Below are positions 1 to 64,000 of a DNA stretch of 64,000 nucleotides, one piece after another. The stretch is from the NCBI RefSeq assembly GCF_013342145.1, contig NZ_JABUQZ010000001.1, positions 1,054,001-1,118,000 of the forward strand, read 5' to 3'. The DNA comes from Haloterrigena gelatinilytica (GTDB lineage: Archaea; Halobacteriota; Halobacteria; Halobacteriales; Natrialbaceae). The notes beneath the pieces are model-generated. The model was not told the DNA's origin. It was given only the letters and a program-made list of their open reading frames with translations, and made no database searches. Made by a program: the position numbers and the translations under genes. Within the stretch, counting starts at the first letter, position 1, and each line of letters begins with the position of its first letter.

Positions 1-48
1 TTCCAGACGTTCTAAGGAAGAACGCTATGATCAATAGAGTGTATAGTT

Positions 49-840
49 TTACCGTTCGTCACTACTCTGGGTCTTCCGAGCAACGACGCGAAGCCGCCGA
101 TAGTCCGCGATCCATGTCCCGTCTTGGAACTGGGTCTCTCGAAGCCGATCCTCAACAGCGGCGATGACCGTTGACTGTTCATCATCGGGGATCGTAGACA
201 ATAGACTGTCACCAAACATGCCGAGCCAGTCCGCAAGTCCATCGGTCCCGTTATCAAGTTCAGTCGGTCGGTCGAAAAGTGTCGCGTAGCGCGTTTCGAG
301 ACCGTGCGATTCCAGTTTCGAGGCGTATTCGCCGACACTCGGGAAATACCATGGACTCTCAACATCGTAGCCGCGTGCAGCCGCTTCGTCACGAACAGCG
401 TTCACAATGGCAGCGACGTTTCCTGTCCCACCAAGTTCCGCGACGAACCGACCACCGGGAACAAGTGCGTCGGCGACCGACTCAAGAACGGCATCCTGTT
501 CAGGAATCCAGTGGAGGGCTGCGTTGGAGAACACGGCGTCGAACGGATCGTCGAACGAGAAGTCCCGGGCGTCCTCGTTGACGAATGTGTACTCGGGATA
601 GGTCTCGTGGGCCGTCTCAACCATCTCTTTAGAGGCGTCGAGACCGACGACAGTTGCTCCTGACTCGGCAATTCGATCTGTAAGGTGGCCAGTCCCACAC
701 CCGAGATCGAGTATCCGCTCCCCGTGCTCTGGCTCCAGTAGATCGACTACCCCTTCACCGTACTCAAAGACAAAAGAGTGTCCCTCATCATAGCTATCGG
801 AATTCCACTTGTTCGCCGGCATTTCGTCCGGTTCTTCCAT
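49..840 (-). CDS. Class I SAM-dependent methyltransferase (trans-aconitate methyltransferase-like)
   Basis: Predicted to transfer a methyl group from S-adenosylmethionine to a small molecule; the substrate is not known. The 263-residue protein shows the class I nucleotide-binding motif ILDLGCGTGHLTD near residues 42-54, an acidic residue after strand 2 (VVGLDAS), and the post-motif FSNAALHWIPEQDAVL, a pattern shared with trans-aconitate 2-methyltransferase and ubiquinone/menaquinone-type enzymes. I chose the ATG at 840 because the next upstream start adds only seven residues lacking family similarity; an ATG a few codons further in (MPANKWN) is also possible. It stands alone, and its promoter must lie in 841-900. 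Family assignment is firm, substrate open. Confidence 0.85.
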   Translation of the reverse strand: MEEPDEMPANKWNSDSYDEGHSFVFEYGEGVVDLLEPEHGERILDLGCGTGHLTDRIAESGATVVGLDASKEMVETAHETYPEYTFVNEDARDFSFDDPFDAVFSNAALHWIPEQDAVLESVADALVPGGRFVAELGGTGNVAAIVNAVRDEAAARGYDVESPWYFPSVGEYASKLESHGLETRYATLFDRPTELDNGTDGLADWLGMFGDSLLSTIPDDEQSTVIAAVEDRLRETQFQDGTWIADYRRLRVVARKTQSSDER

Positions 841-899
841 ACAGACCACTACTCTATACATTCACTTCTACCTGTTGGAATAACAAGTATTACTCCCTA

Positions 900-1046
900 T
901 TCGGACTTCACGAATTGCGAAAATTGGAAGGCTACGACCTGATCGAAGCGAGCGGGTCGACGAATTCGAAGCGATACGGTGTGGGTGATCCGGAATTAGA
1001 AGCGCCCGTTGAGTTTGATCCGCGAGAGACTGCAGAACTGGATTAG
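900..1046 (+). pseudogene. 3' remnant of a probable winged-helix regulator gene
   Basis: An open frame ending at the TAG 1044-1046 reads LHELRKLEGYDLIEASGS, then RYGVGDPELEAP and EFDPRETAELD, which resembles the last helix, wing and acidic tail of a small winged-helix DNA-binding protein. No start codon or upstream half is present, so it appears truncated. Its stop overlaps the stop of the leftward ribbon-helix-helix gene. The family call rests on pattern only. Confidence 0.4.
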
Positions 1047-1246
1047 TCAGCTGTCATCATCGCCGCCTTCGAATCTGACTTCGAGTTTCCCTCTGTCCAT
1101 TCCTCCATTAAATGGCGGAGAACCTCACTCCGAGATGCATCTCGGTCAATCTCGCCTTCGGCCTTCATCTGCCAGACCTTGTCGTCGAAATCATCGACGA
1201 GGTCTTCGGGAGCATAGATGCTGACCGTCTTCATGTCCTCGCTCAT
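1043..1246 (-). CDS. Ribbon-helix-helix (CopG/Arc-type) small protein
   Basis: Likely a DNA-binding transcription regulator or antitoxin-type repressor acting as a dimer. The 67-residue product begins with a beta strand (KTVSIYAPEDLVDDFDDKV) followed by two predicted helices with the spacing of ribbon-helix-helix domains (ASRSEVLRHLMEEW), then a short polar tail. It is divergent from a second RHH gene at 1344, with 97 bp between the two start codons. A TTATAAAT sequence at 1271-1278 lies about 28 bp upstream of this ATG, which fits a leaderless haloarchaeal transcript. No toxin gene is adjacent. Confidence 0.75.
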   Translation of the reverse strand: MSEDMKTVSIYAPEDLVDDFDDKVWQMKAEGEIDRDASRSEVLRHLMEEWTEGNSKSDSKAAMMTAD

Positions 1247-1270
1247 ATAGTAGACAATTAGACTAGCAGA

Positions 1271-1326
1271 TTATAAATCTAGGTCCGTTGTGTGTCCAAT
1301 GGCACCATAAGCTATTAGTCCAATAG
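1271..1326. promoter_or_regulatory. Divergent promoter region of the RHH gene pair
   Basis: TTATAAAT at 1271-1278 is a good archaeal TATA box, about 28 bp upstream of the leftward ATG at 1246. A perfect 5-bp inverted repeat, CTATT-AGTCC-AATAG at 1312-1326, ends 17 bp before the rightward ATG at 1344 and could be an operator for one of the RHH proteins. The TATA call is reasonable; the operator is inferred. Confidence 0.45.
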
Positions 1327-1343
1327 GGAAATAGAATTATGTG

Positions 1344-1547
1344 ATGGCTGAGACGAGCATCTACCTCGACGAGGATTTGAAAGCTGACCTCGACGAGATC
1401 GCGCACGAGCGTAGCGAACCTGGGAACCGGGTTAGCCGCTCCGCGATCATCCAAGAGGCCGCCCAAGAATTCGTCGACCGCCATCGTTCTGACGAGAACA
1501 TCGGAGAGAGCGACGGCGATGCCGGTGGAGCACAGGCTACGAACTAA
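1344..1547 (+). CDS. Ribbon-helix-helix (CopG/Arc-type) small protein
   Basis: A 67-residue putative DNA-binding protein. The first strand is TSIYLDEDLKADLDEIA, followed by a turn with GNRVSRSAIIQEAAQEFVDRH, matching the strand-helix-helix arrangement of CopG-type repressors; the last 20 residues are acidic and probably disordered. The ATG at 1344 is preferred to the GTG at 1341. It pairs divergently with the RHH gene at 1043-1246, but the two share only the fold. A strong hairpin follows the stop codon by eight bases. Confidence 0.8.
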   Translation: MAETSIYLDEDLKADLDEIAHERSEPGNRVSRSAIIQEAAQEFVDRHRSDENIGESDGDAGGAQATN

Positions 1548-1555
1548 ACTGCAGT

Positions 1556-1581
1556 GAGTCGGGTGTCATAGCACCCGACTC
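1556..1581. terminator. Perfect 10-bp stem hairpin downstream of the RHH gene
   Basis: GAGTCGGGTG at 1556-1565 pairs perfectly with CACCCGACTC at 1572-1581 across a 6-base loop, eight bases after the stop of the RHH gene. No T-run follows, so it may act as an mRNA-stabilising or processing hairpin rather than a classical terminator. It also lies near the left edge of the integrated element and could be a recombination site. Confidence 0.45.
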
Positions 1582-1831
1582 GAGACAAATGACCTCGGTA
1601 CGCATGACCTACGACACCACGCGTGTCCATAGTAAACCGGCGGCTATAGCAGCTAACAGCGTAAGTAGCGGCGGATTACTCACTGACCGCTGTTTCGAAA
1701 CGACGCGGGTCACTTTTAGTGCGTATCGGGGCCAACAACAGAATCAACCACTCGCGGCCACGGCCGGAGCGCGACCCAAGTACCAATCAAATCGCGCCCC
1801 GGCTGTCCGCGGGTCACGAACGAAGACCATT

Positions 1832-1853
1832 CCGGGAGGTCGATCGCTCCCGG
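1832..1853. promoter_or_regulatory. Inverted repeat upstream of the element's rightward operon
   Basis: CCGGGAG (1832-1838) and CTCCCGG (1847-1853) form a 7-bp inverted repeat around GTCGATCG, itself containing the palindrome CGATCG. The repeat ends 14 bp before the ATG of the first gene of the operon. It could be the operator for the operon's own HTH protein at 2163-2459, or an mRNA hairpin over the translation start. Confidence 0.4.
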
Positions 1854-1867
1854 CACCAGACGTGACC

Positions 1868-2092
1868 ATGAACACGAACGAAGACCACGACGAAAACGCT
1901 AACGGAACGAACAGTACCAACCTCGCCGAGACGGTCGGCGTCGTTCGCAGCGCCCTCGCGCGCCTCGAGGACAATAGCGACCAACCCAGTTGCCAGGCGC
2001 ACGTCGAGGAAACAGGTTACTACGTGCTCAAGGATCCAAGCAACGGCGGCGCCTGGATCCGAACCCAGGACATCGAGGAGGTGCGGTGCTGA
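1868..2092 (+). CDS. Small hypothetical protein, first gene of the element operon
   Basis: Unrecognised 74-residue protein. The first 20 residues are rich in Asn, Glu and Asp; a short helix (VGVVRSALARLEDN) and a compact C-terminal half follow with Cys at residues 49 and 74. The C-terminal GYYVLKDPSN and AWIRTQD resemble short modules seen in haloarchaeal virus and plasmid proteins. The ATG at 1868 is chosen because the open frame upstream runs through low-coding sequence and the inverted repeat. Its TGA overlaps the next start by one base. Confidence 0.6.
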   Translation: MNTNEDHDENANGTNSTNLAETVGVVRSALARLEDNSDQPSCQAHVEETGYYVLKDPSNGGAWIRTQDIEEVRC

Positions 2093-2163
2093 TGAACGCC
2101 GACGTCAAAGCGGACGATCAGGCCAAACAGTCGACGCTCGAGGACGGCGAGGTGAGCGCCTGA
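2092..2163 (+). CDS. Very small peptide in the element operon
   Basis: A 23-residue reading frame (MNADVKADDQ ... GEVSA) starts at an ATG overlapping the previous stop by one base and ends in a TGA overlapping the ATG of the HTH gene by one base. The double coupling suggests it is translated, but it could be only a translational link between its neighbours. No function can be assigned. Confidence 0.4.
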   Translation: MNADVKADDQAKQSTLEDGEVSA

Positions 2164-2459
2164 TGCCGTCGCCCGACTACCATCTCAACCAGATCGAGTA
2201 CCACGTCGCGTGTCTGCGCGGCAAGGAACCCGACGTCTCGCCGAGCACGTTCGCGATTCCGACCGGCAGTGATCTCCGATACCTCCGCAAGGAGTGCGAG
2301 CTGTCAGTCGATGATGTCGCTGACGAGATCAACTACAGCCAGCAGATGATCCGGGCTGTCGAAAAGGGACAGCGGGCTCCCAGCCGAAAGCTGATCCAGA
2401 AACTGCTCGCGCTCTATCGGCGAGAGTGGCCAGCCAGTACTGGCGAGGTGGTTCGATGA
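2163..2459 (+). CDS. Helix-turn-helix (XRE-type) DNA-binding protein
   Basis: A 98-residue protein whose second half (about residues 38-80) matches a Cro/C1-type HTH: LRYLRKECELSVDDVADEI, then INYSQQMIRAVEKGQRAPS as turn and recognition helix, then a third helix. The N-terminal 37 residues (HLNQIEYHVACLRGK) are unlike standard repressors. The likely role is control of the element's own transcription, possibly through the inverted repeat at 1832-1853. Its stop overlaps the next start (ATGA). Confidence 0.75.
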   Translation: MPSPDYHLNQIEYHVACLRGKEPDVSPSTFAIPTGSDLRYLRKECELSVDDVADEINYSQQMIRAVEKGQRAPSRKLIQKLLALYRREWPASTGEVVR

Positions 2460-2599
2460 CTACGCGCTATGAAGTCGTCGGCGCCGTCGACCGATCGACG
2501 GCCGATGTCCTCGAGACTGCGGCCGACGTGATCCTCGTCGATGACGGTAACGAGGACCTCCTGATCGCCCAGCGCACGGAGCGTGAGGACGATGACTAG
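2456..2599 (+). CDS. Small hypothetical acidic protein
   Basis: A 47-residue frame (MTTRYEVVGAVDRSTADVLE ... DLLIAQRTEREDDD) overlapping the HTH gene by 4 bp and the next gene by 8 bp. Overlaps at both ends, matching codon usage and a well-formed N-terminus support translation. No domain is recognised. Confidence 0.6.
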   Translation: MTTRYEVVGAVDRSTADVLETAADVILVDDGNEDLLIAQRTEREDDD

Positions 2600-3692
2600 G
2601 GAGTGTGCCGACTGCGGAGCGACCACCGCGCCGGATCGACGCATCTGCCGCGACTGCTCGATCGAGGACCGCTACGGCGTCCCGTCGGATCACTTCGACG
2701 CCGACGCGGGGATCGTCTGCTGGGTCCAGGACCTCGAGGAAACGTGGCACGCCTCGATGTACTTCGAGGGCACGAGCCACGTTGCCGCGTGCGGGGAGAT
2801 CTTCGAGACGCCGGTCGCCGACGTCCGCGACGACCCGCGCCGACTCGCCGAGAGGTCGACCTGCGACGCCTGCGAGGCCGCCCTCGAGGAAGACGAAGAA
2901 GAGGCCGCCGCGGATGGCGGGTTCGAGAAGGCCAGCAAGATCGCGACCGACGGCGGCGAGATTGACATCTACCAGTGGGTGCTCGACAACGTCCACGAGT
3001 ACCCAGCCGGAACGGATTCGCGCTGGGGCTGCCGAGGTAACCTCGTCCACCAAGGCCGCAAGCTCGACAGTGTCGAGAAGGCCGACGTCCAGGAGGCGAT
3101 CGGCCGTGCGGTCAACAACGAGGACCTCATCTCCTGGCACGGACTGCTCGCTCGAGCCGAGGTCGATCGGCTTCGGGAACTTGTCCGCATCGAACACGAA
3201 GAATACGACATCACCCGCCAGATCCTCGTCGGGAAGTGCAACAACCTCATCGAAAAGAAAAAGCAGGAGGAAGCCGACGACGGCGCCGAGCCAGAGGTCG
3301 CGGCCGACGGCGGCCTCAAGGAAGTGTTCCACCACGAGGCGATCGTTGCGACCGACGACGGGATGGCGATCGGCGGTAACGCCTCGAGCAGTACTGATCA
3401 CCGCATAGTTCGGAATCTCTCGTTTCCACAAGAGCAACTGTCTCTTCCAATTGGACGGACTCGCCCCGACGAAAGCACTTTTGCAGCATATACTGATCCG
3501 CAGCGTTCACAGACGCCTACAACGCGCTCGGATTGTGCCTGCTCGGGTTGGACCATATTAATCACACACTTTCTCAAAACACTGTCGACGTCCCTTAATC
3601 TAGCCGTTGTTGTTCGTTCGTCCAACGACAGTTCTGTTCGCCAATGTCGGTTACTACACACGGAGACTAAACGCGACGGGGGTGTCCGCTAG
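2592..3692 (+). pseudogene. Zinc-finger protein of the element, apparently interrupted near its 3' end
   Basis: The first 267 residues look genuinely coding: an N-terminal CADCG ... CRDC zinc finger (Cys 5, 8, 19, 22), a CDAC pair near residue 96, an acidic linker with EEDEEEAAADGG, and a helical region (VQEAIGRAVNNEDLISWHGL) ending in a Lys-rich helix EKKKQEEADD. From about 3393 the frame continues for 100 residues of uncharacteristic composition (Ser, Thr and Arg rich, little Asp or Glu) in lower-GC DNA that encodes a separate zinc-ribbon protein on the opposite strand. I infer an insertion of about 290 bp that gave the protein a foreign tail. A single intact protein cannot be excluded. Function unknown. 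Confidence 0.55.
3398..3556 (-). CDS. Small zinc-ribbon protein nested antisense in the element
   Basis: A 52-residue protein starting at ATG 3556 with two Cys pairs, CERC (residues 16-19) and CSC (41-43), around a compact beta-rich core (SVYAAKVLSSGRVRPIGRDS), a layout seen in small haloarchaeal zinc-finger proteins. It lies entirely antisense to the 3' part of the preceding gene in a lower-GC segment (about 3393-3665). The bases before its ATG are AT-rich (GTGTGATTA), compatible with a promoter. Longer in-frame starts up to 3661 add residues without recognisable structure. The role is unknown; RNA or protein binding is typical for such domains. Confidence 0.55.
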   Translation of the reverse strand: MVQPEQAQSERVVGVCERCGSVYAAKVLSSGRVRPIGRDSCSCGNERFRTMR

Positions 3693-3773
3693 ATGCCCTG
3701 TACCATCCTCCGCGCCCTGACCGCGCTGACGATCGGCTTCGGCTGGGGCGTCCTCATCGGGGTGATCCTATGA
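3693..3773 (+). CDS. 26-residue single-helix membrane peptide
   Basis: MPCTILRALT followed by a continuous hydrophobic stretch rich in Leu, Ile, Gly and Trp gives one transmembrane helix over almost the whole length. It begins immediately after the previous stop, and its TGA overlaps the next ATG (ATGA). Such peptides occur in haloarchaeal viruses and plasmids; the role here is unknown. Confidence 0.5.
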   Translation: MPCTILRALTALTIGFGWGVLIGVIL

Positions 3774-4087
3774 GCATCGTCGAAGACGTCGACGTCGCAG
3801 CGGCGCCGACCTTCGAGGAGATCTCCGTCTCGAGTCACTGCCGCGAGCGCTGGGCCGAACGCTCCGACCGACCGAACCTCAACCCGCGCGTCGCGTGGCT
3901 TGAGGCCGTCCCGGTCGACTACCCGTCAGCGCGACCGCCGGCCCGGCACGCTCGGTTTCACGAGGTCACTGAGCTGATCCTCTTGGCCTCCGACGATGGG
4001 TTGCTCCGGACCTGCATCCCCCTATCGAACCGCCCGCGAGATGAACGCCGCTACATTCGTGACCAGCTCGAGGTGAGCGACCGATGA
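3770..4087 (+). CDS. Conserved-looking element protein of unknown function
   Basis: A 105-residue protein beginning MSIVEDVDVAAA. The central motif SSHCRERWAERSDRPN, followed by AWLEAVPVDYPSA and LILLASDDGLLRTCIPL, suggests a small alpha/beta fold somewhat like RelE/HigB-type or other small nucleic-acid-binding proteins, but I cannot place it confidently. It overlaps the membrane peptide by 4 bp and the next small gene by 4 bp, so it is part of one operon. Confidence 0.6.
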   Translation: MSIVEDVDVAAAPTFEEISVSSHCRERWAERSDRPNLNPRVAWLEAVPVDYPSARPPARHARFHEVTELILLASDDGLLRTCIPLSNRPRDERRYIRDQLEVSDR

Positions 4088-4239
4088 GTATGACTGACGC
4101 ACCAACCGACCCCGAGGAAAAAGCCGTAGAGACCGTCGAGGAGAAACGCGATCTGTTCGAACGTATCGCCGAGGCCGACCTGCCGATCTCGGAGGACATC
4201 GAACGCATCCTCGAGATCGCCGACGGAGGTGACGAGTAG
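4084..4239 (+). CDS. Small acidic helical protein
   Basis: A 51-residue frame (MSMTDAPTDPEEKAVETVEE ... RILEIADGGDE) starting in an ATGA overlap with the previous stop. It is strongly acidic and predicted to be two helices. It is the last rightward gene of the operon, ending 6 bp before the convergent integrase stop. No function is recognised. Confidence 0.55.
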   Translation: MSMTDAPTDPEEKAVETVEEKRDLFERIAEADLPISEDIERILEIADGGDE

Positions 4240-4245
4240 ATGCCG

Positions 4246-5472
4246 TCAGTCGTCGCCCAGGAGGAGCTGTCGGAGGGCCGCGTTCTCGTCGACGGCGTCC
4301 TTCGCCTCCATGATGTCCTCGAGGGAGAGATCCTCGAGCTCGGCGACGGCGCCGGCGGACTCCATCCAACGCCGCTCGATTTCGTCCTCTTCGTCGATCG
4401 CCCGCTGACTCATCGCTTGGCCGCACCAGACGCAGACATCGCTATCCCGCGGCGTCTCGCGGTCGCAACGGGGACATTCGAGCGGTGCGAGATCCTCGTG
4501 CTCGTCTTCCTGGACGTCGAGGCCATGGGCCTTCGCGATCTCCCGGTCGTTCGCGTCGCCGAAGACCGAGATGTACCGGGAGGCGATGTCGCTGCCTCGA
4601 GTCCAGCCATGATGGTCCTCGAGGTGAGCCTGGGAGACGCCCTGACTCGCGAGATGCGAAGCGCTGGACTTCCGGAAGTTCGAGGGAGTGACCGGTCGCT
4701 CGACGTCGGCTCGTCGAGCCTTATCTTTCAGGATGTCGCGCACGCGATTGTTCGTGATCGAGTCGCCCGAGTTGAGGTTACACCAGAGCGGATCGTCGCG
4801 AGCGCCGGGATGGACCTCGAGCCACCGGTTGACGTAGGGGACCGACGGGATCAGGACGGGCGACCGACGACCCTGCTTCCCGTCGACGGTGACCTGGAGG
4901 CCGTACTTGTGGTCGGAGATCTGCTTCGGCGTCAGGTCGAACAGTTCGTACGGCCGCGGTCCGAGGTCCCAGGCCAGCGCGATCAGGGCGCGATCGCGAA
5001 GGTTCGCACAGGCATCGATCATCGGGAGGATCTCCTCTTCCCAGCGGAGCATGTCGCCAGGATCCGGCGCCGGATCGTAGTTGCTGGGGTAGCCGCCCGG
5101 AACCCATTCGAGGCTTTCGGGGATCCCGTCGACGTCGTTATCGCTGGCGAGCTTTCCGAACTGGCGGAGAGTGACGCGATAGTCCTTGTTGGTCTCTGGG
5201 GAGTTGGCCTTCTCGGTGTTGATCCAGGCGACGAGTTGCTCGGCGGCGCCGCGGTCCTCGAGGGCGTCGGCGAGGCCGCCGACCTCCTGGGCCATCTTCA
5301 CCGCACGCATGAGGTACTTCTCGTGAGCGAAATCGCCGTACTTCGACTGGCCGAGGATTCGGATCCGGTCGGACATCCGACGGAGCGCTTCGGCATCGTC
5401 GTCGCTCATGTCCTCGGCCTCGTCGATCCGCTCACGGAGTCGTTTGATCGACTGCTCCGGGTTCGCGGTCAT
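4246..5472 (-). CDS. Tyrosine recombinase (phage-type integrase) with C-terminal zinc ribbon
   Basis: Site-specific recombinase expected to integrate and excise the element. The 408-residue protein has an N-terminal SAM-like core-binding domain (about 40-130) and a catalytic domain (about 150-325) with the first Arg in LGPRPYEL, a second Arg box modified to NFRKSSASHLASQG, the HHGW box and the likely nucleophile Tyr in SRYISVFG. The His normally opening the HxxR motif is not evident. A zinc ribbon, CPRC ... CVWC near residues 334-353, follows, then an acidic helical tail, as in integrases of haloarchaeal plasmids and proviruses. It converges on the small-gene operon. TTTACATG about 27 bp upstream could be its TATA box. 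Confidence 0.88.
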   Translation of the reverse strand: MTANPEQSIKRLRERIDEAEDMSDDDAEALRRMSDRIRILGQSKYGDFAHEKYLMRAVKMAQEVGGLADALEDRGAAEQLVAWINTEKANSPETNKDYRVTLRQFGKLASDNDVDGIPESLEWVPGGYPSNYDPAPDPGDMLRWEEEILPMIDACANLRDRALIALAWDLGPRPYELFDLTPKQISDHKYGLQVTVDGKQGRRSPVLIPSVPYVNRWLEVHPGARDDPLWCNLNSGDSITNNRVRDILKDKARRADVERPVTPSNFRKSSASHLASQGVSQAHLEDHHGWTRGSDIASRYISVFGDANDREIAKAHGLDVQEDEHEDLAPLECPRCDRETPRDSDVCVWCGQAMSQRAIDEEDEIERRWMESAGAVAELEDLSLEDIMEAKDAVDENAALRQLLLGDD

Positions 5473-5723
5473 GACTTATACTTTAACTATGGGCATGTAA
5501 AGATCGGGTTAGGATCCCTCCCCGGGCACTGGCTTTCTACGCGACGTTACGAACGGAGCGAGTGGCGTCTGGGGCGAACGCGAGGCAGGAGAGGCTCGCC
5601 TCGCTCGTCTCTCCGCGGGCAGGAGCCCCGGTTTTCGACCACACTCGAGTCGAGAAACCAGAACGAACCGTCAATTCGGCCCGCATCACCAGCTTTATCA
5701 GACGTACCATAGCATGGCGGCGT
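5473..5723. other. Intergenic edge of the integrated element
   Basis: Between the integrase start and the first HalOD1 gene. It holds the presumed integrase promoter (AT-rich 5470-5510) and a GC-rich stretch with a GCGAGGC/GCCTCGC inverted repeat near 5579-5603. If the element uses a conventional att site it should be here, but I saw no tRNA sequence or repeat shared with the 1548-1867 side. Confidence 0.35.
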
Positions 5724-6002
5724 ATGGGGACGGGGGTCTCATCGAAACCGAGTCACAGCATCGTCACGCAGATCGCCGAAATCGAGGACGTCGATCCGAC
5801 TGACCTCGAGCCGCCGCTTCACGCCGTCGTCGATCCCGACGCGCTCGAGCGGCTGATCGACTCGAGCAGGGCGGCGCTCTCGATTTCCTTCCCGTATCGG
5901 GGCCATCGCGTTCGCGTCGACGGCTCCGGAGCCGTCGAGATTACGACAGCGAACCACACCGACCCGAGCGGCGAGTCGCCGGAGGAGTCACACGGCGACT
6001 GA
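5724..6002 (+). CDS. HalOD1 output-domain protein
   Basis: A 92-residue stand-alone HalOD1 domain, a small module found in haloarchaeal signalling proteins and presumed to be an output or dimerisation unit. Diagnostic segments are DLEPPLHAVVDPDALERLID and the strand pair SISFPYRGHRVRVDGSGAVEI. The ATG at 5724 is chosen because earlier residues in the open frame are non-homologous. Together with a second HalOD1 gene and the Bat-type regulator it forms a small signalling cluster. Confidence 0.8.
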   Translation: MGTGVSSKPSHSIVTQIAEIEDVDPTDLEPPLHAVVDPDALERLIDSSRAALSISFPYRGHRVRVDGSGAVEITTANHTDPSGESPEESHGD

Positions 6003-6218
6003 GCGGCGTCTGTCGCCGGCCCGACGGGCGGTCGGTTCGGGAGGCGTCGTGTAATCGAGACGGGCTCGTTCTGCGTCGAGATAGCGGCAGCAACCGGAAT
6101 CCGCCCTCGAGAGGAGGGGGACGGCTACCGACTCGAACGTAGTAGCGGCGCGACCGGTCAGTAGGCGCTGCTCGAGGTCGCGAATAAAGAGGCGGAGAAC
6201 GCGTCAGCGGGCGTCGAG

Positions 6219-6518
6219 TTACGCCGCTTCGACGCGGATCTCACCGTCAGCGGTGACGGTGACGAGATAGTCGAGGTACTCGAAGGAGACGGACCCCCCT
6301 GATCGAACCCCGTCCGTACGCGGTTCGAACAGTCGCTCGAGCGCGTCGGTGTTGATCGTGTAGTGAAGCGGCTCGAGTTCTGTTACCGATTCGTTGCCGA
6401 ACGCCGCGACCGCGTTGACGATAGCGACGCTCAGTGGTTCGTCGTCGAGTCGATCGTACTGCGTAACGTACTCTGCGTCCGCTTGCGCGGACGGTGATCG
6501 TGTAGTCATCTCAGTCAT
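6219..6518 (-). CDS. HalOD1 output-domain protein
   Basis: A 99-residue HalOD1 protein. After a polar leader (MTEMTTRSPSAQADAEY) come the helix SVAIVNAVAAFG, the diagnostic ELEPLHYTINTDALERLFEP, and the strands SVSFEYLDYLVTVTADGEI. It lies downstream of the large Bat-type sensor on the same strand, 113 bp away, so it has its own promoter; a 9-bp inverted repeat sits in that gap. It probably acts in the same signalling pathway as the sensor. An internal ATG (MTTRSPS) is an alternative start. Confidence 0.82.
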   Translation of the reverse strand: MTEMTTRSPSAQADAEYVTQYDRLDDEPLSVAIVNAVAAFGNESVTELEPLHYTINTDALERLFEPRTDGVRSGGSVSFEYLDYLVTVTADGEIRVEAA

Positions 6519-6597
6519 TGATTTCGCGCACCCCCAGTGCGGTCTGTGGGAAGACAGCCGTTCTTCACCGGTCGTCGTAAAGAATCTGATCGTTATC

Positions 6598-6630
6598 TGT
6601 ATAACCGACCGATCGGGGGCGGGTTATACA
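6598..6630. promoter_or_regulatory. Perfect 9-bp inverted repeat upstream of the HalOD1 gene
   Basis: TGTATAACC (6598-6606) and GGTTATACA (6622-6630) are exact reverse complements separated by 15 bp. Each arm contains a TATA-like core (TTATAC). The repeat lies right after the stop of the Bat-type gene and about 80-110 bp upstream of the HalOD1 start. It may be an operator or a paired TATA element. Confidence 0.45.
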
Positions 6631-6631
6631 G

Positions 6632-9600
6632 TTAACCATCCAGCGAGCGGCCGTCGAACAGCGCGGTGAAGAGCTTCCGCTCGGTGGCTCGGACGTGTTT
6701 CTGGAAGGCGGGGGAGGAGATTCCCAGCGAGTCGGCGATCGATTCCCCGGTCGTTTCCCGCGGCCACTCGAAGAAGCCGCCGTGGTAGGCCGTCTGGACG
6801 ACCTCGCGTTGCCTGTCGGTCAGTTGCTCGAGCAACGCGTTGCGGGCGGCGGCGTCGATCGTCGACCGCGTCCGCGTCGCGCCCTCCCGGCGGGCGACGA
6901 GCGAGACCGCGAACTCGCGGCGGTTGAGTTGCGACAGCACGTTCCTGACCTCGACCGTCTCCGGAACCTCGACGACCGCTCGCGTCCCGGTATCGTCGGC
7001 GACGAGCGACCGCAGCGTCCCGCCGTGGGCGTCGACGGCGGCGCCGAGAAACGGGTCCGCGTACTGGAGTTGCAACAGCGTCTCCGCGTCGGTGTCGGCG
7101 ATCACGGACGCGTCGTCGATTCCCTCCAGTTCGGCGACGGCGGCCGGATCGACGTCGTCCGCCTCGTCGACGACCGCGAACACCGTCGGCGTCCCGTCGC
7201 CGCGGATCGCTCCGCCCTCGAACTCGACTCGCGCGTCCAGTCGGTCGGCGATACGACCCAGCGGATTCGGTCCCTCGAGGGCGAGCTCGAGTTCGACTGC
7301 GGGAACGCTCTCGCCGTCCAGCGGGGTCTTTCGTTTGACGGCATCGATCGAGTAGCCGATGGTTTCGCCGAGTTCGGCGAGCATGGATCGGAGCGGCTCG
7401 TCGAACGCGTCTCGATCGTCGCTGTACAGCGTCAGGACGCCGTAGAGGAAGTCGTCGTAGACGAGCGGGACGGCGTATACCGATTGGAAACTCCGGGAGA
7501 GGGCTTCGCCGCGCCAGGTCCCCTCGCGGATCGAGTCGGCGACGTTCTCGACGAACACCGGCGACCGCGTCCGCGCCGTTCGACCCGCCGGTTCGGCGGC
7601 GGAGTCGTCGACGGTCGTCACCGAAACCGCGTCGAGGTAGCCCCGTTCGTGGCCCGCCCGTCGGCGGGGCAACAGCTGATTTCCGCCCGGATCCGGCTCG
7701 CCGATCCAGGCGAACGAACAGCACTCGAGGTCGGCGAGGCGCTCGCAGATCCCGCGTTCAATCTCGGCGCGGGAGTCGGCCATCAGGAGCAACTGCTCGA
7801 GGTCCTGGCGAACCTGACCGGCCGCGTTGAGCCGCTCGAGGTGTTCGTTCTGGCGCTTGAGCTCCCACTCGTGGCCGTGGAGCCGGCGCGTTCGAGTGAT
7901 GCGGTCGAGCGCCGCCTCCGCCGTCCTGGCGAACAGCTTGGCGAGTTCGAACGTCTCTTCGTCGTAGCGCCCCGGTTCGGAGTCGAGAGCGACGAGGACG
8001 CCGTGTTCGCCGATCGGGACGTAGAGACCGCTGCGAGCGTCCGTGGTCGGGTCGAACACCTGCGGAGCGTCCCTGACGTCGTCGAACCGGGCCGGCCTGT
8101 CGTCGACGAACGCTCGCCAGGCGAGGCTCTCGCCGGGACGGAGTCGCGGGGGCGATCCGACCGTCGACTCGAGGGTTGGCGAGTAGGCCGTCGGCACGAG
8201 TTCGTTTTCCCGGTCGTCGAACCGATAGACGACGGTCTCGAGATCGAGAACGTCGTTCGCGACGTCGACCACGTACTCGCAGGCGGCCTGCTCCGATTCG
8301 ACGGTCAGCAGGTGGCTCGTCGCCTCGTGGAGGGCGTTCAACGCCGTCTGATACTGGGCGCGTTCGGTGACGTCGGCGGCGATACCGATCACGCGGTCGA
8401 CCGCGTCGTCCTCGACGATCGGCCGACACCACTGTTCGAAGACCCGGCCGTCGAGTTCGATCGAAGAGTGGGTCGACACGCCCTCGAGAGCCGCCCTGAA
8501 GTCGGCGCGGATCGCGGGCTTGTCGTCGAAGACGTCGAACGCCGACTCGCCGACGATGTCGTCGGCGACCGCCTCGCTTCGCTCGAGGGCGCGCCCTTCC
8601 GCCAGCGCGATCGTCCCGTCGGCCTCGAGCTCGAAGAGAACGACGGGGATGTTCCGGATGATCGTCTCCAGCTGTTCCGTCCGGTCCTGCAGTTTCCGTT
8701 CGCGCTCGACCCGATCGGTCACGTCCTGGAAGTACACCGAGAGTCCGGACGGCGACGGGTAGAGGCGGACGTCGTACCAGCGGTCGGTCGGTTCGTAGTA
8801 GTGTTCGATCGACGCGGGCTCCTGGGTTTCCATCGCCTCGGCCGCGGCCGTCCGGAACGGCGTCTCCCGGAGCTCCGGGAACAGCTCGAGGATCGGATGG
8901 CCGATCACCGTGGCGGGATCGACGCCGAGGAGGGTCCCCGCCCGATCGTTGACGTACGTGAACCGCAGCTCCGAATCGAGCGCGTAGAACGCGTCGCTGA
9001 CCCGTTCGAGCGAGCGCTCGAGTTCGCGTTCGACCCGGTGGACGGCCGTCACGTCGCGGATCGACGCGACGATCCCGTCGATCTCGGCGTCCGACTCGCC
9101 GCCGGCGCGGTCCTCGGCGGCCAGCCGATTCGTGAGCACGGCCTCGTGGACGTACCAGGCGTCGTCGGCGTGCTGACAGCGGTACTCGACGGTCGTCGTC
9201 GTCCCCGGCTCGCTCGCACAGAGGTCGTCGAACGCGGTCCGGATCGACGCGACGTCGTCCGGGTGAACGAGGTCCAGATAGTGGGTTCCGACGAGCGTCT
9301 CGGGCCCGTAGCCGGCGATCCCCTCGGCCGACGGACCCACGGCCGAGATCGTGCCGTCGTCGTCGACGACGAGCACCGCGTCCGAGGAGTGCTCGAGCAG
9401 CGCACGGAACCGCGTCTCCTGACGCGCGGCCGTGCGACGGACGGCGTCGAACTCGGCGGTTCGGCGCAGTCGGTTGGCGAGCAGCGACGACCGCTCGGCC
9501 GCGGCTTCGGGGATCACGTCCGTCGCCCCGTCGGCGCGGAGCCGATCGATCGACTCGTCCGCGGACGAGTCGAGCGCGTAGACGACCGGGCACTCCCCGT

Positions 9601-9817
9601 CGACCCGCTCGAGGACCGCTCGGTCGTCGGTGAGCAGGCAGTCCGTCTCGTCGAGGGACGCGTCCTCGAGTTCGGTCGCCGGATCGAGCGGTCCGCGAAT
9701 CGCGATCTCGTCGTCGTCCGCGTCGATCCCCGCCGTCGCCCGTTGCAACCACGTCGACGTCCCGACCGAGAGGACTCGTACCGGGGTCGGTTCGGGAACC
9801 TCGAGGCCGCGATGCAT
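6632..9817 (-). CDS. Multi-domain PAS/GAF sensor with Bat-type HTH output
   Basis: A 1061-residue cytoplasmic sensor-regulator of the bacterioopsin-activator (Bat) family. Order: degenerate receiver-like domain (about 1-115), PAS 1 (about 130-245, SDAVLVVDDDGTISAV), PAS 2 (about 255-370, SDAFYALDSELRFTYVN), PAS 3 (about 380-490), GAF 1 (about 500-650), GAF 2 (about 690-850), then the Bat-associated domain and C-terminal HTH_10 (about 1000-1055, LTDRQREVVQTAYHGGFFEWPR). There is no kinase domain, so signal binding probably acts directly on transcription. The ATG at 9817 is chosen because the open frame extends into unrelated sequence antisense to the cupin gene. The signal ligand is unknown; no rhodopsin gene is nearby. 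Confidence 0.88.
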   Translation of the reverse strand: MHRGLEVPEPTPVRVLSVGTSTWLQRATAGIDADDDEIAIRGPLDPATELEDASLDETDCLLTDDRAVLERVDGECPVVYALDSSADESIDRLRADGATDVIPEAAAERSSLLANRLRRTAEFDAVRRTAARQETRFRALLEHSSDAVLVVDDDGTISAVGPSAEGIAGYGPETLVGTHYLDLVHPDDVASIRTAFDDLCASEPGTTTTVEYRCQHADDAWYVHEAVLTNRLAAEDRAGGESDAEIDGIVASIRDVTAVHRVERELERSLERVSDAFYALDSELRFTYVNDRAGTLLGVDPATVIGHPILELFPELRETPFRTAAAEAMETQEPASIEHYYEPTDRWYDVRLYPSPSGLSVYFQDVTDRVERERKLQDRTEQLETIIRNIPVVLFELEADGTIALAEGRALERSEAVADDIVGESAFDVFDDKPAIRADFRAALEGVSTHSSIELDGRVFEQWCRPIVEDDAVDRVIGIAADVTERAQYQTALNALHEATSHLLTVESEQAACEYVVDVANDVLDLETVVYRFDDRENELVPTAYSPTLESTVGSPPRLRPGESLAWRAFVDDRPARFDDVRDAPQVFDPTTDARSGLYVPIGEHGVLVALDSEPGRYDEETFELAKLFARTAEAALDRITRTRRLHGHEWELKRQNEHLERLNAAGQVRQDLEQLLLMADSRAEIERGICERLADLECCSFAWIGEPDPGGNQLLPRRRAGHERGYLDAVSVTTVDDSAAEPAGRTARTRSPVFVENVADSIREGTWRGEALSRSFQSVYAVPLVYDDFLYGVLTLYSDDRDAFDEPLRSMLAELGETIGYSIDAVKRKTPLDGESVPAVELELALEGPNPLGRIADRLDARVEFEGGAIRGDGTPTVFAVVDEADDVDPAAVAELEGIDDASVIADTDAETLLQLQYADPFLGAAVDAHGGTLRSLVADDTGTRAVVEVPETVEVRNVLSQLNRREFAVSLVARREGATRTRSTIDAAARNALLEQLTDRQREVVQTAYHGGFFEWPRETTGESIADSLGISSPAFQKHVRATERKLFTALFDGRSLDG

Positions 9818-9887
9818 AGCTGTCGATGGGAGGGGCGCGGATAAAAACCTCGTGGGGCGGACAGGTTCGGCCGACGAACGCCGACGG

Positions 9888-10217
9888 TCAGGACGGGAGC
9901 GGACAGAGGCTGGCCGTGAACACGACCCGCTCGTCGGTCTCGTTTCGCGCGCCGTGGACGGCGCCGCGCTCGTGGTGGACGACGCCCGGCGCGTCGATCG
10001 TCTCGCTCTCGCCGTCCTGTACCACCGTGACCGTCCCCTCGAGGACGTGGAAGACGTTCGTACTCTCCGGATGGTCGTGGGCCTCGAGTTCGGCGTCCGG
10101 ACCGAGCGCGAACGCCTTGACGAGCACGTCGTCGCTGACGACCAGTTCCGCCGTTTCGACCTCGCCGTCGGCCGGCTCGAGCGCGTCGACCGCATCGGGA
10201 TATTCGTCGAGCGTCAT
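9888..10217 (-). CDS. Small cupin-domain protein
   Basis: A 109-residue single-domain cupin with the conserved barrel motifs: ALGPDAELEAHDHPESTNVFHVLEG (metal-ligand His and Glu positions) and VVHHERGAVHGARN. The fold usually binds a metal and a small organic ligand; as an isolated domain it may be an enzyme, a sensor or a storage-type protein. The ATG at 10217 opens MTLDEYPDAVD; the longer frame adds nine unsupported residues. It is co-oriented with the Bat-type gene, 70 bp upstream. Confidence 0.85.
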   Translation of the reverse strand: MTLDEYPDAVDALEPADGEVETAELVVSDDVLVKAFALGPDAELEAHDHPESTNVFHVLEGTVTVVQDGESETIDAPGVVHHERGAVHGARNETDERVVFTASLCPLPS

Positions 10218-10297
10218 ACCCGTCGGTTCGACACAGCGGCCCAAATGCCCATCGACGTGCTAGTTCCCACCGGACGTGACAACGTCCATCGAACGCG

Positions 10298-11413
10298 TTA
10301 CTCGAGAGTCAGCGGTACGTGTTCGGCGCGGTACCCGTGTACGGCGTTCGCGTCCGCAGCGGCCTCGTCGGTGGACCCATCGTCCGTTCCCTCGTCGACA
10401 TCGTCGAGCGCGTCGACGGCCGCGACCTCCCGAAGCTGGAGGTTCCGCTCCATCTTCGTGACGACCGGCGTCTCGTAGTTCGTGGCCCGGTACTCGAAGG
10501 ATTTCCCCTCCTCGCGGCGGCGAGTGACGAACTCCCGGTGGCGCTCGAGTCGCCGTCGCCCGACCGACCGCGACAGCGCCGGCACGTCCTCGAGGCGGTC
10601 GTCGAACACCTCGAGGAACGACGACTCGAGTTCCGAGCCGACGGAGTTACGACCGGCGCACATCGCCGCGAGCGTTGTCGTGCCGGTCCCCCAGAAGGGG
10701 TCGAACACGGTGTCGCCGTAGGCGGAGTACATGCAGATCAGCCGGTAGGGGATCTCGAGGGGGTAGGCCGCCGACCGGTCGCGAAGCTCGTCGTGATCGT
10801 CCGAAAGCGCCTGCAGTTCGCCGCGAACGTCGGTCCAGACGTCGGTGAACCAGCGGTTGCGCTCCTCCCAGAAGTAGGCGGCCTCGTAGCGCCGGTCGGC
10901 GCCGGGTTCGAACGACCGGCTCTCGCCGCCCTTGCGGAAGACCAGCACGTACTCGTGTTCGAGGGTCACGTAGGCGTTGGGCGGGATCATCCCGCTGCCC
11001 ATGAACTTCGCGGCGCTGTTGGCCGGCTTGCGCCAGAGGACGTCCGGCAGCGGATCGAACCCCCGCGACTCGAAGGCCTCGAGGACCCGCGCGTGGTTGG
11101 CGTAGACCCGGAAGCTGTCGTCGACCGACCGGGTCGCGTCGCCGACGTTGATACAGGCGATGCCGCCGTCGACCAGCACGCGCTCGAGTTCGTCCCAGAC
11201 GCGGTCGAGCTGGGCGTGCATCGCGTCGAAGGCCGCGCGGCCGTCGCCGGCCTCGAGCGCGTCGCCGATAGCCGGATCGAGGCGGGTAAAGAGGTCGTCC
11301 CACATCTCGATCATGGGATAGGGCGGGGAGGTGACGACGAGTTCGACGGAGTCGTCGTCGATCGCGGCGAGATCCCGGGAGTCACCGACGAAGACGCGGT
11401 GGGTCGTCTCCAT
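10298..11413 (-). CDS. Orphan site-specific DNA methyltransferase (beta-class, N4-cytosine/N6-adenine)
   Basis: A 371-residue DNA methyltransferase with motif IV TSPPYPMIEMWDD near the N-terminus and motif I DPFWGTGTTTLAA near residues 240-250, the order found in beta-class N4-cytosine enzymes. Between them lie target-recognition-like sequences (DVLWRKPANSAAKFMGSGM). No restriction endonuclease gene is adjacent, so it is an orphan methylase. It may correspond to the conserved haloarchaeal CTAG N4-cytosine methyltransferase (Zim of Haloferax), which matches in class and orphan context; I cannot confirm the specificity. The start at 11413 (METTHRVF) is chosen over METs in an Arg-rich upstream frame. 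Confidence 0.82.
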   Translation of the reverse strand: METTHRVFVGDSRDLAAIDDDSVELVVTSPPYPMIEMWDDLFTRLDPAIGDALEAGDGRAAFDAMHAQLDRVWDELERVLVDGGIACINVGDATRSVDDSFRVYANHARVLEAFESRGFDPLPDVLWRKPANSAAKFMGSGMIPPNAYVTLEHEYVLVFRKGGESRSFEPGADRRYEAAYFWEERNRWFTDVWTDVRGELQALSDDHDELRDRSAAYPLEIPYRLICMYSAYGDTVFDPFWGTGTTTLAAMCAGRNSVGSELESSFLEVFDDRLEDVPALSRSVGRRRLERHREFVTRRREEGKSFEYRATNYETPVVTKMERNLQLREVAAVDALDDVDEGTDDGSTDEAAADANAVHGYRAEHVPLTLE

Positions 11414-11510
11414 TGCCTTGACGTGTCGGCGTCGACCCCTTAGCTTCTTCGTCAGACGGCGTCGCCGATAACGATCGAGCGTCGGTCGACGACGGGAAAA
11501 ACCGGCCGGC

Positions 11511-12086
11511 TTACTCCTCTTCTTCCTCGTCCGCGTCTTCGGACTCCGCCTCGGCTTCGACGGCCTCCTCGTCTTCCTCGTCGTCACCGCCCGTGATATC
11601 GTCGCCCGTCGCGGGTTCGAACTCCTCGATCGGCTCCCACTCCTCTTCCTCGCCGCCGGAGAGGCGGCGGCGAAGCACGGCGACGGCGGCGATCGCGCCG
11701 ACGGTGATCAGGAGCTGCACCAGCCGGCTCGAACCGCCCTCCGACTCCGTTTCGGACTCCGTCTCGGGCGTCATCTCGGTGATCGACTCCTCCTCGTCGC
11801 CGCCCGCTTCCATGACGTCCTCGATGATCTCCGGTTCCTCGATCTCCTCGAGGGACGTCTCCTCGAGTTCGGGGGACTGTCGACCCGCGAGGAAACCGAG
11901 CGCCGCGCCGGCGCCGAAGAGGGCGCCCGCCAGCGGCAGACCGGAGCCGCCTCCGGAGTCGGATCCGCCGGCCTCGTCGACGGCCTCGACGATCGAGTCG
12001 CGCAGCGGGGACTTCATGCCCAGCCCGACGGCTTCCTTGACGATAGTCTCGGACAACATCTTCTCCTGTTGCTCGCTTTCGGCCAT
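11511..12086 (-). CDS. Acidic two-helix membrane protein, haloarchaeal
   Basis: A 191-residue protein with an amphipathic N-terminus (MAESEQQEKMLSETIVKEAV), a first transmembrane helix near residues 50-70 (LPLAGALFGAGAALGFLAG), a long acidic stretch, a second helix near 123-142 (LVQLLITVGAIAAVAVL) and a highly acidic C-terminus. It has no enzyme motif. The ATG at 12086 excludes six non-homologous residues. Probably a membrane-structure or adaptor protein restricted to haloarchaea. Confidence 0.75.
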   Translation of the reverse strand: MAESEQQEKMLSETIVKEAVGLGMKSPLRDSIVEAVDEAGGSDSGGGSGLPLAGALFGAGAALGFLAGRQSPELEETSLEEIEEPEIIEDVMEAGGDEEESITEMTPETESETESEGGSSRLVQLLITVGAIAAVAVLRRRLSGGEEEEWEPIEEFEPATGDDITGGDDEEDEEAVEAEAESEDADEEEEE

Positions 12087-12541
12087 AATCGCTCCCGACC
12101 ACATCCCCGTAAATAGTTCTGTCCACCGTTTCCAGTGAACGAATCGGTTCCTGACCAGTTATGGCGCGGCTACCGACCGACGAACGTCGTCGTAACTGCT
12201 CCCTACGTTCGGGGCCCGCGACTCGAGCGTCGGCGCGTCCGTCGACCGCGATCGATACCGCGTTTCCGACCGACGGCGTAGCGGTCTCGAGCCCGGTGGT
12301 TCGCCGGGTGGCTTCGGTTCCGGGACGCTATCGCTGTCCCTTCCGGCCCGTACCTGTTCGCCGATCGTCTCGTCTCCACCACGGTGTCCGTTCGTACGCG
12401 GACCCGTTCGCGAAACCGGTTCGGGAAACGGACTATTAGCGCCCTATATATTCGGCTCGGACGAACGCGTCGTTACGAACCCATTACTGTGTGACATAAT
12501 GACTCCCATAACGAAAGGCCTCGCCTGTGACGTGGGCGGGT
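12087..12541. other. Intergenic region with divergent promoters
   Basis: This 455-bp region separates two divergent genes. Near 12481-12500 the sequence CATTACTGTGTGACATAATG has 5-bp terminal inverted arms and could mark a promoter or operator. An open frame at 12161-12439 lacks protein-like features and I do not count it. Confidence 0.3.
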
Positions 12542-13192
12542 ATGAGCGTCATCCGACAGCCCGGCGTCCTCGGTCGAACGACCCGACGCCGCGTCGTCGG
12601 GGTGACCGCGGCGTTCTCGACGGCCGCCGTCGAAGCGGTCGCCGTCGGGCTCTGGTTCGCGCTCGTGGTCGGATCGCCGAGCGCGTCGACCGCACTCGCC
12701 GCGCTCGGAATCCTGTTTTGCGGCTCGCTGCTCCGGGCGAGCGTGTTCGGAGCGACCGTCAGCGACGTCGGCGACGTCCTCCGTCCCCAGCGGCTCGGCG
12801 TCGCCCTCCTGTTGACCGGGAGCTGGATTGTCTGGCTGCTCGCGGCCCAGGAGGTCGGCGGCGTCGGGGGGCTCGCCGTCGCGACCGTCCTGCACGCCAG
12901 CCTCCTCGTCGGGCAGTTCGTCCTCGAGCGGCGCGCCTTTTGTCTCCAGTCGTCGTCCCTGACGACGCGGGCACCGATCGTGCCCGGCCTGTTGCTGGCC
13001 GTCGGCGCGGCGGCGCTGCTGGCGTCGGCCTGGTTCACCGACTGGGCGGTCGCCACGCCCCCGCTGTCGCTCGAGGCGACGACGATCGTCCTCCGGGTCG
13101 ACGCGGTGCAGGTCGGCGTCGTCGTCTTCGGCCTCATGGCCTTTCTCGCCCACCAGCGGCGGTTCGAACGGCTCCTCGAGCCCTGCCCCTGA
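12542..13192 (+). CDS. Multi-pass membrane protein of unknown function
   Basis: A 216-residue hydrophobic protein with about six predicted membrane segments, including VVGVTAAFSTAAVEAVAVG, ALAALGILFCGSLLRASVF, RLGVALLLTGSWIVWLLAA and a final VGVVVFGLMAFLA. It lacks transport or catalytic motifs I recognise. The ATG at 12542 (MSVIRQPG) is preferred to the start five codons upstream. It ends directly against the convergent flavoprotein gene with no spacer. Confidence 0.72.
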   Translation: MSVIRQPGVLGRTTRRRVVGVTAAFSTAAVEAVAVGLWFALVVGSPSASTALAALGILFCGSLLRASVFGATVSDVGDVLRPQRLGVALLLTGSWIVWLLAAQEVGGVGGLAVATVLHASLLVGQFVLERRAFCLQSSSLTTRAPIVPGLLLAVGAAALLASAWFTDWAVATPPLSLEATTIVLRVDAVQVGVVVFGLMAFLAHQRRFERLLEPCP

Positions 13193-13780
13193 TCACTTCC
13201 CCTCGGCGCCGACGTTCTGGTCGCTCTGGAACGAGTCCGGATCCGGCTCGATCGCGGCGTACTGGACCGCGCGCCGACCGAGGGTCGCGACGCGCTCCTC
13301 GAGTTTCTCGTCGGCGAACGCGCCGTCCTCGATCGCCGAGTGGGAGTTCGGCACGGCCGCCTCGTGGGGGATCACCCACGCGTTCAGCGCCCGGCAGACA
13401 GACCGCATGTGCTCGAGGGCGGTGACGGGGAAGGCGCCGCCGGAAACCGCCAACAGTCCGACGGTCTTGCCCCGAAACTCGTCGAACCCGCAGTAGTCGA
13501 TCGCGGTCTTCAGCGGCGAGGAAAAGGAGCCGTGGTACATCGGCGAGCCGAGGACGATCGCGTCCGCCTCGCGGAGGCGGGCCGCCAGTTCCTCGGCGTC
13601 GCCTGCGTCCTCCCGATCTCGATCCGCGTCGAAGGTCGGTAACTCGTACTCGCGCAGGTCGAGCAGTTCGGTCGTCGCGCCGCCGCGCTCGGCGGCCTCG
13701 AGGACGCGCTCGAGGGCGGCGCGGGTCGTACTCGCCTCGCGGAGACTGCCACAGACTGCGGTGACGTGAACGTCGGCCAT
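13193..13780 (-). CDS. NADPH-dependent FMN reductase (flavodoxin-like)
   Basis: Likely reduces FMN or a quinone/azo substrate with NAD(P)H. The 195-residue flavodoxin-like protein has the FMN phosphate loop VCGSLREASTTRAAL, the segment ADAIVLGSPMYHGSFSSPLK that contacts the isoalloxazine ring, and the KTVGLLAVSGG strand-loop typical of the NADPH_dep_FMN_red family. The ATG at 13780 starts MADVHVTAVCGS. It is convergent with a membrane-protein gene; the physiological substrate is unknown. Confidence 0.85.
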   Translation of the reverse strand: MADVHVTAVCGSLREASTTRAALERVLEAAERGGATTELLDLREYELPTFDADRDREDAGDAEELAARLREADAIVLGSPMYHGSFSSPLKTAIDYCGFDEFRGKTVGLLAVSGGAFPVTALEHMRSVCRALNAWVIPHEAAVPNSHSAIEDGAFADEKLEERVATLGRRAVQYAAIEPDPDSFQSDQNVGAEGK

Positions 13781-14008
13781 GTCGGGTCGTCGATCTCGAG
13801 GCAGATATAAGCGGTCCAACCGGTGAGGGAGTCGACGTTCGAGACGGACGGGATCTCACGTCACCACCGCACTGAAAGCGGCGTCAATCGCTCTTCGTCG
13901 GTGACTGATACAGCCCACCGGTCGGAGGTTCGAGCGATATCGAGTGACCGCACGTGCCCGCTCGAGGTGACGAAGGCAAATAACGGATCCGGGGGCCGAC
14001 TGCGCGCG

Positions 14009-14968
14009 TTATCGGCGGAGTCGGGCCACGAGACCACCGTCTTCGGCCTCTTCGAGGTCAACTAGTCCGTCCGACTCGAGATCGGTCAGCAGTCCCGTGA
14101 GCCACTCCCGTCCGTACTCGCCGTCGGGGGCGTAGTCGACGCGGATGCGGTGACCCAGAGTGTCCAACTCGAGTTCGTCGTACTCCCGCAGGGTGCCGAT
14201 CACGCGGCCGCGGAACTGGCGGCGACTCCCCTCGAAGGAGGGCTGGGTGGGGACGTCCGGCGCGGTGAAGTCGCCGCTGGCGTAGGCGTCACACCACTCG
14301 CGCCAGGGGCAGCCGACCTCGTCGCACTTCGGCGTCTTGGTGCAGGCGACGCCGCCCAGTTCCATGATCGCGTTGTTCCAGACTCGCGACTCGCCGTCGG
14401 GCATGAGTTCGCTCGCGGCCGTCTCGAACGCCGCGTCGTCGTCCGGAACGGAGAACGCGCGGTAGGCGACGCGCTTGACGTTCGTGTCGACGACCGCGTC
14501 GCCGTCGTTGAAGGCGAAACTCGCGACCGCGTTGGCGGTGTAGGGACCGACGCCCATCAGTTCCTGCAGTTCGTCGGGCGTTTCGGGGAAGTCGCCGCCG
14601 TACTCCGACTCCACCTGCCCGGCCGCCTCGTGGAGGTACTTCGCCCGGTTGTTGTAGCCGAGGCTGTGGTCCGTCCAGAAGCCCACGACGTCCGCTCGAT
14701 CCGCGGCGGCGAGGTCGGCCGTCGTCGGCCAGCGCTCGAGGAATTCCTCCCAGGCCTCGACGACGCGGTCCAGTTGGGTCTGCTGGCTCATCACCTCGCT
14801 GACGAGGATCCCGTAGGGATCGTCGGTCCGCCGCCACGGGAACTCGCGGTGGTCGTCCTCGTACCACGCGATCAGGGCCTCGCGGACGGCCTCGAGGTCG
14901 TCGGGGAGCGACCACTCCCCGTCGCCCGCACCCGAACCGGCGTCGGCATCGTCATCGCTCTCACTCAT
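14009..14968 (-). CDS. mutY: A/G-specific adenine DNA glycosylase
   Basis: Base-excision repair glycosylase that removes adenine mispaired with 8-oxoguanine. The 319-residue protein shows the N-terminal helical domain with catalytic Glu in SEVMSQQTQLDRV, the helix-hairpin-helix ELMGVGPYTANAVAS, the catalytic Asp in DAVVDTNVKRVAYR and a Cys cluster for a 4Fe-4S centre, CTKTPKC ... CPWREWC. The Cys spacing here is x5, x4, x5 instead of the bacterial x6, x2, x5. The C-terminal part is shorter than the bacterial NUDIX-like domain. The ATG at 14968 (MSESDDDAD) is chosen; the longer frame reads into the opposite promoter region. Confidence 0.92.
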   Translation of the reverse strand: MSESDDDADAGSGAGDGEWSLPDDLEAVREALIAWYEDDHREFPWRRTDDPYGILVSEVMSQQTQLDRVVEAWEEFLERWPTTADLAAADRADVVGFWTDHSLGYNNRAKYLHEAAGQVESEYGGDFPETPDELQELMGVGPYTANAVASFAFNDGDAVVDTNVKRVAYRAFSVPDDDAAFETAASELMPDGESRVWNNAIMELGGVACTKTPKCDEVGCPWREWCDAYASGDFTAPDVPTQPSFEGSRRQFRGRVIGTLREYDELELDTLGHRIRVDYAPDGEYGREWLTGLLTDLESDGLVDLEEAEDGGLVARLRR

Positions 14969-15094
14969 CGGTCGATCTAGCGACCCGCCGGTCTTACTGG
15001 TGGCGGTTCGGGATCGATCGCTGTCCCGTCGGCCGTTGGCACGCGACGAGTCGACCACGAAAGCCCTATCCCGTCGGCTCGAGTCCCCTCCCGT

Positions 15095-15418
15095 ATGAGC
15101 CTCGACGACCTCAACGACGACGTGACGGACGCCTACAGCGCGCTGGACGAGGACCTCACCGTCTCGCTCGACCGGGAGACGCGCAACGAACTCGCCTTGC
15201 TCGAGACCGCCCTCGAGCCCGAGGAGACGGACGAACTCGTCCGGCGGGCGATCCACATGCTCTTCCAGTCGACGATCGATACCGGGAAGCTGGACTTCCA
15301 GCTGCGAACGGCCTACGACGTCACCTACGACGAGTACCTCTCGGGGATGACTTTCGAGGAGATGACCGGCGCGGATCAGTATCCGACGATGGACGACGAG
15401 CGGCGCTATCAGTTCTAA
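15095..15418 (+). CDS. Acidic haloarchaeal protein of unknown function
   Basis: A 107-residue all-helical acidic protein (MSLDDLNDDVTDAYSALDED, LALLETALEPEETDELVRRAIHMLFQS, YDEYLSGMTFEEMTGADQ). It has the composition of a cytosolic haloarchaeal protein and looks conserved, but no domain is recognised. It diverges from mutY; the 126-bp gap should carry both promoters. Confidence 0.75.
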   Translation: MSLDDLNDDVTDAYSALDEDLTVSLDRETRNELALLETALEPEETDELVRRAIHMLFQSTIDTGKLDFQLRTAYDVTYDEYLSGMTFEEMTGADQYPTMDDERRYQF

Positions 15419-15490
15419 TTTCCGGCCGAATTCCGCGGCTGACGCGGTACGTTGCGATTCGAAAGGAGGCGCTCCGCGGAACCGACTCCC

Positions 15491-15955
15491 TCAGAGCCGA
15501 TCGATCCGGTTGGGGAGCCGCGCGGTCGCGATCCAGAACTCGGCGACTCGCGCCATCGTCTCGGCGAGCGCCGCGGGATCGGACGGCGTCGGCAGGACGG
15601 CGTTAGCGCCCCGGTTGTAGGCATCAGTGACGACGTCGTCTTCGGGCTCGTCGACGGTGACGACGACCGGAATCCGCGAGAGTTCCGTCCGCTCGGCCAT
15701 CCGCTCGAGCACGTCGACCCCGTCCGGACCCGGACCCGGGAGCTCCAGCCGAAGCACGACGAGACAGGGAGCCGGCGCGTCGGCGTACTCGTCGCGCCCC
15801 TCGAGAAACGCCAGCGCCTCGTCGCCGTCCGAGACCGCGTGCATGGTCGTCGCCCCCGTGTCCGAAAACCCGTCTCTCGTGTGGCGAGCGCGCTCGTCGG
15901 AGGGCTCGACGAGTAACACGTCGGCCGGTTCCGCCGATTCGCCTCGGTCGATCAT
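15491..15955 (-). CDS. Response-regulator-like protein with a degenerate phosphorylation site
   Basis: A 154-residue single receiver domain of the Rcp1-like group: ADVLLVEPSDERARHTRDGF (strand 1), CLVVLRLELPGPG in place of the usual LLDLNLPG, and IPVVVTVDEPE. The phosphoacceptor Asp position is Arg (VLRLEL) and the Lys of the T-K-P motif is replaced (LPTPSDP). It therefore probably does not undergo normal Asp phosphorylation and may act as a constitutive or protein-interaction module. No histidine kinase is adjacent. Confidence 0.8.
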   Translation of the reverse strand: MIDRGESAEPADVLLVEPSDERARHTRDGFSDTGATTMHAVSDGDEALAFLEGRDEYADAPAPCLVVLRLELPGPGPDGVDVLERMAERTELSRIPVVVTVDEPEDDVVTDAYNRGANAVLPTPSDPAALAETMARVAEFWIATARLPNRIDRL

Positions 15956-16201
15956 CGAGTCCGGTCACCTCGGTCCCGTCGCCCGTCCCGGCGCTCGCTC
16001 CCGACCGTCGGCGAGACCGGGCGCTCGAGGCCGGGGTCTCGGTTCCGGTAGCGCTCGCCGGCACGACGGTGCTCGTCAGTCTGGGGTGGGAGAGTCATGT
16101 GACAGGCGATCGATGGCCGCCGCTCGGAACCGCGTCCGTCTCGGTTCGAGTCCGGTCGACGCCCGTTCGGCGACGGTCGGACTCGAGGGGAGCAGTCACC
16201 G

Positions 16202-18106
16202 TTAGTCGTCGATCGGCGCCGCGCTCGAGAGCGCTTCGTCGATCTCCGCGTCCTCCATCTTCTCTACGAGGGCGTCGATGACGTCCTCGCGTTTGCCCTT
16301 GACAAACTTGATCGAGCCGACGACGAGGTGGCCGCCGCCGGAGACGCCGCCGCCGGGGACCTCCTCCTCGAGTTCCGAGACCATGTTCGGAATGTCCAGC
16401 CGCACGCCGTCGCTCCGGAGGACGGCGAAGTCCGGCCCGTAGCCGACCGTGATCACGGGGTCGCCGGTCTCCTCGATCTTCCGGTCGTGGATCTCGCCGG
16501 TGGTCTTCCCCGGTGCGGGGTAGGTAAAGCGGTGGGCGTAGTTCTCGACGTCGATCCGGTAGAGGTGGGCGCCGTTGTCGAGCTCCTCGTGCTCGAGGTG
16601 GGGCATCGCCGCCTCGAGTTGCTCGTCGACCTCCTCGCGGGCCCGGTCGGCGAAGAAGGAGACGAGTTCGCGGTGGCGATCCTCGTCGGCCGAATCGATC
16701 TGGAGCAGGTCCTGAATCAGCTGGTCGCCGGAGTTGTAGCGCAGCCAGAAGGCGGCGTAGTCCAGCGCCTCGCTTAAGTCCTGAAGCCGCTCCTCGTCGT
16801 ACCCCTCCTCGGAAGCGAGCTCGAGGTAGTCGTCCATCGCGTCGGCCTTCGAGCGATCCGAGAGGCCCGCGACGGCGGGGACGTGCCGGAGTTCGTCGCC
16901 GAGGTCGGGGTAGATCATCCGCGCGAGTTCGACGCAGCACATCCCCGTCGTGATCCGGTAGTCCTCGTCGTGGAGGTAGGGGTTCACGTGGGCGTCGAGC
17001 AGGTCCTCGACGGCGTCGGGATCGGGGTGGTGGTGGTCGACGACCGCGATCGGGATGTCGTAGTGGGCCAGCGTCTCGTAGGCCGGAACGTCCTCGGCCG
17101 TCGAGCCGTTGTCCAGCATGAGCAGCAGGGGGAGCTGCTGGCCGTGTTTCTCGCGGTCCTCGAGGGCGAAGTTCAAGTCCCGCGTGGCGTCTTCCATCTC
17201 GTAGAACGGCGCCTTGGCGGGCAGGCGCTTGATGAGGTGGCGCGGGGCGTTCTCGTCCTCGTGGACGTCCGCGATGAATCGCTCGAGAGCGATCTGGACG
17301 GGGACGGCGGCGCACATGCCGTCGCCGTCGGCGTGGTGGCGCACCCGAATGGGGCGTCCCTCGAGGACGGTCCGGCGAAGCAGCTTCGCGACCTCCCGCA
17401 GGTTCGGCCGCAGCTTCTCGAAGGCGGGCCAGTCGATCAGCGGCTCGACGTCGTGGGGTTCGGCGCGCTCTTCGAGGGCGTCCTCGAGGCGTTCGCGGGC
17501 GTCCTCGGCGTCGGCGCCCTCGAGTTTCGAGAGGCCGTCGACCTCGATCTGGATCGAGCCCTCGCGGCGCTCGGGCGTGCCGGTCACGCGGACGACGTCG
17601 CCGACCTCGGTGGCGGGGTAGGCGCGGACGCCGGCCTCCTCGAAGGCGGCGCAGGGGACGACGCCGTACTCGTCGGCGACGTGGAAGATCGTCGGGCCGG
17701 CGGTCTGTTTGACCTGGACGATCTTGCCCTCGAGGTGGATCTGGTCGCCGATGTTCGCCTTGAGCCGGTCGGTGCCGGTCAGGGCGTAGTCGTGGGCGAC
17801 GTTCTGGAGCGTGTACTCCTCGACGTCGACCGGCTCGAAGGCCATGTCGCCGTTGTCACGGACGCTCTCGAGTTCGACGACGAGCTCGTCGCCGACGGCG
17901 AAGGTGCCCTCGAGGACCGATTCGTGGACGAGCCCGGAGACGGACTCAGAGAGATCGACGAAGACGCCGTAATCGACGATACCGTTGATTTCGGCGAGAT
18001 ACGGTCGGTTTCGCTCTACATCCTCTGCCGTACACTCGGCAGCGAGATCGTAGACGACGGAATCCCCGTCATCTGCGCCGGGATCCCCGGCGGACTCACG
18101 TGTCAT
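16202..18106 (-). CDS. RecJ-like DHH single-strand exonuclease/phosphoesterase
   Basis: Archaeal RecJ-type DHH/DHHA1 protein, expected to degrade single-stranded DNA in replication or repair. The 634-residue protein starts with an S1-type RNA/DNA-binding domain (about 35-90, IVDYGVFVDLSESVSGLVHESV) and an OB-fold (about 115-200). The DHH domain (from about 260) has HADGDG at 268-273 and the signature VVDHHH with Asp367 and two His. The C-terminal DHHA1 domain has the GGGVSGGGH motif (about 595-605). The start at 18106 (MTRESAG) avoids a basic upstream extension. It is monocistronic. Confidence 0.9.
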   Translation of the reverse strand: MTRESAGDPGADDGDSVVYDLAAECTAEDVERNRPYLAEINGIVDYGVFVDLSESVSGLVHESVLEGTFAVGDELVVELESVRDNGDMAFEPVDVEEYTLQNVAHDYALTGTDRLKANIGDQIHLEGKIVQVKQTAGPTIFHVADEYGVVPCAAFEEAGVRAYPATEVGDVVRVTGTPERREGSIQIEVDGLSKLEGADAEDARERLEDALEERAEPHDVEPLIDWPAFEKLRPNLREVAKLLRRTVLEGRPIRVRHHADGDGMCAAVPVQIALERFIADVHEDENAPRHLIKRLPAKAPFYEMEDATRDLNFALEDREKHGQQLPLLLMLDNGSTAEDVPAYETLAHYDIPIAVVDHHHPDPDAVEDLLDAHVNPYLHDEDYRITTGMCCVELARMIYPDLGDELRHVPAVAGLSDRSKADAMDDYLELASEEGYDEERLQDLSEALDYAAFWLRYNSGDQLIQDLLQIDSADEDRHRELVSFFADRAREEVDEQLEAAMPHLEHEELDNGAHLYRIDVENYAHRFTYPAPGKTTGEIHDRKIEETGDPVITVGYGPDFAVLRSDGVRLDIPNMVSELEEEVPGGGVSGGGHLVVGSIKFVKGKREDVIDALVEKMEDAEIDEALSSAAPIDD

Positions 18107-18549
18107 CTTGAACCGTAGTTTGAGCCGGTCGCGTATAACCCTTGTCAAGAAGCGATACGACGGCTCGAGAACAGCTTCGGCGAAACGTCCCTCGCCGCGG
18201 CGTGTCGGCTACGGATCGATATCCGGAGTCGTCTATGGCGATCGCGTTCGGTACCAGAAATCTGGCGAGGCTTACTGAGATCAACACTACTGTCGTCGAG
18301 GTGCGCGGCTGACACCGCGGAACCGGCTCGAAAGACAATTCGGTCGTTCAGTTCGCACACGTAGTTTCGACGCGCGGCCCCGACGACAGCTACGACGAGA
18401 CGAAATCCCGTGACGAGACGGCAGAGCGCGGCCGGGACGATGACACCGAAGATCGGTCCGTCGGACGCGGTGCAGACGGATGGCCTCGGAGTGCGAACGG
18501 ACGGGTCAGACCGGAGACCGGAGATCAGCGCCGCAGTCGGGCGGCCCCG
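18107..18549. other. Intergenic region, no gene seen
   Basis: This 443-bp region lies between the RecJ-like gene start and the 3' end of the malic enzyme gene. It should contain the RecJ-like promoter (GGGTTATACG read leftwards from about 18143). A short leftward frame (18145-18360) has no protein features. No RNA gene recognised. Confidence 0.4.
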
Positions 18550-20802
18550 CTACTCGCCCTGCGCGTCGACGGTCGCGACGGCCGCGAGGTTCACGATGTC
18601 GCTGACCTCGTCGTCCCGCTGGAGGACGTGGACCGGGCGGTCCATGCCGACCAGCATCGGCCCGATCGCCTCGGCGCCGCCCAGCCGCTGGAGCAGCTTG
18701 TAGCAGACGTTGCCCGCCTCGAGGTTGGGGAGGACGAGCACGTTCGCGGGTTCGTCTAAGTCGGCGAACTCGTAGTTGTCCTCGAGCAGTTCCTCGACGA
18801 CGGCGGTGTCGGCCTGCATCTCGCCGTCGACGGGGAAGTCGACGTCGGGGTCCGCTCGGAGTCGCTGTGCCGCCCGGCGGGGTTTACGCGTTCCCCGGTT
18901 GTCGACGCTGCCGAAGTCCGAGTACGACAGGAGGGCGGCCCGCGGCTCGACGTTGAACCGCCGCGCGAGGTCGGCCGTGTGGCGCGTGATCTCGGCTAAC
19001 ACGTCCTCGTCGGGGTCCTGGTTGACCGTCGCGTCGGCGAGGAAGACGACGCGGTTCTTGAACGTCAGCATGTAGACGCCCGCGGCGTAGTCGGTGTCGG
19101 GCGCCGTGCCGACCACCTGCAGCGGCGGCCGCAGCGCCGACGGGTAGTGGTTCGTGAGCCCGGTGAGCATCGCGTCGGCGTCGCCCCGATCGACCATCAC
19201 CGACGCGAAGTAGTCGCTGTCCCGGATCCGCTCTCGCGCCTCGGTCCTCGTCACGCCCTTGCGCCGGCGGCGCTCGTAGAGCGCTTCGGCGTACTCCTCG
19301 TAGTCGCCGGTCGACGGATCGACGATCTCGGGGTCGAACTCGAGGTTGAGATCGGCGACGGTGGCCCGGATCTCCTCGGCGTCGCCGATCAGCACCGGCC
19401 GCGCGAGGTCGCGGTCCTCGAGCTGGGCCGCCGCCCGAACGATCTTCTCGTTGGTCCCTTCGGCCAGCGCGAGCCGCTTCGGATCGGTCTTGGCCTTGTT
19501 GAACACGGTCCGCATCATCTCGCGGGACTTGCCCAGACGGGCCTCGAGGTCCTCGACGTAGGTCTCGAGGTCGAGGTCGGTGCGAGCGGCGCCGCTCTCG
19601 ACCGCGGCGCGGGCGACGGCGGGCGCGACCTCGAAGAGCACGCGCGGATCGAGGGGCTTCGGAATGATGTACTCGGGGCCGAACTGCAGCGGCTGGTCGC
19701 CGTAGGCCTTGCGGACGGCGTCGGGGACGTCGGTCCGCGCGAGGTCGGCGATGGCCTCCGCGGCGGCGACCTTCATCTCCTCGTTGATCTCGCTGGCCCG
19801 GACGTCGAGCGCGCCGCGGAAGATGAAGGGAAAGCCGAGGACGTTGTTGACCTGGTTCGGGTAGTCCGAGCGCCCGGTCGCCATGATGACCGTGTCGTCC
19901 CGGGCGTTCTTGGCCGTCTCGTAGTCGATCTCCGGGTCGGGGTTGGCCATCGCGAAGATGATCGGATCGTCGGCCATGGACCGCACCATCTCCGGGTCGA
20001 CGATGTCGCCGACCGAGAGGCCGACGAAGACGTCCGCGTCGACGATCGCGTCGGCGACGTCGCCCGGGGGCACGTCGCGAGCGAACTCGCGGCTGTAGGG
20101 GTCGAGGTCGCCGGACTCGGCCCGCTCGGTCGTCAGGATACCGTCGATGTCGACCATGGTGATGTTCTCCTTCGGGACGCCCAGCGAGACGAAAAACCGG
20201 GCGGTCGCGATGGCCGCCGCACCGGCGCCGGAGAACGTGACCGAGAGCTCCGCCATGTCCTTGCCGGCGATGTCGACGGCGTTGAGCAAGGCCGCGCCGG
20301 AGATGATCGCGGTGCCGTGCTGGTCGTCGTGAAAGACCGGGACGTCCATCCGCTCGCGCAGTCGCTCCTCGATCGTGAAGCAGGCCGGCGCCGCGATGTC
20401 CTCGATGTTGACGCCGCCGAACGTCGGCTCCATCGCCGCGACCGACTCGACGAAGGCGTCGACGTCGTCGTGGTCCAGTTCGATGTCGAAGACGTCGATG
20501 TCGGCGAATCGCTTGAACAGCACGCCCTTCCCCTCCATGACGGGTTTCGACGCCTGAGCGCCGATGTCACCCAGTCCGAGTACCGCCGAGCCGTTCGAGA
20601 CGACGCCGACGAGATTCCCTTTGGCCGTGTACTGGTAGGCGTCGTCTTCGCGATCGGCGATCTCGAGACACGGCGCGGCGACGCCAGGCGAGTACGCCAG
20701 CGAGAGGTCGCGCTGGGTGGTCGTCGACTTCGTCGTGCGGATCTCGACCTTGCCGGGGGGCTCTTCGCGGTGGTACTCGAGCGAATCGTCGTCTAGTGAC
20801 AT
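18550..20802 (-). CDS. maeB: NADP-dependent malic enzyme with phosphotransacetylase-like domain
   Basis: Oxidative decarboxylation of malate to pyruvate and CO2 with reduction of NAD(P), linking the citric acid cycle to pyruvate. The 750-residue protein has an N-terminal malic domain (about 20-150, [15 protein letters not shown]), an NAD-binding domain with [14 protein letters not shown] near residues 180-195, and a C-terminal phosphotransacetylase-like domain (about 430-745) usually considered non-catalytic or allosteric in MaeB proteins. The start at 20802 ([11 protein letters not shown]) follows an AT-rich promoter at about 20820-20870. Confidence 0.93.
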
Positions 20803-21008
20803 AAATGCGAATACGGAGAGCCGCCGGAAAAACAGTACCCTAGTAGGGATAGGTAATATATACACACCTAGTTGACGATCGACAGATATCACGGGCGCCC
20901 GGGACGATTACGCGGCGAGATCGCAGCCGCCGGCCCGACGCTCGCCGCGGAGCCGTCGCCGAAACGACCATCGGAACGTTTAGCAACCGCAAGCACGCAG
21001 GTCGTGTC

Positions 21009-21503
21009 ATGGGGCTGTTCGACGCGCTGTTTCGCTCGAGTTCGATCCTCGGCATCGCCGAGGAAACCCTCGAGTTCGCCCTCGAGTCCTCCGAAGCCGC
21101 CCACCCCGACGAGTACATGGGGTTTCTCCGGGGAACCGAGGCGGAGCGACTCGGGATCGACCGGGACGGACTCGTCATCACGGATGTTCTCGTGATTCCC
21201 GGCACCGAGTCGAACAGCGTCAGCGCGACCGTCAAGACGAGCCAGATCCCGAACGACGTGAAGGCGCTCGGCAGCGTTCACTCGCACCCGAACGGCGTGA
21301 TCAGCCCGAGCAGCGCGGATCTGGAGACGTTCGGTCGGGGCAGCGTCCATATCATCATCGGCGCGCCCTATCGCCGCTCGGACTGGCGGGCCTTCGATTC
21401 GGGTGGCGAACCGACCCAGTTGAACGTGATCGACGTGGAGCTGCCCGAAACCGAGGACTTCTTCGATTTCACCCAGGCGGATATCGACGACGAACTTCGA
21501 TAG
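21009..21503 (+). CDS. JAMM/MPN-family metalloprotease (desampylase-like)
   Basis: A zinc isopeptidase of the JAMM family, which in haloarchaea removes SAMP ubiquitin-like proteins or acts in related processing. The 164-residue protein carries the full ligand set: Glu35 (DEYMGFL), His91 and His93 in VHSHPNG, and Ser101/Asp104 in SSADLE, matching ExnHxHx7SxxD. It is followed by ribL at 21615, as I recall for the second JAMM protein of Haloferax volcanii. The N-terminal helix MGLFDALFRSSSILGIAEE precedes the domain. Confidence 0.88.
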   Translation: MGLFDALFRSSSILGIAEETLEFALESSEAAHPDEYMGFLRGTEAERLGIDRDGLVITDVLVIPGTESNSVSATVKTSQIPNDVKALGSVHSHPNGVISPSSADLETFGRGSVHIIIGAPYRRSDWRAFDSGGEPTQLNVIDVELPETEDFFDFTQADIDDELR

Positions 21504-21614
21504 TATGATGCTCGAGACGACTCCCGGTCCGGTCCGCGGACCGACTGCGAAACCGAGACGACGAACCGATCGACCGACGACCGAGGGAGCCGCGACGGGG
21601 CTTCGGGGGGCGCG

Positions 21615-22046
21615 ATGACGCGGACGGTCGTCGCCCAGGGGACCTTCGACATCCTCCATCCCGGACACGTCCACTACCTCGAGGAGGCCGCGGCGATGGG
21701 CGACGAACTGCTCGTCATCGTCGCCCGGAAGTCGAACGTCGACCACAAGGAGAAACCGATCTGTCCGGCGGCACAGCGTCGGGACGTCGTCGCCGCCCTC
21801 GAGGCCGTCGACGACGCGATCGTCGGCCACGAGGAGGACATCTTCGCGCCCATCGAGGAGATCGATCCCGACGTGATCGCGTTGGGTCACGACCAGCACC
21901 ACGACGACGACGCGATCGAGGCCGAACTCGAGCGCCGCGGAATCGACTGCACCGTCGAACGCGCGAGCGCCCGCGACCCCGAGCGAGAAGACGAGATCCT
22001 CTCGACGCGGCTGATCATCGATCGGATCCTCGAGCGCCGCGGCTGA
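21615..22046 (+). CDS. ribL: FAD synthase (FMN adenylyltransferase), archaeal RibL
   Basis: Transfers AMP from ATP to FMN to make FAD. The 143-residue nucleotidyltransferase shows [14 protein letters not shown] with the HxGH motif (His15, His18), [25 protein letters not shown], and ILSTRLIID replacing the usual ISSTxII motif. This is the single-domain archaeal FAD synthase, not the bifunctional bacterial RibF. It lies 111 bp downstream of the JAMM gene and may share its promoter or have its own in the GC-rich gap. Confidence 0.92.
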
Positions 22047-22070
22047 GGGCCCGAACCGCGGGCGCTCCCG

Positions 22071-22226
22071 TCAGTTTTCCAGGATAACCGGCGGGGGGAG
22101 ACGCATCGAATCGATCGTGTGTCCAGTCTCGACGAAGTGTTCGATGGCCTGCTCCGAGACCTCCGCCTCGGTCGTGCCCCCGGCGGTGCTGGCCTGCCAG
22201 TCACACTCCAGACAGTACTTATGCAT
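22071..22226 (-). CDS. Small CxxC-containing protein
   Basis: A 51-residue leftward frame: MHKYCLECDWQASTAGG, then a helix AEVSEQAIEHFVETGHTIDS and a Pro-rich tail ending in VILEN. The Cys pair CLEC and His31/His37 give possible zinc ligands, and the arrangement resembles one-finger haloarchaeal proteins. The stop lies 24 bp after the convergent ribL stop. Its ATG at 22226 is followed upstream by the hairpin-like CTGTCA...TGACAG (22235-22255). Function unknown; zinc-finger identity is inferred. Confidence 0.65.
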   Translation of the reverse strand: MHKYCLECDWQASTAGGTTEAEVSEQAIEHFVETGHTIDSMRLPPPVILEN

Positions 22227-22520
22227 TCGTGGCTCTGTCAGTCACTCTGTGACAGCGGCGGGAAAGGTTCGTGCAGGAAATCGAAGGGCGCGAGCGTGTA
22301 CAGGGCCGAGAACGCCGGCGTTAGCATTCAAATGTCGTGTGCAAGTGAGTGGATCGGAACCGGTTTTCGGTCGTTCTGACAGCTGCGTTTACTGTCGATA
22401 TCGGTCGTAACGGTCGTCGATCGGACCGCCGCCGATCGCCCGAAGGTGTTCGCTACGAGCGTGATAGTGGCCGATACCGGTATCCGAGGACTTTAAGCGC
22501 CGAGGTAGCAATCTCCCGGT

Positions 22521-24257
22521 ATGAGCCAACAGCCCGAACAGCGGTCGCCCGCGGAGGGCAAACCGGACGACCTGCCGAGCAACGAGGTCACGGAGGGGGT
22601 CGAACGCGCGCCCCACCGTGCGATGTTCCGCGCGATGGGGTACGACGACGAGGACTTCGACTCGCCGATGATCGGCGTCGCGAACCCGGCGGCCGACATC
22701 ACCCCCTGTAACGTCCACCTAGACGACGTCGCGGGGTCGGCCTACGACGCCGTCGACGAGGCCGGCGGGATGCCTATCGAGTTCGGGACCATCACCATCT
22801 CCGACGCCATCTCGATGGGGACCGAGGGGATGAAGGCCTCCCTCATCTCCCGGGAAGTCATCGCCGACTCCGTCGAACTCGTCGCCTTCGGCGAGCGCAT
22901 GGACGGGCTGGTCACCATCGGCGGCTGCGACAAGAACATGCCCGGCATGATGATGGCCGCCATCCGGACGGATCTCCCCAGCGTCTTCCTCTACGGCGGC
23001 TCGATCATGCCCGGCGAGCACGAGGGCCGCGAGATCACGGTCCAGAACCTCTTCGAGGGCGTCGGCGCCGTCGCCGACGGCGAGATGTCCCGCGAGGAAC
23101 TCGACGAGATGGAGCGCAACGCCTGCCCCGGCGCCGGCTCCTGCGGCGGGATGTTCACCGCCAACACGATGGCGTCGATTTCCGAGACCATCGGCTTCGC
23201 GCCGCTGGGCTCGTCCTCGCCGCTCGCCGAGGACGAGGACCGCTACGAGGTCGCCCGCGAGAGCGGCGAACTCGCCGTCGAGGCCGTCGAGGAACGGCGT
23301 AAACCCTCGGACTTCCTCACCAAGGAGTCCTTCGAGAACGCCATCGCGCTCCAGGTCGCCGTCGGCGGCTCGACCAACGCCGTCCTCCACCTGCTGGCGA
23401 TGGCCGCCGAGGCCGGCGTCGATCTCGACATCGAGGAGTTCAACGAGATCAGCGCCCGCACGCCCAAGATCGCCGACCTCCAGCCCGGCGGCGAGCGCGT
23501 CATGAAGGACCTCCACGAGGTCGGCGGCGTCCCCGTCGTCCTCCGCGAACTGCTCGAGGCGGACTTGCTCCACGGCGACGCGCTGACCGTGACGGGCGAG
23601 ACGATCGCCGAGGGGCTCGAGCGCATCGATCCGCCGGCCATCGAGGACCTCGACGCGGACTTCCTCAACACCGTCGACGAGCCGATCCACGAGCGCGGCG
23701 CGATCCGTATCCTGACGGGCAACCTCGCGCCCGACGGCGCCGTCATCAAGATCACCGGCGAGGACCACCTCCACCACGAGGGCCCCGTCCGGATCTTCGA
23801 GGAGGAGGAGAACGCGATGGCGTACGTCCAGGAAGGCCACGTCGAGAGCGGCGACGTCATCGGGATCCGGAACGAGGGTCCCCAGGGCGGCCCCGGCATG
23901 CGCGAGATGCTCGGCGTCACGAGCGCGGTCGCCGGCCAGGGCCACGCCGAGGACGTCGCGCTCTTTACCGACGGTCGGTTCTCCGGGGCGACCCGCGGCT
24001 TTTCCATCGGCCACGTCGCGCCGGAGGCCGCCGTCGGCGGCCCCATCGCGGCCCTCGAGGACGGCGACACGATCACCATCGACATCGACGACCACGAGCT
24101 CTCCGTGGACCTCACAGACGAGGAACTCGAACAGCGACTCGAGGAACGCGACGAGCCGGAACCCAACTACACGACGGGCGTGCTGGCGAAGTACGGCCAG
24201 ATGTTCGGTTCGGCGGCGAACGGCGCCGTGACGAACCCCGGCGCGAAGCAGGACTAG
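22521..24257 (+). CDS. ilvD: Dihydroxy-acid dehydratase
   Basis: Fe-S dehydratase of the isoleucine/valine pathway that converts 2,3-dihydroxy acids to 2-oxo acids. The 578-residue protein has the IlvD/Edd Cys motifs: [24 protein letters not shown] and [16 protein letters not shown], plus the C-terminal [19 protein letters not shown]. Length is normal for the family. The ATG at 22521 follows a GGTAGCAATCTCCCGGT leader. A GC-rich hairpin with a T-run follows the stop. No other ilv genes lie in the window. Confidence 0.95.
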
Positions 24258-24294
24258 CGAGTTGGCAGCGTACCGCGCCGAAGGCGCGGTTTCA

Positions 24295-24327
24295 CCGCCG
24301 CCGAACGGAGTGCGGTGGCGGATTTTT
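24295..24327 (+). terminator. Probable terminator of ilvD
   Basis: CCGCCGCCG (24295-24303) pairs with CGGTGGCGG (24313-24321) with one G-T wobble across a 9-base loop and is followed by ATTTTT (24322-24327), 38 bp after the ilvD stop. Hairpin plus T-run is a good terminator candidate even in archaea, where T-runs alone can suffice. Confidence 0.55.
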
Positions 24328-24503
24328 CGTCCACGGTTTTCGACGGTCGAGATTCGGTCCTTGTCGGCAGTCCGTTTTTCGACAGGACCAGCCGTTTCGA
24401 GACCGTACGCCGGGTTTGATCCGACGGAACGGACAGCTGGGACTCCGCGTCGGACGGCCGTGTTGCTCCGATTGGATGTCGGCTACTCGCTCCGAAAGGG
24501 AGC

Positions 24504-24528
24504 ATACTTATTACATTTTGTCGTACAA
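24504..24528 (+). promoter_or_regulatory. Promoter with an overlapping TTGT-CGT-ACAA palindrome
   Basis: An AT-rich TATA-like stretch (ATACTTATTACATT, about 24504-24517) lies about 27-35 bp before the ATG at 24541. TTGTCGTACAA (24518-24528) follows as a 4-bp inverted repeat around CGT. The position between TATA and start is typical of repressor sites; the XRE protein encoded downstream is the natural candidate. Confidence 0.5.
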
Positions 24529-24540
24529 GCTTTACGTGAG

Positions 24541-24945
24541 ATGGCTGACTCGAAACGATACGTGGCGTTCGCGTTCGGACTGATCGGAATCTGCGGCACG
24601 CTCCTCGGGATCCACGGCGGGCCGGGAGTAGCGCAAGAACCGAACGCGGCGCTCGCCCTGGGCAGTGGCGTCGTCGGCGGGGTCTCCCTCGGCTGGTATC
24701 AACACGCCAGGGACGGACTCGAGAACGACGAGCGGTACATGGCCATCAACTATCGGGCCGGCTACGTCGCCTTCTGGGCGGTGTTCTGGTTCCTGTTCGT
24801 CTTCGCGATGGCCGGAATCGGAGAGGGCGACGGCGACGCGACCTCCGCGCTCCCGATCGACGCTCACTCGATCGTAATGACGGCGATGGCACTCGGGTTC
24901 GCTTCCCTGCTCGTCTCGAAAGCGTGGTACAGACGGCAGTTCTGA
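24541..24945 (+). CDS. DUF2178-like membrane protein, partner of the XRE regulator
   Basis: A 134-residue membrane protein with four predicted helices (VAFAFGLIGICGTLLG, ALALGSGVVGGVSLGWY, YVAFWAVFWFLFVFAMA, IVMTAMALGFASLLVSK). Small DUF2178-type membrane proteins are often encoded next to a short XRE regulator, as here, with 6 bp between the genes. A role in sensing or in anchoring the regulator is possible but not shown. The start is the ATG directly after the promoter-operator, consistent with a nearly leaderless transcript. Confidence 0.75.
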   Translation: MADSKRYVAFAFGLIGICGTLLGIHGGPGVAQEPNAALALGSGVVGGVSLGWYQHARDGLENDERYMAINYRAGYVAFWAVFWFLFVFAMAGIGEGDGDATSALPIDAHSIVMTAMALGFASLLVSKAWYRRQF

Positions 24946-24951
24946 TCGCCT

Positions 24952-25158
24952 ATGGAGAACAATCTCAAGGTCTGGCGGGCGAAAGCCGACGTCACGCAGG
25001 CCGAACTCGCCGACGAGGTAGACGTCTCCCGGCAGACGATCAACGCCATCGAGCGCGGACGGTACGATCCGAGCCTCGAGTTAGCCTTCGAACTGGCGCT
25101 GTACTTCGATTGCCGGATCGAGAATATCTTCACGTACGAGCCCGCAGACGACGATTGA
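24952..25158 (+). CDS. Short XRE-family HTH transcription regulator
   Basis: A 68-residue protein composed of one HTH domain: LKVWRAKADVTQAELADEVD (helices 1-2), VSRQTINAIERGRYDPS (turn and recognition helix), LELAFELALYF (helix 4). The IFTYEPADDD end is typical of the YozG-type short regulators. It is coupled to the upstream DUF2178-like gene, and the pair probably autoregulates through the palindrome at 24518-24528. Confidence 0.88.
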   Translation: MENNLKVWRAKADVTQAELADEVDVSRQTINAIERGRYDPSLELAFELALYFDCRIENIFTYEPADDD

Positions 25159-25201
25159 TCGCCGATACAGATCTGCAAGCGATCCGGGCGGTCGCCCGCG
25201 A

Positions 25202-25828
25202 TCACTCCTCGAGTCGACGCTCCGCTTCCTCGAGTGCCTCCTGCGTGTCGATCCCCTCGAACGTCCGCTCGGAGACGCCCTCGAGGGCCTCCTCGCCGAC
25301 TTCCGCGACGTCGATGCGGTCGATCGCGGCGACGATCCGCTCGTCCTCGGAGTCGAGGGTCTCCGCGCAGGCCTCGGCCATCGCGTCGGCCCGGTAGACG
25401 GCCTGGGTCGTCTGGTACCAGCCGTCCTCGAGGCGGACCACGGCGCCGTCGCGGCCGCGGGCGCGCTCGTGGAGCGTCTCGAGCAGCGCGGGCTCGACGA
25501 AGGGCATGTCGCAGGCGACGACGGCCGCGTACTCGCGGTCGACGGCCTCGAGGCCGACCCGCATGCCGGCCAGCGGCCCCCTGTCCGGGACGGGGTCGGT
25601 CGCGTATCGGGGCTCGAGGTCGCTGCCAGCGAGCGCGGCCCGAATCGCCTCGAGCTGATCGTCGCGGCAGTTGACCACGAGGTCGTCGGTCACGGTCGCG
25701 AGTCGGTCGACGACTCGGCGGATCATGGGCGTTCCCGCGAGGTCGGCGACGGCCTTGTCCGACTCGCCGAAGCGCGTGGAGTAGCCGCCGGCGAGGACGA
25801 CGCCGCCGAGCGAGCGTTCGCTGGTCAC
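25202..25828 (-). CDS. mobA: Molybdenum cofactor guanylyltransferase (MobA/MocA family)
   Basis: Attaches a nucleotide to molybdopterin for mature cofactor. The 208-residue protein has the nucleotidyltransferase signature VVLAGGYSTRFGESDKAV, the segment DRGPLAGMRVGLEAV, and the metal-binding Asp in VVACDMPFVEP. Whether it makes the GMP or CMP form is uncertain; linkage to YqeC would suit cytosine-type hydroxylases (MocA), the motif order MobA. It is last in a leftward group GT2, yqeC, mobA with 58-86 bp gaps, so possibly one operon. Confidence 0.82.
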   Translation of the reverse strand: MTSERSLGGVVLAGGYSTRFGESDKAVADLAGTPMIRRVVDRLATVTDDLVVNCRDDQLEAIRAALAGSDLEPRYATDPVPDRGPLAGMRVGLEAVDREYAAVVACDMPFVEPALLETLHERARGRDGAVVRLEDGWYQTTQAVYRADAMAEACAETLDSEDERIVAAIDRIDVAEVGEEALEGVSERTFEGIDTQEALEEAERRLEE

Positions 25829-25914
25829 GGGCGGCGATAGGACCAGCTAGCCCATAAACCACGTCCCCATTCCATCGCATCTGGGAACTCGAGGACGGGA
25901 CGGGATCGACGGCG

Positions 25915-26721
25915 TCACTCGAGGACGTCGACCAACGGCTCGTCGGCGATCATGCTCGTCAGGACGACGCGCGAGATTCGCCCGTGGGCGGCCGCACCGG
26001 CGTCCGCGCTCCGCTCGAGAATTCGCGTCGCGACCTCGCGGGCGACCGCGCGGTCGTCCGCGTCGTCGACCATGTTGAGCACCGGTACGTACGTCGCGTC
26101 CGGCGGCACGTCCTTCAGCCCGCCGTCGGGGCTGGTGAGGATCGTCGCGACGTCGTCCGGCCGAATCGTGTCGCCGAGATCGCGTCCGGTAACGGCCGCG
26201 ACGCGCTCCGGCCGGTGGACGGCCCCCTCGTCGAGGGGACGGCCGACCGCGTCGACGCTGGCGATCGCGAGCACCGTGTCGACCGTCTCCGGAAGCTGCG
26301 GCTCGCGCTCGTTCGGCGCCTTCAGCAGCCGCGTTCGCGCCCCGTCGGCCTTGACGAGGACGTGATCGACGCTCGAGGCCGCCGCGATCCGGTCGACGAC
26401 GTCCGGTTCGTACCCCAGGTACCGATCGTCTCGCTCCTGTTCCGGGACCAGGCCCAGCGGCCACTCGAGGCCGTTCACGGCGCCGTCGGCCTCGCCGGCG
26501 TCGGCCCGCTCGAGCAGGTCGGCCGGGTCCTCGGTGACTCGCACCGCGGCGACCTGCCGGTCGAAGATCGGAATGCGGACGGTCGCCGTCACGACGGCGC
26601 GCTCGAGGCGGCCGGCGAGTTCGTACAGCGTCGATTTCTTGCCCCCGGCGCCGACGACGCAGGTGAGCGAGGCGTCGGCCGCGAGGGCGTCGACGAGATC
26701 GGGATCCGGGTCGTCGTCCAT
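25915..26721 (-). CDS. yqeC: Putative selenium-dependent hydroxylase accessory protein YqeC
   Basis: A nucleotide-binding accessory protein associated with molybdenum hydroxylases in several organisms. The 268-residue protein starts DDDPDPDLVDALAADASLT and has the P-loop-like VVGAGGKKSTLYELA (residues 21-35), then DHVLVKADGARTRLLKAP and TVDTVLAIASVDAVGRPL, both typical of YqeC. The ATG at 26721 avoids a basic extension. Next to mobA, it fits a cofactor-maturation role; selenium dependence is a family label and nothing here shows selenium use. Confidence 0.8.
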   Translation of the reverse strand: MDDDPDPDLVDALAADASLTCVVGAGGKKSTLYELAGRLERAVVTATVRIPIFDRQVAAVRVTEDPADLLERADAGEADGAVNGLEWPLGLVPEQERDDRYLGYEPDVVDRIAAASSVDHVLVKADGARTRLLKAPNEREPQLPETVDTVLAIASVDAVGRPLDEGAVHRPERVAAVTGRDLGDTIRPDDVATILTSPDGGLKDVPPDATYVPVLNMVDDADDRAVAREVATRILERSADAGAAAHGRISRVVLTSMIADEPLVDVLE

Positions 26722-26779
26722 ATCCGACGGTACGACGACCGGCAAGAAAGGGTCGGCGGTCGGTCGCCGAGTGCGGCGG

Positions 26780-27490
26780 CTACGAGAAGTGGTCCCGCGT
26801 CGGCGACCGGCCCGGCAGCGCATACTCGAGGTAGCCCACGAGGTACGCCAGCAGGAGCGGGAGGTAGCCCTCTCGCTCGTGACGCCGCACCGACGTCCGG
26901 ACCGGGCAACTGGGGTCGTAGACGACGGACCCCGCCTCGCACAATCGCAGGGAGAGGTCCGTGTCCTCGAGGAAGGAAAGCGATTCGTCGAAGCCGTCGA
27001 CCGCCTCGAACGCCGACCGGCGCACGCTGCAGTTCGACCCCGGTTGCTGGACGAAGCCGACGGGCCAGCTCACCCGGTACCACCAGTCCGAGAGGAGCCG
27101 AAAGCGAACGCGGTGGGCCAGTCCACCGGCGAGGGGCCGGAGCGGACCGCCGACGCCGACGACCGATGGCGTCGCGTAGTGGCGCCAGTGGCGTCGCACC
27201 CACGCCGACGGGACGACCGTGTCGGCGTCGGTGAACAGCAGGACGTCGCCGGTCGCGGCCGCAGCGCCCCGGTTCCTGGCCCGGCCGGGTCCCACCCGGC
27301 TGTCGTCGATCAGGACTCGGTCGACGATCGGATGCGCTCGAGCCGCTGCCAGCGTCCGTTCGCCGCTCGCGACGACGACCACCTCGAAACGGCCGTCGAA
27401 GGTCTGCGCGACGAGCGAATTCAGCGTTCGCTCGAGTCGCGATCCTTCGTCGCGAGCGGGGACGACGACCGAGGCGTCGACGTCGGACAT
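26780..27490 (-). CDS. Family 2 glycosyltransferase
   Basis: A 236-residue GT-A glycosyltransferase transferring a sugar from a nucleotide donor, probably to a lipid or protein glycan. Motifs: ASVVVPARDEGSRLERTL (N-terminal strand), LLFTDADTVVP (DxD metal site), and SFLEDTDLSLRLCEAG (the ED acceptor region). Hydrophobic stretches near the C-terminus (LPLLLAYLVGYLEYAL) may associate with the membrane. It heads a leftward group with yqeC and mobA, but a shared function is not obvious. Confidence 0.85.
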   Translation of the reverse strand: MSDVDASVVVPARDEGSRLERTLNSLVAQTFDGRFEVVVVASGERTLAAARAHPIVDRVLIDDSRVGPGRARNRGAAAATGDVLLFTDADTVVPSAWVRRHWRHYATPSVVGVGGPLRPLAGGLAHRVRFRLLSDWWYRVSWPVGFVQQPGSNCSVRRSAFEAVDGFDESLSFLEDTDLSLRLCEAGSVVYDPSCPVRTSVRRHEREGYLPLLLAYLVGYLEYALPGRSPTRDHFS

Positions 27491-27753
27491 CGTCGGTGAC
27501 TGTCGGCCCGAGCAATATAACCGCTCTGCCGTGTCGGGTCGCCGCCGCTGTCCGGACCGTCACTCTCGAATCCGCGGCCCGCCGGTGCGGAGACGGACAC
27601 ACCGCGTCTGAGCGTGACGTCGCAGTCCGACACGGGAGGGGTCGGCCCACTCTCCCTGATCGCCGCGACTGGTTTCGGGCCCGCTGAATCCAGCCCTACC
27701 GACGTTGTAGCAAGCCCGGACCGATTATAATTGTAACTAATTTTCCGGCTATC

Positions 27754-27775
27754 TTTATGTATTACGAAATAATAC
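27754..27775 (+). promoter_or_regulatory. Amylase promoter with inverted repeat
   Basis: TTTATG (27754-27759) lies about 30 bp before the ATG at 27787, the TATA spacing of a leaderless transcript. Immediately after it, GTATTA (27759-27764) and TAATAC (27770-27775) form a perfect 6-bp inverted repeat with a CGAAA spacer, suggesting an operator. Confidence 0.5.
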
Positions 27776-27786
27776 CTCATAGTTGA

Positions 27787-29106
27787 ATGTCAGACAATGA
27801 CACTCAACGGTCTAGTGGCCGAATCGGCGACGCGATGAACAGACGAGCCTTCATGAGCACCGCCGCAGCGGCCGGGTTTTCCCTCGCCGGTATGGGAGCC
27901 ACCGCGGCGGCCGCGGCCGGCGACGAGCGGGTGTTTTTCCAGTACTTCCACGAGACGTGGCCGACGATCACTGACGACCTCTCGACGGTCGCGGACCGCG
28001 GCTACGACGGCGTCTGGATCCAGGCGCCCCAAGAGAGCGAGTTGACCTGGAGCGACCGGGACGGCCGGAACGATCCGCCGTTGGGCTACCAGCCGGTCGA
28101 CTTCCGCTCGTTCGACAGCGAGTTCGGGACCGAAGCGGACCTCGACCGGCTCGTCGAGACCGCACACGAACACGGCCTCGAAGTCTACGTCGACTGCGTG
28201 ATGAACCACATGGCCGCGGATCGCGGCTACGACTTCTCGCAGTTCGAGGAGCAACACTTCCACACTCACGTCGGTTCGATCGACGACTGGGACGACGAAC
28301 ACCAGGTCGAGCACGGGAACCTCCTCGGCTTGAAGGACCTCGCGCAACTCGAGGACCACGGACACGAGGACACCGCGCCGTACGTCCGCGAGCAGCTGTA
28401 CGACTACATGAAAAAGATCGCGGACACCGGCGCCGACGGCTACCGGTACGACGCGGTCAAACACGTCGAGCGCGAATTCTGGGCGCAGTACGCCAACCAG
28501 TGGGCCGACGAGTTCGGCATGAGTCGAATCGGGGAGGTGTTCGACGGCGGCGTCGACTACGTGCAGAACTACATCGATACCGGCATGAACGCCTTCGACT
28601 ACCCGCTGTACTTCGTCATGGAGGAGGTCTTCGACCACGGCGATATGAGCAGACTCGAAGGCGCGGGAGTCGTCGCTCAGGACCCGTTCCACTCGTGGCC
28701 GTTCGTCCAGAACCACGACGAGGGCGCGCCGCCACAGTACCACCTCGCACACGCCTTCGCGCTCACGATCGAGGGGACGCCGATGGTATACAACCTCCAT
28801 CCCGACGAGATCCTCACCGACGACGCGATCAACAACGTGGTGTGGGTCAAGACGAACCTCGCCGGCGGCGCGACCTACTGGCGACACGCCGACTCCGACC
28901 TCGCAGTTTACGAGCGGGAGAACAACCTGCTCGTCGGTCTCAACAACGGTACCGACAACTGGCGAAGTGAGTGGGTGGACACGACCTGGAGCAACGAGAC
29001 GCTCAAGGACTACAGCGGCAACGCCGACGACATCGAGGTCAACGGCGACGGCTGGGTCGAGGTCGCGGTTCCGCCCGAGGGGTGGGTGTTCTACGCGCCG
29101 TACTGA
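27787..29106 (+). CDS. Secreted alpha-amylase, glycoside hydrolase family 13
   Basis: Hydrolyses alpha-1,4-glucans outside the cell. The 439-residue protein has a Tat signal with RRAFM at residues 19-23 followed by a hydrophobic stretch to about 44. GH13 motifs: DCVMNH (136-141), DGYRYDAVKH with nucleophile Asp212, general acid Glu240 in IGEVFD, and VQNHDE with Asp301. The C-terminal beta domain ends in EGWVFYAPY. I use the ATG at 27787, which fits the TATA distance; an ATG at 27835 is also conceivable. The protein is acidic, as expected for a halophilic extracellular enzyme. No transport or maltose genes adjoin it. Confidence 0.93.
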   Translation: MSDNDTQRSSGRIGDAMNRRAFMSTAAAAGFSLAGMGATAAAAAGDERVFFQYFHETWPTITDDLSTVADRGYDGVWIQAPQESELTWSDRDGRNDPPLGYQPVDFRSFDSEFGTEADLDRLVETAHEHGLEVYVDCVMNHMAADRGYDFSQFEEQHFHTHVGSIDDWDDEHQVEHGNLLGLKDLAQLEDHGHEDTAPYVREQLYDYMKKIADTGADGYRYDAVKHVEREFWAQYANQWADEFGMSRIGEVFDGGVDYVQNYIDTGMNAFDYPLYFVMEEVFDHGDMSRLEGAGVVAQDPFHSWPFVQNHDEGAPPQYHLAHAFALTIEGTPMVYNLHPDEILTDDAINNVVWVKTNLAGGATYWRHADSDLAVYERENNLLVGLNNGTDNWRSEWVDTTWSNETLKDYSGNADDIEVNGDGWVEVAVPPEGWVFYAPY

Positions 29107-29272
29107 TCGGCGCGAGCGGTGATCGACTCGCTCGACGGCGATTTCTCGCTGCGGCCGTCGCCGGCGCCGGCAGTCCGACTCCGCGCGACCGCCGGACCGC
29201 GAGAGAGCGGTTCGACCGTTGTTCGTTGCCACCGTCGAAATCCCCTTGACGGGGCTTCCCCTACGCCGTGAC

Positions 29273-30253
29273 ATGGCGACCGTCAGCGCGGGAGCGCGAC
29301 TCCACGTCGGCTTCCAGAACCTCTCGCTCGCTCGCAGACGACTCTACGGCGGGATCGGCGTCGGACTCGAGGCGCCCCGCGTGACGGTCACCGCCGAACC
29401 CGCGTCCGGCGTCGAGAGCGACGATCCGCTCGGACGGGAGTACGCCGCCCGCGCCGTCGAGGCCCTCGACGTTCCGGGAGTCGCGGTCACGCTCGAGGAG
29501 CGGCTGCCCCGCCACGTCGGCCTCGGCAGCGGGACCCAGCTGGCCCTCTCGGTTCTCGCCGCGACGGCGCGGGCCCACGGCCTCGAGCCTCGAGTCAGGG
29601 ACCTCGCGCCGGCGATGGGCCGGGGCGGACGCAGCGGCGTCGGCGTCGCGACCTTCGAGGACGGGGGCTTCGTCGTCGACGCCGGCCATCCGACCAACCG
29701 CTTTACCACCGAGCCGCCGGCGGAGGGCGACTGGACGGTGCCCCCGGTCGTCGCCCGCCACGACCTCCCCGAGAACTGGCGCTTCCTCGTCGCGGTTCCC
29801 GACGCCGACCCCGGCCGCAGCGGCGACGACGAGGACGCGAGCATGCGCGCCGTCGTCGAGCGCGCCGACCCCGCCGTCGCGGACGAGATCGCCGGCGTCG
29901 TCACCCGCAAACTGCTTCCGGCCGCCGCCGAGGGTCGCCTCGAGGCCTTCGGCGAAGCGGTCGCCGAGATCGGCCGGAAGAACGGCGCTTGGTACGCCGA
30001 CGCGCAGGGCGGCGTCTTCCGTCCGCCGGCGGGAACGCTCGTCGAGGCGCTCGAGGACTGTCCGGTGCTGTCGGGCATCGGCCAGTCGTCGTGGGGCCCC
30101 GTCGTCTACGGCGTCACAGACCGCAGCCACGCCGCCGAGGCCGAGTCGGCGGCTCGAGCGGCGCTGGCGGACAACGGACTCGGGGGGCGGATTCTGGTGA
30201 CCGAACCGGCGACGGACGGGGCTCGGGTTCTGTCCGATGGCGAGCGATCGTAG
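29273..30253 (+). CDS. GHMP-family beta-RFAP synthase-like protein
   Basis: Related to beta-ribofuranosylaminobenzene 5'-phosphate synthase, the first committed enzyme of methanopterin synthesis in methanogens, and to GHMP kinases. The 326-residue protein opens VSAGARLHVGFQNLSL (substrate-binding strand) and carries the GHMP glycine-rich segment RHVGLGSGTQLALSVLA and GRGGRSGVGVATFEDGG. The ATG at 29273 is chosen because the frame before it is unrelated. In a haloarchaeon the product is uncertain, as methanopterin is not expected; it may make another aminobenzene riboside or act as a sugar kinase. It is a single gene. Confidence 0.78.
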   Translation: MATVSAGARLHVGFQNLSLARRRLYGGIGVGLEAPRVTVTAEPASGVESDDPLGREYAARAVEALDVPGVAVTLEERLPRHVGLGSGTQLALSVLAATARAHGLEPRVRDLAPAMGRGGRSGVGVATFEDGGFVVDAGHPTNRFTTEPPAEGDWTVPPVVARHDLPENWRFLVAVPDADPGRSGDDEDASMRAVVERADPAVADEIAGVVTRKLLPAAAEGRLEAFGEAVAEIGRKNGAWYADAQGGVFRPPAGTLVEALEDCPVLSGIGQSSWGPVVYGVTDRSHAAEAESAARAALADNGLGGRILVTEPATDGARVLSDGERS

Positions 30254-30520
30254 CCGCGACCCGCGCGAGCGAGTATGTAGCGGCGCGCGATGTCGATCGT
30301 ATCCGAGCAGTGGCGAGGATCGATCGACGACATCGCGCGAGGGATGAGCGAACACAGTGAGCGAATCGGATGGTGAGGACGTGGCAATTCCCCGTTGCCA
30401 GCGTCGGTAGCGTAGCCGTCGTTACCGACCGTGTGATCCGCTCCAAACAGTGATCGACGCCTCTTAGAAGCCGCTCGGACCGCCATAATACGTAAACGGA
30501 CACGCTTCGACTGGCGCGAT

Positions 30521-31357
30521 ATGAAACGACTTCCTCTCGGAATCTCGAGGCTCGACCGGATGATCGACGGGGGCGCGCCCGCCGGTAGCGTCGTGTTGCT
30601 CGCGGGCGAGGCCGGGGCCGGCGCGCGGGAGTTCGCCTACACGAGCGCGGTGTTGAACGGCCTCGCGGGCTCGGCGCCCGACGAGTTCGATCGCTACTAC
30701 GGCGACCTCGAGTCGGGGACCGAACTCCCCGACGCGGTCCACTACGTCTCGTTTACGGACGAACGGGCGGCGATCGTCGACGAGATGGAGTTGGTCATGG
30801 ACGCCGACCTCGTCGACGCGGGGACGGACGGCGTCTCCGTCGTCGAACTCGCGGAGTCGTACTTCCAGCTGACGCCGGTGCCGACGGACTGGTACGCCGA
30901 GCGCGCGACCGACATCACCGAACTCGGCCGGCGGACCGATCGCAGCGACGTCCTCGAGGCGCTGGGCGAGTACCTCACCGAGCACGCGGCGGGGAGCCTC
31001 GTCGTGATCGACTCCGTGACCGATCTCGTCGCGACGGCGGACGATCGGATGGCCTGGTCGGACCTGACGGTCCTCTTGAAGGGACTCAAACGCGCCGCCC
31101 ACCGCTGGGGCGGCGTCGTCCTGCTGCTGGTCAACGCGGAGGCCCTCGAGCCGACGGAGCTGGGGCGCTTGAAGGAGGCCACCGACGGGACCCTGCTGTT
31201 CGAGTGGGAGAGCGGCGGCTCCGAGCGCGCCCGAACGCTCGTCGTCGAACAGTTCCGCGGGGTCCTCTCGCGACTCGAGGACGAGGACATCGTCCGGTTC
31301 GAGACGGCGATCAACGACAGCGGATTCGACATCAGTAACGTTCGAAAAATCCGCTAA
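30521..31357 (+). CDS. RecA-superfamily (KaiC/RadA-like) protein with degenerate Walker A
   Basis: A 278-residue RecA-fold protein of the RAD55/KaiC type found in haloarchaea. It begins RLPLGISRLDRMIDGGAPAGSVVLLAG, and the P-loop position reads GEAGAGAREF rather than GxxGxGKT/S, so the catalytic Lys is Ala. The Walker B strand SLVVIDSVTDL is intact. ATP hydrolysis is therefore doubtful; a regulatory or scaffolding role is likely. A TATA-like ATAATACG (30485-30492) lies about 30 bp before the ATG, fitting a leaderless message. The coiled-coil gene follows 80 bp downstream. Confidence 0.82.
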   Translation: MKRLPLGISRLDRMIDGGAPAGSVVLLAGEAGAGAREFAYTSAVLNGLAGSAPDEFDRYYGDLESGTELPDAVHYVSFTDERAAIVDEMELVMDADLVDAGTDGVSVVELAESYFQLTPVPTDWYAERATDITELGRRTDRSDVLEALGEYLTEHAAGSLVVIDSVTDLVATADDRMAWSDLTVLLKGLKRAAHRWGGVVLLLVNAEALEPTELGRLKEATDGTLLFEWESGGSERARTLVVEQFRGVLSRLEDEDIVRFETAINDSGFDISNVRKIR

Positions 31358-31437
31358 GACCACCTCTACCGTGCGTATCGAACGGTGAGTCCGAACCAAC
31401 CCTTAAGCCCGCTTCGACCGAACCGTAGATCGAACAA

Positions 31438-32367
31438 ATGTCGAGCGAAGACGACGGCGGCATCTCGTTCGCCCCGCCCGGCGAGGTCGACGACTGGCTC
31501 GCCCGGGAGGCCAGCCGGCGCGGCGAGAGCCGCGACGACGTCTGCCGTCGTCTGGTTACGGCGGCCCACGCCGTCGCGACCGACGACGACATCGAGCCGA
31601 GCGACCTCGACGATCTCACTGCCGTCCAGGGCCGGATCGACGCCCAGCGCGACGAGTTTACGGAATTACTCGAGGACGTCCGGAGTCGCGTCGTCCAGGT
31701 CAAACGCGAGACCGACGCCAAGGCGCCCGCCGACCACGATCACGCCGACCACGTCGGCGAGGACGAGTTCGCGGCCGTCCGAGAGGACCTCGCGACCCTC
31801 GAGGCGACCGTCGACGACGGCTTCGAGAACTTCGAGGACGTCCTCGAGTCCCTCGTCGACGAGACGGCGGCGCTCGACGATCGGACGACCGCGCTGGCCA
31901 ACATCGTGCTGGACCTCCGCGACCGCCGGGACGCCGTCGCCGAACGGGAGCGCCGCCGGGCGGCGGCCGATCGGCTCAAACGCGCGGCCAACCGGCTCGG
32001 AATTCGTACCGCCGTCTGCGACGCCTGCGACGCCGCGGTCGACCTCGCGCTGTTGACCGAGCCCGCCTGTCCCCACTGCTCGACGGCGATCACGGACGTC
32101 GCCGAGAAGACCTCGTTCTTCGGCTCCCACACGCTCGTGACCGGCGAGCCGCCGGCGCTCGAGGGACGGGTCGACGACGGCGCGTCGTCGCCGTCGTCGG
32201 AGGAACCGATCTTCGACGCGCTCGAGGCGGACCCGCCGGACCGCGACGAGGTGCGCGACCGAACCGAACGGAACGGCGCGGACCGTGAAGACGAGGGAAA
32301 CGAACGGGCTGACGGCCCGAGCGCGGCGGCCGTTCTCGGCTTCGATTCGGAGGAGACGGTCCGATGA
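31438..32367 (+). CDS. Coiled-coil zinc-binding protein, haloarchaeal
   Basis: A 309-residue acidic protein: a short N-terminal domain (WLAREASRRGESRDDVCRRLV) reminiscent of RHH/CopG-type helices, a long coiled coil (about 60-185, including VRSRVVQVKRETDAKA and TTALANIVLDLRDRRDAV), a zinc-ribbon-like pair CDAC ... CPHC (about 201-222) and a disordered acidic tail. A CTTAAG TATA-like site about 26 bp before the ATG suggests leaderless expression. Its stop overlaps the next ATG (ATGA), so the two are cotranslated. Function unknown. Confidence 0.75.
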   Translation: MSSEDDGGISFAPPGEVDDWLAREASRRGESRDDVCRRLVTAAHAVATDDDIEPSDLDDLTAVQGRIDAQRDEFTELLEDVRSRVVQVKRETDAKAPADHDHADHVGEDEFAAVREDLATLEATVDDGFENFEDVLESLVDETAALDDRTTALANIVLDLRDRRDAVAERERRRAAADRLKRAANRLGIRTAVCDACDAAVDLALLTEPACPHCSTAITDVAEKTSFFGSHTLVTGEPPALEGRVDDGASSPSSEEPIFDALEADPPDRDEVRDRTERNGADREDEGNERADGPSAAAVLGFDSEETVR

Positions 32368-32849
32368 CCGAGGATGCGCCGTCGGACGGAGCGCTCGAGT
32401 CCGATCGGTCGATCGCATTCGAGCCGGACGCCGCGGGCGGTTCGACCCCGTCGGAAGCCGACGATATCGACCGAACCGGTCCCCTTAGCGATCTGGCCGC
32501 GGCGGTCGACGAGCGGCGGAGCGCGGCCGGAGACGGCGCCGACGCCGCCGGGATCGACTTCGACGAACTGTTCGACCGCGAGGACGTCGCGGCTCTCGAC
32601 CGCGACCGACTCTGGGAGCGCCTCGAGAACGACGACGCGCCGGGGGCGCCCCCTCGCGACGAGGAGCGGGAGATCCGCGAGATCGAGACGGACGGCTACT
32701 GCCACCAGTGCGAACACTTCGCGTCGCCGCCGACCGTCGCGTGTACCCGCGAGGGAACCGACATCCTCGATATGCCCGCGCTGGATCGGTTCCGGGTCGC
32801 CGACTGTCCGGTCGTCTCGGAGGACGAAGCGCTCGAGGGTCGCGAGTAA
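32364..32849 (+). CDS. Acidic protein with a C-terminal zinc-binding motif
   Basis: A 161-residue protein: a very acidic N-terminal 110 residues, then a compact C-terminal region with CHQCEHFASPPTVACTREG and ADCPVV giving four Cys. The arrangement C-x2-C ... C ... C suggests a small zinc site. It overlaps the coiled-coil gene by 4 bp, so both products probably act together. TFS lies 57 bp downstream and may be cotranscribed. No known domain is identified with confidence. Confidence 0.7.
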   Translation: MTEDAPSDGALESDRSIAFEPDAAGGSTPSEADDIDRTGPLSDLAAAVDERRSAAGDGADAAGIDFDELFDREDVAALDRDRLWERLENDDAPGAPPRDEEREIREIETDGYCHQCEHFASPPTVACTREGTDILDMPALDRFRVADCPVVSEDEALEGRE

Positions 32850-32905
32850 TCGCCCGCGGGCCCGCGAGAGGTGCACTTTTCCTGCTCGATCCGCTACACT
32901 CGGCT

Positions 32906-33235
32906 ATGCAGTTCTGCGACGATTGCGGCTCGATGATGAAAGCTCAGGGCGATCGCATGGTCTGTACGAACGACGACTGCGGCGCCGCGAGCGAACGCGA
33001 CCGCGAGCAGGAGGACGCGTTCGTCACGACCGAGTCCCAGACCGACGACGACGTGATCGAGTCCGACGAGAACGCCAACTTCGAGGGGAAGCCGAAGGCG
33101 ACGGACGTGATCTGCGACGAGTGCGAGAACCAGGAGGCGTGGTACACCCTCAAACAGACCGCCTCGGCCGACGAACCGCCGACGCGCTTTTTCAAGTGCA
33201 CCGAGTGCGGCCACCGCTGGCGCGGCTACAACTGA
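32906..33235 (+). CDS. tfs: Transcription factor S (archaeal TFIIS/RPB9-like)
   Basis: Stimulates RNA cleavage by stalled RNA polymerase. The 109-residue protein has an N-terminal zinc ribbon (Cys 4, 7, 20, 25) and a C-terminal zinc ribbon (Cys 70, 73, 98, 101) with the acidic hairpin QTASADEPPT, in which Asp89 and Glu90 are kept; the usual Arg before SADE is Ala. It ends CTECGHRWRGYN. The ATG at 32906 gives normal length. Its 3' end overlaps the convergent DUF5518-type gene by 10 bp. Confidence 0.93.
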   Translation: MQFCDDCGSMMKAQGDRMVCTNDDCGAASERDREQEDAFVTTESQTDDDVIESDENANFEGKPKATDVICDECENQEAWYTLKQTASADEPPTRFFKCTECGHRWRGYN

Positions 33236-33648
33236 GGGCCAGATCGGTCGAATTCGCTCTCGAGGACGGTTCCGATCACCGCGCCGACGATACTCAGGAC
33301 GAGAGTGTACGCCGCGATGCCAAGCAGGAGGAGGACGACCACGGCCCCGAAGCCGCCCGGTCCCAGAACCCCGAGAAACCAGAGCGCGACCAGCCCGAAC
33401 AGCAGTTTCGGGACGAGCATGACGAGCCCCGCGAGCGCGCCGACCCGAAGTCCCTCGTCGGCCCCACCGCCCTCGAGGTAGCCGGCGACGGCCCCGCCGA
33501 GAACGGTCGATCCCGGGAGGAACGACAGCACGATCCCGACGCCGCCACCGAGCAGGGCGTTGACGGTCCGGTTCGAATCCGATCTCGCGTCCGAGTCCGT
33601 CCCGTAGGTGTCGATCGGCGGCGGCGTGTCGGTCGCGTCGGAGTCCAT
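33226..33648 (-). CDS. DUF5518-type membrane protein
   Basis: A 140-residue membrane protein: a polar Asp-rich N-terminus, then about four hydrophobic segments (NALLGGGVGIVLSFLPG, LGGAVAGYLEGG, LAGLVMLVPKLLFGLVALWFL, AVVVLLLLGIAAYTLVLSIVG). The GYLEGGGADEGLRVGALAG segment is typical of the haloarchaeal DUF5518 family; its function is unknown. The start at 33648 (MDSDATDTP) is the ATG supported by length and charge. It is convergent with tfs. Confidence 0.78.
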   Translation of the reverse strand: MDSDATDTPPPIDTYGTDSDARSDSNRTVNALLGGGVGIVLSFLPGSTVLGGAVAGYLEGGGADEGLRVGALAGLVMLVPKLLFGLVALWFLGVLGPGGFGAVVVLLLLGIAAYTLVLSIVGAVIGTVLESEFDRSGPQL

Positions 33649-33889
33649 ACCGCACGATACTGTTGCCGAGACAAAAAGTGTTCGCCGACGATACGATCGC
33701 GGGGGATCGAGCGCGGATCCGCGGTCACGCCGCTCGGCGACCCCGTCGGACCGCCCGCCAGATGCGGATTTCGACCCGCGAATCGATGCGGGAGTAATCC
33801 CCAACTGGAGATGACGGTTTCTCCACAAGAACCGTTTATCAGCGCAATGTCACCTCATAACTAATCCGCAATGGGGGCAGGTGGCCGCC

Positions 33890-34642
33890 ATGGATCGCAG
33901 GCAGATCCTCAAGGCGGCCGGCGTAACGTCGACGATTCCCCTCGCGTCCGGGCTCGGCGCGGCGCGCAGTGACGAGCGCAAGCGGGGCAACGGTCGAGAT
34001 CGGGGACAGGCGCGACGGGAGTGTGCCCAATCGCAGTGTATCCACCCGGTGCTCGGCTACTCGGGTCTCGAGGGCGAGGAACGGGTGCCGTCGCCGCTCC
34101 AGCCCGACTACGAGGTCGATCTGATCACGCGACCGCCGGAGGAGGGAGGGGAACGGCCGCTACCGGAGTTCTTCTTCCAACCGACCGGCCTCGCCGTCGA
34201 TCCCGGTGACGTGGTCCGCTTCAACCTGGAGACGCCCGACCACACCGTCACCGCGTATCATCCACAGCTCGGCCGGCAACGCCGCGTTCCCGACGGGGTC
34301 CCGGCGTTCTCGTCGCCGGTCTTGGGCACGGGGACGTTCTGGCTCTACCGCTTCGATAAGCCCGGCGTTTACGACGTCCTGTGTGCGCCCCACGAGATCT
34401 TCGGGATGGTCGCGCGGATCGTCGTCGGTGACCCGCCGGCCGAACCGGCGTTCGGTCCGTCGGGACCGGTCGAGACGAACGGCGAGGAAGTCGAGCTTCG
34501 ACCGCCGGCGCTCACCGCGGAACTGGTGTACGAGGATCCGCTATTGGAGCCGTCGACGATCGCGGAGCGGGGGAGCGTGAGTTGGGACGAGCTCGCAGCT
34601 GAGAGCAAAGAGGTACTGGTCGAGTTCCCCGAAGAAGAGTAG
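33890..34642 (+). CDS. Tat-exported cupredoxin (plastocyanin/halocyanin-like)
   Basis: A 250-residue blue-copper electron carrier outside the cytoplasmic membrane. It opens MDRRQILKAAG, a Tat signal, with a hydrophobic stretch to about residue 24. The cupredoxin domain (about 90-180) has His118 in PDHTVTAYHP and the motif C165-x2-H168-x4-M173 (VLCAPHEIFGM), a complete type 1 copper site. The region before the domain has two extra Cys (45, 50), and the C-terminus has a 70-residue extension rich in Glu. The ATG at 33890 matches the Tat motif. It is followed, on the opposite strand, by the four-cluster ferredoxin gene. Confidence 0.85.
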   Translation: MDRRQILKAAGVTSTIPLASGLGAARSDERKRGNGRDRGQARRECAQSQCIHPVLGYSGLEGEERVPSPLQPDYEVDLITRPPEEGGERPLPEFFFQPTGLAVDPGDVVRFNLETPDHTVTAYHPQLGRQRRVPDGVPAFSSPVLGTGTFWLYRFDKPGVYDVLCAPHEIFGMVARIVVGDPPAEPAFGPSGPVETNGEEVELRPPALTAELVYEDPLLEPSTIAERGSVSWDELAAESKEVLVEFPEEE

Positions 34643-34731
34643 TCGACTCGAGGCGCGATACCGGCCGGCATCGCGCCGTCCCGACGCGGCTCGTTCCGTC
34701 TGTGTTACCGCTCGAGCGCTCCGAGCGCCGG

Positions 34732-36072
34732 TCAGTCGGGCAGTTCGAGTCCGACGGTCCCCTGATCGAGGACGTCCGTTCGGTTGTCCACGTGGCCGAC
34801 CTCGTCGTAGTCGATCGGCCCGTCGACCTGGTGGGCATCGGCGCTCGGCTCGTCCCCGATATAGACGATGTTCGGTTCGGTCCCGATGTCCTCGAGGAGC
34901 CGGAACGTCGACTCGGCGGTACCGACCTCGGCCCGAACGAGCGCTCGCGCCTCCCGTTCGGTCAGCCCGTCGTCGCTGTCCTCGGCCGGGTCGGTCTCGC
35001 CGGTGAGGACGGCGATCGCCTCCTGCAGTTCGTCCTCGGGCGGGTTCTGCGCTCGCACGCGAGCCAGTTCGGGATCCTCGAGGTACCGTCGCGTGTCGCT
35101 TTCGGGGTCGTTCATGTCGCCGAACTGGATCGCCTCGGGCGGACAGGCGTCCTCGCAGGCGGTCCGGCCGACGAACTCCTCGCCTTTGGTGCCGTCCTGG
35201 CGGGTCGCACAGAACGTACACTTCTCCATGACGCCCCGCGGCCCGCGGCTCCCGACCGGACGCCCGCGGGCGTCGTAGACGTGATCGTCCTCGAGTTCGT
35301 CCGCCGAGACGCCCGGATCGTCCCACTGGAAGTAGTTGACGCCGTAGGGACAGGCGACCTGACAGTACCGACAACCGATGCAGACGTCGTAGTCGGTCAA
35401 CACGAGGCCGTCGCTGTCCCGCGTGTGACGGGCGGTCGTCGGACAGACCTTCTCGCAGGGCGCGTCCGTACAGTGTTGACAGGGGCGAATGAGTCGGTTA
35501 TGGCCGTCGGACGCGCTCTCCTCGTAGTCGAGGACGTACATCCAGTTGGCCCCCCGCTCCCAGTTGTGCTCCTCGGCGCAGGCGACGACGCAGGAGAGGC
35601 AGCCGTCGCACTGCTCGAGGTCGAGCACCATCCCCCACTGCGTTCCCTCGTCGTCCCCCTCGGACGCCTCCGGCGCCTCGGCCGCCGACGGCGCCGTATC
35701 GTCGTCCGCCGTCGCGACCCACGCGCTGAGTCCGACGGCTCCCGCCCCGGCGCCGACCTTGCGCATCACGCCGCGACGCGATTCCTCGTCGACGCCGAAC
35801 CGCGAACCCGTCTCCGCGTCGCGCCCGTCGCCCGGCCGCTCGAGCGGTCGGTCGTCCTCGCCGAACTCCGCGACCACGGCCTCGTGATACCGGTCGTAGA
35901 ACTCGGCTTCCGAGAGCTCTCCCGCCGTGACTCGCCGGGCGTCCCGCGCCATCTCGAGCCCGAGTTCCGCGTCGTGGTCGGCGTCCTCGAGCATCCGTTC
36001 GAGTTCCGTCCGTCGGTCACCCTCGGGCCATCGGCTCGGCCCGTCGTCGGTTACGTTCTCGTTGTCACCCAT
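34732..36072 (-). CDS. Four-cluster [4Fe-4S] ferredoxin-type electron-transfer subunit (DsrO/NrfC/PsrB-like)
   Basis: An electron-transfer protein usually paired with a molybdopterin oxidoreductase or membrane quinol subunit. The 446-residue protein has an N-terminal helical region (1-95), a Tat-like RRGVMRKVG at 99-107 with a short hydrophobic stretch to about 120, and 16 Cys in four clusters: 155/158/161/165, 198/201/206/210, 231/234/237/241 and 285/288/306/310. The C-terminus is long and acidic. No catalytic Mo subunit or membrane anchor gene lies next to it in the window. The Tat-like motif is about 100 residues in, so either the true start is later or the motif is vestigial. ATG at 36072 chosen. 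Confidence 0.88.
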   Translation of the reverse strand: MGDNENVTDDGPSRWPEGDRRTELERMLEDADHDAELGLEMARDARRVTAGELSEAEFYDRYHEAVVAEFGEDDRPLERPGDGRDAETGSRFGVDEESRRGVMRKVGAGAGAVGLSAWVATADDDTAPSAAEAPEASEGDDEGTQWGMVLDLEQCDGCLSCVVACAEEHNWERGANWMYVLDYEESASDGHNRLIRPCQHCTDAPCEKVCPTTARHTRDSDGLVLTDYDVCIGCRYCQVACPYGVNYFQWDDPGVSADELEDDHVYDARGRPVGSRGPRGVMEKCTFCATRQDGTKGEEFVGRTACEDACPPEAIQFGDMNDPESDTRRYLEDPELARVRAQNPPEDELQEAIAVLTGETDPAEDSDDGLTEREARALVRAEVGTAESTFRLLEDIGTEPNIVYIGDEPSADAHQVDGPIDYDEVGHVDNRTDVLDQGTVGLELPD

Positions 36073-36343
36073 CGTAGCCACCCACCGTTGTGTGGATTCC
36101 GATTACGTGCCGTGCTAGCTAATGCCTCGAATGAGGGCTCGCGATGAGATAACGGACGCCCTTGTACTCGCCGGGGCGTCGAGACGGGGCGGCGATTCGT
36201 TCGGGAGAGGGGACGGTATCGCACGGGTTTCGGGTCCGTCTCGAGCGCGGTGTCGGACTCGAGCGGTCGGAACCGTTCGGCGCGACTGACCGTCCGGATC
36301 GCCGCACACCGGACTTTTGGCGTGGTAACACATAGCAAATAGT

Positions 36344-36769
36344 ATGGCAGACGGGGAGTCAGGGGAGTCGCGGCGGCGGGTGCTTCGGGCCACGGGATGT
36401 GGGTCGGCGATCGTGCTCGCCGGGTGCGTGTCCGTAGGCGAAGACACCAGTCAGGAAGCCGGCGAACCGGCGCTCGACCGACCGGCCGACTGGTGTTTCG
36501 ATCGACTGGACGACGCCGTCCCGGAGGCGGAAGCGAACGCGGTGAGCATCGACGGGATCGAACGGAAGCCGGAGGGCGAGCTGGCGTCGAAGGAGGAAGC
36601 CAGCTACCAGTGCGGGCCCGCGGACGGGAACCACTGCGGCACCTGTACGTACTACATCGACGACCGCGACGGCGACGCGGTCGGAGCGTGCACCGAGGTC
36701 GCCGGCGAGATCCGCTCGGCGGACTGGTGCGCGCTCTGGGCGCCGCGAGAGGAGCTTCAGAACGAGTAA
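36344..36769 (+). CDS. High-potential iron-sulfur protein, Tat lipoprotein
   Basis: A small extracytoplasmic electron carrier. The 141-residue protein has a Tat motif SRRRVLRATG, a hydrophobic stretch and the lipobox LAGC (Cys28), so it should be membrane-anchored by lipid. The HiPIP domain has Cys 98, 101, 116 and 129 (HCGTCTYY, GACTEVAGEI, WCALWAPRE), the standard cluster pattern; Cys90 is extra. The gene is divergent from the four-cluster ferredoxin (271 bp apart) and close to the cupredoxin, so the three could share electron-transfer duties. Confidence 0.9.
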   Translation: MADGESGESRRRVLRATGCGSAIVLAGCVSVGEDTSQEAGEPALDRPADWCFDRLDDAVPEAEANAVSIDGIERKPEGELASKEEASYQCGPADGNHCGTCTYYIDDRDGDAVGACTEVAGEIRSADWCALWAPREELQNE

Positions 36770-36860
36770 CCGCGACCGGCGCCCGCGGGTCGCCGATCGG
36801 ACGACGGACGAGCGCGGACACAACGTTCACAACGATTCGCGCGAACCCTCCAGTAGACGA

Positions 36861-38201
36861 ATGTCCGAGGGGCCGCGGTTGCCGGGCGTCGAGACGGACG
36901 AGGAGGACGAGGACCGCATCGTCTGTCACGTCGACGCCGACTGCTTCTACGCCTCCTGCGAGCGACTGCGCGAGCCCGAACTCGAGGGCGAACCCGTCGT
37001 CGTCGGCATGGGCTACGAACCCGGCGAGACCGTCGGCGCCGTCGCCACCGCCAGCTACGAGGCCCGCGAGTTCGGCGTCGAGAGCGCCCAGGCCATCTCG
37101 ACGGCCCTCGAGAACCTGCCGCGCCGCGCCGCGCTCTCGGACGACGCCGAGGACTACGAACCGGACCTCACCCGCGAGGAGACCGGGTTCTACCGCCCCG
37201 TCGATATGGACTACTACGAGTCGGTCGCGAGCGAGGTCCGCGAGATCCTCCACGACTGCGCCGACGTCGTCCGGGAGGTGAGCATCGACGAGGCCTACCT
37301 CGACGTCACCGAGCGCACCGCCTGGGAGGTCGCCGACGGCTTCGCCCGCCACGTCAAGGATCGCATCCGCCGCGAGGTCGGCGTCACCGTCAGCGTCGGC
37401 GTCGCGCCGACGATGAGCGCGGCCAAGATCGCCAGCGACTTCGACAAGCCCGACGGCCTCACGGTCGTCCGCCCCGGGGAAGTGCGGGAGTTTCTGGCTC
37501 CGCTCGAGGTCGACCTGCTCCACGGCGTCGGTCCCGTGACGGCCCGCGAGCTACGGGAGATGGGCCTCGAGACCGCGGCCGACGTCGCCGCGGCCGATCC
37601 GGAGCCGCTGGTCGAGGCGTTCGGCGAGCGCGGCCGGGAGCTGTACGACCGCGCCCGCGGCGACGACGACCGCCGGGTCGAGCCGAAGGGCGAACCCAAG
37701 AGCTTCTCGCGGGAATCGGCCTTCGCCGACCCCGTCTCGGAACCCGAGCCGAAGTACGAGCAGATCGAGACGCTCGCGTCGGCGGTCGCCGACCGCGCCC
37801 GACGCGAGGGGGCGCTGTACCGCACCGTCGGCGTCAAGGCCGTCCTGCCGCCGTACGACGTCAACACGCGCGCGAGGTCCCTCTCCGGGCCGGTCGACGA
37901 CCCCGACCTCGTCGAACGCATCGCTCGCGACCTCTTCGCCGAGTTCGAAACCGACCCCGTCCGCAAGGTCGGCGTCCGCGTAGCCAACCTCGAGTTCGCG
38001 GCCGCCGATCAGGCCAGCCTCGACGGCTGGGAGCGACGCGCCGACGAGCAGCGCACCGACGGCGGCGGGGCGACCGACGACCCGAGCGACGAAACCGAAT
38101 CGACGTTCGACCCGAGCGATGGCGACGAACCGGCGTCGCCGGACGCCTCTCGAGACCTCGAAGACGGACAGTCCTCGCTGACCGATTTCGCGAATCGGTG
38201 A
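36861..38201 (+). CDS. dinB: DNA polymerase IV (Y-family, translesion)
   Basis: Error-prone translesion polymerase. The 446-residue protein has the palm motif IVCHVDADCFYASCERLREP (metal Asp), GYEPGETVGAVATASYEARE, the catalytic SIDEAYLDVTE (Asp-Glu), the SVGVAPTMSAAKIASDF segment, the HhH region LLHGVGPVTARELREMG, and a little-finger domain up to about 385. The C-terminus ends DGQSSLTDFANR, a PIP-box-like sequence for binding the PCNA clamp. No intein is present. The ATG at 36861 precedes an acidic linker (TDEEDEDR). Confidence 0.94.
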   Translation: MSEGPRLPGVETDEEDEDRIVCHVDADCFYASCERLREPELEGEPVVVGMGYEPGETVGAVATASYEAREFGVESAQAISTALENLPRRAALSDDAEDYEPDLTREETGFYRPVDMDYYESVASEVREILHDCADVVREVSIDEAYLDVTERTAWEVADGFARHVKDRIRREVGVTVSVGVAPTMSAAKIASDFDKPDGLTVVRPGEVREFLAPLEVDLLHGVGPVTARELREMGLETAADVAAADPEPLVEAFGERGRELYDRARGDDDRRVEPKGEPKSFSRESAFADPVSEPEPKYEQIETLASAVADRARREGALYRTVGVKAVLPPYDVNTRARSLSGPVDDPDLVERIARDLFAEFETDPVRKVGVRVANLEFAAADQASLDGWERRADEQRTDGGGATDDPSDETESTFDPSDGDEPASPDASRDLEDGQSSLTDFANR

Positions 38202-38344
38202 ACGTCTCCAGTTCAGACAGGTCACCGCAGCCGAAATAATCAATTGGGTGGAGCGACGAGAGGTACCATCCTGCACCGAACGACACGATAATTATATGCC
38301 GAGCCGACAACTCACATCCGATAACACGATCCCGTGACTCTCAC

Positions 38345-39643
38345 ATGACTGAGGATTTCTACGACCTTCTCGACGTTCCTGACGACGCCTCCCAGGACGA
38401 GATCAAGACCGCCTACCGCGAGCAGGTTCGCGTCTACCACCCCGACCACAACGACGACGAACGGGCTCGAGCACAGTTCACGGCGGTCAAGAAAGCCTAC
38501 GACATCCTCGGGGATCCGGTCGAGCGCCAGGCCTACGACCGCCTCGGTCACGAGGACTACGTCGCGAAACGAACCAGCGGCCTCCCCTCGGCGGACGTCT
38601 GGCGGTCGAGCGATTCGTCCGACGAGACGTCCGACGCCGACGAGGAACGGGAGCGAGCGACGGCGACCGCGGGCGCGGCGGCCGGAACGAGCGGAACGAC
38701 GTCGACGACGGACTCGCGGTCGAGCGCCGGCGCGAGTTCGGGCACCGCCTCGAGCGCGTCGACCTCGAGTGCATCGACCGCAACGGGATCGACCGCGAGC
38801 GCGGGCGCGACGTCGAGTTCGAGCACCGCGGGAACGAGCGGGACGACCGGAACCGGTTCGACCGGGACGAGAACGGCGGGCCGAACGACGACGGGAACGA
38901 CGGGAACCGCGGGAACGTCCGAATCGAACGTCGACTCAAGCGCGGAGTCCGAACCCGGCGGGTTCGGCGACAACGCCGTCGTCCGCTGGTGGCGCCGCCA
39001 GAACTTCTCCCTCCCGCTGATCTGGCTGTCGGTCGTCGTCTACCTCTCCGGGCTCGGCCACTTCGCGTCCGCCAACCGGTCGGCCCTCGAGGCCCTGCGA
39101 GCCGAACTGGCCGCCGCCGGCACCGATCCCGACGCCCTCGCGACGGCGCTCTCGAGCGGGCGCTACGGGATCGACTCGAGCGTCGCGTATCTGACGGCCT
39201 TCGAACTCGTCGCGCCGCCGCTCGCGGAGCCGCTGTGGTACGCCGCGCTGGCCGGCGCGGTCGGCCTGACGCTCCTGACGTTGCTCGGCGTGCGCGCCTA
39301 CCGAGACGGCGACACCTGGGGGCCGGTGACGATCGACGAGACGATCGTGGTCGCGCTCGCGGTCACCGCGACGACCGTCCTCGTCGGCGGGCCGCTGCTG
39401 GCCGGCGCGGTGCTCATGCCGATGCTGTTCGCCGTGATCGTCCGTCACACCCGGCGCGGTCCCGGCTGGAAACCGTCGTATCTGTACGTCGTTCCCGTGC
39501 TCGCCCCGCTGGCCGGGTTCGCCGCGGCGGCGGCCGGCGAGGCGACGCTGGGGAGCGATCTCGCGGCGCTCGTCGTTCTCCCGATCGTCGGCGGCCTGGG
39601 GCTGCCGCTGCGGGCGACGATCCGGAAGCACTTCGGTTGGTGA
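38345..39643 (+). CDS. Membrane-anchored J-domain (DnaJ-like) protein
   Basis: A 432-residue cochaperone-like protein. Residues 4-68 form a J domain with the HPD motif at 32-34 (YHPDHNDD), which would stimulate a DnaK/Hsp70. Residues about 100-195 are a low-complexity Ser/Thr/Gly/Ala linker, and the C-terminal half has about six membrane segments (LIWLSVVVYLSGLGHFA, AALAGAVGLTLLTLLGV, ETIVVALAVTATTVLV, AVLMPMLFAVIV, VLAPLAGFAAAAAG). There is no zinc-finger or client-binding domain. No dnaK or grpE lies in the window. An ATAATTATAT promoter element lies at 38288-38297. Confidence 0.82.
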   Translation: MTEDFYDLLDVPDDASQDEIKTAYREQVRVYHPDHNDDERARAQFTAVKKAYDILGDPVERQAYDRLGHEDYVAKRTSGLPSADVWRSSDSSDETSDADEERERATATAGAAAGTSGTTSTTDSRSSAGASSGTASSASTSSASTATGSTASAGATSSSSTAGTSGTTGTGSTGTRTAGRTTTGTTGTAGTSESNVDSSAESEPGGFGDNAVVRWWRRQNFSLPLIWLSVVVYLSGLGHFASANRSALEALRAELAAAGTDPDALATALSSGRYGIDSSVAYLTAFELVAPPLAEPLWYAALAGAVGLTLLTLLGVRAYRDGDTWGPVTIDETIVVALAVTATTVLVGGPLLAGAVLMPMLFAVIVRHTRRGPGWKPSYLYVVPVLAPLAGFAAAAAGEATLGSDLAALVVLPIVGGLGLPLRATIRKHFGW

Positions 39644-40215
39644 CTCGCGCGGTCGATCCGTTCGCTCGGGTACCGACGTGCGAATCGTTTCGTTTCTCCG
39701 TCGATTGTTGCTGCAGTCGCTCTCGCTCGAGATGCTGGGATAACGATTCGGTCCGAGAGCGGCGGTCCATCCCGGACGTACGGAGAGACTAACCTACTGC
39801 GCGGTTTCGTCATTCGACGATACGACTGAAACGCAATCGAACCGGTAACTACGTGTGCTTATTGACCGACGGGAGTTCCGTCCGTCGAACGAGGGACGCA
39901 GCGAATGCTGGATACAGGCCGCGTATTCGGCGGGGCTCTCCCGACGAGGAACGGTCACGTGTGATCCGCTCTCAATCCGGCTGCCGACTCAGTACGGGAA
40001 CGGTACTGAACCGGCTAGCTGCGATCACACACCGCCCTGAAAGTTATCTTTCCGTTACAATTACAAGAGACAGCTGACGTCCATCACCGCTGAAGTCGGG
40101 ATTCGCGAAGAAACGCTAGCGGAACATCTCACCGTCGCCCCACCATCCATAAATTACAGTTTACTTATATGTGGGTAGTTCGATGTCTAAAAGACCCTGT
40201 TTGGGGTATGAGAAC
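39644..40215. other. Intergenic region with the subtilase promoter
   Basis: This 572-bp region has lower GC than its surroundings. A TATA-like TTTACTTATAT at about 40160-40170 lies some 46-56 bp upstream of the ATG at 40216. Short open frames here (for example 39853-40077) have no protein features. I see no RNA gene or mobile remnant. Confidence 0.4.
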
Positions 40216-41496
40216 ATGAAACTAAACAGACGATCGGTACTCGAGGGTATCGGTGCAACGGGTGTATCGCTGACGTTCGCGGGGTTCGCAACTGCCGAGG
40301 GCGGTGCTCGGTATATCGTTACCGTCGAAACCGATCGCGCCCGTGATCGTCTTGAGGCCGCGGAGTTCGCAATCGAAAACGTGCTCGCTGGCGGTGCTGT
40401 GGTAGTTGCCGTCGGCAGAGCGAATGCAGTTGATGATCTCGAAGGAATCCGGGGTGTCAGAGCGGCCGCACGAGACGTCTTATTCGCCCTGGAGGAGCCG
40501 GTGGCGACAGAACCGGTTGACGAACGCTTCGACGAGCCCACTTTTTGGGACCGGCAGTGGGACAAGCACGTCACCGACGCGAGAGAGGCCCATCAGACGG
40601 CGACTGGAGACGGTTCCACGATCGCGGTCATCGATACGGGGGTTGACGCGAGCCATCCGGACCTCCAGAACGTGGACACCACTAACAGCGCCGCGATCGT
40701 CGACGGTGCCGTGACCGCCGGCGACGGTGGGTGGGTACACTGGCACGGAACGCACGTCGCGGGGATCGCCGCCGCTCAGGGCGGGAGCGTCACTGGAATG
40801 GCACCGGACGCCACCATCCTGAACTTGCGGGTGTTCCCGGAAGAGGGTGACTTGCTCGCGTCTGCGAGCGATATTCTGTTGGCCCTGGAGTACGCCGCCG
40901 ACCGAGGTGCCGACGTAGCGAACATCAGCCTCGGGGCGGGACCCTACCCCCCGCAGGCCAACGCCGGGGGACTCCGCGCCGCCCGCGAGAAGGTCGTTAA
41001 TAACGCGGTCCGCCGAGGGCTGCTCGTCTCAGCGAGTGCTGGTAACGAGGACGCGAACCTCAAGCAAGGCGGGTTCTTCCACCTCACGAGCAGCGTCGCC
41101 GGCGCGATGAGCGTCAGCGCCACCGGCCCGGACGACCTCCGAGCGTTCTACTCGAACTACGGTTCCAATGACATCGCCGTCGGGGCGCCGGGTGGCGGGT
41201 ACGAGACGAGTGAGAAGACCGAGAGCACGGACACTCCATGGCCGTACCCACAGAACCTCGTGTTTTCGACGCTCCCCGGCCCGAGTTACGGGTGGGCAGC
41301 CGGGACGTCGATGGCGGCCCCGCAGGTCACCGGCGCCGCTGCGCTCGTTCGCGAAGCCGTCCCGGACGCTAACGCGCATCAAGTTGAACGGGCCATCAAG
41401 AACGGCGCCGATCTCGTCAACGGGCAAAGCGACGACGACCTCGGTGCGGGTCGCTTGAACGCCGCCGACACGCTGGATGCGCTGCAAGTACGCTAA
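40216..41496 (+). CDS. Tat-secreted subtilisin-like serine protease
   Basis: An extracellular subtilase of the S8 family. The 426-residue protein starts MKLNRRSVLEGIGATG, a Tat signal with hydrophobic stretch to about 28, then an inhibitor-like propeptide (about 30-95, YIVTVETDRARDRLEAAE). Catalytic triad: Asp140 in AVIDTGVD, His177 in HGTHVAGI and Ser365 in GTSMAAPQ, with oxyanion Asn277 in SASAGNEDA. It ends soon after the catalytic domain, lacking the C-terminal extension of halolysins. An upstream ATG at 40183 (MSKRPCLG) is possible, but the Tat motif and TATA distance favour 40216. No immunity or transport gene is adjacent. Confidence 0.93.
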   Translation: MKLNRRSVLEGIGATGVSLTFAGFATAEGGARYIVTVETDRARDRLEAAEFAIENVLAGGAVVVAVGRANAVDDLEGIRGVRAAARDVLFALEEPVATEPVDERFDEPTFWDRQWDKHVTDAREAHQTATGDGSTIAVIDTGVDASHPDLQNVDTTNSAAIVDGAVTAGDGGWVHWHGTHVAGIAAAQGGSVTGMAPDATILNLRVFPEEGDLLASASDILLALEYAADRGADVANISLGAGPYPPQANAGGLRAAREKVVNNAVRRGLLVSASAGNEDANLKQGGFFHLTSSVAGAMSVSATGPDDLRAFYSNYGSNDIAVGAPGGGYETSEKTESTDTPWPYPQNLVFSTLPGPSYGWAAGTSMAAPQVTGAAALVREAVPDANAHQVERAIKNGADLVNGQSDDDLGAGRLNAADTLDALQVR

Positions 41497-41724
41497 CCAG
41501 TCGCTGAAAGCGGCCGTAACTACGACTCTCGGCGAACCGGTCAGGTCCCCGAGACGAGCAATTTTTCGCCGGCCCTCTAGGGAGGCACATCGGTTCCGAC
41601 GCTGAATAACGAAACCGTATTACCGACTACTGCTAGCACCGGGCGACAGCGGACATCGTTCTCGAGCGGCGTTCCGACCGGGTTCCGTCTCTGTCAGAAT
41701 TCGCGGGCGTCTGAAGATCAGCTC

Positions 41725-42357
41725 TCAGCCGACCAGCGTCGCGACGCCTTTCGTCTGGCGGTAATCCCGTCCCAGGATCGCCTCGAGTCGCGCGACGATC
41801 GCCTCTTCGTCGGTGTCTTCCCACTCGGTCGGCTCCCGAATCGGGACGATCAGGAAGCCTCGTCCGCGGATCTCGGTGGCGTGGAGGACGGCCATATCGA
41901 GGTCGATTCGGTGCCGTTGCGTGGTGTACTCCCGGAGGACGTGATCGGTCGCCCGCTCGCCGACCGGCAGCAGGATGTGGGCGTTGATCGCCCGGAGTTC
42001 GGCGTCGAAGAACCGCTCGAGGTCGGCGTAGGATTCGTCGCTCGGCGTCTCTCCGGGCGGCAGACAGCACATGTGGATGTAGCTGCAGTACAGGTTCTCG
42101 AGGTCGGGTCGGTCGAACGGGCCGCTGGCGAAGTCGACCGCGCGAGCGACCTCCTGAATCGCGACGCCGGACTCGGTTTCGGTGAACGGCACGCCGGTCG
42201 ACCGCCCGCCGTGGACGTCGGGGTGGTCGCCGATCAGGTGGAAGTCGGCGTTGGCGTCGCCGTAGCCGAAGACGGCGGTCCGCTCGTCGGGCCCGGTCCG
42301 ATCGAACGGCGGTCGCAGTCCGAACGGGTTGCTCGTCCGCTCTGTGACGTTCTTCAC
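41725..42357 (-). CDS. Uracil-DNA glycosylase superfamily protein
   Basis: A 210-residue protein with a fold like the uracil-DNA glycosylase superfamily: YGDANADFHLIGDHPDVHGG resembles the GDxPgxxE-type active-site strand, followed by TGVPFTETESGVAI, and NAHILLPVGERATDHVL resembles the central strand. Base-excision repair is likely but unproven; I do not see a full family 4 or 5 iron-sulfur signature. Cys occurs in YCSYIHMCCLPPG. The ATG at 42357 is the only good start. It is monocistronic, leftward. Confidence 0.72.
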   Translation of the reverse strand: MKNVTERTSNPFGLRPPFDRTGPDERTAVFGYGDANADFHLIGDHPDVHGGRSTGVPFTETESGVAIQEVARAVDFASGPFDRPDLENLYCSYIHMCCLPPGETPSDESYADLERFFDAELRAINAHILLPVGERATDHVLREYTTQRHRIDLDMAVLHATEIRGRGFLIVPIREPTEWEDTDEEAIVARLEAILGRDYRQTKGVATLVG

Positions 42358-42478
42358 GCCTATCGAAAGCTCATCGAGAGGCTTAACCGCCCCGGTTACC
42401 GGTTACCGGTTACTCGCGGGCGATGTCGCAGGCTCGATCGCGGGGGCGAGCGTCCCTCGCGGCGCGAGCGCATCGAAT

Positions 42479-43756
42479 CTATCCCCTCGGAATGTAGTAG
42501 ACGACCACCTCGGCGCGGTGGGAGTCGACGAGCGGCCCGGTCGGCAGGTGAAACGCCGACTCGGCGGTGACGCTCCCTCGGGATTCGATCTCGTCGCTGA
42601 TCCGCGGCGGCTCGGTGCCGACCGGATAGCCGACCCGAACGACGACGCGTTCCGGCTGGCGGAGCGGGACCGGATCGGTGTACTCGACCGTGACGTCGAT
42701 GAGCGTGAGTTCGGCGTATTCGGGCGAATCGAGAACGGCCGTCACGTCCTCGTTGACGTTCTCCTCGTAGACCCCGGTTCGGTAGGTGTCGTAGGTCACG
42801 GCGCCGAGAAATCCCGAGAGGACGACGATCGTAACCGCGAGTGCGACGGCGCGTTTCTTCGTGGCGACGCGGGCTTCGTCCTGCTGGAACCAGTTGTCCG
42901 GCCGATACCCCTTGTACCAGAGCACGGCGAGGCTGGTGATGTTGATCGTGAGGACGTTCACGAGGACGAGGACGCTCGCGGCGAGCGTGACCTCCGGGAG
43001 CCCCCACGCGAGACCGATGCCGACGCCGACGAGGGCGGCGGACGTGCCGGCGGTGAGCGTCCACGCCCCCGCGACGCCGGCGCCGGCCGCGATGACGAGC
43101 GAGAGTATATCGGGGGTGAGTCGGCCCTGAATCTCCGAGATTTCGAAGATGTCGAGCATCGGCGAGACGAGTCCGGTCGTCCGGGCGACGAACGCGAAGC
43201 CGGCGGCGGTGACGACGCCGACGCCGAGCCCGAGCGCCTGAAGCTTGATCCCGCGCCGGAACAACGCGTGGTCGTTGATGACCGTGCCGACGCTCGCGCC
43301 GAGCGCGGGACCGATCAGCGGTGCGATCACCATCGAGCCGACGACGACCGCCGGCGAATCGAGTAGCAGACCGGCGGTCGCGACGAGCACGCTCATAACC
43401 GTCATGACGAGGTACGTGCCGAACGTGGGGGTGAGGTCCTTCGCTTCCGCCTGCAGTTCCTCGCGGGAGATCCGTGCGGTGTCCTGGGCGTATCGCTGTT
43501 CGAGTTCGTCGTACCGTTCGGAGACGACGGTTTCCGCCTCGACGATCACGGTGTAGGAATCCTCGTCGAGTCCCGCGTCCCGGAGTTCGTCGAGGACGGA
43601 TTCGACCGCGGGCGCGGGTAACGGGAACGTGATGACGACCGAGGGTTCGTCGCGGCTCCGCTCCTCGACGAGAGTGAAATCGAGACCTTCGTTCTCGAGC
43701 GTCTCCTCGACGGTTTCGCGCTGTTGTGTCGGAATAAGTACTTCCACGAGCCGCAT
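42479..43756 (-). CDS. DUF389 (TIGR00341) membrane protein
   Basis: A 425-residue membrane protein of unknown function. The N-terminal 85 residues form an ACT-like soluble domain (RLVEVLIPTQQRETVEETLE), then about six membrane segments with the family signature VVVGSMVIAPLIGPALGASV, ILSLVIAAGAGVAGAWTL and LVLVNVLTINITSLAVL. A C-terminal soluble domain (about 320-425) follows. Homologues occur in bacteria and archaea and may be small-molecule carriers. It is divergent or unlinked from its neighbours. Confidence 0.85.
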   Translation of the reverse strand: MRLVEVLIPTQQRETVEETLENEGLDFTLVEERSRDEPSVVITFPLPAPAVESVLDELRDAGLDEDSYTVIVEAETVVSERYDELEQRYAQDTARISREELQAEAKDLTPTFGTYLVMTVMSVLVATAGLLLDSPAVVVGSMVIAPLIGPALGASVGTVINDHALFRRGIKLQALGLGVGVVTAAGFAFVARTTGLVSPMLDIFEISEIQGRLTPDILSLVIAAGAGVAGAWTLTAGTSAALVGVGIGLAWGLPEVTLAASVLVLVNVLTINITSLAVLWYKGYRPDNWFQQDEARVATKKRAVALAVTIVVLSGFLGAVTYDTYRTGVYEENVNEDVTAVLDSPEYAELTLIDVTVEYTDPVPLRQPERVVVRVGYPVGTEPPRISDEIESRGSVTAESAFHLPTGPLVDSHRAEVVVYYIPRG

Positions 43757-43971
43757 GGGATCACGTCCATCATACCGTGGATAAACGTTCGTCCTCCGAC
43801 CGGTCGCAGCGACGGGGACCTCGAGGGGGGATCGGAGACCGCTGCACCCCTGCGGACGCGCGGATCCGGGCGTCGCCGAACGCCTGCCTCACGACGATCC
43901 GAACCGCAGAACCCGCGTTCAGCCGATGCGATAGCGGCGGCGAGACGGCCGCCTCCCGCTCGAGTTTCGAG

Positions 43972-44688
43972 TCACGGATCCGACTGCGTTTCGACCTCGA
44001 GTTCCTCGTCCAATCGACGCGAGGGCGACGCCGGTTCGTCGTCGGCATCGACCGCGATGGTCGAGCCGATGAGCGCCGCGAGGCCGCGGCGCAGCCGCTG
44101 TGAAACCGCCGAGTCGGACACGTCGAGCCGGTCGCCCAGTTCGACCAGCGTGGTTCGCCGCGGGACGTCGAAGTAGCCGGCCTCGTAGGCGGCGACCAGC
44201 AGTTCTCGCTGGGCCGTCGTCAGTCCGAACCCGCGGCCGCCGCTCGGTTCGCCCGTCTCGTGGAGGCGGACGAGTTCGATCGAGATATCCCGCTCGAGGC
44301 AACTGCTGTAGAAGGCCGACAGGTCCTCGGAGGACGGAAACCGGAGGCGGAACGTCCAGCGTGACTCCGTGCCGACGGCGCTCGTGACGATCACGTCGCG
44401 CTCGCGGATCGTCTCGAGGACGCCGTCGACCCGATCGTTCCACGCGATCTTGACGAGGACGTGATCGTCGAGCTCGTCGACGATCGAGACCGCGGCGACC
44501 GTCCGGTCGGACTCGAGGGTGGCGACGATCGAGTCGGCGACGTCGGCCGGCGCCCAGAAGTACGGGACGACCGACTCGCTGGTCGGGACCGTCGTCTCGA
44601 CGGTCAGCGTCACGTCCTCGTCCGTATCGAGCAGCGACCCGAGCTGAAACTCCGCCGCCGGGACGACGACCGTCGCGACGAGACTCAT
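43972..44688 (-). CDS. Bat-type HTH_10 transcription regulator
   Basis: A 238-residue regulator with the bacterioopsin-activator HTH at its C-terminus (about 170-225, LTTAQRELLVAAYEAGYFDVPR and TTLVELGDRLDVSDSAVSQRLRRG) and an N-terminal Bat-associated domain (about 1-165) that probably senses a ligand. It lacks the PAS/GAF array of the larger homologue at 6632-9817. The ATG at 44688 (MSLVATVVVPAAEF) is preferred because the frame extends into the divergent promoter region. Target genes are unknown. Confidence 0.85.
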   Translation of the reverse strand: MSLVATVVVPAAEFQLGSLLDTDEDVTLTVETTVPTSESVVPYFWAPADVADSIVATLESDRTVAAVSIVDELDDHVLVKIAWNDRVDGVLETIRERDVIVTSAVGTESRWTFRLRFPSSEDLSAFYSSCLERDISIELVRLHETGEPSGGRGFGLTTAQRELLVAAYEAGYFDVPRRTTLVELGDRLDVSDSAVSQRLRRGLAALIGSTIAVDADDEPASPSRRLDEELEVETQSDP

Positions 44689-45007
44689 CGTTCGCTCCGC
44701 ACCGTTACCGACGGGCCGACGCGGCCGGTACGGTCCCGTCGTCGAACTCGATTCGACTGCCTCGATTCGCTCGCCGTCCGTCCGGTAGCAGGGTACATGG
44801 AGGGATCGTCGATGAAACATCCACAGGTGCTTACAAGAATTGGCGGGTTTGCTATCGAAGCGATTTAAATGACGGCCGTTATCGGACGGAGACTCGAGTC
44901 GAGTGGCGGGCGAGCCCGTCGGTCGCGATCGAACCTGTCCGAAAACGGCGGACGGGAGCCCCCGCAGCGGTGTGTTTATTGTTCGTCACCGAATGTTCAA
45001 CGAACAT
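44689..45007. promoter_or_regulatory. Divergent promoter region of the Bat-type and YdjM-like genes
   Basis: This 319-bp region separates divergent genes. A GTTTATT TATA-like box (44974-44980) lies about 28-34 bp before the ATG at 45008. Between them, TGTTC-AAC-GAACA (44994-45006) is an inverted repeat ending directly at the start codon, a possible operator. No gene is seen in the remainder. Confidence 0.45.
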
Positions 45008-45499
45008 ATGTATCAGGTCGGCCATTACGGGACGGCGCTGCTGGCGTACGCGCCGCTTGGCACCGCCGTCGCCCTCGGCGGACACGAGACGGCGGCGATA
45101 CTCGGCGCGCTCGCCTGCGTCGCGCTCTCGACGCTCCCCGATTGCGACCGCAAACTGCCGCTCGTCGAGCACCGCGGCCCGACCCACTCGCTGGCGTTCG
45201 CCCTGTTGGTCGGCGCCGGTCTCGCCGGCATCGCCGCGACGCTCGCCGGGACCGGTTCGCCCCTCCTCGGCGCCGGCCTCGTCGGTTTCGCGTTCGTCGT
45301 CGGCGCGCTCTCGATCTGCTCGCACCTCCTCGCGGACGCGCTGACGCCGATGGGGATCCGTCCCCTCTGGCCCCTCTCGAGTCGCCGCTACACGCTCGCG
45401 GTGACCCGAACGGCGAATCCGCTGGCCAACTACGTTCTGTTTGGCCTCGGGGTCGCGGCGGTACTCGCGGGCGCGGGAATCGTCGCGACGTTCGGCTAA
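45008..45499 (+). CDS. YdjM-like metal-dependent membrane hydrolase family protein
   Basis: A 163-residue membrane protein of the LexA-regulated YdjM/DUF457 family, with His residues in HYGTALLAYA, LSTLPDCDRKLPLVEHRGPTHS and SHLLADALTPMG that probably bind metal and make it a phospholipid or other hydrolase. About five membrane segments. The start at 45008 (MYQVGHYG) is preferred to 44993 (MFNEHMYQ) because the TATA-like box is only about 15 bp before the latter. The substrate is unknown. Confidence 0.82.
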   Translation: MYQVGHYGTALLAYAPLGTAVALGGHETAAILGALACVALSTLPDCDRKLPLVEHRGPTHSLAFALLVGAGLAGIAATLAGTGSPLLGAGLVGFAFVVGALSICSHLLADALTPMGIRPLWPLSSRRYTLAVTRTANPLANYVLFGLGVAAVLAGAGIVATFG

Positions 45500-45542
45500 T
45501 GGGGTTAGGCCAGCGACGAACGGCAGAAAGCCGTGAACGTTG

Positions 45543-46418
45543 TTATCGGGACGCCGGCGTCCGCGACGTCCTCGAGGCGCGGCGCGTCAGGCCGACGCCC
45601 GCCAGGAACGCGACGAAGAGCACGCCGGCGCCGACGGCGTAGAGGGTGTCGAACGCGGGGTTGACGGCCTGTCGGCCGAGGTAGGTGACGGCGAGCGCGA
45701 GCACCGCCGTCGCGCTCAGGAACGCGGTCAGCCGACCCTCGTCGAACCGGCGGCGGCCGATGATCGTGGCGACGATGACGGACGCGAGGATGACGAGCGT
45801 GACGCCGTACTGGAACATCTGCATCGACGGGCCGTACGTCGTGACGTCGCTCATCACCGTCGGGCTGATCACCACGTGGGCCGGGAGCGCGACCGTGCCC
45901 ACCACGAGCGCGCCGGTGACGTGACCCGCCGTCAGCCGCGGCGCCCAGACGAGGACCGTCGCGACGGTAAACACCACGAAGATCGAGATCGCGGTCCAGA
46001 AGTGGAGTCCGAGAATGTCCATCGTGTACGTCGTGACGGTTTCGCGACCGAGGGCGACCTGAATCGGCGTCAGCACCAGTCCGGCGACGACGAGCCCGGC
46101 GACGCGACGGTCGACGTCCGGCAGGCGAACGGCGGCGACGGCCGTCCCGATGATCGCGAAGCCGGCGAACATGGCGACGAAGCGGTGGAACCACTCGTAG
46201 AAACTCGGGAGGTTCGCCGGGAGCAGGTTGTACGGGCCGGCGTCACACTGAGGCCAGTTGGCCTCGCAGGCCAACCCCGACCCGGTCGCCTTCGCGGCGA
46301 TGCCGAGCAGGATCGTCGCCGCGACCATCACGAGCGTCGCCGCGAGCAGATGCGGAAAGCCGAACCGTTCGATCAGCGGACGAACTACCGGACGAGAGGT
46401 CTGACTGTTGGTCGACAC
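45543..46418 (-). CDS. ctaA: Heme A synthase (CtaA/Cox15)
   Basis: Oxidises heme O to heme A for terminal oxidases. The 291-residue protein has eight predicted membrane helices, with likely heme-ligand His in FYEWFHRFVAMF and DILGLHFWTAI and later in LPAHVVIS. The loop GSGLACEANWPQCDAGPY has the conserved Cys pair of this family. It is leftward and single; no oxidase subunit is in the window. The start at 46418 has a GTCGACACGG leader. Confidence 0.92.
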   Translation of the reverse strand: MSTNSQTSRPVVRPLIERFGFPHLLAATLVMVAATILLGIAAKATGSGLACEANWPQCDAGPYNLLPANLPSFYEWFHRFVAMFAGFAIIGTAVAAVRLPDVDRRVAGLVVAGLVLTPIQVALGRETVTTYTMDILGLHFWTAISIFVVFTVATVLVWAPRLTAGHVTGALVVGTVALPAHVVISPTVMSDVTTYGPSMQMFQYGVTLVILASVIVATIIGRRRFDEGRLTAFLSATAVLALAVTYLGRQAVNPAFDTLYAVGAGVLFVAFLAGVGLTRRASRTSRTPASR

Positions 46419-46600
46419 GGACGTTCGACGATGGCTTAGGACGGCCCGTACTTAGGTTACCCGAGTCGTTCTTACCGCGCTGGAATCGGGGGGCTGACCC
46501 CCGGACAGCGCCCGATTACGACTCCCGCCGAACGGACGCTCGCCGCGACCGACGGCTTCGCGTTCGCCGCATTCAAGAGTCGGCCACGCCAGCACTCGAC

Positions 46601-47713
46601 ATGGAGAAACGCGAGCGCCTCGAGAGTTACCTCGAGTCGAACGACCTCGATTCTGTCTGGTTCGCCCGGCCGAACTCGTTCGCCTGGCTGACCGGGGGGA
46701 ACAACGTCGTCGACCGCGAGACCGACGCCGGCGTCGCCGCCGTCGGCTACGACGGGACGACCCTCCGGATCGTGACGGACACCATCGAAGCCGATCGGAT
46801 CGCCGACGAGGAGTTGCCGGATCTCGACGCCGACGAAATCTCGATCGAGCGGTTCCCGTGGCACGACTCGTCGCTCGAAGCGGCCATCGCGGCCCGCGTC
46901 GGCTCCGACGAACGGGCCGCCGCGGACGTCGACGTGCCGGGCTTAGAGCGCGTCGATCCGACGCCGCTCCGACAGCCGTTGACGAAACGGGATCGCGAGC
47001 GCTACCGGCGGCTGGGACGGGAGACGGCCGCCGCCGTCGAGTCGGTCTGTCGGGAACTCCGGGCCGAGGACACTGAACACGAGGTCGCGTCGGCCCTGCG
47101 GGTCGCCCTCTCGGCCCGGGACGTCGAGGCGCCCGTCGTCCTCGTCGGCGGCGCCGAACGCGCCCAGCGGTACCGCCACTACACGCCGACCGAGGCCGAA
47201 CTCGGCGACTACGCGCTCGTCTCGGTGACGACCCAGCGGGCCGGCCTCCACGCGAGCTGTACTCGAACGGTCGCCTTCGACCCGCCGTCGTGGCTCGAGG
47301 AGCGACACGCGACCGCGGCCCGCGTCGAGACGACGGCGCTGGCGGCGACGCAGGCGGCGGCCGGCGACGACGGAACCGCGGGGACGGCCGGCGACGTCTT
47401 CGCGGCGATTCGGGACGCCTACGACGCGCTCGGCTACGCGGGCGAGTGGGAGCGCCACCACCAGGGCGGCGCCGCCGGCTTCGCCGGCCGGGAGTGGATC
47501 GCGACGCCCGACCACGACGCGCCGGTGACGGCGCCGATGGCCTACGCCTGGAACCCGACCGTCGAGGGCGCGAAGAGCGAGGACACTCACCTCGTCACCG
47601 AGGACGCGGTCGAGTCGCTGACGGACACGGACAACTGGCCGACGACGACCGCCAGCGCCGTCGGGTACGAGTTAGAACTCGAGCGGCCGGCCGTGCTGAC
47701 GCTCGAGGACTGA
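46601..47713 (+). CDS. M24 (Xaa-Pro peptidase-like) protein lacking several metal ligands
   Basis: A 370-residue protein with the creatinase N-terminal domain (about 1-120, RLESYLESNDLDSVWFARP) and a pita-bread domain like Xaa-Pro aminopeptidase. Two Asp ligand positions are replaced: the usual LIDAG strand reads ALVSVTTQ (Ser208) and the SDxTRT motif reads ASCTRTV (Ser219). The first Glu (TIEP) is AWNP, while the second (EDTHLVTED) is kept. It is therefore probably not a dimetal aminopeptidase; another activity or binding role is likely. It looks intact and expressed, not a pseudogene. Confidence 0.8.
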   Translation: MEKRERLESYLESNDLDSVWFARPNSFAWLTGGNNVVDRETDAGVAAVGYDGTTLRIVTDTIEADRIADEELPDLDADEISIERFPWHDSSLEAAIAARVGSDERAAADVDVPGLERVDPTPLRQPLTKRDRERYRRLGRETAAAVESVCRELRAEDTEHEVASALRVALSARDVEAPVVLVGGAERAQRYRHYTPTEAELGDYALVSVTTQRAGLHASCTRTVAFDPPSWLEERHATAARVETTALAATQAAAGDDGTAGTAGDVFAAIRDAYDALGYAGEWERHHQGGAAGFAGREWIATPDHDAPVTAPMAYAWNPTVEGAKSEDTHLVTEDAVESLTDTDNWPTTTASAVGYELELERPAVLTLED

Positions 47714-47770
47714 GCCGAGAAATCGAGAGAACCGGGGCGACGAGTGGCCGGCGACGGTTTCGCGCCGTCG

Positions 47771-48469
47771 TTACGTCTCGGAGCCGGGAGCTGACGACGA
47801 CTCGGTCGCGTCGTCTTCGTCGGCCGAGTCGGCGTCGCGCCCCGTGGAGGTGGCGTCCTCGGACTCCGAGCGCGCCGTCTCGGACGCTTCGGTCGCGGCG
47901 GGCTCCGGGGGCTCGGTGTCGTCGACGGTGATCGTCACCGGTTCGTTGCCGCCCTCGAGACCGGGATCGGACGCACCGTGGCGATCGAGGAGCCGATCGA
48001 GCGTGAAGATGGTGTTCAGCTCCTGCTGGACCTGATCGACGACGCCGCCGACGAGTTCGCTCGGCTGAATGGCCGTGTACTCGTAGGGGTTGTTGCCGGC
48101 GCCCTCGCTGGCGCGTTTCTCCCGATTCACGCGCTCCTCCTCGTGGAGTTCCGCGAGGGCCTCCCGGACCGTGCTCGGATAGAGACCGGTCCCCGTGGCG
48201 ACCTCCTCGGAGGTGCTGCCCGGATTGGCCAGCAGGTAGACGTAGATCTTCGCGCGGGTCTCCGTATCGAGGATCCACGAGAGCAGATCGACGATCCGGC
48301 CGTCGACCTCCTCGACGGCGGCCGCTCGATCGCCCTCGTCTCGAGGCTCCGCCGGGTCGTCCGCACCGGGCTCGAGGGGCGATTCGTCGAACTGATCGTC
48401 CGATTCGTCGCGCTGCGGGCGGCCGCTCCCGTCGCCTCCTCGACGTTCGTCAGTGTCGTCTGAAGCCAT
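47771..48469 (-). CDS. Winged-helix transcription regulator with acidic termini
   Basis: A 232-residue DNA-binding protein. After an acidic, probably disordered N-terminal 55 residues (MASDDTDERRGGDGSG), a winged-helix domain (about 58-135) reads RIVDLLSWILDTETRAKIYVYLLANPG, TSEEVATGTGLYPSTVREALAELHEE, then a wing with YEYTAIQPSELV. The second half (VTITVDDTEPPEPAA to the end) is acidic and low complexity. The ATG at 48469 is chosen over upstream Arg-rich sequence. Related haloarchaeal proteins are widespread; the target is unknown. Confidence 0.8.
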   Translation of the reverse strand: MASDDTDERRGGDGSGRPQRDESDDQFDESPLEPGADDPAEPRDEGDRAAAVEEVDGRIVDLLSWILDTETRAKIYVYLLANPGSTSEEVATGTGLYPSTVREALAELHEEERVNREKRASEGAGNNPYEYTAIQPSELVGGVVDQVQQELNTIFTLDRLLDRHGASDPGLEGGNEPVTITVDDTEPPEPAATEASETARSESEDATSTGRDADSADEDDATESSSAPGSET

Positions 48470-48588
48470 ATGTCCTCTCGTCCGGGACGAGGCTTCCCAC
48501 AGGGGTAAACCTTTGCGGGAATCAATATCACGAACTGTTTCCGGTCGATACGAACGGCCGAATCGGGCACAAACGGGCGGCGGCGCGC

Positions 48589-49677
48589 TCACTCGGTCCC
48601 GAGCAGCAGCGACTCGCAGAGGGCGTCGGGACCCTCCTCCTCGAGCAGGCGCCGCTGTCGCTCGGCGCCGCTGTCGCGCTCGTAGACGCGCCTGATCCCG
48701 TCGATCCCCAGGCGCTCGCACTCGCGGTCGACGAGTTCGCCGAGATCGATCGTCCCCTCCATCTCGCGGTCGATGAGGGTGGCCTCGTGGCCGTGGCGGA
48801 TCGCCCGCCACTTGTTCTCGTCTAACAGTTCGCGGCGGTGATTCCGGCCGTAGCCGTCGGCGCCGTCCTCGTACTCCTCGGCGAGCGCTTCCACGAGCGC
48901 GTGGGCGTACTCGACGAACGCGAGGACGATTTCGGGGTCGGCTTGCCCGTCCGGCGTCCGGAGTTCGACGGTCCCGTGGGCGGTGTGGGGCCGCACGTCG
49001 TACCAGAGTTCGCCGCGGTCGCGGATCGACTCGGTCTCGAGCATTCGGCGCTCGAACCGGTCGAAGGCCTCGTAGTCCTCGAAGTAGGTCGGCATCCCCG
49101 TGTTCGGCAGCGCCTCGAAGATCTTCGCGCGGGCCGACTGGAGCCCGGTGTCGTACCCGTTCCAGTACGGCGAGTTCGCGGAGAGCGCGAGGATGATCGG
49201 GACGTACCAGCGCAGTTCGTTGGCGATCCAGACCGCCTTATCGGCGTCGTCGACGCCGACGTGGACGTGGACGCCCGCCGTCGTGTTCCGGTGTTGCGGG
49301 TACTGGATCCGGTCGAGTTGCGACCGATACCGCGGCTTTTCGGCGTGTTCGAGTTCCTGCCACTTCGCCAGCGGATGCAGCCCCGCCGCGGCGATCCGGT
49401 AGCCGTGGTCGGTGGCGTGATCGACCAGCGCCCGTCGAATCTCGAGCAGCGTCTCTCGAGCGTCGTCGGGAGCCTCGATCAGCGGCGTCTGGGTCTCGAT
49501 GACGAACTTGAACAGTTCGTGATCGAGCCGTCCCTCGAGGATCTCGGGCGGGTCGTACTCGTAGACGAGATCGTCGGTGCCGCTCGTGGGGCGACCGTCG
49601 TCGTCGACGACGAAACACTCCTCTTCGATCCCCAGCGTGCCCATGCGCGTAAACGAATCCCGGGACCCGCGTTCCAT
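48589..49677 (-). CDS. gshA: Glutamate-cysteine ligase (GshA)
   Basis: Makes gamma-glutamylcysteine, the main small thiol of haloarchaea, from glutamate, cysteine and ATP. The 362-residue protein belongs to the GCS2 (YbdK) family: [16 protein letters not shown] at the N-terminus, [11 protein letters not shown] with metal-binding His, [10 protein letters not shown], and [17 protein letters not shown]. Length matches haloarchaeal GshA. The ATG at 49677 (MERGSRDSF) is chosen because the longer frame enters the divergent promoter. Regulation is not visible. Confidence 0.93.
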
Positions 49678-50013
49678 CGTCTGCCGTTTTCGACCGCGAC
49701 GGTAAATACCGTTTGGACTCGGCAGCGCGGTGACGGCGGTCGAATCGAACGGTCGTCTTGCGGGCTCGAGCACCCGATCGGGAGTCGAAATTCGACCGGA
49801 CGTCTCGCGGATCGGACCGGTGTTCGACGGCCGGTATCCGACCGAAGCAGTCGGTTCCCGTGGTGGTCTCAAGCTGTTTTGGCAGTTCACTTATCGGTCT
49901 GGTTCTGGTCCCCCGTAGACAGCTATGGTACCGAAAGCGAACGGTCCGCCGCAGCGACCGGTTCGGGTGCACCGTCTGGGACCGCGACCGTCGTCGCCGA
50001 GCGGAGGGAAAGT
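49678..50013. other. Intergenic region between gshA and the atoE-type genes
   Basis: This 336-bp region should contain divergent promoters for gshA and the transporter operon. An AGTTCACTTATCGG stretch near 49884-49897 could be a TATA region for the rightward genes. No small gene or RNA was recognised; long open frames here are extensions of neighbours. Confidence 0.35.
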
Positions 50014-51495
50014 ATGAGCGCGGCCTCGAGCGAGAAGGGCGCGGTCCGTCGCTTTTTCACCGGACTCGGCGAACTCTCGAGCAGGCTCGTCCGACGCTAT
50101 CTCCCCGACGCGTTCATCTTCGCGCTCCTGCTGACGTTTCTGACGATGGGGATCGCGGTCCTGGTCACCGATACGGGTCTCGCCGACGTCGCGACCCACT
50201 GGGGAGCGGGCTTCTGGGAGGTCGTCACGTTCTCGACGCAGGCGACGCTGGCGCTGTTGACCGGCTGGGCGCTGGCGGATTCCCCGCCGGTCAAACGCGG
50301 GCTGCGACGGATCGCGGCGATCCCGAGCAGCCAGACGGGAGCGATCGTCGTCGTCGCATTTTGCGGGCAGTTACTCGGGCTGTTCCACTGGGGCGTCGTG
50401 TTGATCGCCGGCGCGATCCTCGCCCGCGAGGTCGGCATCGCGATGGCCGAGAAGGACGTCGACGTCCACTATCCGCTGCTGGTCGCGGCCGCCTACGCGG
50501 GGCTGCTCCCGTGGCATCAGGGCCTCTCCGCGGCCTCGCTGTTGCTCGTCGCGACGGACGGCCACTTCGCCGAGGAGAGCATGGGCGTCATCCCCGTCTC
50601 CGAGACGATCTTCCACCCGTTCAACCTCGCGCTGGTCGCGGCGACCGTCGCCGTCGTCGTGGTGCTCATGCCGCTGATGGCGCCCGACGACGAAAATATC
50701 ACGACGGTCCCCGAGGAGAAGCTGCGGCAGGCGCGCGGCGAGGCGATGACTGATGGGGGTGAGCCGAGTGGAACGAAGCGAACGTCGGAGCTCCGTTCCG
50801 ACGGTGGGATGACCGCGACCGCCGGCGCGCGGCCGCATCGCCTGCACGAATCGCGATCGAAGGAACTCCTGCTCGATAGCACGGCGCTCTGCGTCGGGGT
50901 CGGGCTGCTGATGTGGACGTATCTGGGCTACCTGTTCGCGACGGAGCCGTTCATGGACGTCCTGAACATCAACATCCTCATCTCCGCGATGTTCGGCCTC
51001 GGCTTCCTCGCACACATGTCGCTTCGCAGCTACATCGACGTCTTCCACGAGGCGATCCGCGGGGCCAGCCAGATCATCATCCAGTTCCAGTTCTACGGCG
51101 GGATCATGGGCATCATGGTCTTCTCCGGACTGGCCGAGCTGATCGCCGAGACGGCCGCTACCTACGCGACGGAGACGACGTGGTATCTGATGGTGTTCGT
51201 CTCCGGGGGCATCGTCAACTTCTTCGTCCCCTCCGGCGGCGGCCAGTGGACGGTGATGGGCGAGATCTACGCCTCGGCCACCCATTCGATCCCGGGAACG
51301 CAGATGAACCACATGATGATCGCCTTCGCGATGGGCGACCAGTGGACCAACATGGTCCAGCCGTTCTGGGCCATTCCGGTGCTCGGCATCGCCGGGCTGA
51401 CCATCCGAGACATGATGGGCTACGTCGTCGTGCTGTTCGTCTTCTCCGGGATCGTGATGGGTGCCGGGGCGATCCTGATGGGGGTCGTCGGGTGA
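50014..51495 (+). CDS. atoE: Short-chain fatty acid transporter, AtoE family (copy 1)
   Basis: Membrane carrier for short-chain fatty acids. The 493-residue protein has about 12 predicted segments (LPDAFIFALLLTFLTMGIAVL, IVVVAFCGQLLGLFHWGVV, LLVATDGHFAEESMGVI) and the AtoE core FVSGGIVNFFVPSGGGQWTV. A polar loop in the middle (about 225-285, DDENITTVPEEKLRQA) is longer than in bacterial homologues. The ATG at 50014 follows an AGCGGAGGGAAAGT leader. A second, diverged family member follows 5 bp downstream, and an acyl-CoA synthetase gene converges. Confidence 0.9.
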   Translation: MSAASSEKGAVRRFFTGLGELSSRLVRRYLPDAFIFALLLTFLTMGIAVLVTDTGLADVATHWGAGFWEVVTFSTQATLALLTGWALADSPPVKRGLRRIAAIPSSQTGAIVVVAFCGQLLGLFHWGVVLIAGAILAREVGIAMAEKDVDVHYPLLVAAAYAGLLPWHQGLSAASLLLVATDGHFAEESMGVIPVSETIFHPFNLALVAATVAVVVVLMPLMAPDDENITTVPEEKLRQARGEAMTDGGEPSGTKRTSELRSDGGMTATAGARPHRLHESRSKELLLDSTALCVGVGLLMWTYLGYLFATEPFMDVLNINILISAMFGLGFLAHMSLRSYIDVFHEAIRGASQIIIQFQFYGGIMGIMVFSGLAELIAETAATYATETTWYLMVFVSGGIVNFFVPSGGGQWTVMGEIYASATHSIPGTQMNHMMIAFAMGDQWTNMVQPFWAIPVLGIAGLTIRDMMGYVVVLFVFSGIVMGAGAILMGVVG

Positions 51496-51500
51496 TCGTC

Positions 51501-52895
51501 ATGAGCGGCGAAACATCCACTCACGACGCCGAACGGACGGACCGGTCGGTCGCCGACGGGACCGATCGAACGGGGTTCGTCCCCGCCTTCGGCCAGTACT
51601 TCCCCGAGTCGCTCGTCGGCGCGGTCCTGCTGGCGGGACTGGCGCTCGTCGCGACGGCTCCCTTCCTCGAGCCGCTGACCCAACTCGAGGTGTTCGCGAC
51701 CGGCTTCTACGATCTGTTCGCGCTGCAGATGTTCGTGATCCTCTTCTGGGTGCTCAGCGCCGCGGTCGTCGAAGCGCCGCGCGTCGGCGCCGTTCTCGAC
51801 CGGGTCGCCGACGCCCTCCCGACGAGCCAGCGGGGGATCGTCTTCTCGACGGCCGTCCTCTCGCTGGCGCTGGGCTGGGTCAACTGGGCGCTCGGGCTGA
51901 TCGCCGGCGTCCTCGTCGGCCAGAGGCTCTGTCGGCGCGCTCGCGCCGAGGGGACCGCGGTCCACTACCCGCTCGTGCTGACCGGCGCCCTGCTGTCGCT
52001 GGTCGTCGCGAACCAGGGGCTCTCGAGTCCCGGCGCGTTGCTGATGGCCGACGGGAGCGGCGTCGCGAACGTCGTGGCCGAGGACGCCGGGAGCGTTTCG
52101 ATGTCGTCGTTCGTGCTTCACCCGGTGAACCTCGTCTCGACGGCGGTCTTCGTCGTCACGCTCCCGCTCCTGCTGGTCTGGCTCGCGCCGAACGAGGACG
52201 CCGAGATCGAACCGCTCGCGGAGCGCAACCGCGTTCTCGAGGGGTCGATCGCCGAGACGCTGTCGCACTACTCGCCGGCGCGGGACCGCGAGGACTGGCG
52301 GCTCGGCGACCGGCTCGAGAACAGCCGCCTCATCAGCCTGGCGACGGTCGCCGTCGGCCTCGCGTCCGCGGGGTGGCACTTCGGAACCGGCGGCGCGCTG
52401 ACGCTGCCCTGGCTCGCGTTCGCGCTGGTCGTGCTCGGTTTGTTGGTCCAGGGACCGCCGATGGCCTTCCGGGAGAAGACGGAGGACGCGACGCGGTGGG
52501 CCAACCACGTGGCGATCCCGTTCCTGCTGTACGCTTCGGTCGTCGCGTTGCTGACCGAAGCCGACCTGTACGGACCGATCGGCGACGCGATCGCGAGCAC
52601 GGGCGTTCCCGGCGCGGCGTCGTACGTCGTCGCCGTCGTCTTGGGCTTGCTCGTCCCGGATCCCGCCTCCGTCTGGGTCCTTCAGGGGCGGGCGCTGGCG
52701 GCCGCCGACGTCGATCTCGTCGTCTCCCTGATCGCGACGATGTACGGTGCGGGCGTCTCGAACCTCTGGCTCGCGTTCCTGTTCGCCGGCATCCTCTCGA
52801 TCCGCGGCTTCGACTGGCGGGAGTTCGCGACGTACGCGGCGATCGTCACGCTGTACGTTTCGGTCGTCGTCCTGGGGCTGTTGCTGGTCTTCTGA
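51501..52895 (+). CDS. AtoE-family transporter paralogue (copy 2)
   Basis: A 464-residue paralogue of the preceding transporter, with about 12 membrane segments (LAGLALVATAPFLEPLT, FVILFWVLSAAVVEAP, LTGALLSLVVANQGLSSP). The conserved PSGGGQW of copy 1 is replaced by PDPASVW, so substrate handling probably differs or the two work together. The ATG at 51501 is used; a GTG nine bases upstream also fits. It is certainly cotranscribed with copy 1. It ends 83 bp from the convergent acyl-CoA synthetase gene. Confidence 0.85.
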   Translation: MSGETSTHDAERTDRSVADGTDRTGFVPAFGQYFPESLVGAVLLAGLALVATAPFLEPLTQLEVFATGFYDLFALQMFVILFWVLSAAVVEAPRVGAVLDRVADALPTSQRGIVFSTAVLSLALGWVNWALGLIAGVLVGQRLCRRARAEGTAVHYPLVLTGALLSLVVANQGLSSPGALLMADGSGVANVVAEDAGSVSMSSFVLHPVNLVSTAVFVVTLPLLLVWLAPNEDAEIEPLAERNRVLEGSIAETLSHYSPARDREDWRLGDRLENSRLISLATVAVGLASAGWHFGTGGALTLPWLAFALVVLGLLVQGPPMAFREKTEDATRWANHVAIPFLLYASVVALLTEADLYGPIGDAIASTGVPGAASYVVAVVLGLLVPDPASVWVLQGRALAAADVDLVVSLIATMYGAGVSNLWLAFLFAGILSIRGFDWREFATYAAIVTLYVSVVVLGLLLVF

Positions 52896-52978
52896 TCCCC
52901 GAGACGGACCGCCTGACCCGCGGTCCGTCTCGGCTTCGTTCGGAGCGTCGCCTCGAGTCGCTCGCCGTCGAGCACCGA

Positions 52979-54571
52979 TCAGGACGCGACGCGCTCGGCT
53001 TCGGGATCGACGTCCGCCTCGTCCTCCCGGAGTTTGAACTTCTGGATCTTGCCGCTCGGGTTCTTCGGGAGTTCGTCGACGAAGTAGTACGTCCGCGGCC
53101 GCTTGAAGTCCGCGAGCCGATCGCTCTCGAGGACGAACTCGTCGAGGGCGGCCGCGTCGACGCCGTCGGCGACGACGTACGCGACGACCCGTTCGCCCCA
53201 CTCCTCGTCGGGTTCGCCGACGACGGCCGCCTCCTCGACGGCGTCGTGGGCGAACAGCACGTCCTCCACTTCCGCGGGGTAGACGTTTTCGCCGCCCGAG
53301 ACGATCATGTCGTCCTTCCGGTCGACGACGTAGAGGTAGCCGTCGTCGTCGCGGTAGCCCAGGTCGCCGGTGTAGTACCACGTCGTTCCGTCGGCCTCGC
53401 GCAGCGATTCGGCGGTCGCCTCGGGGCGGTTCCAGTACTCGCGCATCGTACACGGGCTCGAGAGCAGGATCTCGCCGATCTGGCCCGCCTCGACCTCGGC
53501 GTCCGGATCGGCGTCGGGGTCGACCACGCGGACGCGGTGGTTGAGCGCGGGCAGGCCGGCCGACCCCTGCTTCGGAATCTGGTCCTCCGGCGGCTGGAAG
53601 ACCGCCGCCGGCCCGAGCTCGGTCATCCCGTAGGCCTGGACGTACGCCTCGCAGAGGTGGTCCATGCAGTTCTCGAGGACCCGTTCGGGCATCGGCGCCG
53701 CACCGTAGAGGCCGATCCGGAGCGACGAGACGTCGACGTCGGCCTCGGCGGCGGTCAGCGACAGCGCGTTCCACGCGGTCGGCGCCGCGAAGAGGACCGT
53801 GACGCCGTGGTCTTCGATCGCCTCGAGGGCCGCTTCCGGGTCGAACTCGTGGTGGATGACGTTCGCCGCGCCGCGGTGGACCCGCGCGAACAGGCTGCAG
53901 TGGAGTTCGGCGCAGTGGTACAGCGGCATGATCGAGAGGCCGACGTCGTCGCGGGTGAGATCGAGTTCCGCGATGCACAGCAGATTGTGCTCGACCATGC
54001 TCCGGTGTTCGTGGACCACGCCCTTCGGACGGCCCGTCGTTCCCGACGTGTAGATGAACGCGTAGACGTCGTCCTCCTCGACGGCCACGTCGGGCCGCTC
54101 GGCGGTCCCCGACTCGAGGAGGTCGTAGAACCCCCGCGCGTACGCCGGCGGGTCGTCGCGGTCGTCGTCGATGAACACGTACTCCGAGACGGTCTCGAGG
54201 CTCGGTCGCGCCCCTTCGACCGCCTCCCGCGTCTCGGATTCGAACAGGACCAGCTCGGCTTCGGCGTCGGTGACGATGTACTCGATCTCGCCCGACGGCA
54301 GGCGGAAGTTCAGCGGCGTGAAGACGGCGCCGAGCTTCGCGCACGCGTAGACGATAAGCGCCATCTCCGAGCCGTTGTGCAGGACCGTCGCGACCCTGTC
54401 CCCCTTCTCGATCCCGAGGTCGCGCATCGCGTTCGCCAGCCGGTCGACGCGCTCGTCGAACTCGGCGTAGGTCCACCGCTGGTCCTTCCGCGGATAGACG
54501 ATCGCGTCCCGGTCGGGATAGCGGTCGACCGTCTGCTCGAGGGTATCGCCTATCGTGGGGTGCTGTGTCAT
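52979..54571 (-). CDS. Acyl-CoA synthetase (AMP-forming)
   Basis: Activates a fatty acid with ATP and CoA. The 530-residue adenylate-forming enzyme has the P-loop YTSGTTGRPKGVVHEHR, the segment QAYGMTELGPAAVF, the hinge motif YYTGDLGYRDDDGYLYVVDRKDD and the C-terminal Lys-containing LPKNPSGKIQKFKLRE. The start at 54571 (MTQHPTIGD) excludes a mis-spliced upstream extension. Being convergent with two AtoE-type transporters, it is likely to activate imported short- or medium-chain acids; chain length is not evident. Confidence 0.92.
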   Translation of the reverse strand: MTQHPTIGDTLEQTVDRYPDRDAIVYPRKDQRWTYAEFDERVDRLANAMRDLGIEKGDRVATVLHNGSEMALIVYACAKLGAVFTPLNFRLPSGEIEYIVTDAEAELVLFESETREAVEGARPSLETVSEYVFIDDDRDDPPAYARGFYDLLESGTAERPDVAVEEDDVYAFIYTSGTTGRPKGVVHEHRSMVEHNLLCIAELDLTRDDVGLSIMPLYHCAELHCSLFARVHRGAANVIHHEFDPEAALEAIEDHGVTVLFAAPTAWNALSLTAAEADVDVSSLRIGLYGAAPMPERVLENCMDHLCEAYVQAYGMTELGPAAVFQPPEDQIPKQGSAGLPALNHRVRVVDPDADPDAEVEAGQIGEILLSSPCTMREYWNRPEATAESLREADGTTWYYTGDLGYRDDDGYLYVVDRKDDMIVSGGENVYPAEVEDVLFAHDAVEEAAVVGEPDEEWGERVVAYVVADGVDAAALDEFVLESDRLADFKRPRTYYFVDELPKNPSGKIQKFKLREDEADVDPEAERVAS

Positions 54572-54682
54572 ACCACGAATCGGTACCACGAACGGCCTTA
54601 TAGCCGTTATTGACGGCCGGTCGGCCCGCGGCGAGCCGCCTCGAGACCGCTCGATCGAGTCGATCCCTCGACCGGCCGGGCC

Positions 54683-55405
54683 TCAGCCGTACCGGACGTC
54701 CCACGGACACGGGAGCGTATCGGCGACCGACTGGGTGGCCGAGAGTCCGTCGTCGCTCACCGCGACCACCCCGTCGAAGTGCGAGTCGCCGATCCGAAAC
54801 CCGAACTCGTCCGTCGCTTCGTGTCCCGTCAGCGCTCGGGCCGTCAGCTCGTAGCTTCCGAACGCGTCGGTCGCCTCGAGTTCGCACGTTTCGCCCGGCT
54901 CGAGCGAAACGGTTTCGTCGACGACGGTCTCGCCGTCGTCCGCGGTCAGCTCGACGCGCACGTCGTGGTCGCGTTCGGCTCCGTTACTGACGCTGATAAC
55001 TGCGGGCTCGGGTAGCCTGACGACGTCGACCGGCTCGAGTTCGAGCGTCGCCGTCCCACCGTCCGCATCGACGCGAGGATCGTAGGGCGCGTCGTCGACG
55101 ACGAGGAACGACCGCTCGGGATCGACGGCGTCGTCGAACAGGAGCGCGTCGGACTCGTAGCGGCCGTCCTCGAGTACGGCATCGACCTCGGCTCGGATCG
55201 CGTCCGGAAGCGACTCGTAGTCGACGGAGACGAGGTGGCACCGTTCGAGTTCGCCCTCCGAAATCTCCGTGGATCCGTCGTCGGTCGGGTCGTCGCCGTC
55301 GTCACCGGGCGCACTCGAGTCGGCCGGAGCGTCCGATCCCAGACACCCGGCGAGTCCGCAACCGACGGAACTCCCCGTCGTCGCGAGGATCGTTCGTCGA
55401 TTCAC
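54683..55405 (-). CDS. Tat lipoprotein of unknown function
   Basis: A 240-residue exported protein: MNRRTILATTGSSVGCGLAGC gives a Tat signal and lipobox (LAGC) with lipidated Cys21, followed by an acidic linker and a beta-rich domain of about 180 residues (SVDYESLPDAIRAEVDAVLE, DHDVRVELTADDGETVVDE). No catalytic motif is recognised. Such proteins are common in haloarchaeal cell surfaces. Leftward, between the acyl-CoA synthetase and fibrillarin. Confidence 0.8.
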   Translation of the reverse strand: MNRRTILATTGSSVGCGLAGCLGSDAPADSSAPGDDGDDPTDDGSTEISEGELERCHLVSVDYESLPDAIRAEVDAVLEDGRYESDALLFDDAVDPERSFLVVDDAPYDPRVDADGGTATLELEPVDVVRLPEPAVISVSNGAERDHDVRVELTADDGETVVDETVSLEPGETCELEATDAFGSYELTARALTGHEATDEFGFRIGDSHFDGVVAVSDDGLSATQSVADTLPCPWDVRYG

Positions 55406-55467
55406 GTTAGAAACTCAATCGGTCTGCCGAATAAGCCTTCCCGAAGGTCACACGCTCGTTTCACCGA

Positions 55468-56103
55468 CTACCGCGGCCGCGCGATGATCCCGAGATGGTC
55501 CGCGTGATAGTCCTCGAGCCGTTGCGTCTCCGAAATCTCGTACCCCTCCTCGAGTTCCTCGCGCACGTCCGCGAAGACGTCGTCGGGGTCGCGCGTGACG
55601 TCCTCGCTCCGGGCCTTCACGGCCAGCAGCAACCGCCCGTCGTCGGCCAGGAAGCGCCGGTTCTCGAGAGCTACCCGCGCCTGTCCCCGGGTCGCGACGT
55701 CCTGCACGAGCACGTCCACGTTCGACTCGACGACGTGGGCGTACGTTTCGGGCTTCCGGGCGTCCTTGAGCAGCGGGAAGAGCCGCGGCCGGCTCTCCGC
55801 CGCCTCGAGCAGGTCCCGCGTCGGTCGCGCGGCGAACTCGACGGCGTAAGTCGGGCCGGCGAAGTCCGCGACGTGACTCACGGTCGTTCCGCTGGCCGCG
55901 CCGAGGTAGAGCACCGTCTCGCCGCCCTCGAGGCCGGTGTCCATGCCCAACTCGAGCATCGCACCCAGCTTCGATCGGTTCGGGTTCCACGCGCGCCACT
56001 CGCCGTCGGTCGGTTCGCCGTAAACGGGTTCTCCCTCGGTCGCGAGTCGCTCGGTTCCGTCGAACGCGCGGCGCTCGACGCCGTCCGGGAGGGACTCACT
56101 CAT
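55468..56103 (-). CDS. flpA: Fibrillarin-like rRNA/tRNA 2'-O-methyltransferase
   Basis: Catalytic subunit of box C/D RNPs, which 2'-O-methylate rRNA and tRNA. The 211-residue protein has the SAM motif VLYLGAASGTTVSHVADF, YAVEFAARPTRDLLEAA, a KDARKPETYAHVVESNVD loop and VDVLVQDVATRGQARVAL. The ATG at 56103 (MSESLPDG) is chosen; it overlaps the end of the nop5 gene, which starts upstream, by 8 bp. Together they form the archaeal C/D RNP pair. Confidence 0.94.
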   Translation of the reverse strand: MSESLPDGVERRAFDGTERLATEGEPVYGEPTDGEWRAWNPNRSKLGAMLELGMDTGLEGGETVLYLGAASGTTVSHVADFAGPTYAVEFAARPTRDLLEAAESRPRLFPLLKDARKPETYAHVVESNVDVLVQDVATRGQARVALENRRFLADDGRLLLAVKARSEDVTRDPDDVFADVREELEEGYEISETQRLEDYHADHLGIIARPR

Positions 56104-57004
56104 CGTCGGCACCTCCGTCGGCGCCGGCAGCGGAACCGTCCTCGTCGGCGTCGCCGTCGTCCGTCCGCGCCTGAATCGTCTCGATGCGCTCCTCGAGTTC
56201 GGCCTCGAGTTCGGGCTTCGACTCGCCCGAGTAGTGGTCGACGCGGGCGGCGATGGCGAGCTTCCCGGCCACCGCGCGGGCCGCCGAGCCGCGCTCGTCG
56301 GGGTGGGTGCCCCGGACCGCGTCGTGCGTGTAGATGATCCCGTGCTTAGGCGAGGGCGCGTGCCCGCGCAGGTGGGCGAAGAGCGCGTCCTCGGCGCCGA
56401 GCACCTGAACCGTGCCGCTGGGTTTCTTGGCCAGGCTCTCGAGGCCGCCGGCCAGCGAGAGCAGCCGCGCCGCGAGGACGGGGCCGGCCATCGCGGCGAG
56501 GTTGGGCGCCACCGTCGGCGCCGTCCGCTCGACGTACTCGCGCAGCTCGTCGGCCTCGTCGGCGAGGCCGGCGACGCGCTCGGCCAGCGAGACGAGCGCG
56601 TCCGGCGCGGCGTCGGGCGTTTCGTCTCGGCTCGCCAGTTCGCGGGCGTAGCCGACGCCCGTGCCGGCGTCGGGGTCGACGGTCCCCGCCCACTCGGCCA
56701 GCCGTTCGGCGAGTTCGTTCGCGGTCCGCGTGCAGTCGTCCATCGCCCGCACCGCGTGGACGAGCTGGCGGTCGTCGGCCGCCTCGCGCTCGGTCACCGC
56801 CGCCCTCGCCGCCGCCGTCGTCGCGGTTCGCAGGACGTCGTAGTAGTCGTCCTCGTCGTCGACGACCCCCGCTTCGACCGCGAGCGCGGGCCAGTCGCGG
56901 GGCTCGTCGGCGGACCCCTCGCGAACCGCCGTCGCGGCCGCCTCGGGGCCGTCGGACGCGAGGGCCTCGAACCAGCCGTCGTCCGCTCCGGCACTGTCAG
57001 TCAT
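56096..57004 (-). CDS. nop5: Nop5/Nop56/58-related C/D RNP core protein
   Basis: Scaffold of box C/D RNPs that links fibrillarin to the guide RNA. The 302-residue protein has an N-terminal fibrillarin-binding region, a coiled coil (TRTANELAERLAEWAGTVDP) and the NOP domain (LAAMAGPVLAARLLSLAGGLESLAKKPSGTVQVLGAEDALF, with KHGIIYTHD later), followed by an acidic tail. It overlaps flpA by 8 bp; the two are cotranscribed. The ATG at 57004 is the only start giving full length. Box C/D RNA genes are not visible here. Confidence 0.93.
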   Translation of the reverse strand: MTDSAGADDGWFEALASDGPEAAATAVREGSADEPRDWPALAVEAGVVDDEDDYYDVLRTATTAAARAAVTEREAADDRQLVHAVRAMDDCTRTANELAERLAEWAGTVDPDAGTGVGYARELASRDETPDAAPDALVSLAERVAGLADEADELREYVERTAPTVAPNLAAMAGPVLAARLLSLAGGLESLAKKPSGTVQVLGAEDALFAHLRGHAPSPKHGIIYTHDAVRGTHPDERGSAARAVAGKLAIAARVDHYSGESKPELEAELEERIETIQARTDDGDADEDGSAAGADGGADDE

Positions 57005-57231
57005 GTCTCTCCCTTGGAGGCCGCGGTCGTATATGCGTTCTCGAACGGCGCCGACCGGTCCGCACGCGCGCCCGAGCAGTACGCGAGCGGAGACGGCGCG
57101 TCGCGATTCCCCGAGCGCAGCGGTTTCGACCGCGCTGACGACGTTCCAGGGCGGTGACCGATCGTCGAAACGCCTATCGGTCCGCCCCGAAAACGTCCGG
57201 GAAGGATGTACAAGCGACGGAGGTCCCAGCC

Positions 57232-58566
57232 ATGTACGTACTGATCGTCGGCGCGGGGCAGGTCGGCCAGATGATCGCCGCGAACTTAGCGGACTCTCAC
57301 GACGTCGCGGTGGTCGAACGCGACCCCGAACTCGCCGACGAGATCACCTACTCGTACGACGTGCTCTCGGTCCAGGGCGACGGGACGGAACTCGAGACGC
57401 TCCGGGAAGCCGGCCTCGAGCGGGCGGATCTGGTCGTCGCCTGTACCGACAGCGACGAGACCAACATCGTCGTCTGTGGCACCGCCAAGACCGCCAGCGA
57501 GACGTTTACTATCGCGCGCGTCCGGCGGCGAACGCTGCTGAACACGTGGGAGGGATCCCGGGGCGCCTTCGGCGTGGATTTCATGGTCTGTACGGACCTG
57601 CTGGTCGCCCAGACGATCTTCCGGATCTCCGGCTTCCCGCGGGCCCAGGACGTCGAGACGTTCGCCGGCGGCCTCGTCAGGATGGCCGAGTTCGAGATCG
57701 GCCCGGAGAGCCCGCTGGTCGGCAAGCGCGTCGAGGAAGCCGACCGGTACGACTCGATGACGTTCGCCGCCGTCTTCCGGGAGGAGCAACTGATCGTCGC
57801 CCGCGGCGACACCGAGTTCCGCGCCGGCGACCGGATCGTCGTCATCGGGAGCCCCAGTTCCGTCAAGGAGTTCGCCATGGCGATGGTTCCGGACACGACC
57901 TCGAGCACCGACGACGTGGTCATCGTCGGCGGCAGCGAGATCGGGTTCCAGGCCGCCCGGGAGTTCGAGGCCCACGGCTTCGAGCCGCGGCTGATCGAGC
58001 GGGATCAGGAGCGCGCCCGCGAGATGGCCGAGGCGCTGCCGGACACGTTCGTCATGCAGAGCGACGCGACCGACACCGACTTCCTCACCCGCGAGCACGT
58101 CGACGAGGCCGACATCGTGGTCGCCGCCCTCGACAGCGACGAGAAGAACCTGCTCGTCTCGCTGCTGGCCCAACGGGTCGGCGTCGACCGGACCGTCGCG
58201 ATCATCGAGAACACCGAGTACACCGACCTCTTCGAGGCCGTCGGGATCGACGTCGCGATCAACCCTCGAGAGGAGACCGCCGAGGAGATCGTCCGCTTTA
58301 CGCGGACGGATCAGACCGAGAAGATCGCGATGTTAGAACACGACCGCGCCGAGGTCATCGAGGTCGAACTCGACGACGACAGCGCCCTGGTGGGCCGGGA
58401 GATCGCGGAGTCGATGGAGGGGCTCCCCGACTGCGTCGTCATCGGCGCGATCTCCCGCGGCGGCGACCTCGTCACGCCCCGCGGGACGACGGTTCCCCGC
58501 GCCGGCGACCACGTCGTGTTGTTCGTCGACGCGACCGCCCTCGACGAAGTGTCGGCCGCGCTGTGA
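57232..58566 (+). CDS. trkA: Trk potassium uptake protein TrkA, two-module form
   Basis: NAD-binding regulatory subunit of a Trk/Ktr-type K+ uptake system. The 444-residue protein contains two TrkA-N and two TrkA-C modules: MYVLIVGAGQVGQMIAANLA, SDETNIVVCGTAKT and a TrkA-C near 150-225, then VVIVGGSEIGFQAAREFEA (second Rossmann domain, about 230) and a final TrkA-C with VIGAISRGGDLVTPRGTT. The ATG at 57232 is chosen on the Rossmann signature. It converges on trkH copy 1, its stop lying 1 bp from that of trkH. Confidence 0.9.
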   Translation: MYVLIVGAGQVGQMIAANLADSHDVAVVERDPELADEITYSYDVLSVQGDGTELETLREAGLERADLVVACTDSDETNIVVCGTAKTASETFTIARVRRRTLLNTWEGSRGAFGVDFMVCTDLLVAQTIFRISGFPRAQDVETFAGGLVRMAEFEIGPESPLVGKRVEEADRYDSMTFAAVFREEQLIVARGDTEFRAGDRIVVIGSPSSVKEFAMAMVPDTTSSTDDVVIVGGSEIGFQAAREFEAHGFEPRLIERDQERAREMAEALPDTFVMQSDATDTDFLTREHVDEADIVVAALDSDEKNLLVSLLAQRVGVDRTVAIIENTEYTDLFEAVGIDVAINPREETAEEIVRFTRTDQTEKIAMLEHDRAEVIEVELDDDSALVGREIAESMEGLPDCVVIGAISRGGDLVTPRGTTVPRAGDHVVLFVDATALDEVSAAL

Positions 58567-58567
58567 G

Positions 58568-60115
58568 TCAGCGGTAGAGCCCGATCCGCCGGAAGACCGC
58601 GCTCAGCAACACGGCGACGGGGATGATCTCGAGGCGGCCGACCCACATGTTGATGATCAGCATCGCCTTCGCGGTGTCGGGCATTCCCGGACCGGTGATC
58701 CCCGAGTCGAGCCCGACGTTGCTCTGTGCGCTCATCACGTCGAAGATGACGTACTCGACGGGGTGAGCCGGCGAGAGCGTCCGCAGGAGGACGGCCACGC
58801 CGACGGCGAGGAAGGTGATCCAGAGCAGGAAGACGACGGCCGCTTCGGTGTACTCCCGCTGGAACTGGTCCTCGCTGAGGCTCCGTGTGCCGATCCGGAG
58901 CCGACGAATCGCGCTGTCCGGCTCGAAGACCGAGCCGATCTGCCAGGCCGTCCCCTTGACGAGCGTGACGACGCGGACGAGTTTGAGACCGCTGACAGTC
59001 GACCCCGCTGCGGCGCCGGTCAGCATTCCCAGACACGTCACGAACGTCGCCCCGGCCGACCAGACCGGTTCCGTGCCCTCGCCGACCGTCGCCGTGCCGA
59101 AACCGGTGTTCGACGTCGCGGAGACGAACTGGAACAGCGAGACCCGGAACGTCTCCTCGAACGTCTCGTACTGTCCGTTGGCCCAGAGGATCGCGGTCAG
59201 GGCCAGCGACCCGATCCCGAACCAGAGGAAGACCCAGCGCGTCTGGACGTCTTTGTAGAAGTTCTCGAGTTCGCCCCTAAAGATCAGGTAGTGGATGGGG
59301 AACGCGATGCTGCCCGCGACCATCACCGGGACGACCGCGTACTCGATGAGCGGGCTGCCGTAGTGGCCGATCGAGTCGGCGTGGACGGAGAACCCGCCGG
59401 TGGCGATCCCCGTCATCGCGTGGTTGATCGCGTCCCACAGGGGCATGCCGACGAGGAGGAACAGCGCGATCGACCCGAGCGTCAGCCCGAGGTAGATCTT
59501 CCAGATCTCCGTGACCGTGTTGACGATGCTGGGGTGGATCTTCTCCGACCGGGCCTCGCTCTGGTAGAGGGTGAGCGACCCGCTGCCCGGCCGGGCGAGG
59601 ATGGCGACGGTGAGCACGATGACGCCGACGCCGCCGATCCACTCGGTAAAGGAGCGCCACCAGTGTAGCGACCGCGGTAACTCCTCCTCGACCGCGGCGA
59701 CGGTCAGCCCCGTCCCGGTGAAGCCGCTCATGCTCTCGAACACCGCGTCGAGCGGGTTCAGGAAGATGTCCGTCGTGTCGTCAAGCGGCGGCGTGTTCGC
59801 CCACGCGGGGTACGGATCGACCGCGATCGTCCACGCGATCAGCAGGAACGGGAGGCCGCCGAGGACGCCGACCGCCGCCCAGGAACCGGCCGCGGTGATC
59901 ATCGCCTCGAGCGTTCCGGGGTCGGCCGCGCCGCGGTATCGACGGGCGAGCGCGACTCCGAGCCCGGCCATCACGACCGCCGAGAGGAGGAACGCGGGGA
60001 TCGCGTAGAACTCGCGGTGGACGGCGGCGATGGGGATCGAGACCAGCAGCATCAGTGAGACCACCTGGAGGATCCGGCCGACGTCCCGCCCGATTACCGG
60101 GTAGCGGGCCTTCAT
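58568..60115 (-). CDS. trkH: Trk-family K+ transporter TrkH (copy 1)
   Basis: Membrane pore subunit for K+ uptake. The 515-residue protein has the four pore-loop filters of the family in order: MSGFTGTGLTV, ATGGFSVHAD, SATSNTGFGTA and SAQSNVGLDSGI, in about ten membrane helices. It overlaps its trkA by 4 bp (ATGA) and runs leftward with the upstream uspA. A second copy of exactly the same length lies at 61623-63170. Regulation probably runs from the promoter at about 61318-61340. Confidence 0.95.
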   Translation of the reverse strand: MKARYPVIGRDVGRILQVVSLMLLVSIPIAAVHREFYAIPAFLLSAVVMAGLGVALARRYRGAADPGTLEAMITAAGSWAAVGVLGGLPFLLIAWTIAVDPYPAWANTPPLDDTTDIFLNPLDAVFESMSGFTGTGLTVAAVEEELPRSLHWWRSFTEWIGGVGVIVLTVAILARPGSGSLTLYQSEARSEKIHPSIVNTVTEIWKIYLGLTLGSIALFLLVGMPLWDAINHAMTGIATGGFSVHADSIGHYGSPLIEYAVVPVMVAGSIAFPIHYLIFRGELENFYKDVQTRWVFLWFGIGSLALTAILWANGQYETFEETFRVSLFQFVSATSNTGFGTATVGEGTEPVWSAGATFVTCLGMLTGAAAGSTVSGLKLVRVVTLVKGTAWQIGSVFEPDSAIRRLRIGTRSLSEDQFQREYTEAAVVFLLWITFLAVGVAVLLRTLSPAHPVEYVIFDVMSAQSNVGLDSGITGPGMPDTAKAMLIINMWVGRLEIIPVAVLLSAVFRRIGLYR

Positions 60116-60783
60116 GGCTGCTCGCCGGTAAACGCCCGGACGGCGGCGTCCAAGGTGGCGTCGTCGGTGAAGACGGTCACGTGATCGCCGGCGCGGACGG
60201 TCGTCCCGCCGCGAGGCGCGCGAATGTCGCCGTCGCGCTGGAGAGCGACGACGAGACAGCCCTCGGGGAGCGCGCCGGACTCTTTCGCCGAGGAGAGCAG
60301 TTGGTCGTGCATCGGGGCGTCCTCGGTGACGGTGAGTTCGACGAGTTCGGTCTCGTCGTCGAGGTCGATGAAGTCGGTGACGCCCGGATACCGCACGGAG
60401 TGGTAGAGGTAGTCGGCGATCAACCGCTGGGGGTTCTCGATTAAGTTGACGCCGATTTTCTCGAAGACGGGCAGGTTTTCGGGGTCGTGGACGACGCTGA
60501 CGAGGTTCGGCACGTCGTGTTCCTGGGCGAGCAACATCACCATGATGTTGACCGCGTCGATGTCCGTCGTCGAAATAACTGCATCCGCGCGGTCGATGTC
60601 CGCGTCCCGGAGCGTGTCGTGGGTGGTCGCGTCGGCGTTGAGTACGAGACAGTCGTACGACGAGGCCACGTCGTTCGCTCGCTGTTCGTCGGTCTCGATG
60701 ACGACGACGTCGTTGCCGTCGCGGACCGCGAGATCGATCAGGTTCGAGCCGATACTCCCGGCGCCGATAATGACGATATACAT
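60112..60783 (-). CDS. trkA: TrkA regulatory subunit, short form (copy 1)
   Basis: A 223-residue single-module TrkA that binds NAD(H) or ATP and gates TrkH. Rossmann domain: MYIVIIGAGSIGSNLIDLAV, VIETDEQRA, VLNADATTHDTLRDADID. TrkA-C domain from about residue 140 (TELVELTVTEDAPMHDQL, RAPRGGTTVRAGDHVTVF). Its first 133 residues differ from copy 2 at only one position. It overlaps trkH by 4 bp and starts 12 bp after the uspA stop, so all three form one operon. Confidence 0.93.
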   Translation of the reverse strand: MYIVIIGAGSIGSNLIDLAVRDGNDVVVIETDEQRANDVASSYDCLVLNADATTHDTLRDADIDRADAVISTTDIDAVNIMVMLLAQEHDVPNLVSVVHDPENLPVFEKIGVNLIENPQRLIADYLYHSVRYPGVTDFIDLDDETELVELTVTEDAPMHDQLLSSAKESGALPEGCLVVALQRDGDIRAPRGGTTVRAGDHVTVFTDDATLDAAVRAFTGEQP

Positions 60784-60795
60784 CGTTGGATCCTC

Positions 60796-61233
60796 CTAGG
60801 TCGTCTGCGAGCCCAGTCGCGAGAAGACGACGACCGGACGTTCGCTCTCGGTGATCAGTCTATACGAATCGGATCCCGACAGCAGTCGGCGGAGGCGACC
60901 GCCGGGCCGGGGCCGAAACCCGATGGCCGTCGCGTCGACGTCCGCGGCAGCGGCCACGACTTCGTCGACGACGTCGGTCCCGTACCTGAGCTCGCGCCGG
61001 ATCGCCGGCCCGTCGGGGAACCGCTCCTCGACGATGGAAAAGATCCGCTCCGCTTGCTCGCGGCGCGCCTCGAACGGTGCCTTGTCCGGGTAGCCCTCCG
61101 TCTTTTCGATGACGTGGACGACGGTGAGCGTCTCGATCTCCTCGACGGCGTCCTCGAGCGCGTCGCACGTCGCCCGCGCGTCGTCCTCGGTCGCGATCGG
61201 GACGACCGTGTGCGTCGTGATCGAATCGGTCAT
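60796..61233 (-). CDS. Universal stress protein (UspA family)
   Basis: A 145-residue nucleotide-binding protein of the UspA family, here likely regulating or sensing K+ transport. It starts THTVVPIATEDDARATCDAL, continues with TVVHVIEKTEGYP, and has FRPRPGGRLRRLLSGSDSYRLI at the position of the usual GSxxxG(S) ATP loop; the loop is altered (RRLLSGSDS), so ATP binding is uncertain. It is the first gene of the operon uspA-trkA-trkH, immediately downstream of the palindrome at 61318-61332. Confidence 0.87.
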   Translation of the reverse strand: MTDSITTHTVVPIATEDDARATCDALEDAVEEIETLTVVHVIEKTEGYPDKAPFEARREQAERIFSIVEERFPDGPAIRRELRYGTDVVDEVVAAAADVDATAIGFRPRPGGRLRRLLSGSDSYRLITESERPVVVFSRLGSQTT

Positions 61234-61622
61234 CGGGTCACCTCCGCCGGTCGGACCGGGCGCTCGCGGCGCCGCGGTCCCGACCTGGCTGTCGACATCG
61301 TTGCATCACTGCCTCCGTTACTGATTCAGTAATATAAACCCATTACATTTACTCATTCCGTATCGGGGTTAAGAACTGGAATTACGATGGGTGTTCTGGC
61401 GGGTCGTGACCTCGTGTCCCTCGCTTCACTGGGCGCGACCGGCGGACTCACGGCTCGCCGGATGTGTGAACGTCCAGGGCGATCGAGTTCTCCGAACCGA
61501 CCGATTAGGATGCACACGACGCAGTAGCTGAGCGACCGGTAACAGGGCCACCGCGCCAGAATCGAGGGCGAACGGCCGCCGGCATGATCGGCCGGATCGG
61601 CTCGAAGACAACCGGGTGACGC
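61234..61622. other. Intergenic region between trkH copy 2 and uspA
   Basis: This 389-bp gap is the regulatory region of the uspA-trkA-trkH operon. It holds the palindrome and TATA box at 61318-61340 and, beyond about 61380, GC-rich sequence downstream of trkH copy 2. No gene or RNA is recognised in the rest. Confidence 0.5.
61318..61340 (-). promoter_or_regulatory. 15-bp palindrome overlapping the uspA operon TATA box
   Basis: TTACTGA-T-TCAGTAA (61318-61332) is a perfect palindrome with 7-bp arms. Read leftwards, GGTTTATATTACTGA places a TATA box (TTTATATTA, about 61330-61338) directly against it, so a bound protein would block transcription of uspA-trkA-trkH. The start codon of uspA lies about 85 bp downstream. 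No equivalent site was seen upstream of trkA copy 2. Confidence 0.6.
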
Positions 61623-63170
61623 TCACCGATAGAGGTCGAGCTTCTGGAAGAGCGCACCCAGCAACACGGCGACGGGGATGATCTCGAGGCGGCCGATCCA
61701 CATGTTGAAGATCAGCACCGTCTTCGCGGCCGTCGGCATCTCCGGCCCGGTGATCCCCGCGTCCAGGCCGACCGTGCTCTGGGCGCTCATCACGTCGAAG
61801 ACGACGTACTCGAGGGGGTACTCGGGCGGCAGCGTCCAGAGGAAGACCGCGATGCCGACGGCGAGGCCGGCGAGCCAGAGGACGAAGACGACGGTCGCCT
61901 CCGTGTACTCGCGCTGGGCCTGGGACTGATCGAGACTGCGATCGCCGATTCGGAGCCGTCGAATCGCGCTGGCCGGCACGAAGACGCTCCGGATCTGCCA
62001 GATCGTCCCCTTGATCAGCGTGATGACGCGGACGAGTTTGAGGCCGCCGACCGTCGACCCCGCCGCGGCGCCGGTCAGCATCCCGAGACAGAGCAGCAGC
62101 GTCGGGCCGGCCGTCCAGACGCGCTCGGTGCCGCCGCCGATCGTCGCCGTGCCGAAACCGGCGTTGGACGTCGCGGAGACGAACTGGAACAGCGCGATCC
62201 GGAACGTCTCCTCGAGCGTTTCGTACTGGTTGCCGACCGAGAGCAGCGCCAGCAGTGCGATCGAGCCGATTCCGAACCAGAGGAACACCCAGCGGGTCTG
62301 GATGTCGGTGTAGAAGTTCTCGAGTTCCCCCTTGAGCAGCAGGTAGTGGATGGGGAACGCGATGCTGCCCGCGACCATCATCGGGATGACCGCGTACTCG
62401 ATGAGCGGGCTGCCGTAATGGCCGATCGAGTCGGCGTGGACGGAGAACCCGCCGGTCGCGATGGCCGTCATCGAGTGATTGATCGCGTCCCACGCCGGCA
62501 TCCCGGCGGCGAGGAACAGGACGATACCGGCGAGCGTGAATCCGAGGTAGATCTTCCAGATTTCCGTCACCGTCGAGACGATGCTCGGGTGGATCTTCTC
62601 CGACCGGGCCTCGCTCTTGTAGAGGGTGAGCGACCCGCTGCCCGGCCGAGCGAGGATAGCGACGGTGAGCACGATGACGCCGACGCCGCCGATCCACTCG
62701 GTAAAGGAGCGCCACCAGTGCAGCGACCGCGGCAGGTCCTCCTCGACCGCGGCCATCGTCAGCCCGGTGCTGGTGAAGCCGCTGATGCTCTCGAAGATCC
62801 CGTGGAGCGGACGGCGAAAGACGGCGACCGTGTCGGTCATCGCCGGCGTGTTCGCCCACGCCGGATACGGATCGATCGCGATCGTCCACGCGATCAGCAG
62901 GAACGGGAGGCCGCCGAACACGCCGACGGTCCCCCACGCGGCCGCGGCCGTGACCATCGCCTCGAGTCGACCGGTGTCGGACACGTCCTGGTATCGCCGC
63001 GCGAGACCGAGACCGATTCCGCCCATCAGGAGGGCGGAGCCGGCGAAGGCGGGGATCGCGTAGAACTCCCCGTGGACGAGCGCGACCGGGATCGAGACGA
63101 GCAACATCAGCGAGACGACCTGCACGATTCGGCCGAGGTCTCGCCCCACCGCCGAATACCGGACTCTCAT
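61623..63170 (-). CDS. trkH: Trk-family K+ transporter TrkH (copy 2)
   Basis: A 515-residue TrkH paralogue, colinear with copy 1 and with the same four filter loops: ISGFTSTGLTM, ATGGFSVHADS, SATSNAGFGTA and SAQSTVGLDAGI. Differences from copy 1 cluster near the ends, while central segments (around the ARPGSGSLTLY region) are almost identical at the DNA level. It overlaps its trkA by 4 bp (ATGA). Both copies look functional. Confidence 0.95.
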   Translation of the reverse strand: MRVRYSAVGRDLGRIVQVVSLMLLVSIPVALVHGEFYAIPAFAGSALLMGGIGLGLARRYQDVSDTGRLEAMVTAAAAWGTVGVFGGLPFLLIAWTIAIDPYPAWANTPAMTDTVAVFRRPLHGIFESISGFTSTGLTMAAVEEDLPRSLHWWRSFTEWIGGVGVIVLTVAILARPGSGSLTLYKSEARSEKIHPSIVSTVTEIWKIYLGFTLAGIVLFLAAGMPAWDAINHSMTAIATGGFSVHADSIGHYGSPLIEYAVIPMMVAGSIAFPIHYLLLKGELENFYTDIQTRWVFLWFGIGSIALLALLSVGNQYETLEETFRIALFQFVSATSNAGFGTATIGGGTERVWTAGPTLLLCLGMLTGAAAGSTVGGLKLVRVITLIKGTIWQIRSVFVPASAIRRLRIGDRSLDQSQAQREYTEATVVFVLWLAGLAVGIAVFLWTLPPEYPLEYVVFDVMSAQSTVGLDAGITGPEMPTAAKTVLIFNMWIGRLEIIPVAVLLGALFQKLDLYR

Positions 63171-63838
63171 GGATGGTCGCCGGTGAACGCCGCGACCGCG
63201 TCGGCCAGCGTGACGTCGTCGGTGAACACCGTCACCTTGTCGCCGGCTTTGATCGTCGTCTCGCCCCGCGGGGCTCGGATCTCACCGTTCCGCTGGAGGG
63301 CGACGACGAGACAGCCCTCGGGGAGCGCGCCGCCTTCCTTCGCCGTCGAGAGCAGTTGGCCGGCCATCGGGGCGTCCTCGGTGACGGTGAGTTCGACGAG
63401 TTCGGTCTCGTCGTCGAGGTCGATGAAGTCGCTGACGTCGGGATACCGCACGGAGTGATAGAGGTAGTCGGCGATCAGCCGCTGGGGGTTCTCGATCAAG
63501 TTGACGCCGATTTTCTCGAAGACGGGCAGGTTCTCCGGGTCGTGGACGACGCTGACGAGGTTCGGCACGTCGTGTTCCTGGGCGAGCAACATCACCATGA
63601 TGTTGACCGCGTCGATGTCCGTCGTCGAGATGACCGCGTCTGCCCTATCGATGTCCGCGTCCCGAAGCGTGTCGTGGGTGGTCGCGTCGGCGTTGAGCAC
63701 GAGACAGTCGTACGTCGAGGCCACGTCGTTCGCTCGCTGTTCGTCGGTCTCGATGACGACGACGTCGTTGCCGTCGCGGACCGCGAGATCGATCAGATTC
63801 GAGCCGATGCTTCCGGCGCCGATGATGACGATATACAT
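63167..63838 (-). CDS. trkA: TrkA regulatory subunit, short form (copy 2)
   Basis: A 223-residue single-module TrkA, the partner of trkH copy 2. The start at 63838 (MYIVIIGAG) excludes a 17-residue extension. Residues 1-133 match copy 1 except for one Ser/Thr change, while the TrkA-C half (about 134-223) has roughly 18 differences. A TATA-like GACTATAACC, read leftwards at about 63910, could be its promoter. No uspA precedes this copy. Confidence 0.93.
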   Translation of the reverse strand: MYIVIIGAGSIGSNLIDLAVRDGNDVVVIETDEQRANDVASTYDCLVLNADATTHDTLRDADIDRADAVISTTDIDAVNIMVMLLAQEHDVPNLVSVVHDPENLPVFEKIGVNLIENPQRLIADYLYHSVRYPDVSDFIDLDDETELVELTVTEDAPMAGQLLSTAKEGGALPEGCLVVALQRNGEIRAPRGETTIKAGDKVTVFTDDVTLADAVAAFTGDHP

Positions 63839-64000
63839 CTTCAGTATCCCTCGGGGAATCGTTCGTGACGCGATTCGAGAGTATGACAACAGCTTGTTCG
63901 TTCTCGGTTATAGTCTGTCCGACTCAGTTCCGAAGAGAATCCGGCCGACTCGAGCTGCTCGTCCCTCACCCGTCCAGTGTTTACGGTCACCACGGGGACG
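63839..64000. other. Upstream region of trkA copy 2 at the window end
   Basis: This holds the presumed leftward promoter of trkA copy 2 (GACTATAACC read leftwards near 63906-63915) and otherwise featureless sequence. No gene is seen before the window ends. Confidence 0.35.

Follow-up and report, generated by a model that had tools for sequence, protein, structure and literature searches.

Within 2.9 kb of the window (a 64,000-nucleotide stretch of the Haloterrigena gelatinilytica genome) lie genes for three redox carriers of different types, a cupredoxin, a four-cluster ferredoxin (Fd) and a HiPIP, raising the question of which electron-transfer system they serve. A sequence-only reading of this DNA had proposed that the three form an extracytoplasmic chain linking the membrane to an unlinked reductase or oxidase, and had remarked that a catalytic molybdopterin subunit was absent from the group. 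Domain matches agree with all three assignments, and no molybdopterin gene was found in the neighbourhood of the trio, which is flanked by unrelated genes for a transcription factor S type zinc ribbon (tfs), DUF5518, a Y-family polymerase and a DnaJ protein. One named close relative at the trio locus is Haloterrigena salina. The features of the locus, in window coordinates, are as follows.

33890-34642, + strand: cupredoxin, pseudoazurin-like, predicted to be Tat-exported (PF00127); a neighbour, placed outside the conserved unit
34732-36072, - strand: ferredoxin Fd, 446 aa, four-cluster, ActB/DsrO/NrfC-like electron-transfer subunit (PF16947 and Fer4); catalytic partner gene absent
35839-36009, - strand: Ferredoxin_N domain of Fd (PF16947), residues 22-78, E 2e-27
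35719-35781, - strand: internal Tat-like segment of Fd, SRRGVMRKVGAGAGAVGLSAW, residues 98-118
35095-35637, - strand: four [4Fe-4S] cluster domain of Fd, residues 146-326
36344-36769, + strand: HiPIP, 141 aa, with Tat signal and lipobox at C28 (PF01355)
36578-36748, + strand: cluster-binding region of the HiPIP, residues 79-135 (PDB alignment to 3h31 and invariant columns)
36073-36343, no strand: divergent intergenic region common to Fd and HiPIP (alignment of seven orthologous spacers)

Ferredoxin and HiPIP

Fd combines a Ferredoxin_N domain (95.5 bits against a cut-off of 25) with Fer4 dicluster domains, and its 16 cysteines fall in four motifs (155/158/161/165, 198/201/206/210, 231/234/237/241 and 285/288/306/310). 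Across 77 relatives, 14 of these 16 cysteines are invariant; C158 is replaced by Gly in two, and C288 by Asp in 18 paralogues. All 18 are orphan ferredoxins at a PEP carboxylase/LeuA-like locus (e.g. L119, L120 and L125), where the replacement suggests a [3Fe-4S] or an Asp-ligated fourth cluster. Translation of Fd could begin at ATG (36072) or GTG (36081), with relatives favouring ATG.

The position of the Tat-like motif, about 100 residues into the protein (R99-R100), had struck the sequence-only reading as odd, and proves to be a genuine, conserved trait of the family. The twin arginine is present in 77/77 relatives; it comes after Ferredoxin_N and before a K/R-rich and hydrophobic, Gly/Ala-rich stretch. 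A mis-called start behind the motif was ruled out, given that Ferredoxin_N is a real in-frame domain and the arginines never vary. The internal segment would place the cluster domain outside the cell, with the Ferredoxin_N domain either staying in the cytoplasm or being released after export. An AlphaFold model of Fd, built from six sequences, reached a pLDDT of 37.

The HiPIP exceeds the PF01355 cut-off of 22 both in the genome search (25.2 bits) and in the protein scan (23.7 bits), and its PDB matches are weak but specific, every one being a HiPIP or PioC. The cluster ligands (C98-x2-C101-x14-C116-x12-C129) are invariant in 16 relatives. An N-terminal RRR followed by the lipobox LAGC suggests a membrane-tethered, extracytoplasmic one-electron carrier. 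The protein resembles bacterial HiPIPs (PF01355) in cysteine spacing and Tat export, but differs from them in being an archaeal lipoprotein, gene-linked to a ferredoxin and equipped with two further cysteines, C51 and C90. Both are invariant in the 16 ferredoxin-linked HiPIPs and might pair in a disulfide away from the cluster. The pLDDT of the AlphaFold model (10 sequences) was 38. Elsewhere, Natronomonas aquatica encodes proteins with tandem double HiPIP domains (L254), and in one genome (G161, L258) a halocyanin-like gene directly follows the HiPIP gene. Alignment of the seven orthologous Fd-HiPIP spacers revealed a conserved T-rich element ~25–30 nt before the HiPIP start, which appears promoter-like; a scan for bacterial-type promoters and terminators gave no match, as expected for an archaeal host.

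Conservation of the pair

We looked for homologues of the trio across 125 family genomes and called the genes around the hits with an in-house program. The search returned 17 close members of the HiPIP, including the window's own (E up to 4e-40), and in 16 of the 17 genomes an Fd-type ferredoxin adjoins the HiPIP gene, the lone exception being G093. These 16 pairs, 13 divergent and three co-directional, span six genera and about five contexts. One is the gap that separates tfs from the polymerase; genera g6 and g8 account for two more, and the others are an NrfD operon (g9) and the side of a cytochrome oxidase operon (g10). Co-conservation of all three genes, on which the proposed chain had been staked beforehand, fails for the cupredoxin only; the extracytoplasmic chain is supported for Fd and HiPIP and not for their neighbour.

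Two of the contexts bear on the suggested link from the membrane to an unlinked oxidase, and both speak for it. The g9 operon (G022, G019 and G018) runs HiPIP, a 107–109 aa protein, Fd, NrfD and a small membrane protein, a gene order also found in Halostagnicola sp. A-GB9-2. In g10 (G028, G029, G031 and G032), the pair lies beside COX2, a COX1-COX3 fusion and COX4_pro. In most genomes with the pair, the window's included, NrfD is not beside it; those of g10 have a single NrfD, which Fd would therefore have to share. On balance, we think it probable that Fd and HiPIP together, as a two-gene unit, handle electron transfer for a haem-free quinol oxidoreductase replacing the absent cytochrome bc1.

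Distribution against cytochrome b

According to two papers, how electrons pass from the quinone pool to halocyanin is an open question in haloarchaea without bc1, about one-third of the group and notably the Natrialbales (PMC3403918; PMC8305020, item e). Cytochrome b (PF13631) gave no match in the window's genome, in a search that detected it in eight controls, Haloferax volcanii among them. Across a class sample of 391 genomes, PF16947 occurred in 197 and cytochrome b in 293. Within the family, PF16947 was present in 80/80 genomes without clear cytochrome b (among which is counted G079, whose match was borderline with E 9.7e-4) vs 14/21 with it; outside the family it was present in 17/19 cytochrome-b-less genomes vs 86/271 others.

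Outside the family PF16947 is by itself an unspecific marker, since it also occurs there as a free-standing ~80 aa protein in dms operons; a search with the orphan NrfD of the window's genome was therefore added. It took in every one of the 19 genomes outside the family that lack cytochrome b, plus 61 more, picked mostly by taking each fifth genome. Close NrfD homologues were found in 16/19 cytochrome-b-less genomes vs 7/61 others (Fisher p ~6e-9, treating genomes as independent despite their relatedness), or 8/61 if a 37% identical match in G355 is included. The pattern extends to a single genus, g44, in which all six cytochrome-b-less genomes carry NrfD and one of the five others sampled (G339) carries PF16947. 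Three cytochrome-b-less genomes outside the family have no close NrfD homologue: G396, which is 91% complete, and G129 and G195, which are small, possess other NrfD-type genes and presumably belong to organisms living anaerobically. HiPIPs of the window's type are absent from many cytochrome-b-less genomes of the family, so HiPIP can be at most one of several acceptors.

Across the class, the wider family takes the form of an operon in which a paralogous ferredoxin is joined by NrfD, a small membrane protein, an ATPase of the Mrp/ApbC type and, in many cases, an HTH_10 regulator; in G112, G114, G008, G119 and several g63 genomes halocyanin lies directly upstream of the ferredoxin and NrfD genes. 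In the window's genome, the regulator before this operon seems frameshifted (L040:5877-6484; G000:C1 about 1.458 Mb) and the Mrp/ApbC gene behind it contains an internal ~240-base repeat with a stop (L040:11107-12443; about 1.463 Mb), through either assembly error or real damage.

Comparison with known complexes

The closest structural relatives of Fd and NrfD come from alternative complex III. Fd has its best PDB match in 6f0k_B, the ActB subunit (1.1e-31), with ArrB second, and NrfD matches ActC chains only (best 1.8e-18). Of the quinol-site residues of ActC (His139, Ser164, Asp169 and Asp253; PMC5928083, PMC8076601), the first three correspond to H121, S143 and D148 of NrfD, invariant in 66/66 NrfDs; conservation does not extend to Asp253 (Leu/Phe in alignments) or to most of the P-side half-channel. 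Alternative complex III (ActABCDEF), which occurs mainly where bc1 is missing and is known to pass electrons to HiPIP and haem-copper oxidase (PMC5928083), sets a four-cluster iron-sulfur subunit, the C-terminal domain of ActB, on an NrfD-type ActC with a His/Ser/Asp pocket and oxidises quinol without cytochrome b; the system proposed here would share both features. In contrast, the haloarchaeal system lacks the molybdopterin-like domain of ActB (Fd aligns only to residues 778-996 of 1039), and none of ActA, a multihaem protein, ActD, ActE and ActF could be recognised at the Fd-NrfD and Fd-HiPIP loci. It is also archaeal, has Ferredoxin_N and the internal Tat segment, and offers halocyanin as an alternative acceptor gene. 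By gene content, the Fd and NrfD proteins are not members of alternative complex III.

Fd is also related to DsrO (of DsrMKJOP) and NrfC, exported four-cluster subunits of NrfD-type complexes. DsrO (NF045797) is its best NCBIfam match (3e-47), although at 161 bits the score is under the curated equivalog cut-off of 200, and DsrMKJ genes are absent from the locus.

The haloarchaeal DMSO reductase operons (dmsR-E-A-B-C-D type; L255, L256, L257 and L260) share more of the gene set: a Ferredoxin_N protein, an HTH_10 regulator, a four-cluster B subunit and an NrfD-type C subunit. They differ in that the Fd-NrfD loci lack the catalytic A subunit and the chaperone, Ferredoxin_N is fused to the B-type subunit with the Tat segment in between, and the NrfDs are only ~30% identical. 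In these dms operons, which lie in other haloarchaeal families, a free-standing Ferredoxin_N protein of 80–121 aa immediately precedes the Tat-exported DmsA, the end of its gene overlapping the DmsA start; this protein may be DmsE. In the simplest account, Fd would have arisen when, after loss of the catalytic subunit, Ferredoxin_N became fused to a Tat segment and a B-type subunit, and a haem-free substitute for complex III may have derived in this way from a DMSO-reductase-like operon.

That resemblance gives some weight to a different reading, in which Fd, with NrfD, is a remnant or electron module of a DMSO/polysulfide-type anaerobic reductase, the gene for the catalytic subunit lies elsewhere, and the presence of HiPIP or halocyanin is incidental. 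The shared Ferredoxin_N, HTH_10-type regulator, DmsB-like and DmsC-like proteins make common descent plausible, and 42 archaeal NrfD-like sequences labelled DmsC, which may include the NrfDs studied here, fall in a group with ActC (PMC8076601). However, the Fd-NrfD operon loci that were read contain neither an A subunit nor a Tat chaperone, and the sequence-only reading's suggestion of a matching catalytic subunit elsewhere in the genome was not borne out: among the six loci matching PF00384, wherever the A subunit is exported an iron-sulfur B subunit is encoded with it, and a missing molybdopterin partner was rejected on these grounds. The near-complete conservation of the family among cytochrome-b-less genomes argues against a remnant, as does the position of NrfD, nearer to ActC (1.8e-18) than haloarchaeal DmsC is (1e-6); the closest structures to haloarchaeal DmsB are ArrB and PsrB. 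We therefore regard a reductase remnant as unlikely.

NrfD partners in the genome

The window's genome encodes three ferredoxins of the Fd family, namely the window's own, an operon copy (C1:1459-1462 kb) and an orphan (C1:672 kb), and two NrfDs, one in the same operon (C1:1459-1462 kb) and one orphan (G000:C1:37906-38862). The orphan NrfD is the better candidate partner because it shares 73–75% identity with the NrfD encoded in the g9 HiPIP operon, whereas the operon copy reaches 63–66%, tree support at that depth being weak.

This separation of Fd and NrfD in the genome would suit a free-standing Fd-HiPIP relay acting apart from NrfD, for instance as a stress-protective or denitrification donor, and the orphan NrfD does have a universal stress protein gene adjacent and a copper nitrite reductase-like gene ~1.7 kb away. 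Set against this, Fd, HiPIP and NrfD share one operon in genus g9, and paralogues of Fd sit in NrfD operons across the class, which leaves a relay of this kind quite improbable.

The cupredoxin

The cupredoxin matches PF00127 above the cut-off (E 1e-6), has pseudoazurins as its nearest solved relatives, retains the copper ligands His, Cys, His and Met (DHTV...CAPHEIFGM) and begins with a Tat-like signal (DRRQILKAAG). Orthologues at ≥70% identity number 13, nine of them in genomes without a HiPIP of the window's type. Because it is not co-conserved with the Fd-HiPIP pair, the cupredoxin falls outside the unit and the trio as a single unit was ruled out: it shares the site only, and the pair is the conserved unit. 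A single chain of all three genes, in which the cupredoxin shuttles electrons among Fd, HiPIP and an enzyme, is highly improbable: the trio is adjacent in 4/6 genomes of the genus and the G031 HiPIP carries a fused C-terminal cupredoxin-like domain (19.2 bits, slightly short of the 21.2-bit Pfam cut-off, its orthology to the window's cupredoxin only putative), but the same tfs-side spot holds the cupredoxin without the pair in G026, G009 and G072, and the pair occurs without the cupredoxin in 12/16 genomes.

Proposed electron path and its meaning

If Fd and HiPIP serve a haem-free quinol oxidoreductase, menaquinol would be oxidised in an NrfD-type membrane subunit, as the pocket residues suggest, the partner in the window's genome likely being the orphan or else the operon copy. 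By homology, electrons would enter exported Fd and run along its clusters. Adjacency, the g9 operon and the precedent of alternative complex III point to transfer from Fd to the lipid-anchored HiPIP, one electron each time, and the g10 neighbourhood points onwards to a haem-copper oxidase. In sister complexes of the family, halocyanin would probably take the place of HiPIP. For this Fd/HiPIP/NrfD chain as a whole, what the genomes display is genes, domains, ligand conservation, adjacency and distribution; we infer how the parts dock, which partners they have, the direction of electron flow, the coupling to energy and the topology. More tentatively, and a little short of an even chance in our judgement, bc1-less haloarchaea may be served in general by a minimal, haem-free alternative complex III, composed of NrfD and a four-cluster protein of the Ferredoxin_N type, with exchangeable iron-sulfur subunits dedicated to halocyanin or to HiPIP.

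We found no papers joining halocyanin with NrfD, or HiPIP with haloarchaea, in a search that left subscription journals mostly uncovered, so that earlier proposals may exist. The distribution of Fd and NrfD provides a specific, testable candidate for the quinol-to-halocyanin step. If the proposal is true, the principle of alternative complex III would reach into the archaea, without c-type haems, and HiPIP would gain a role in that domain.
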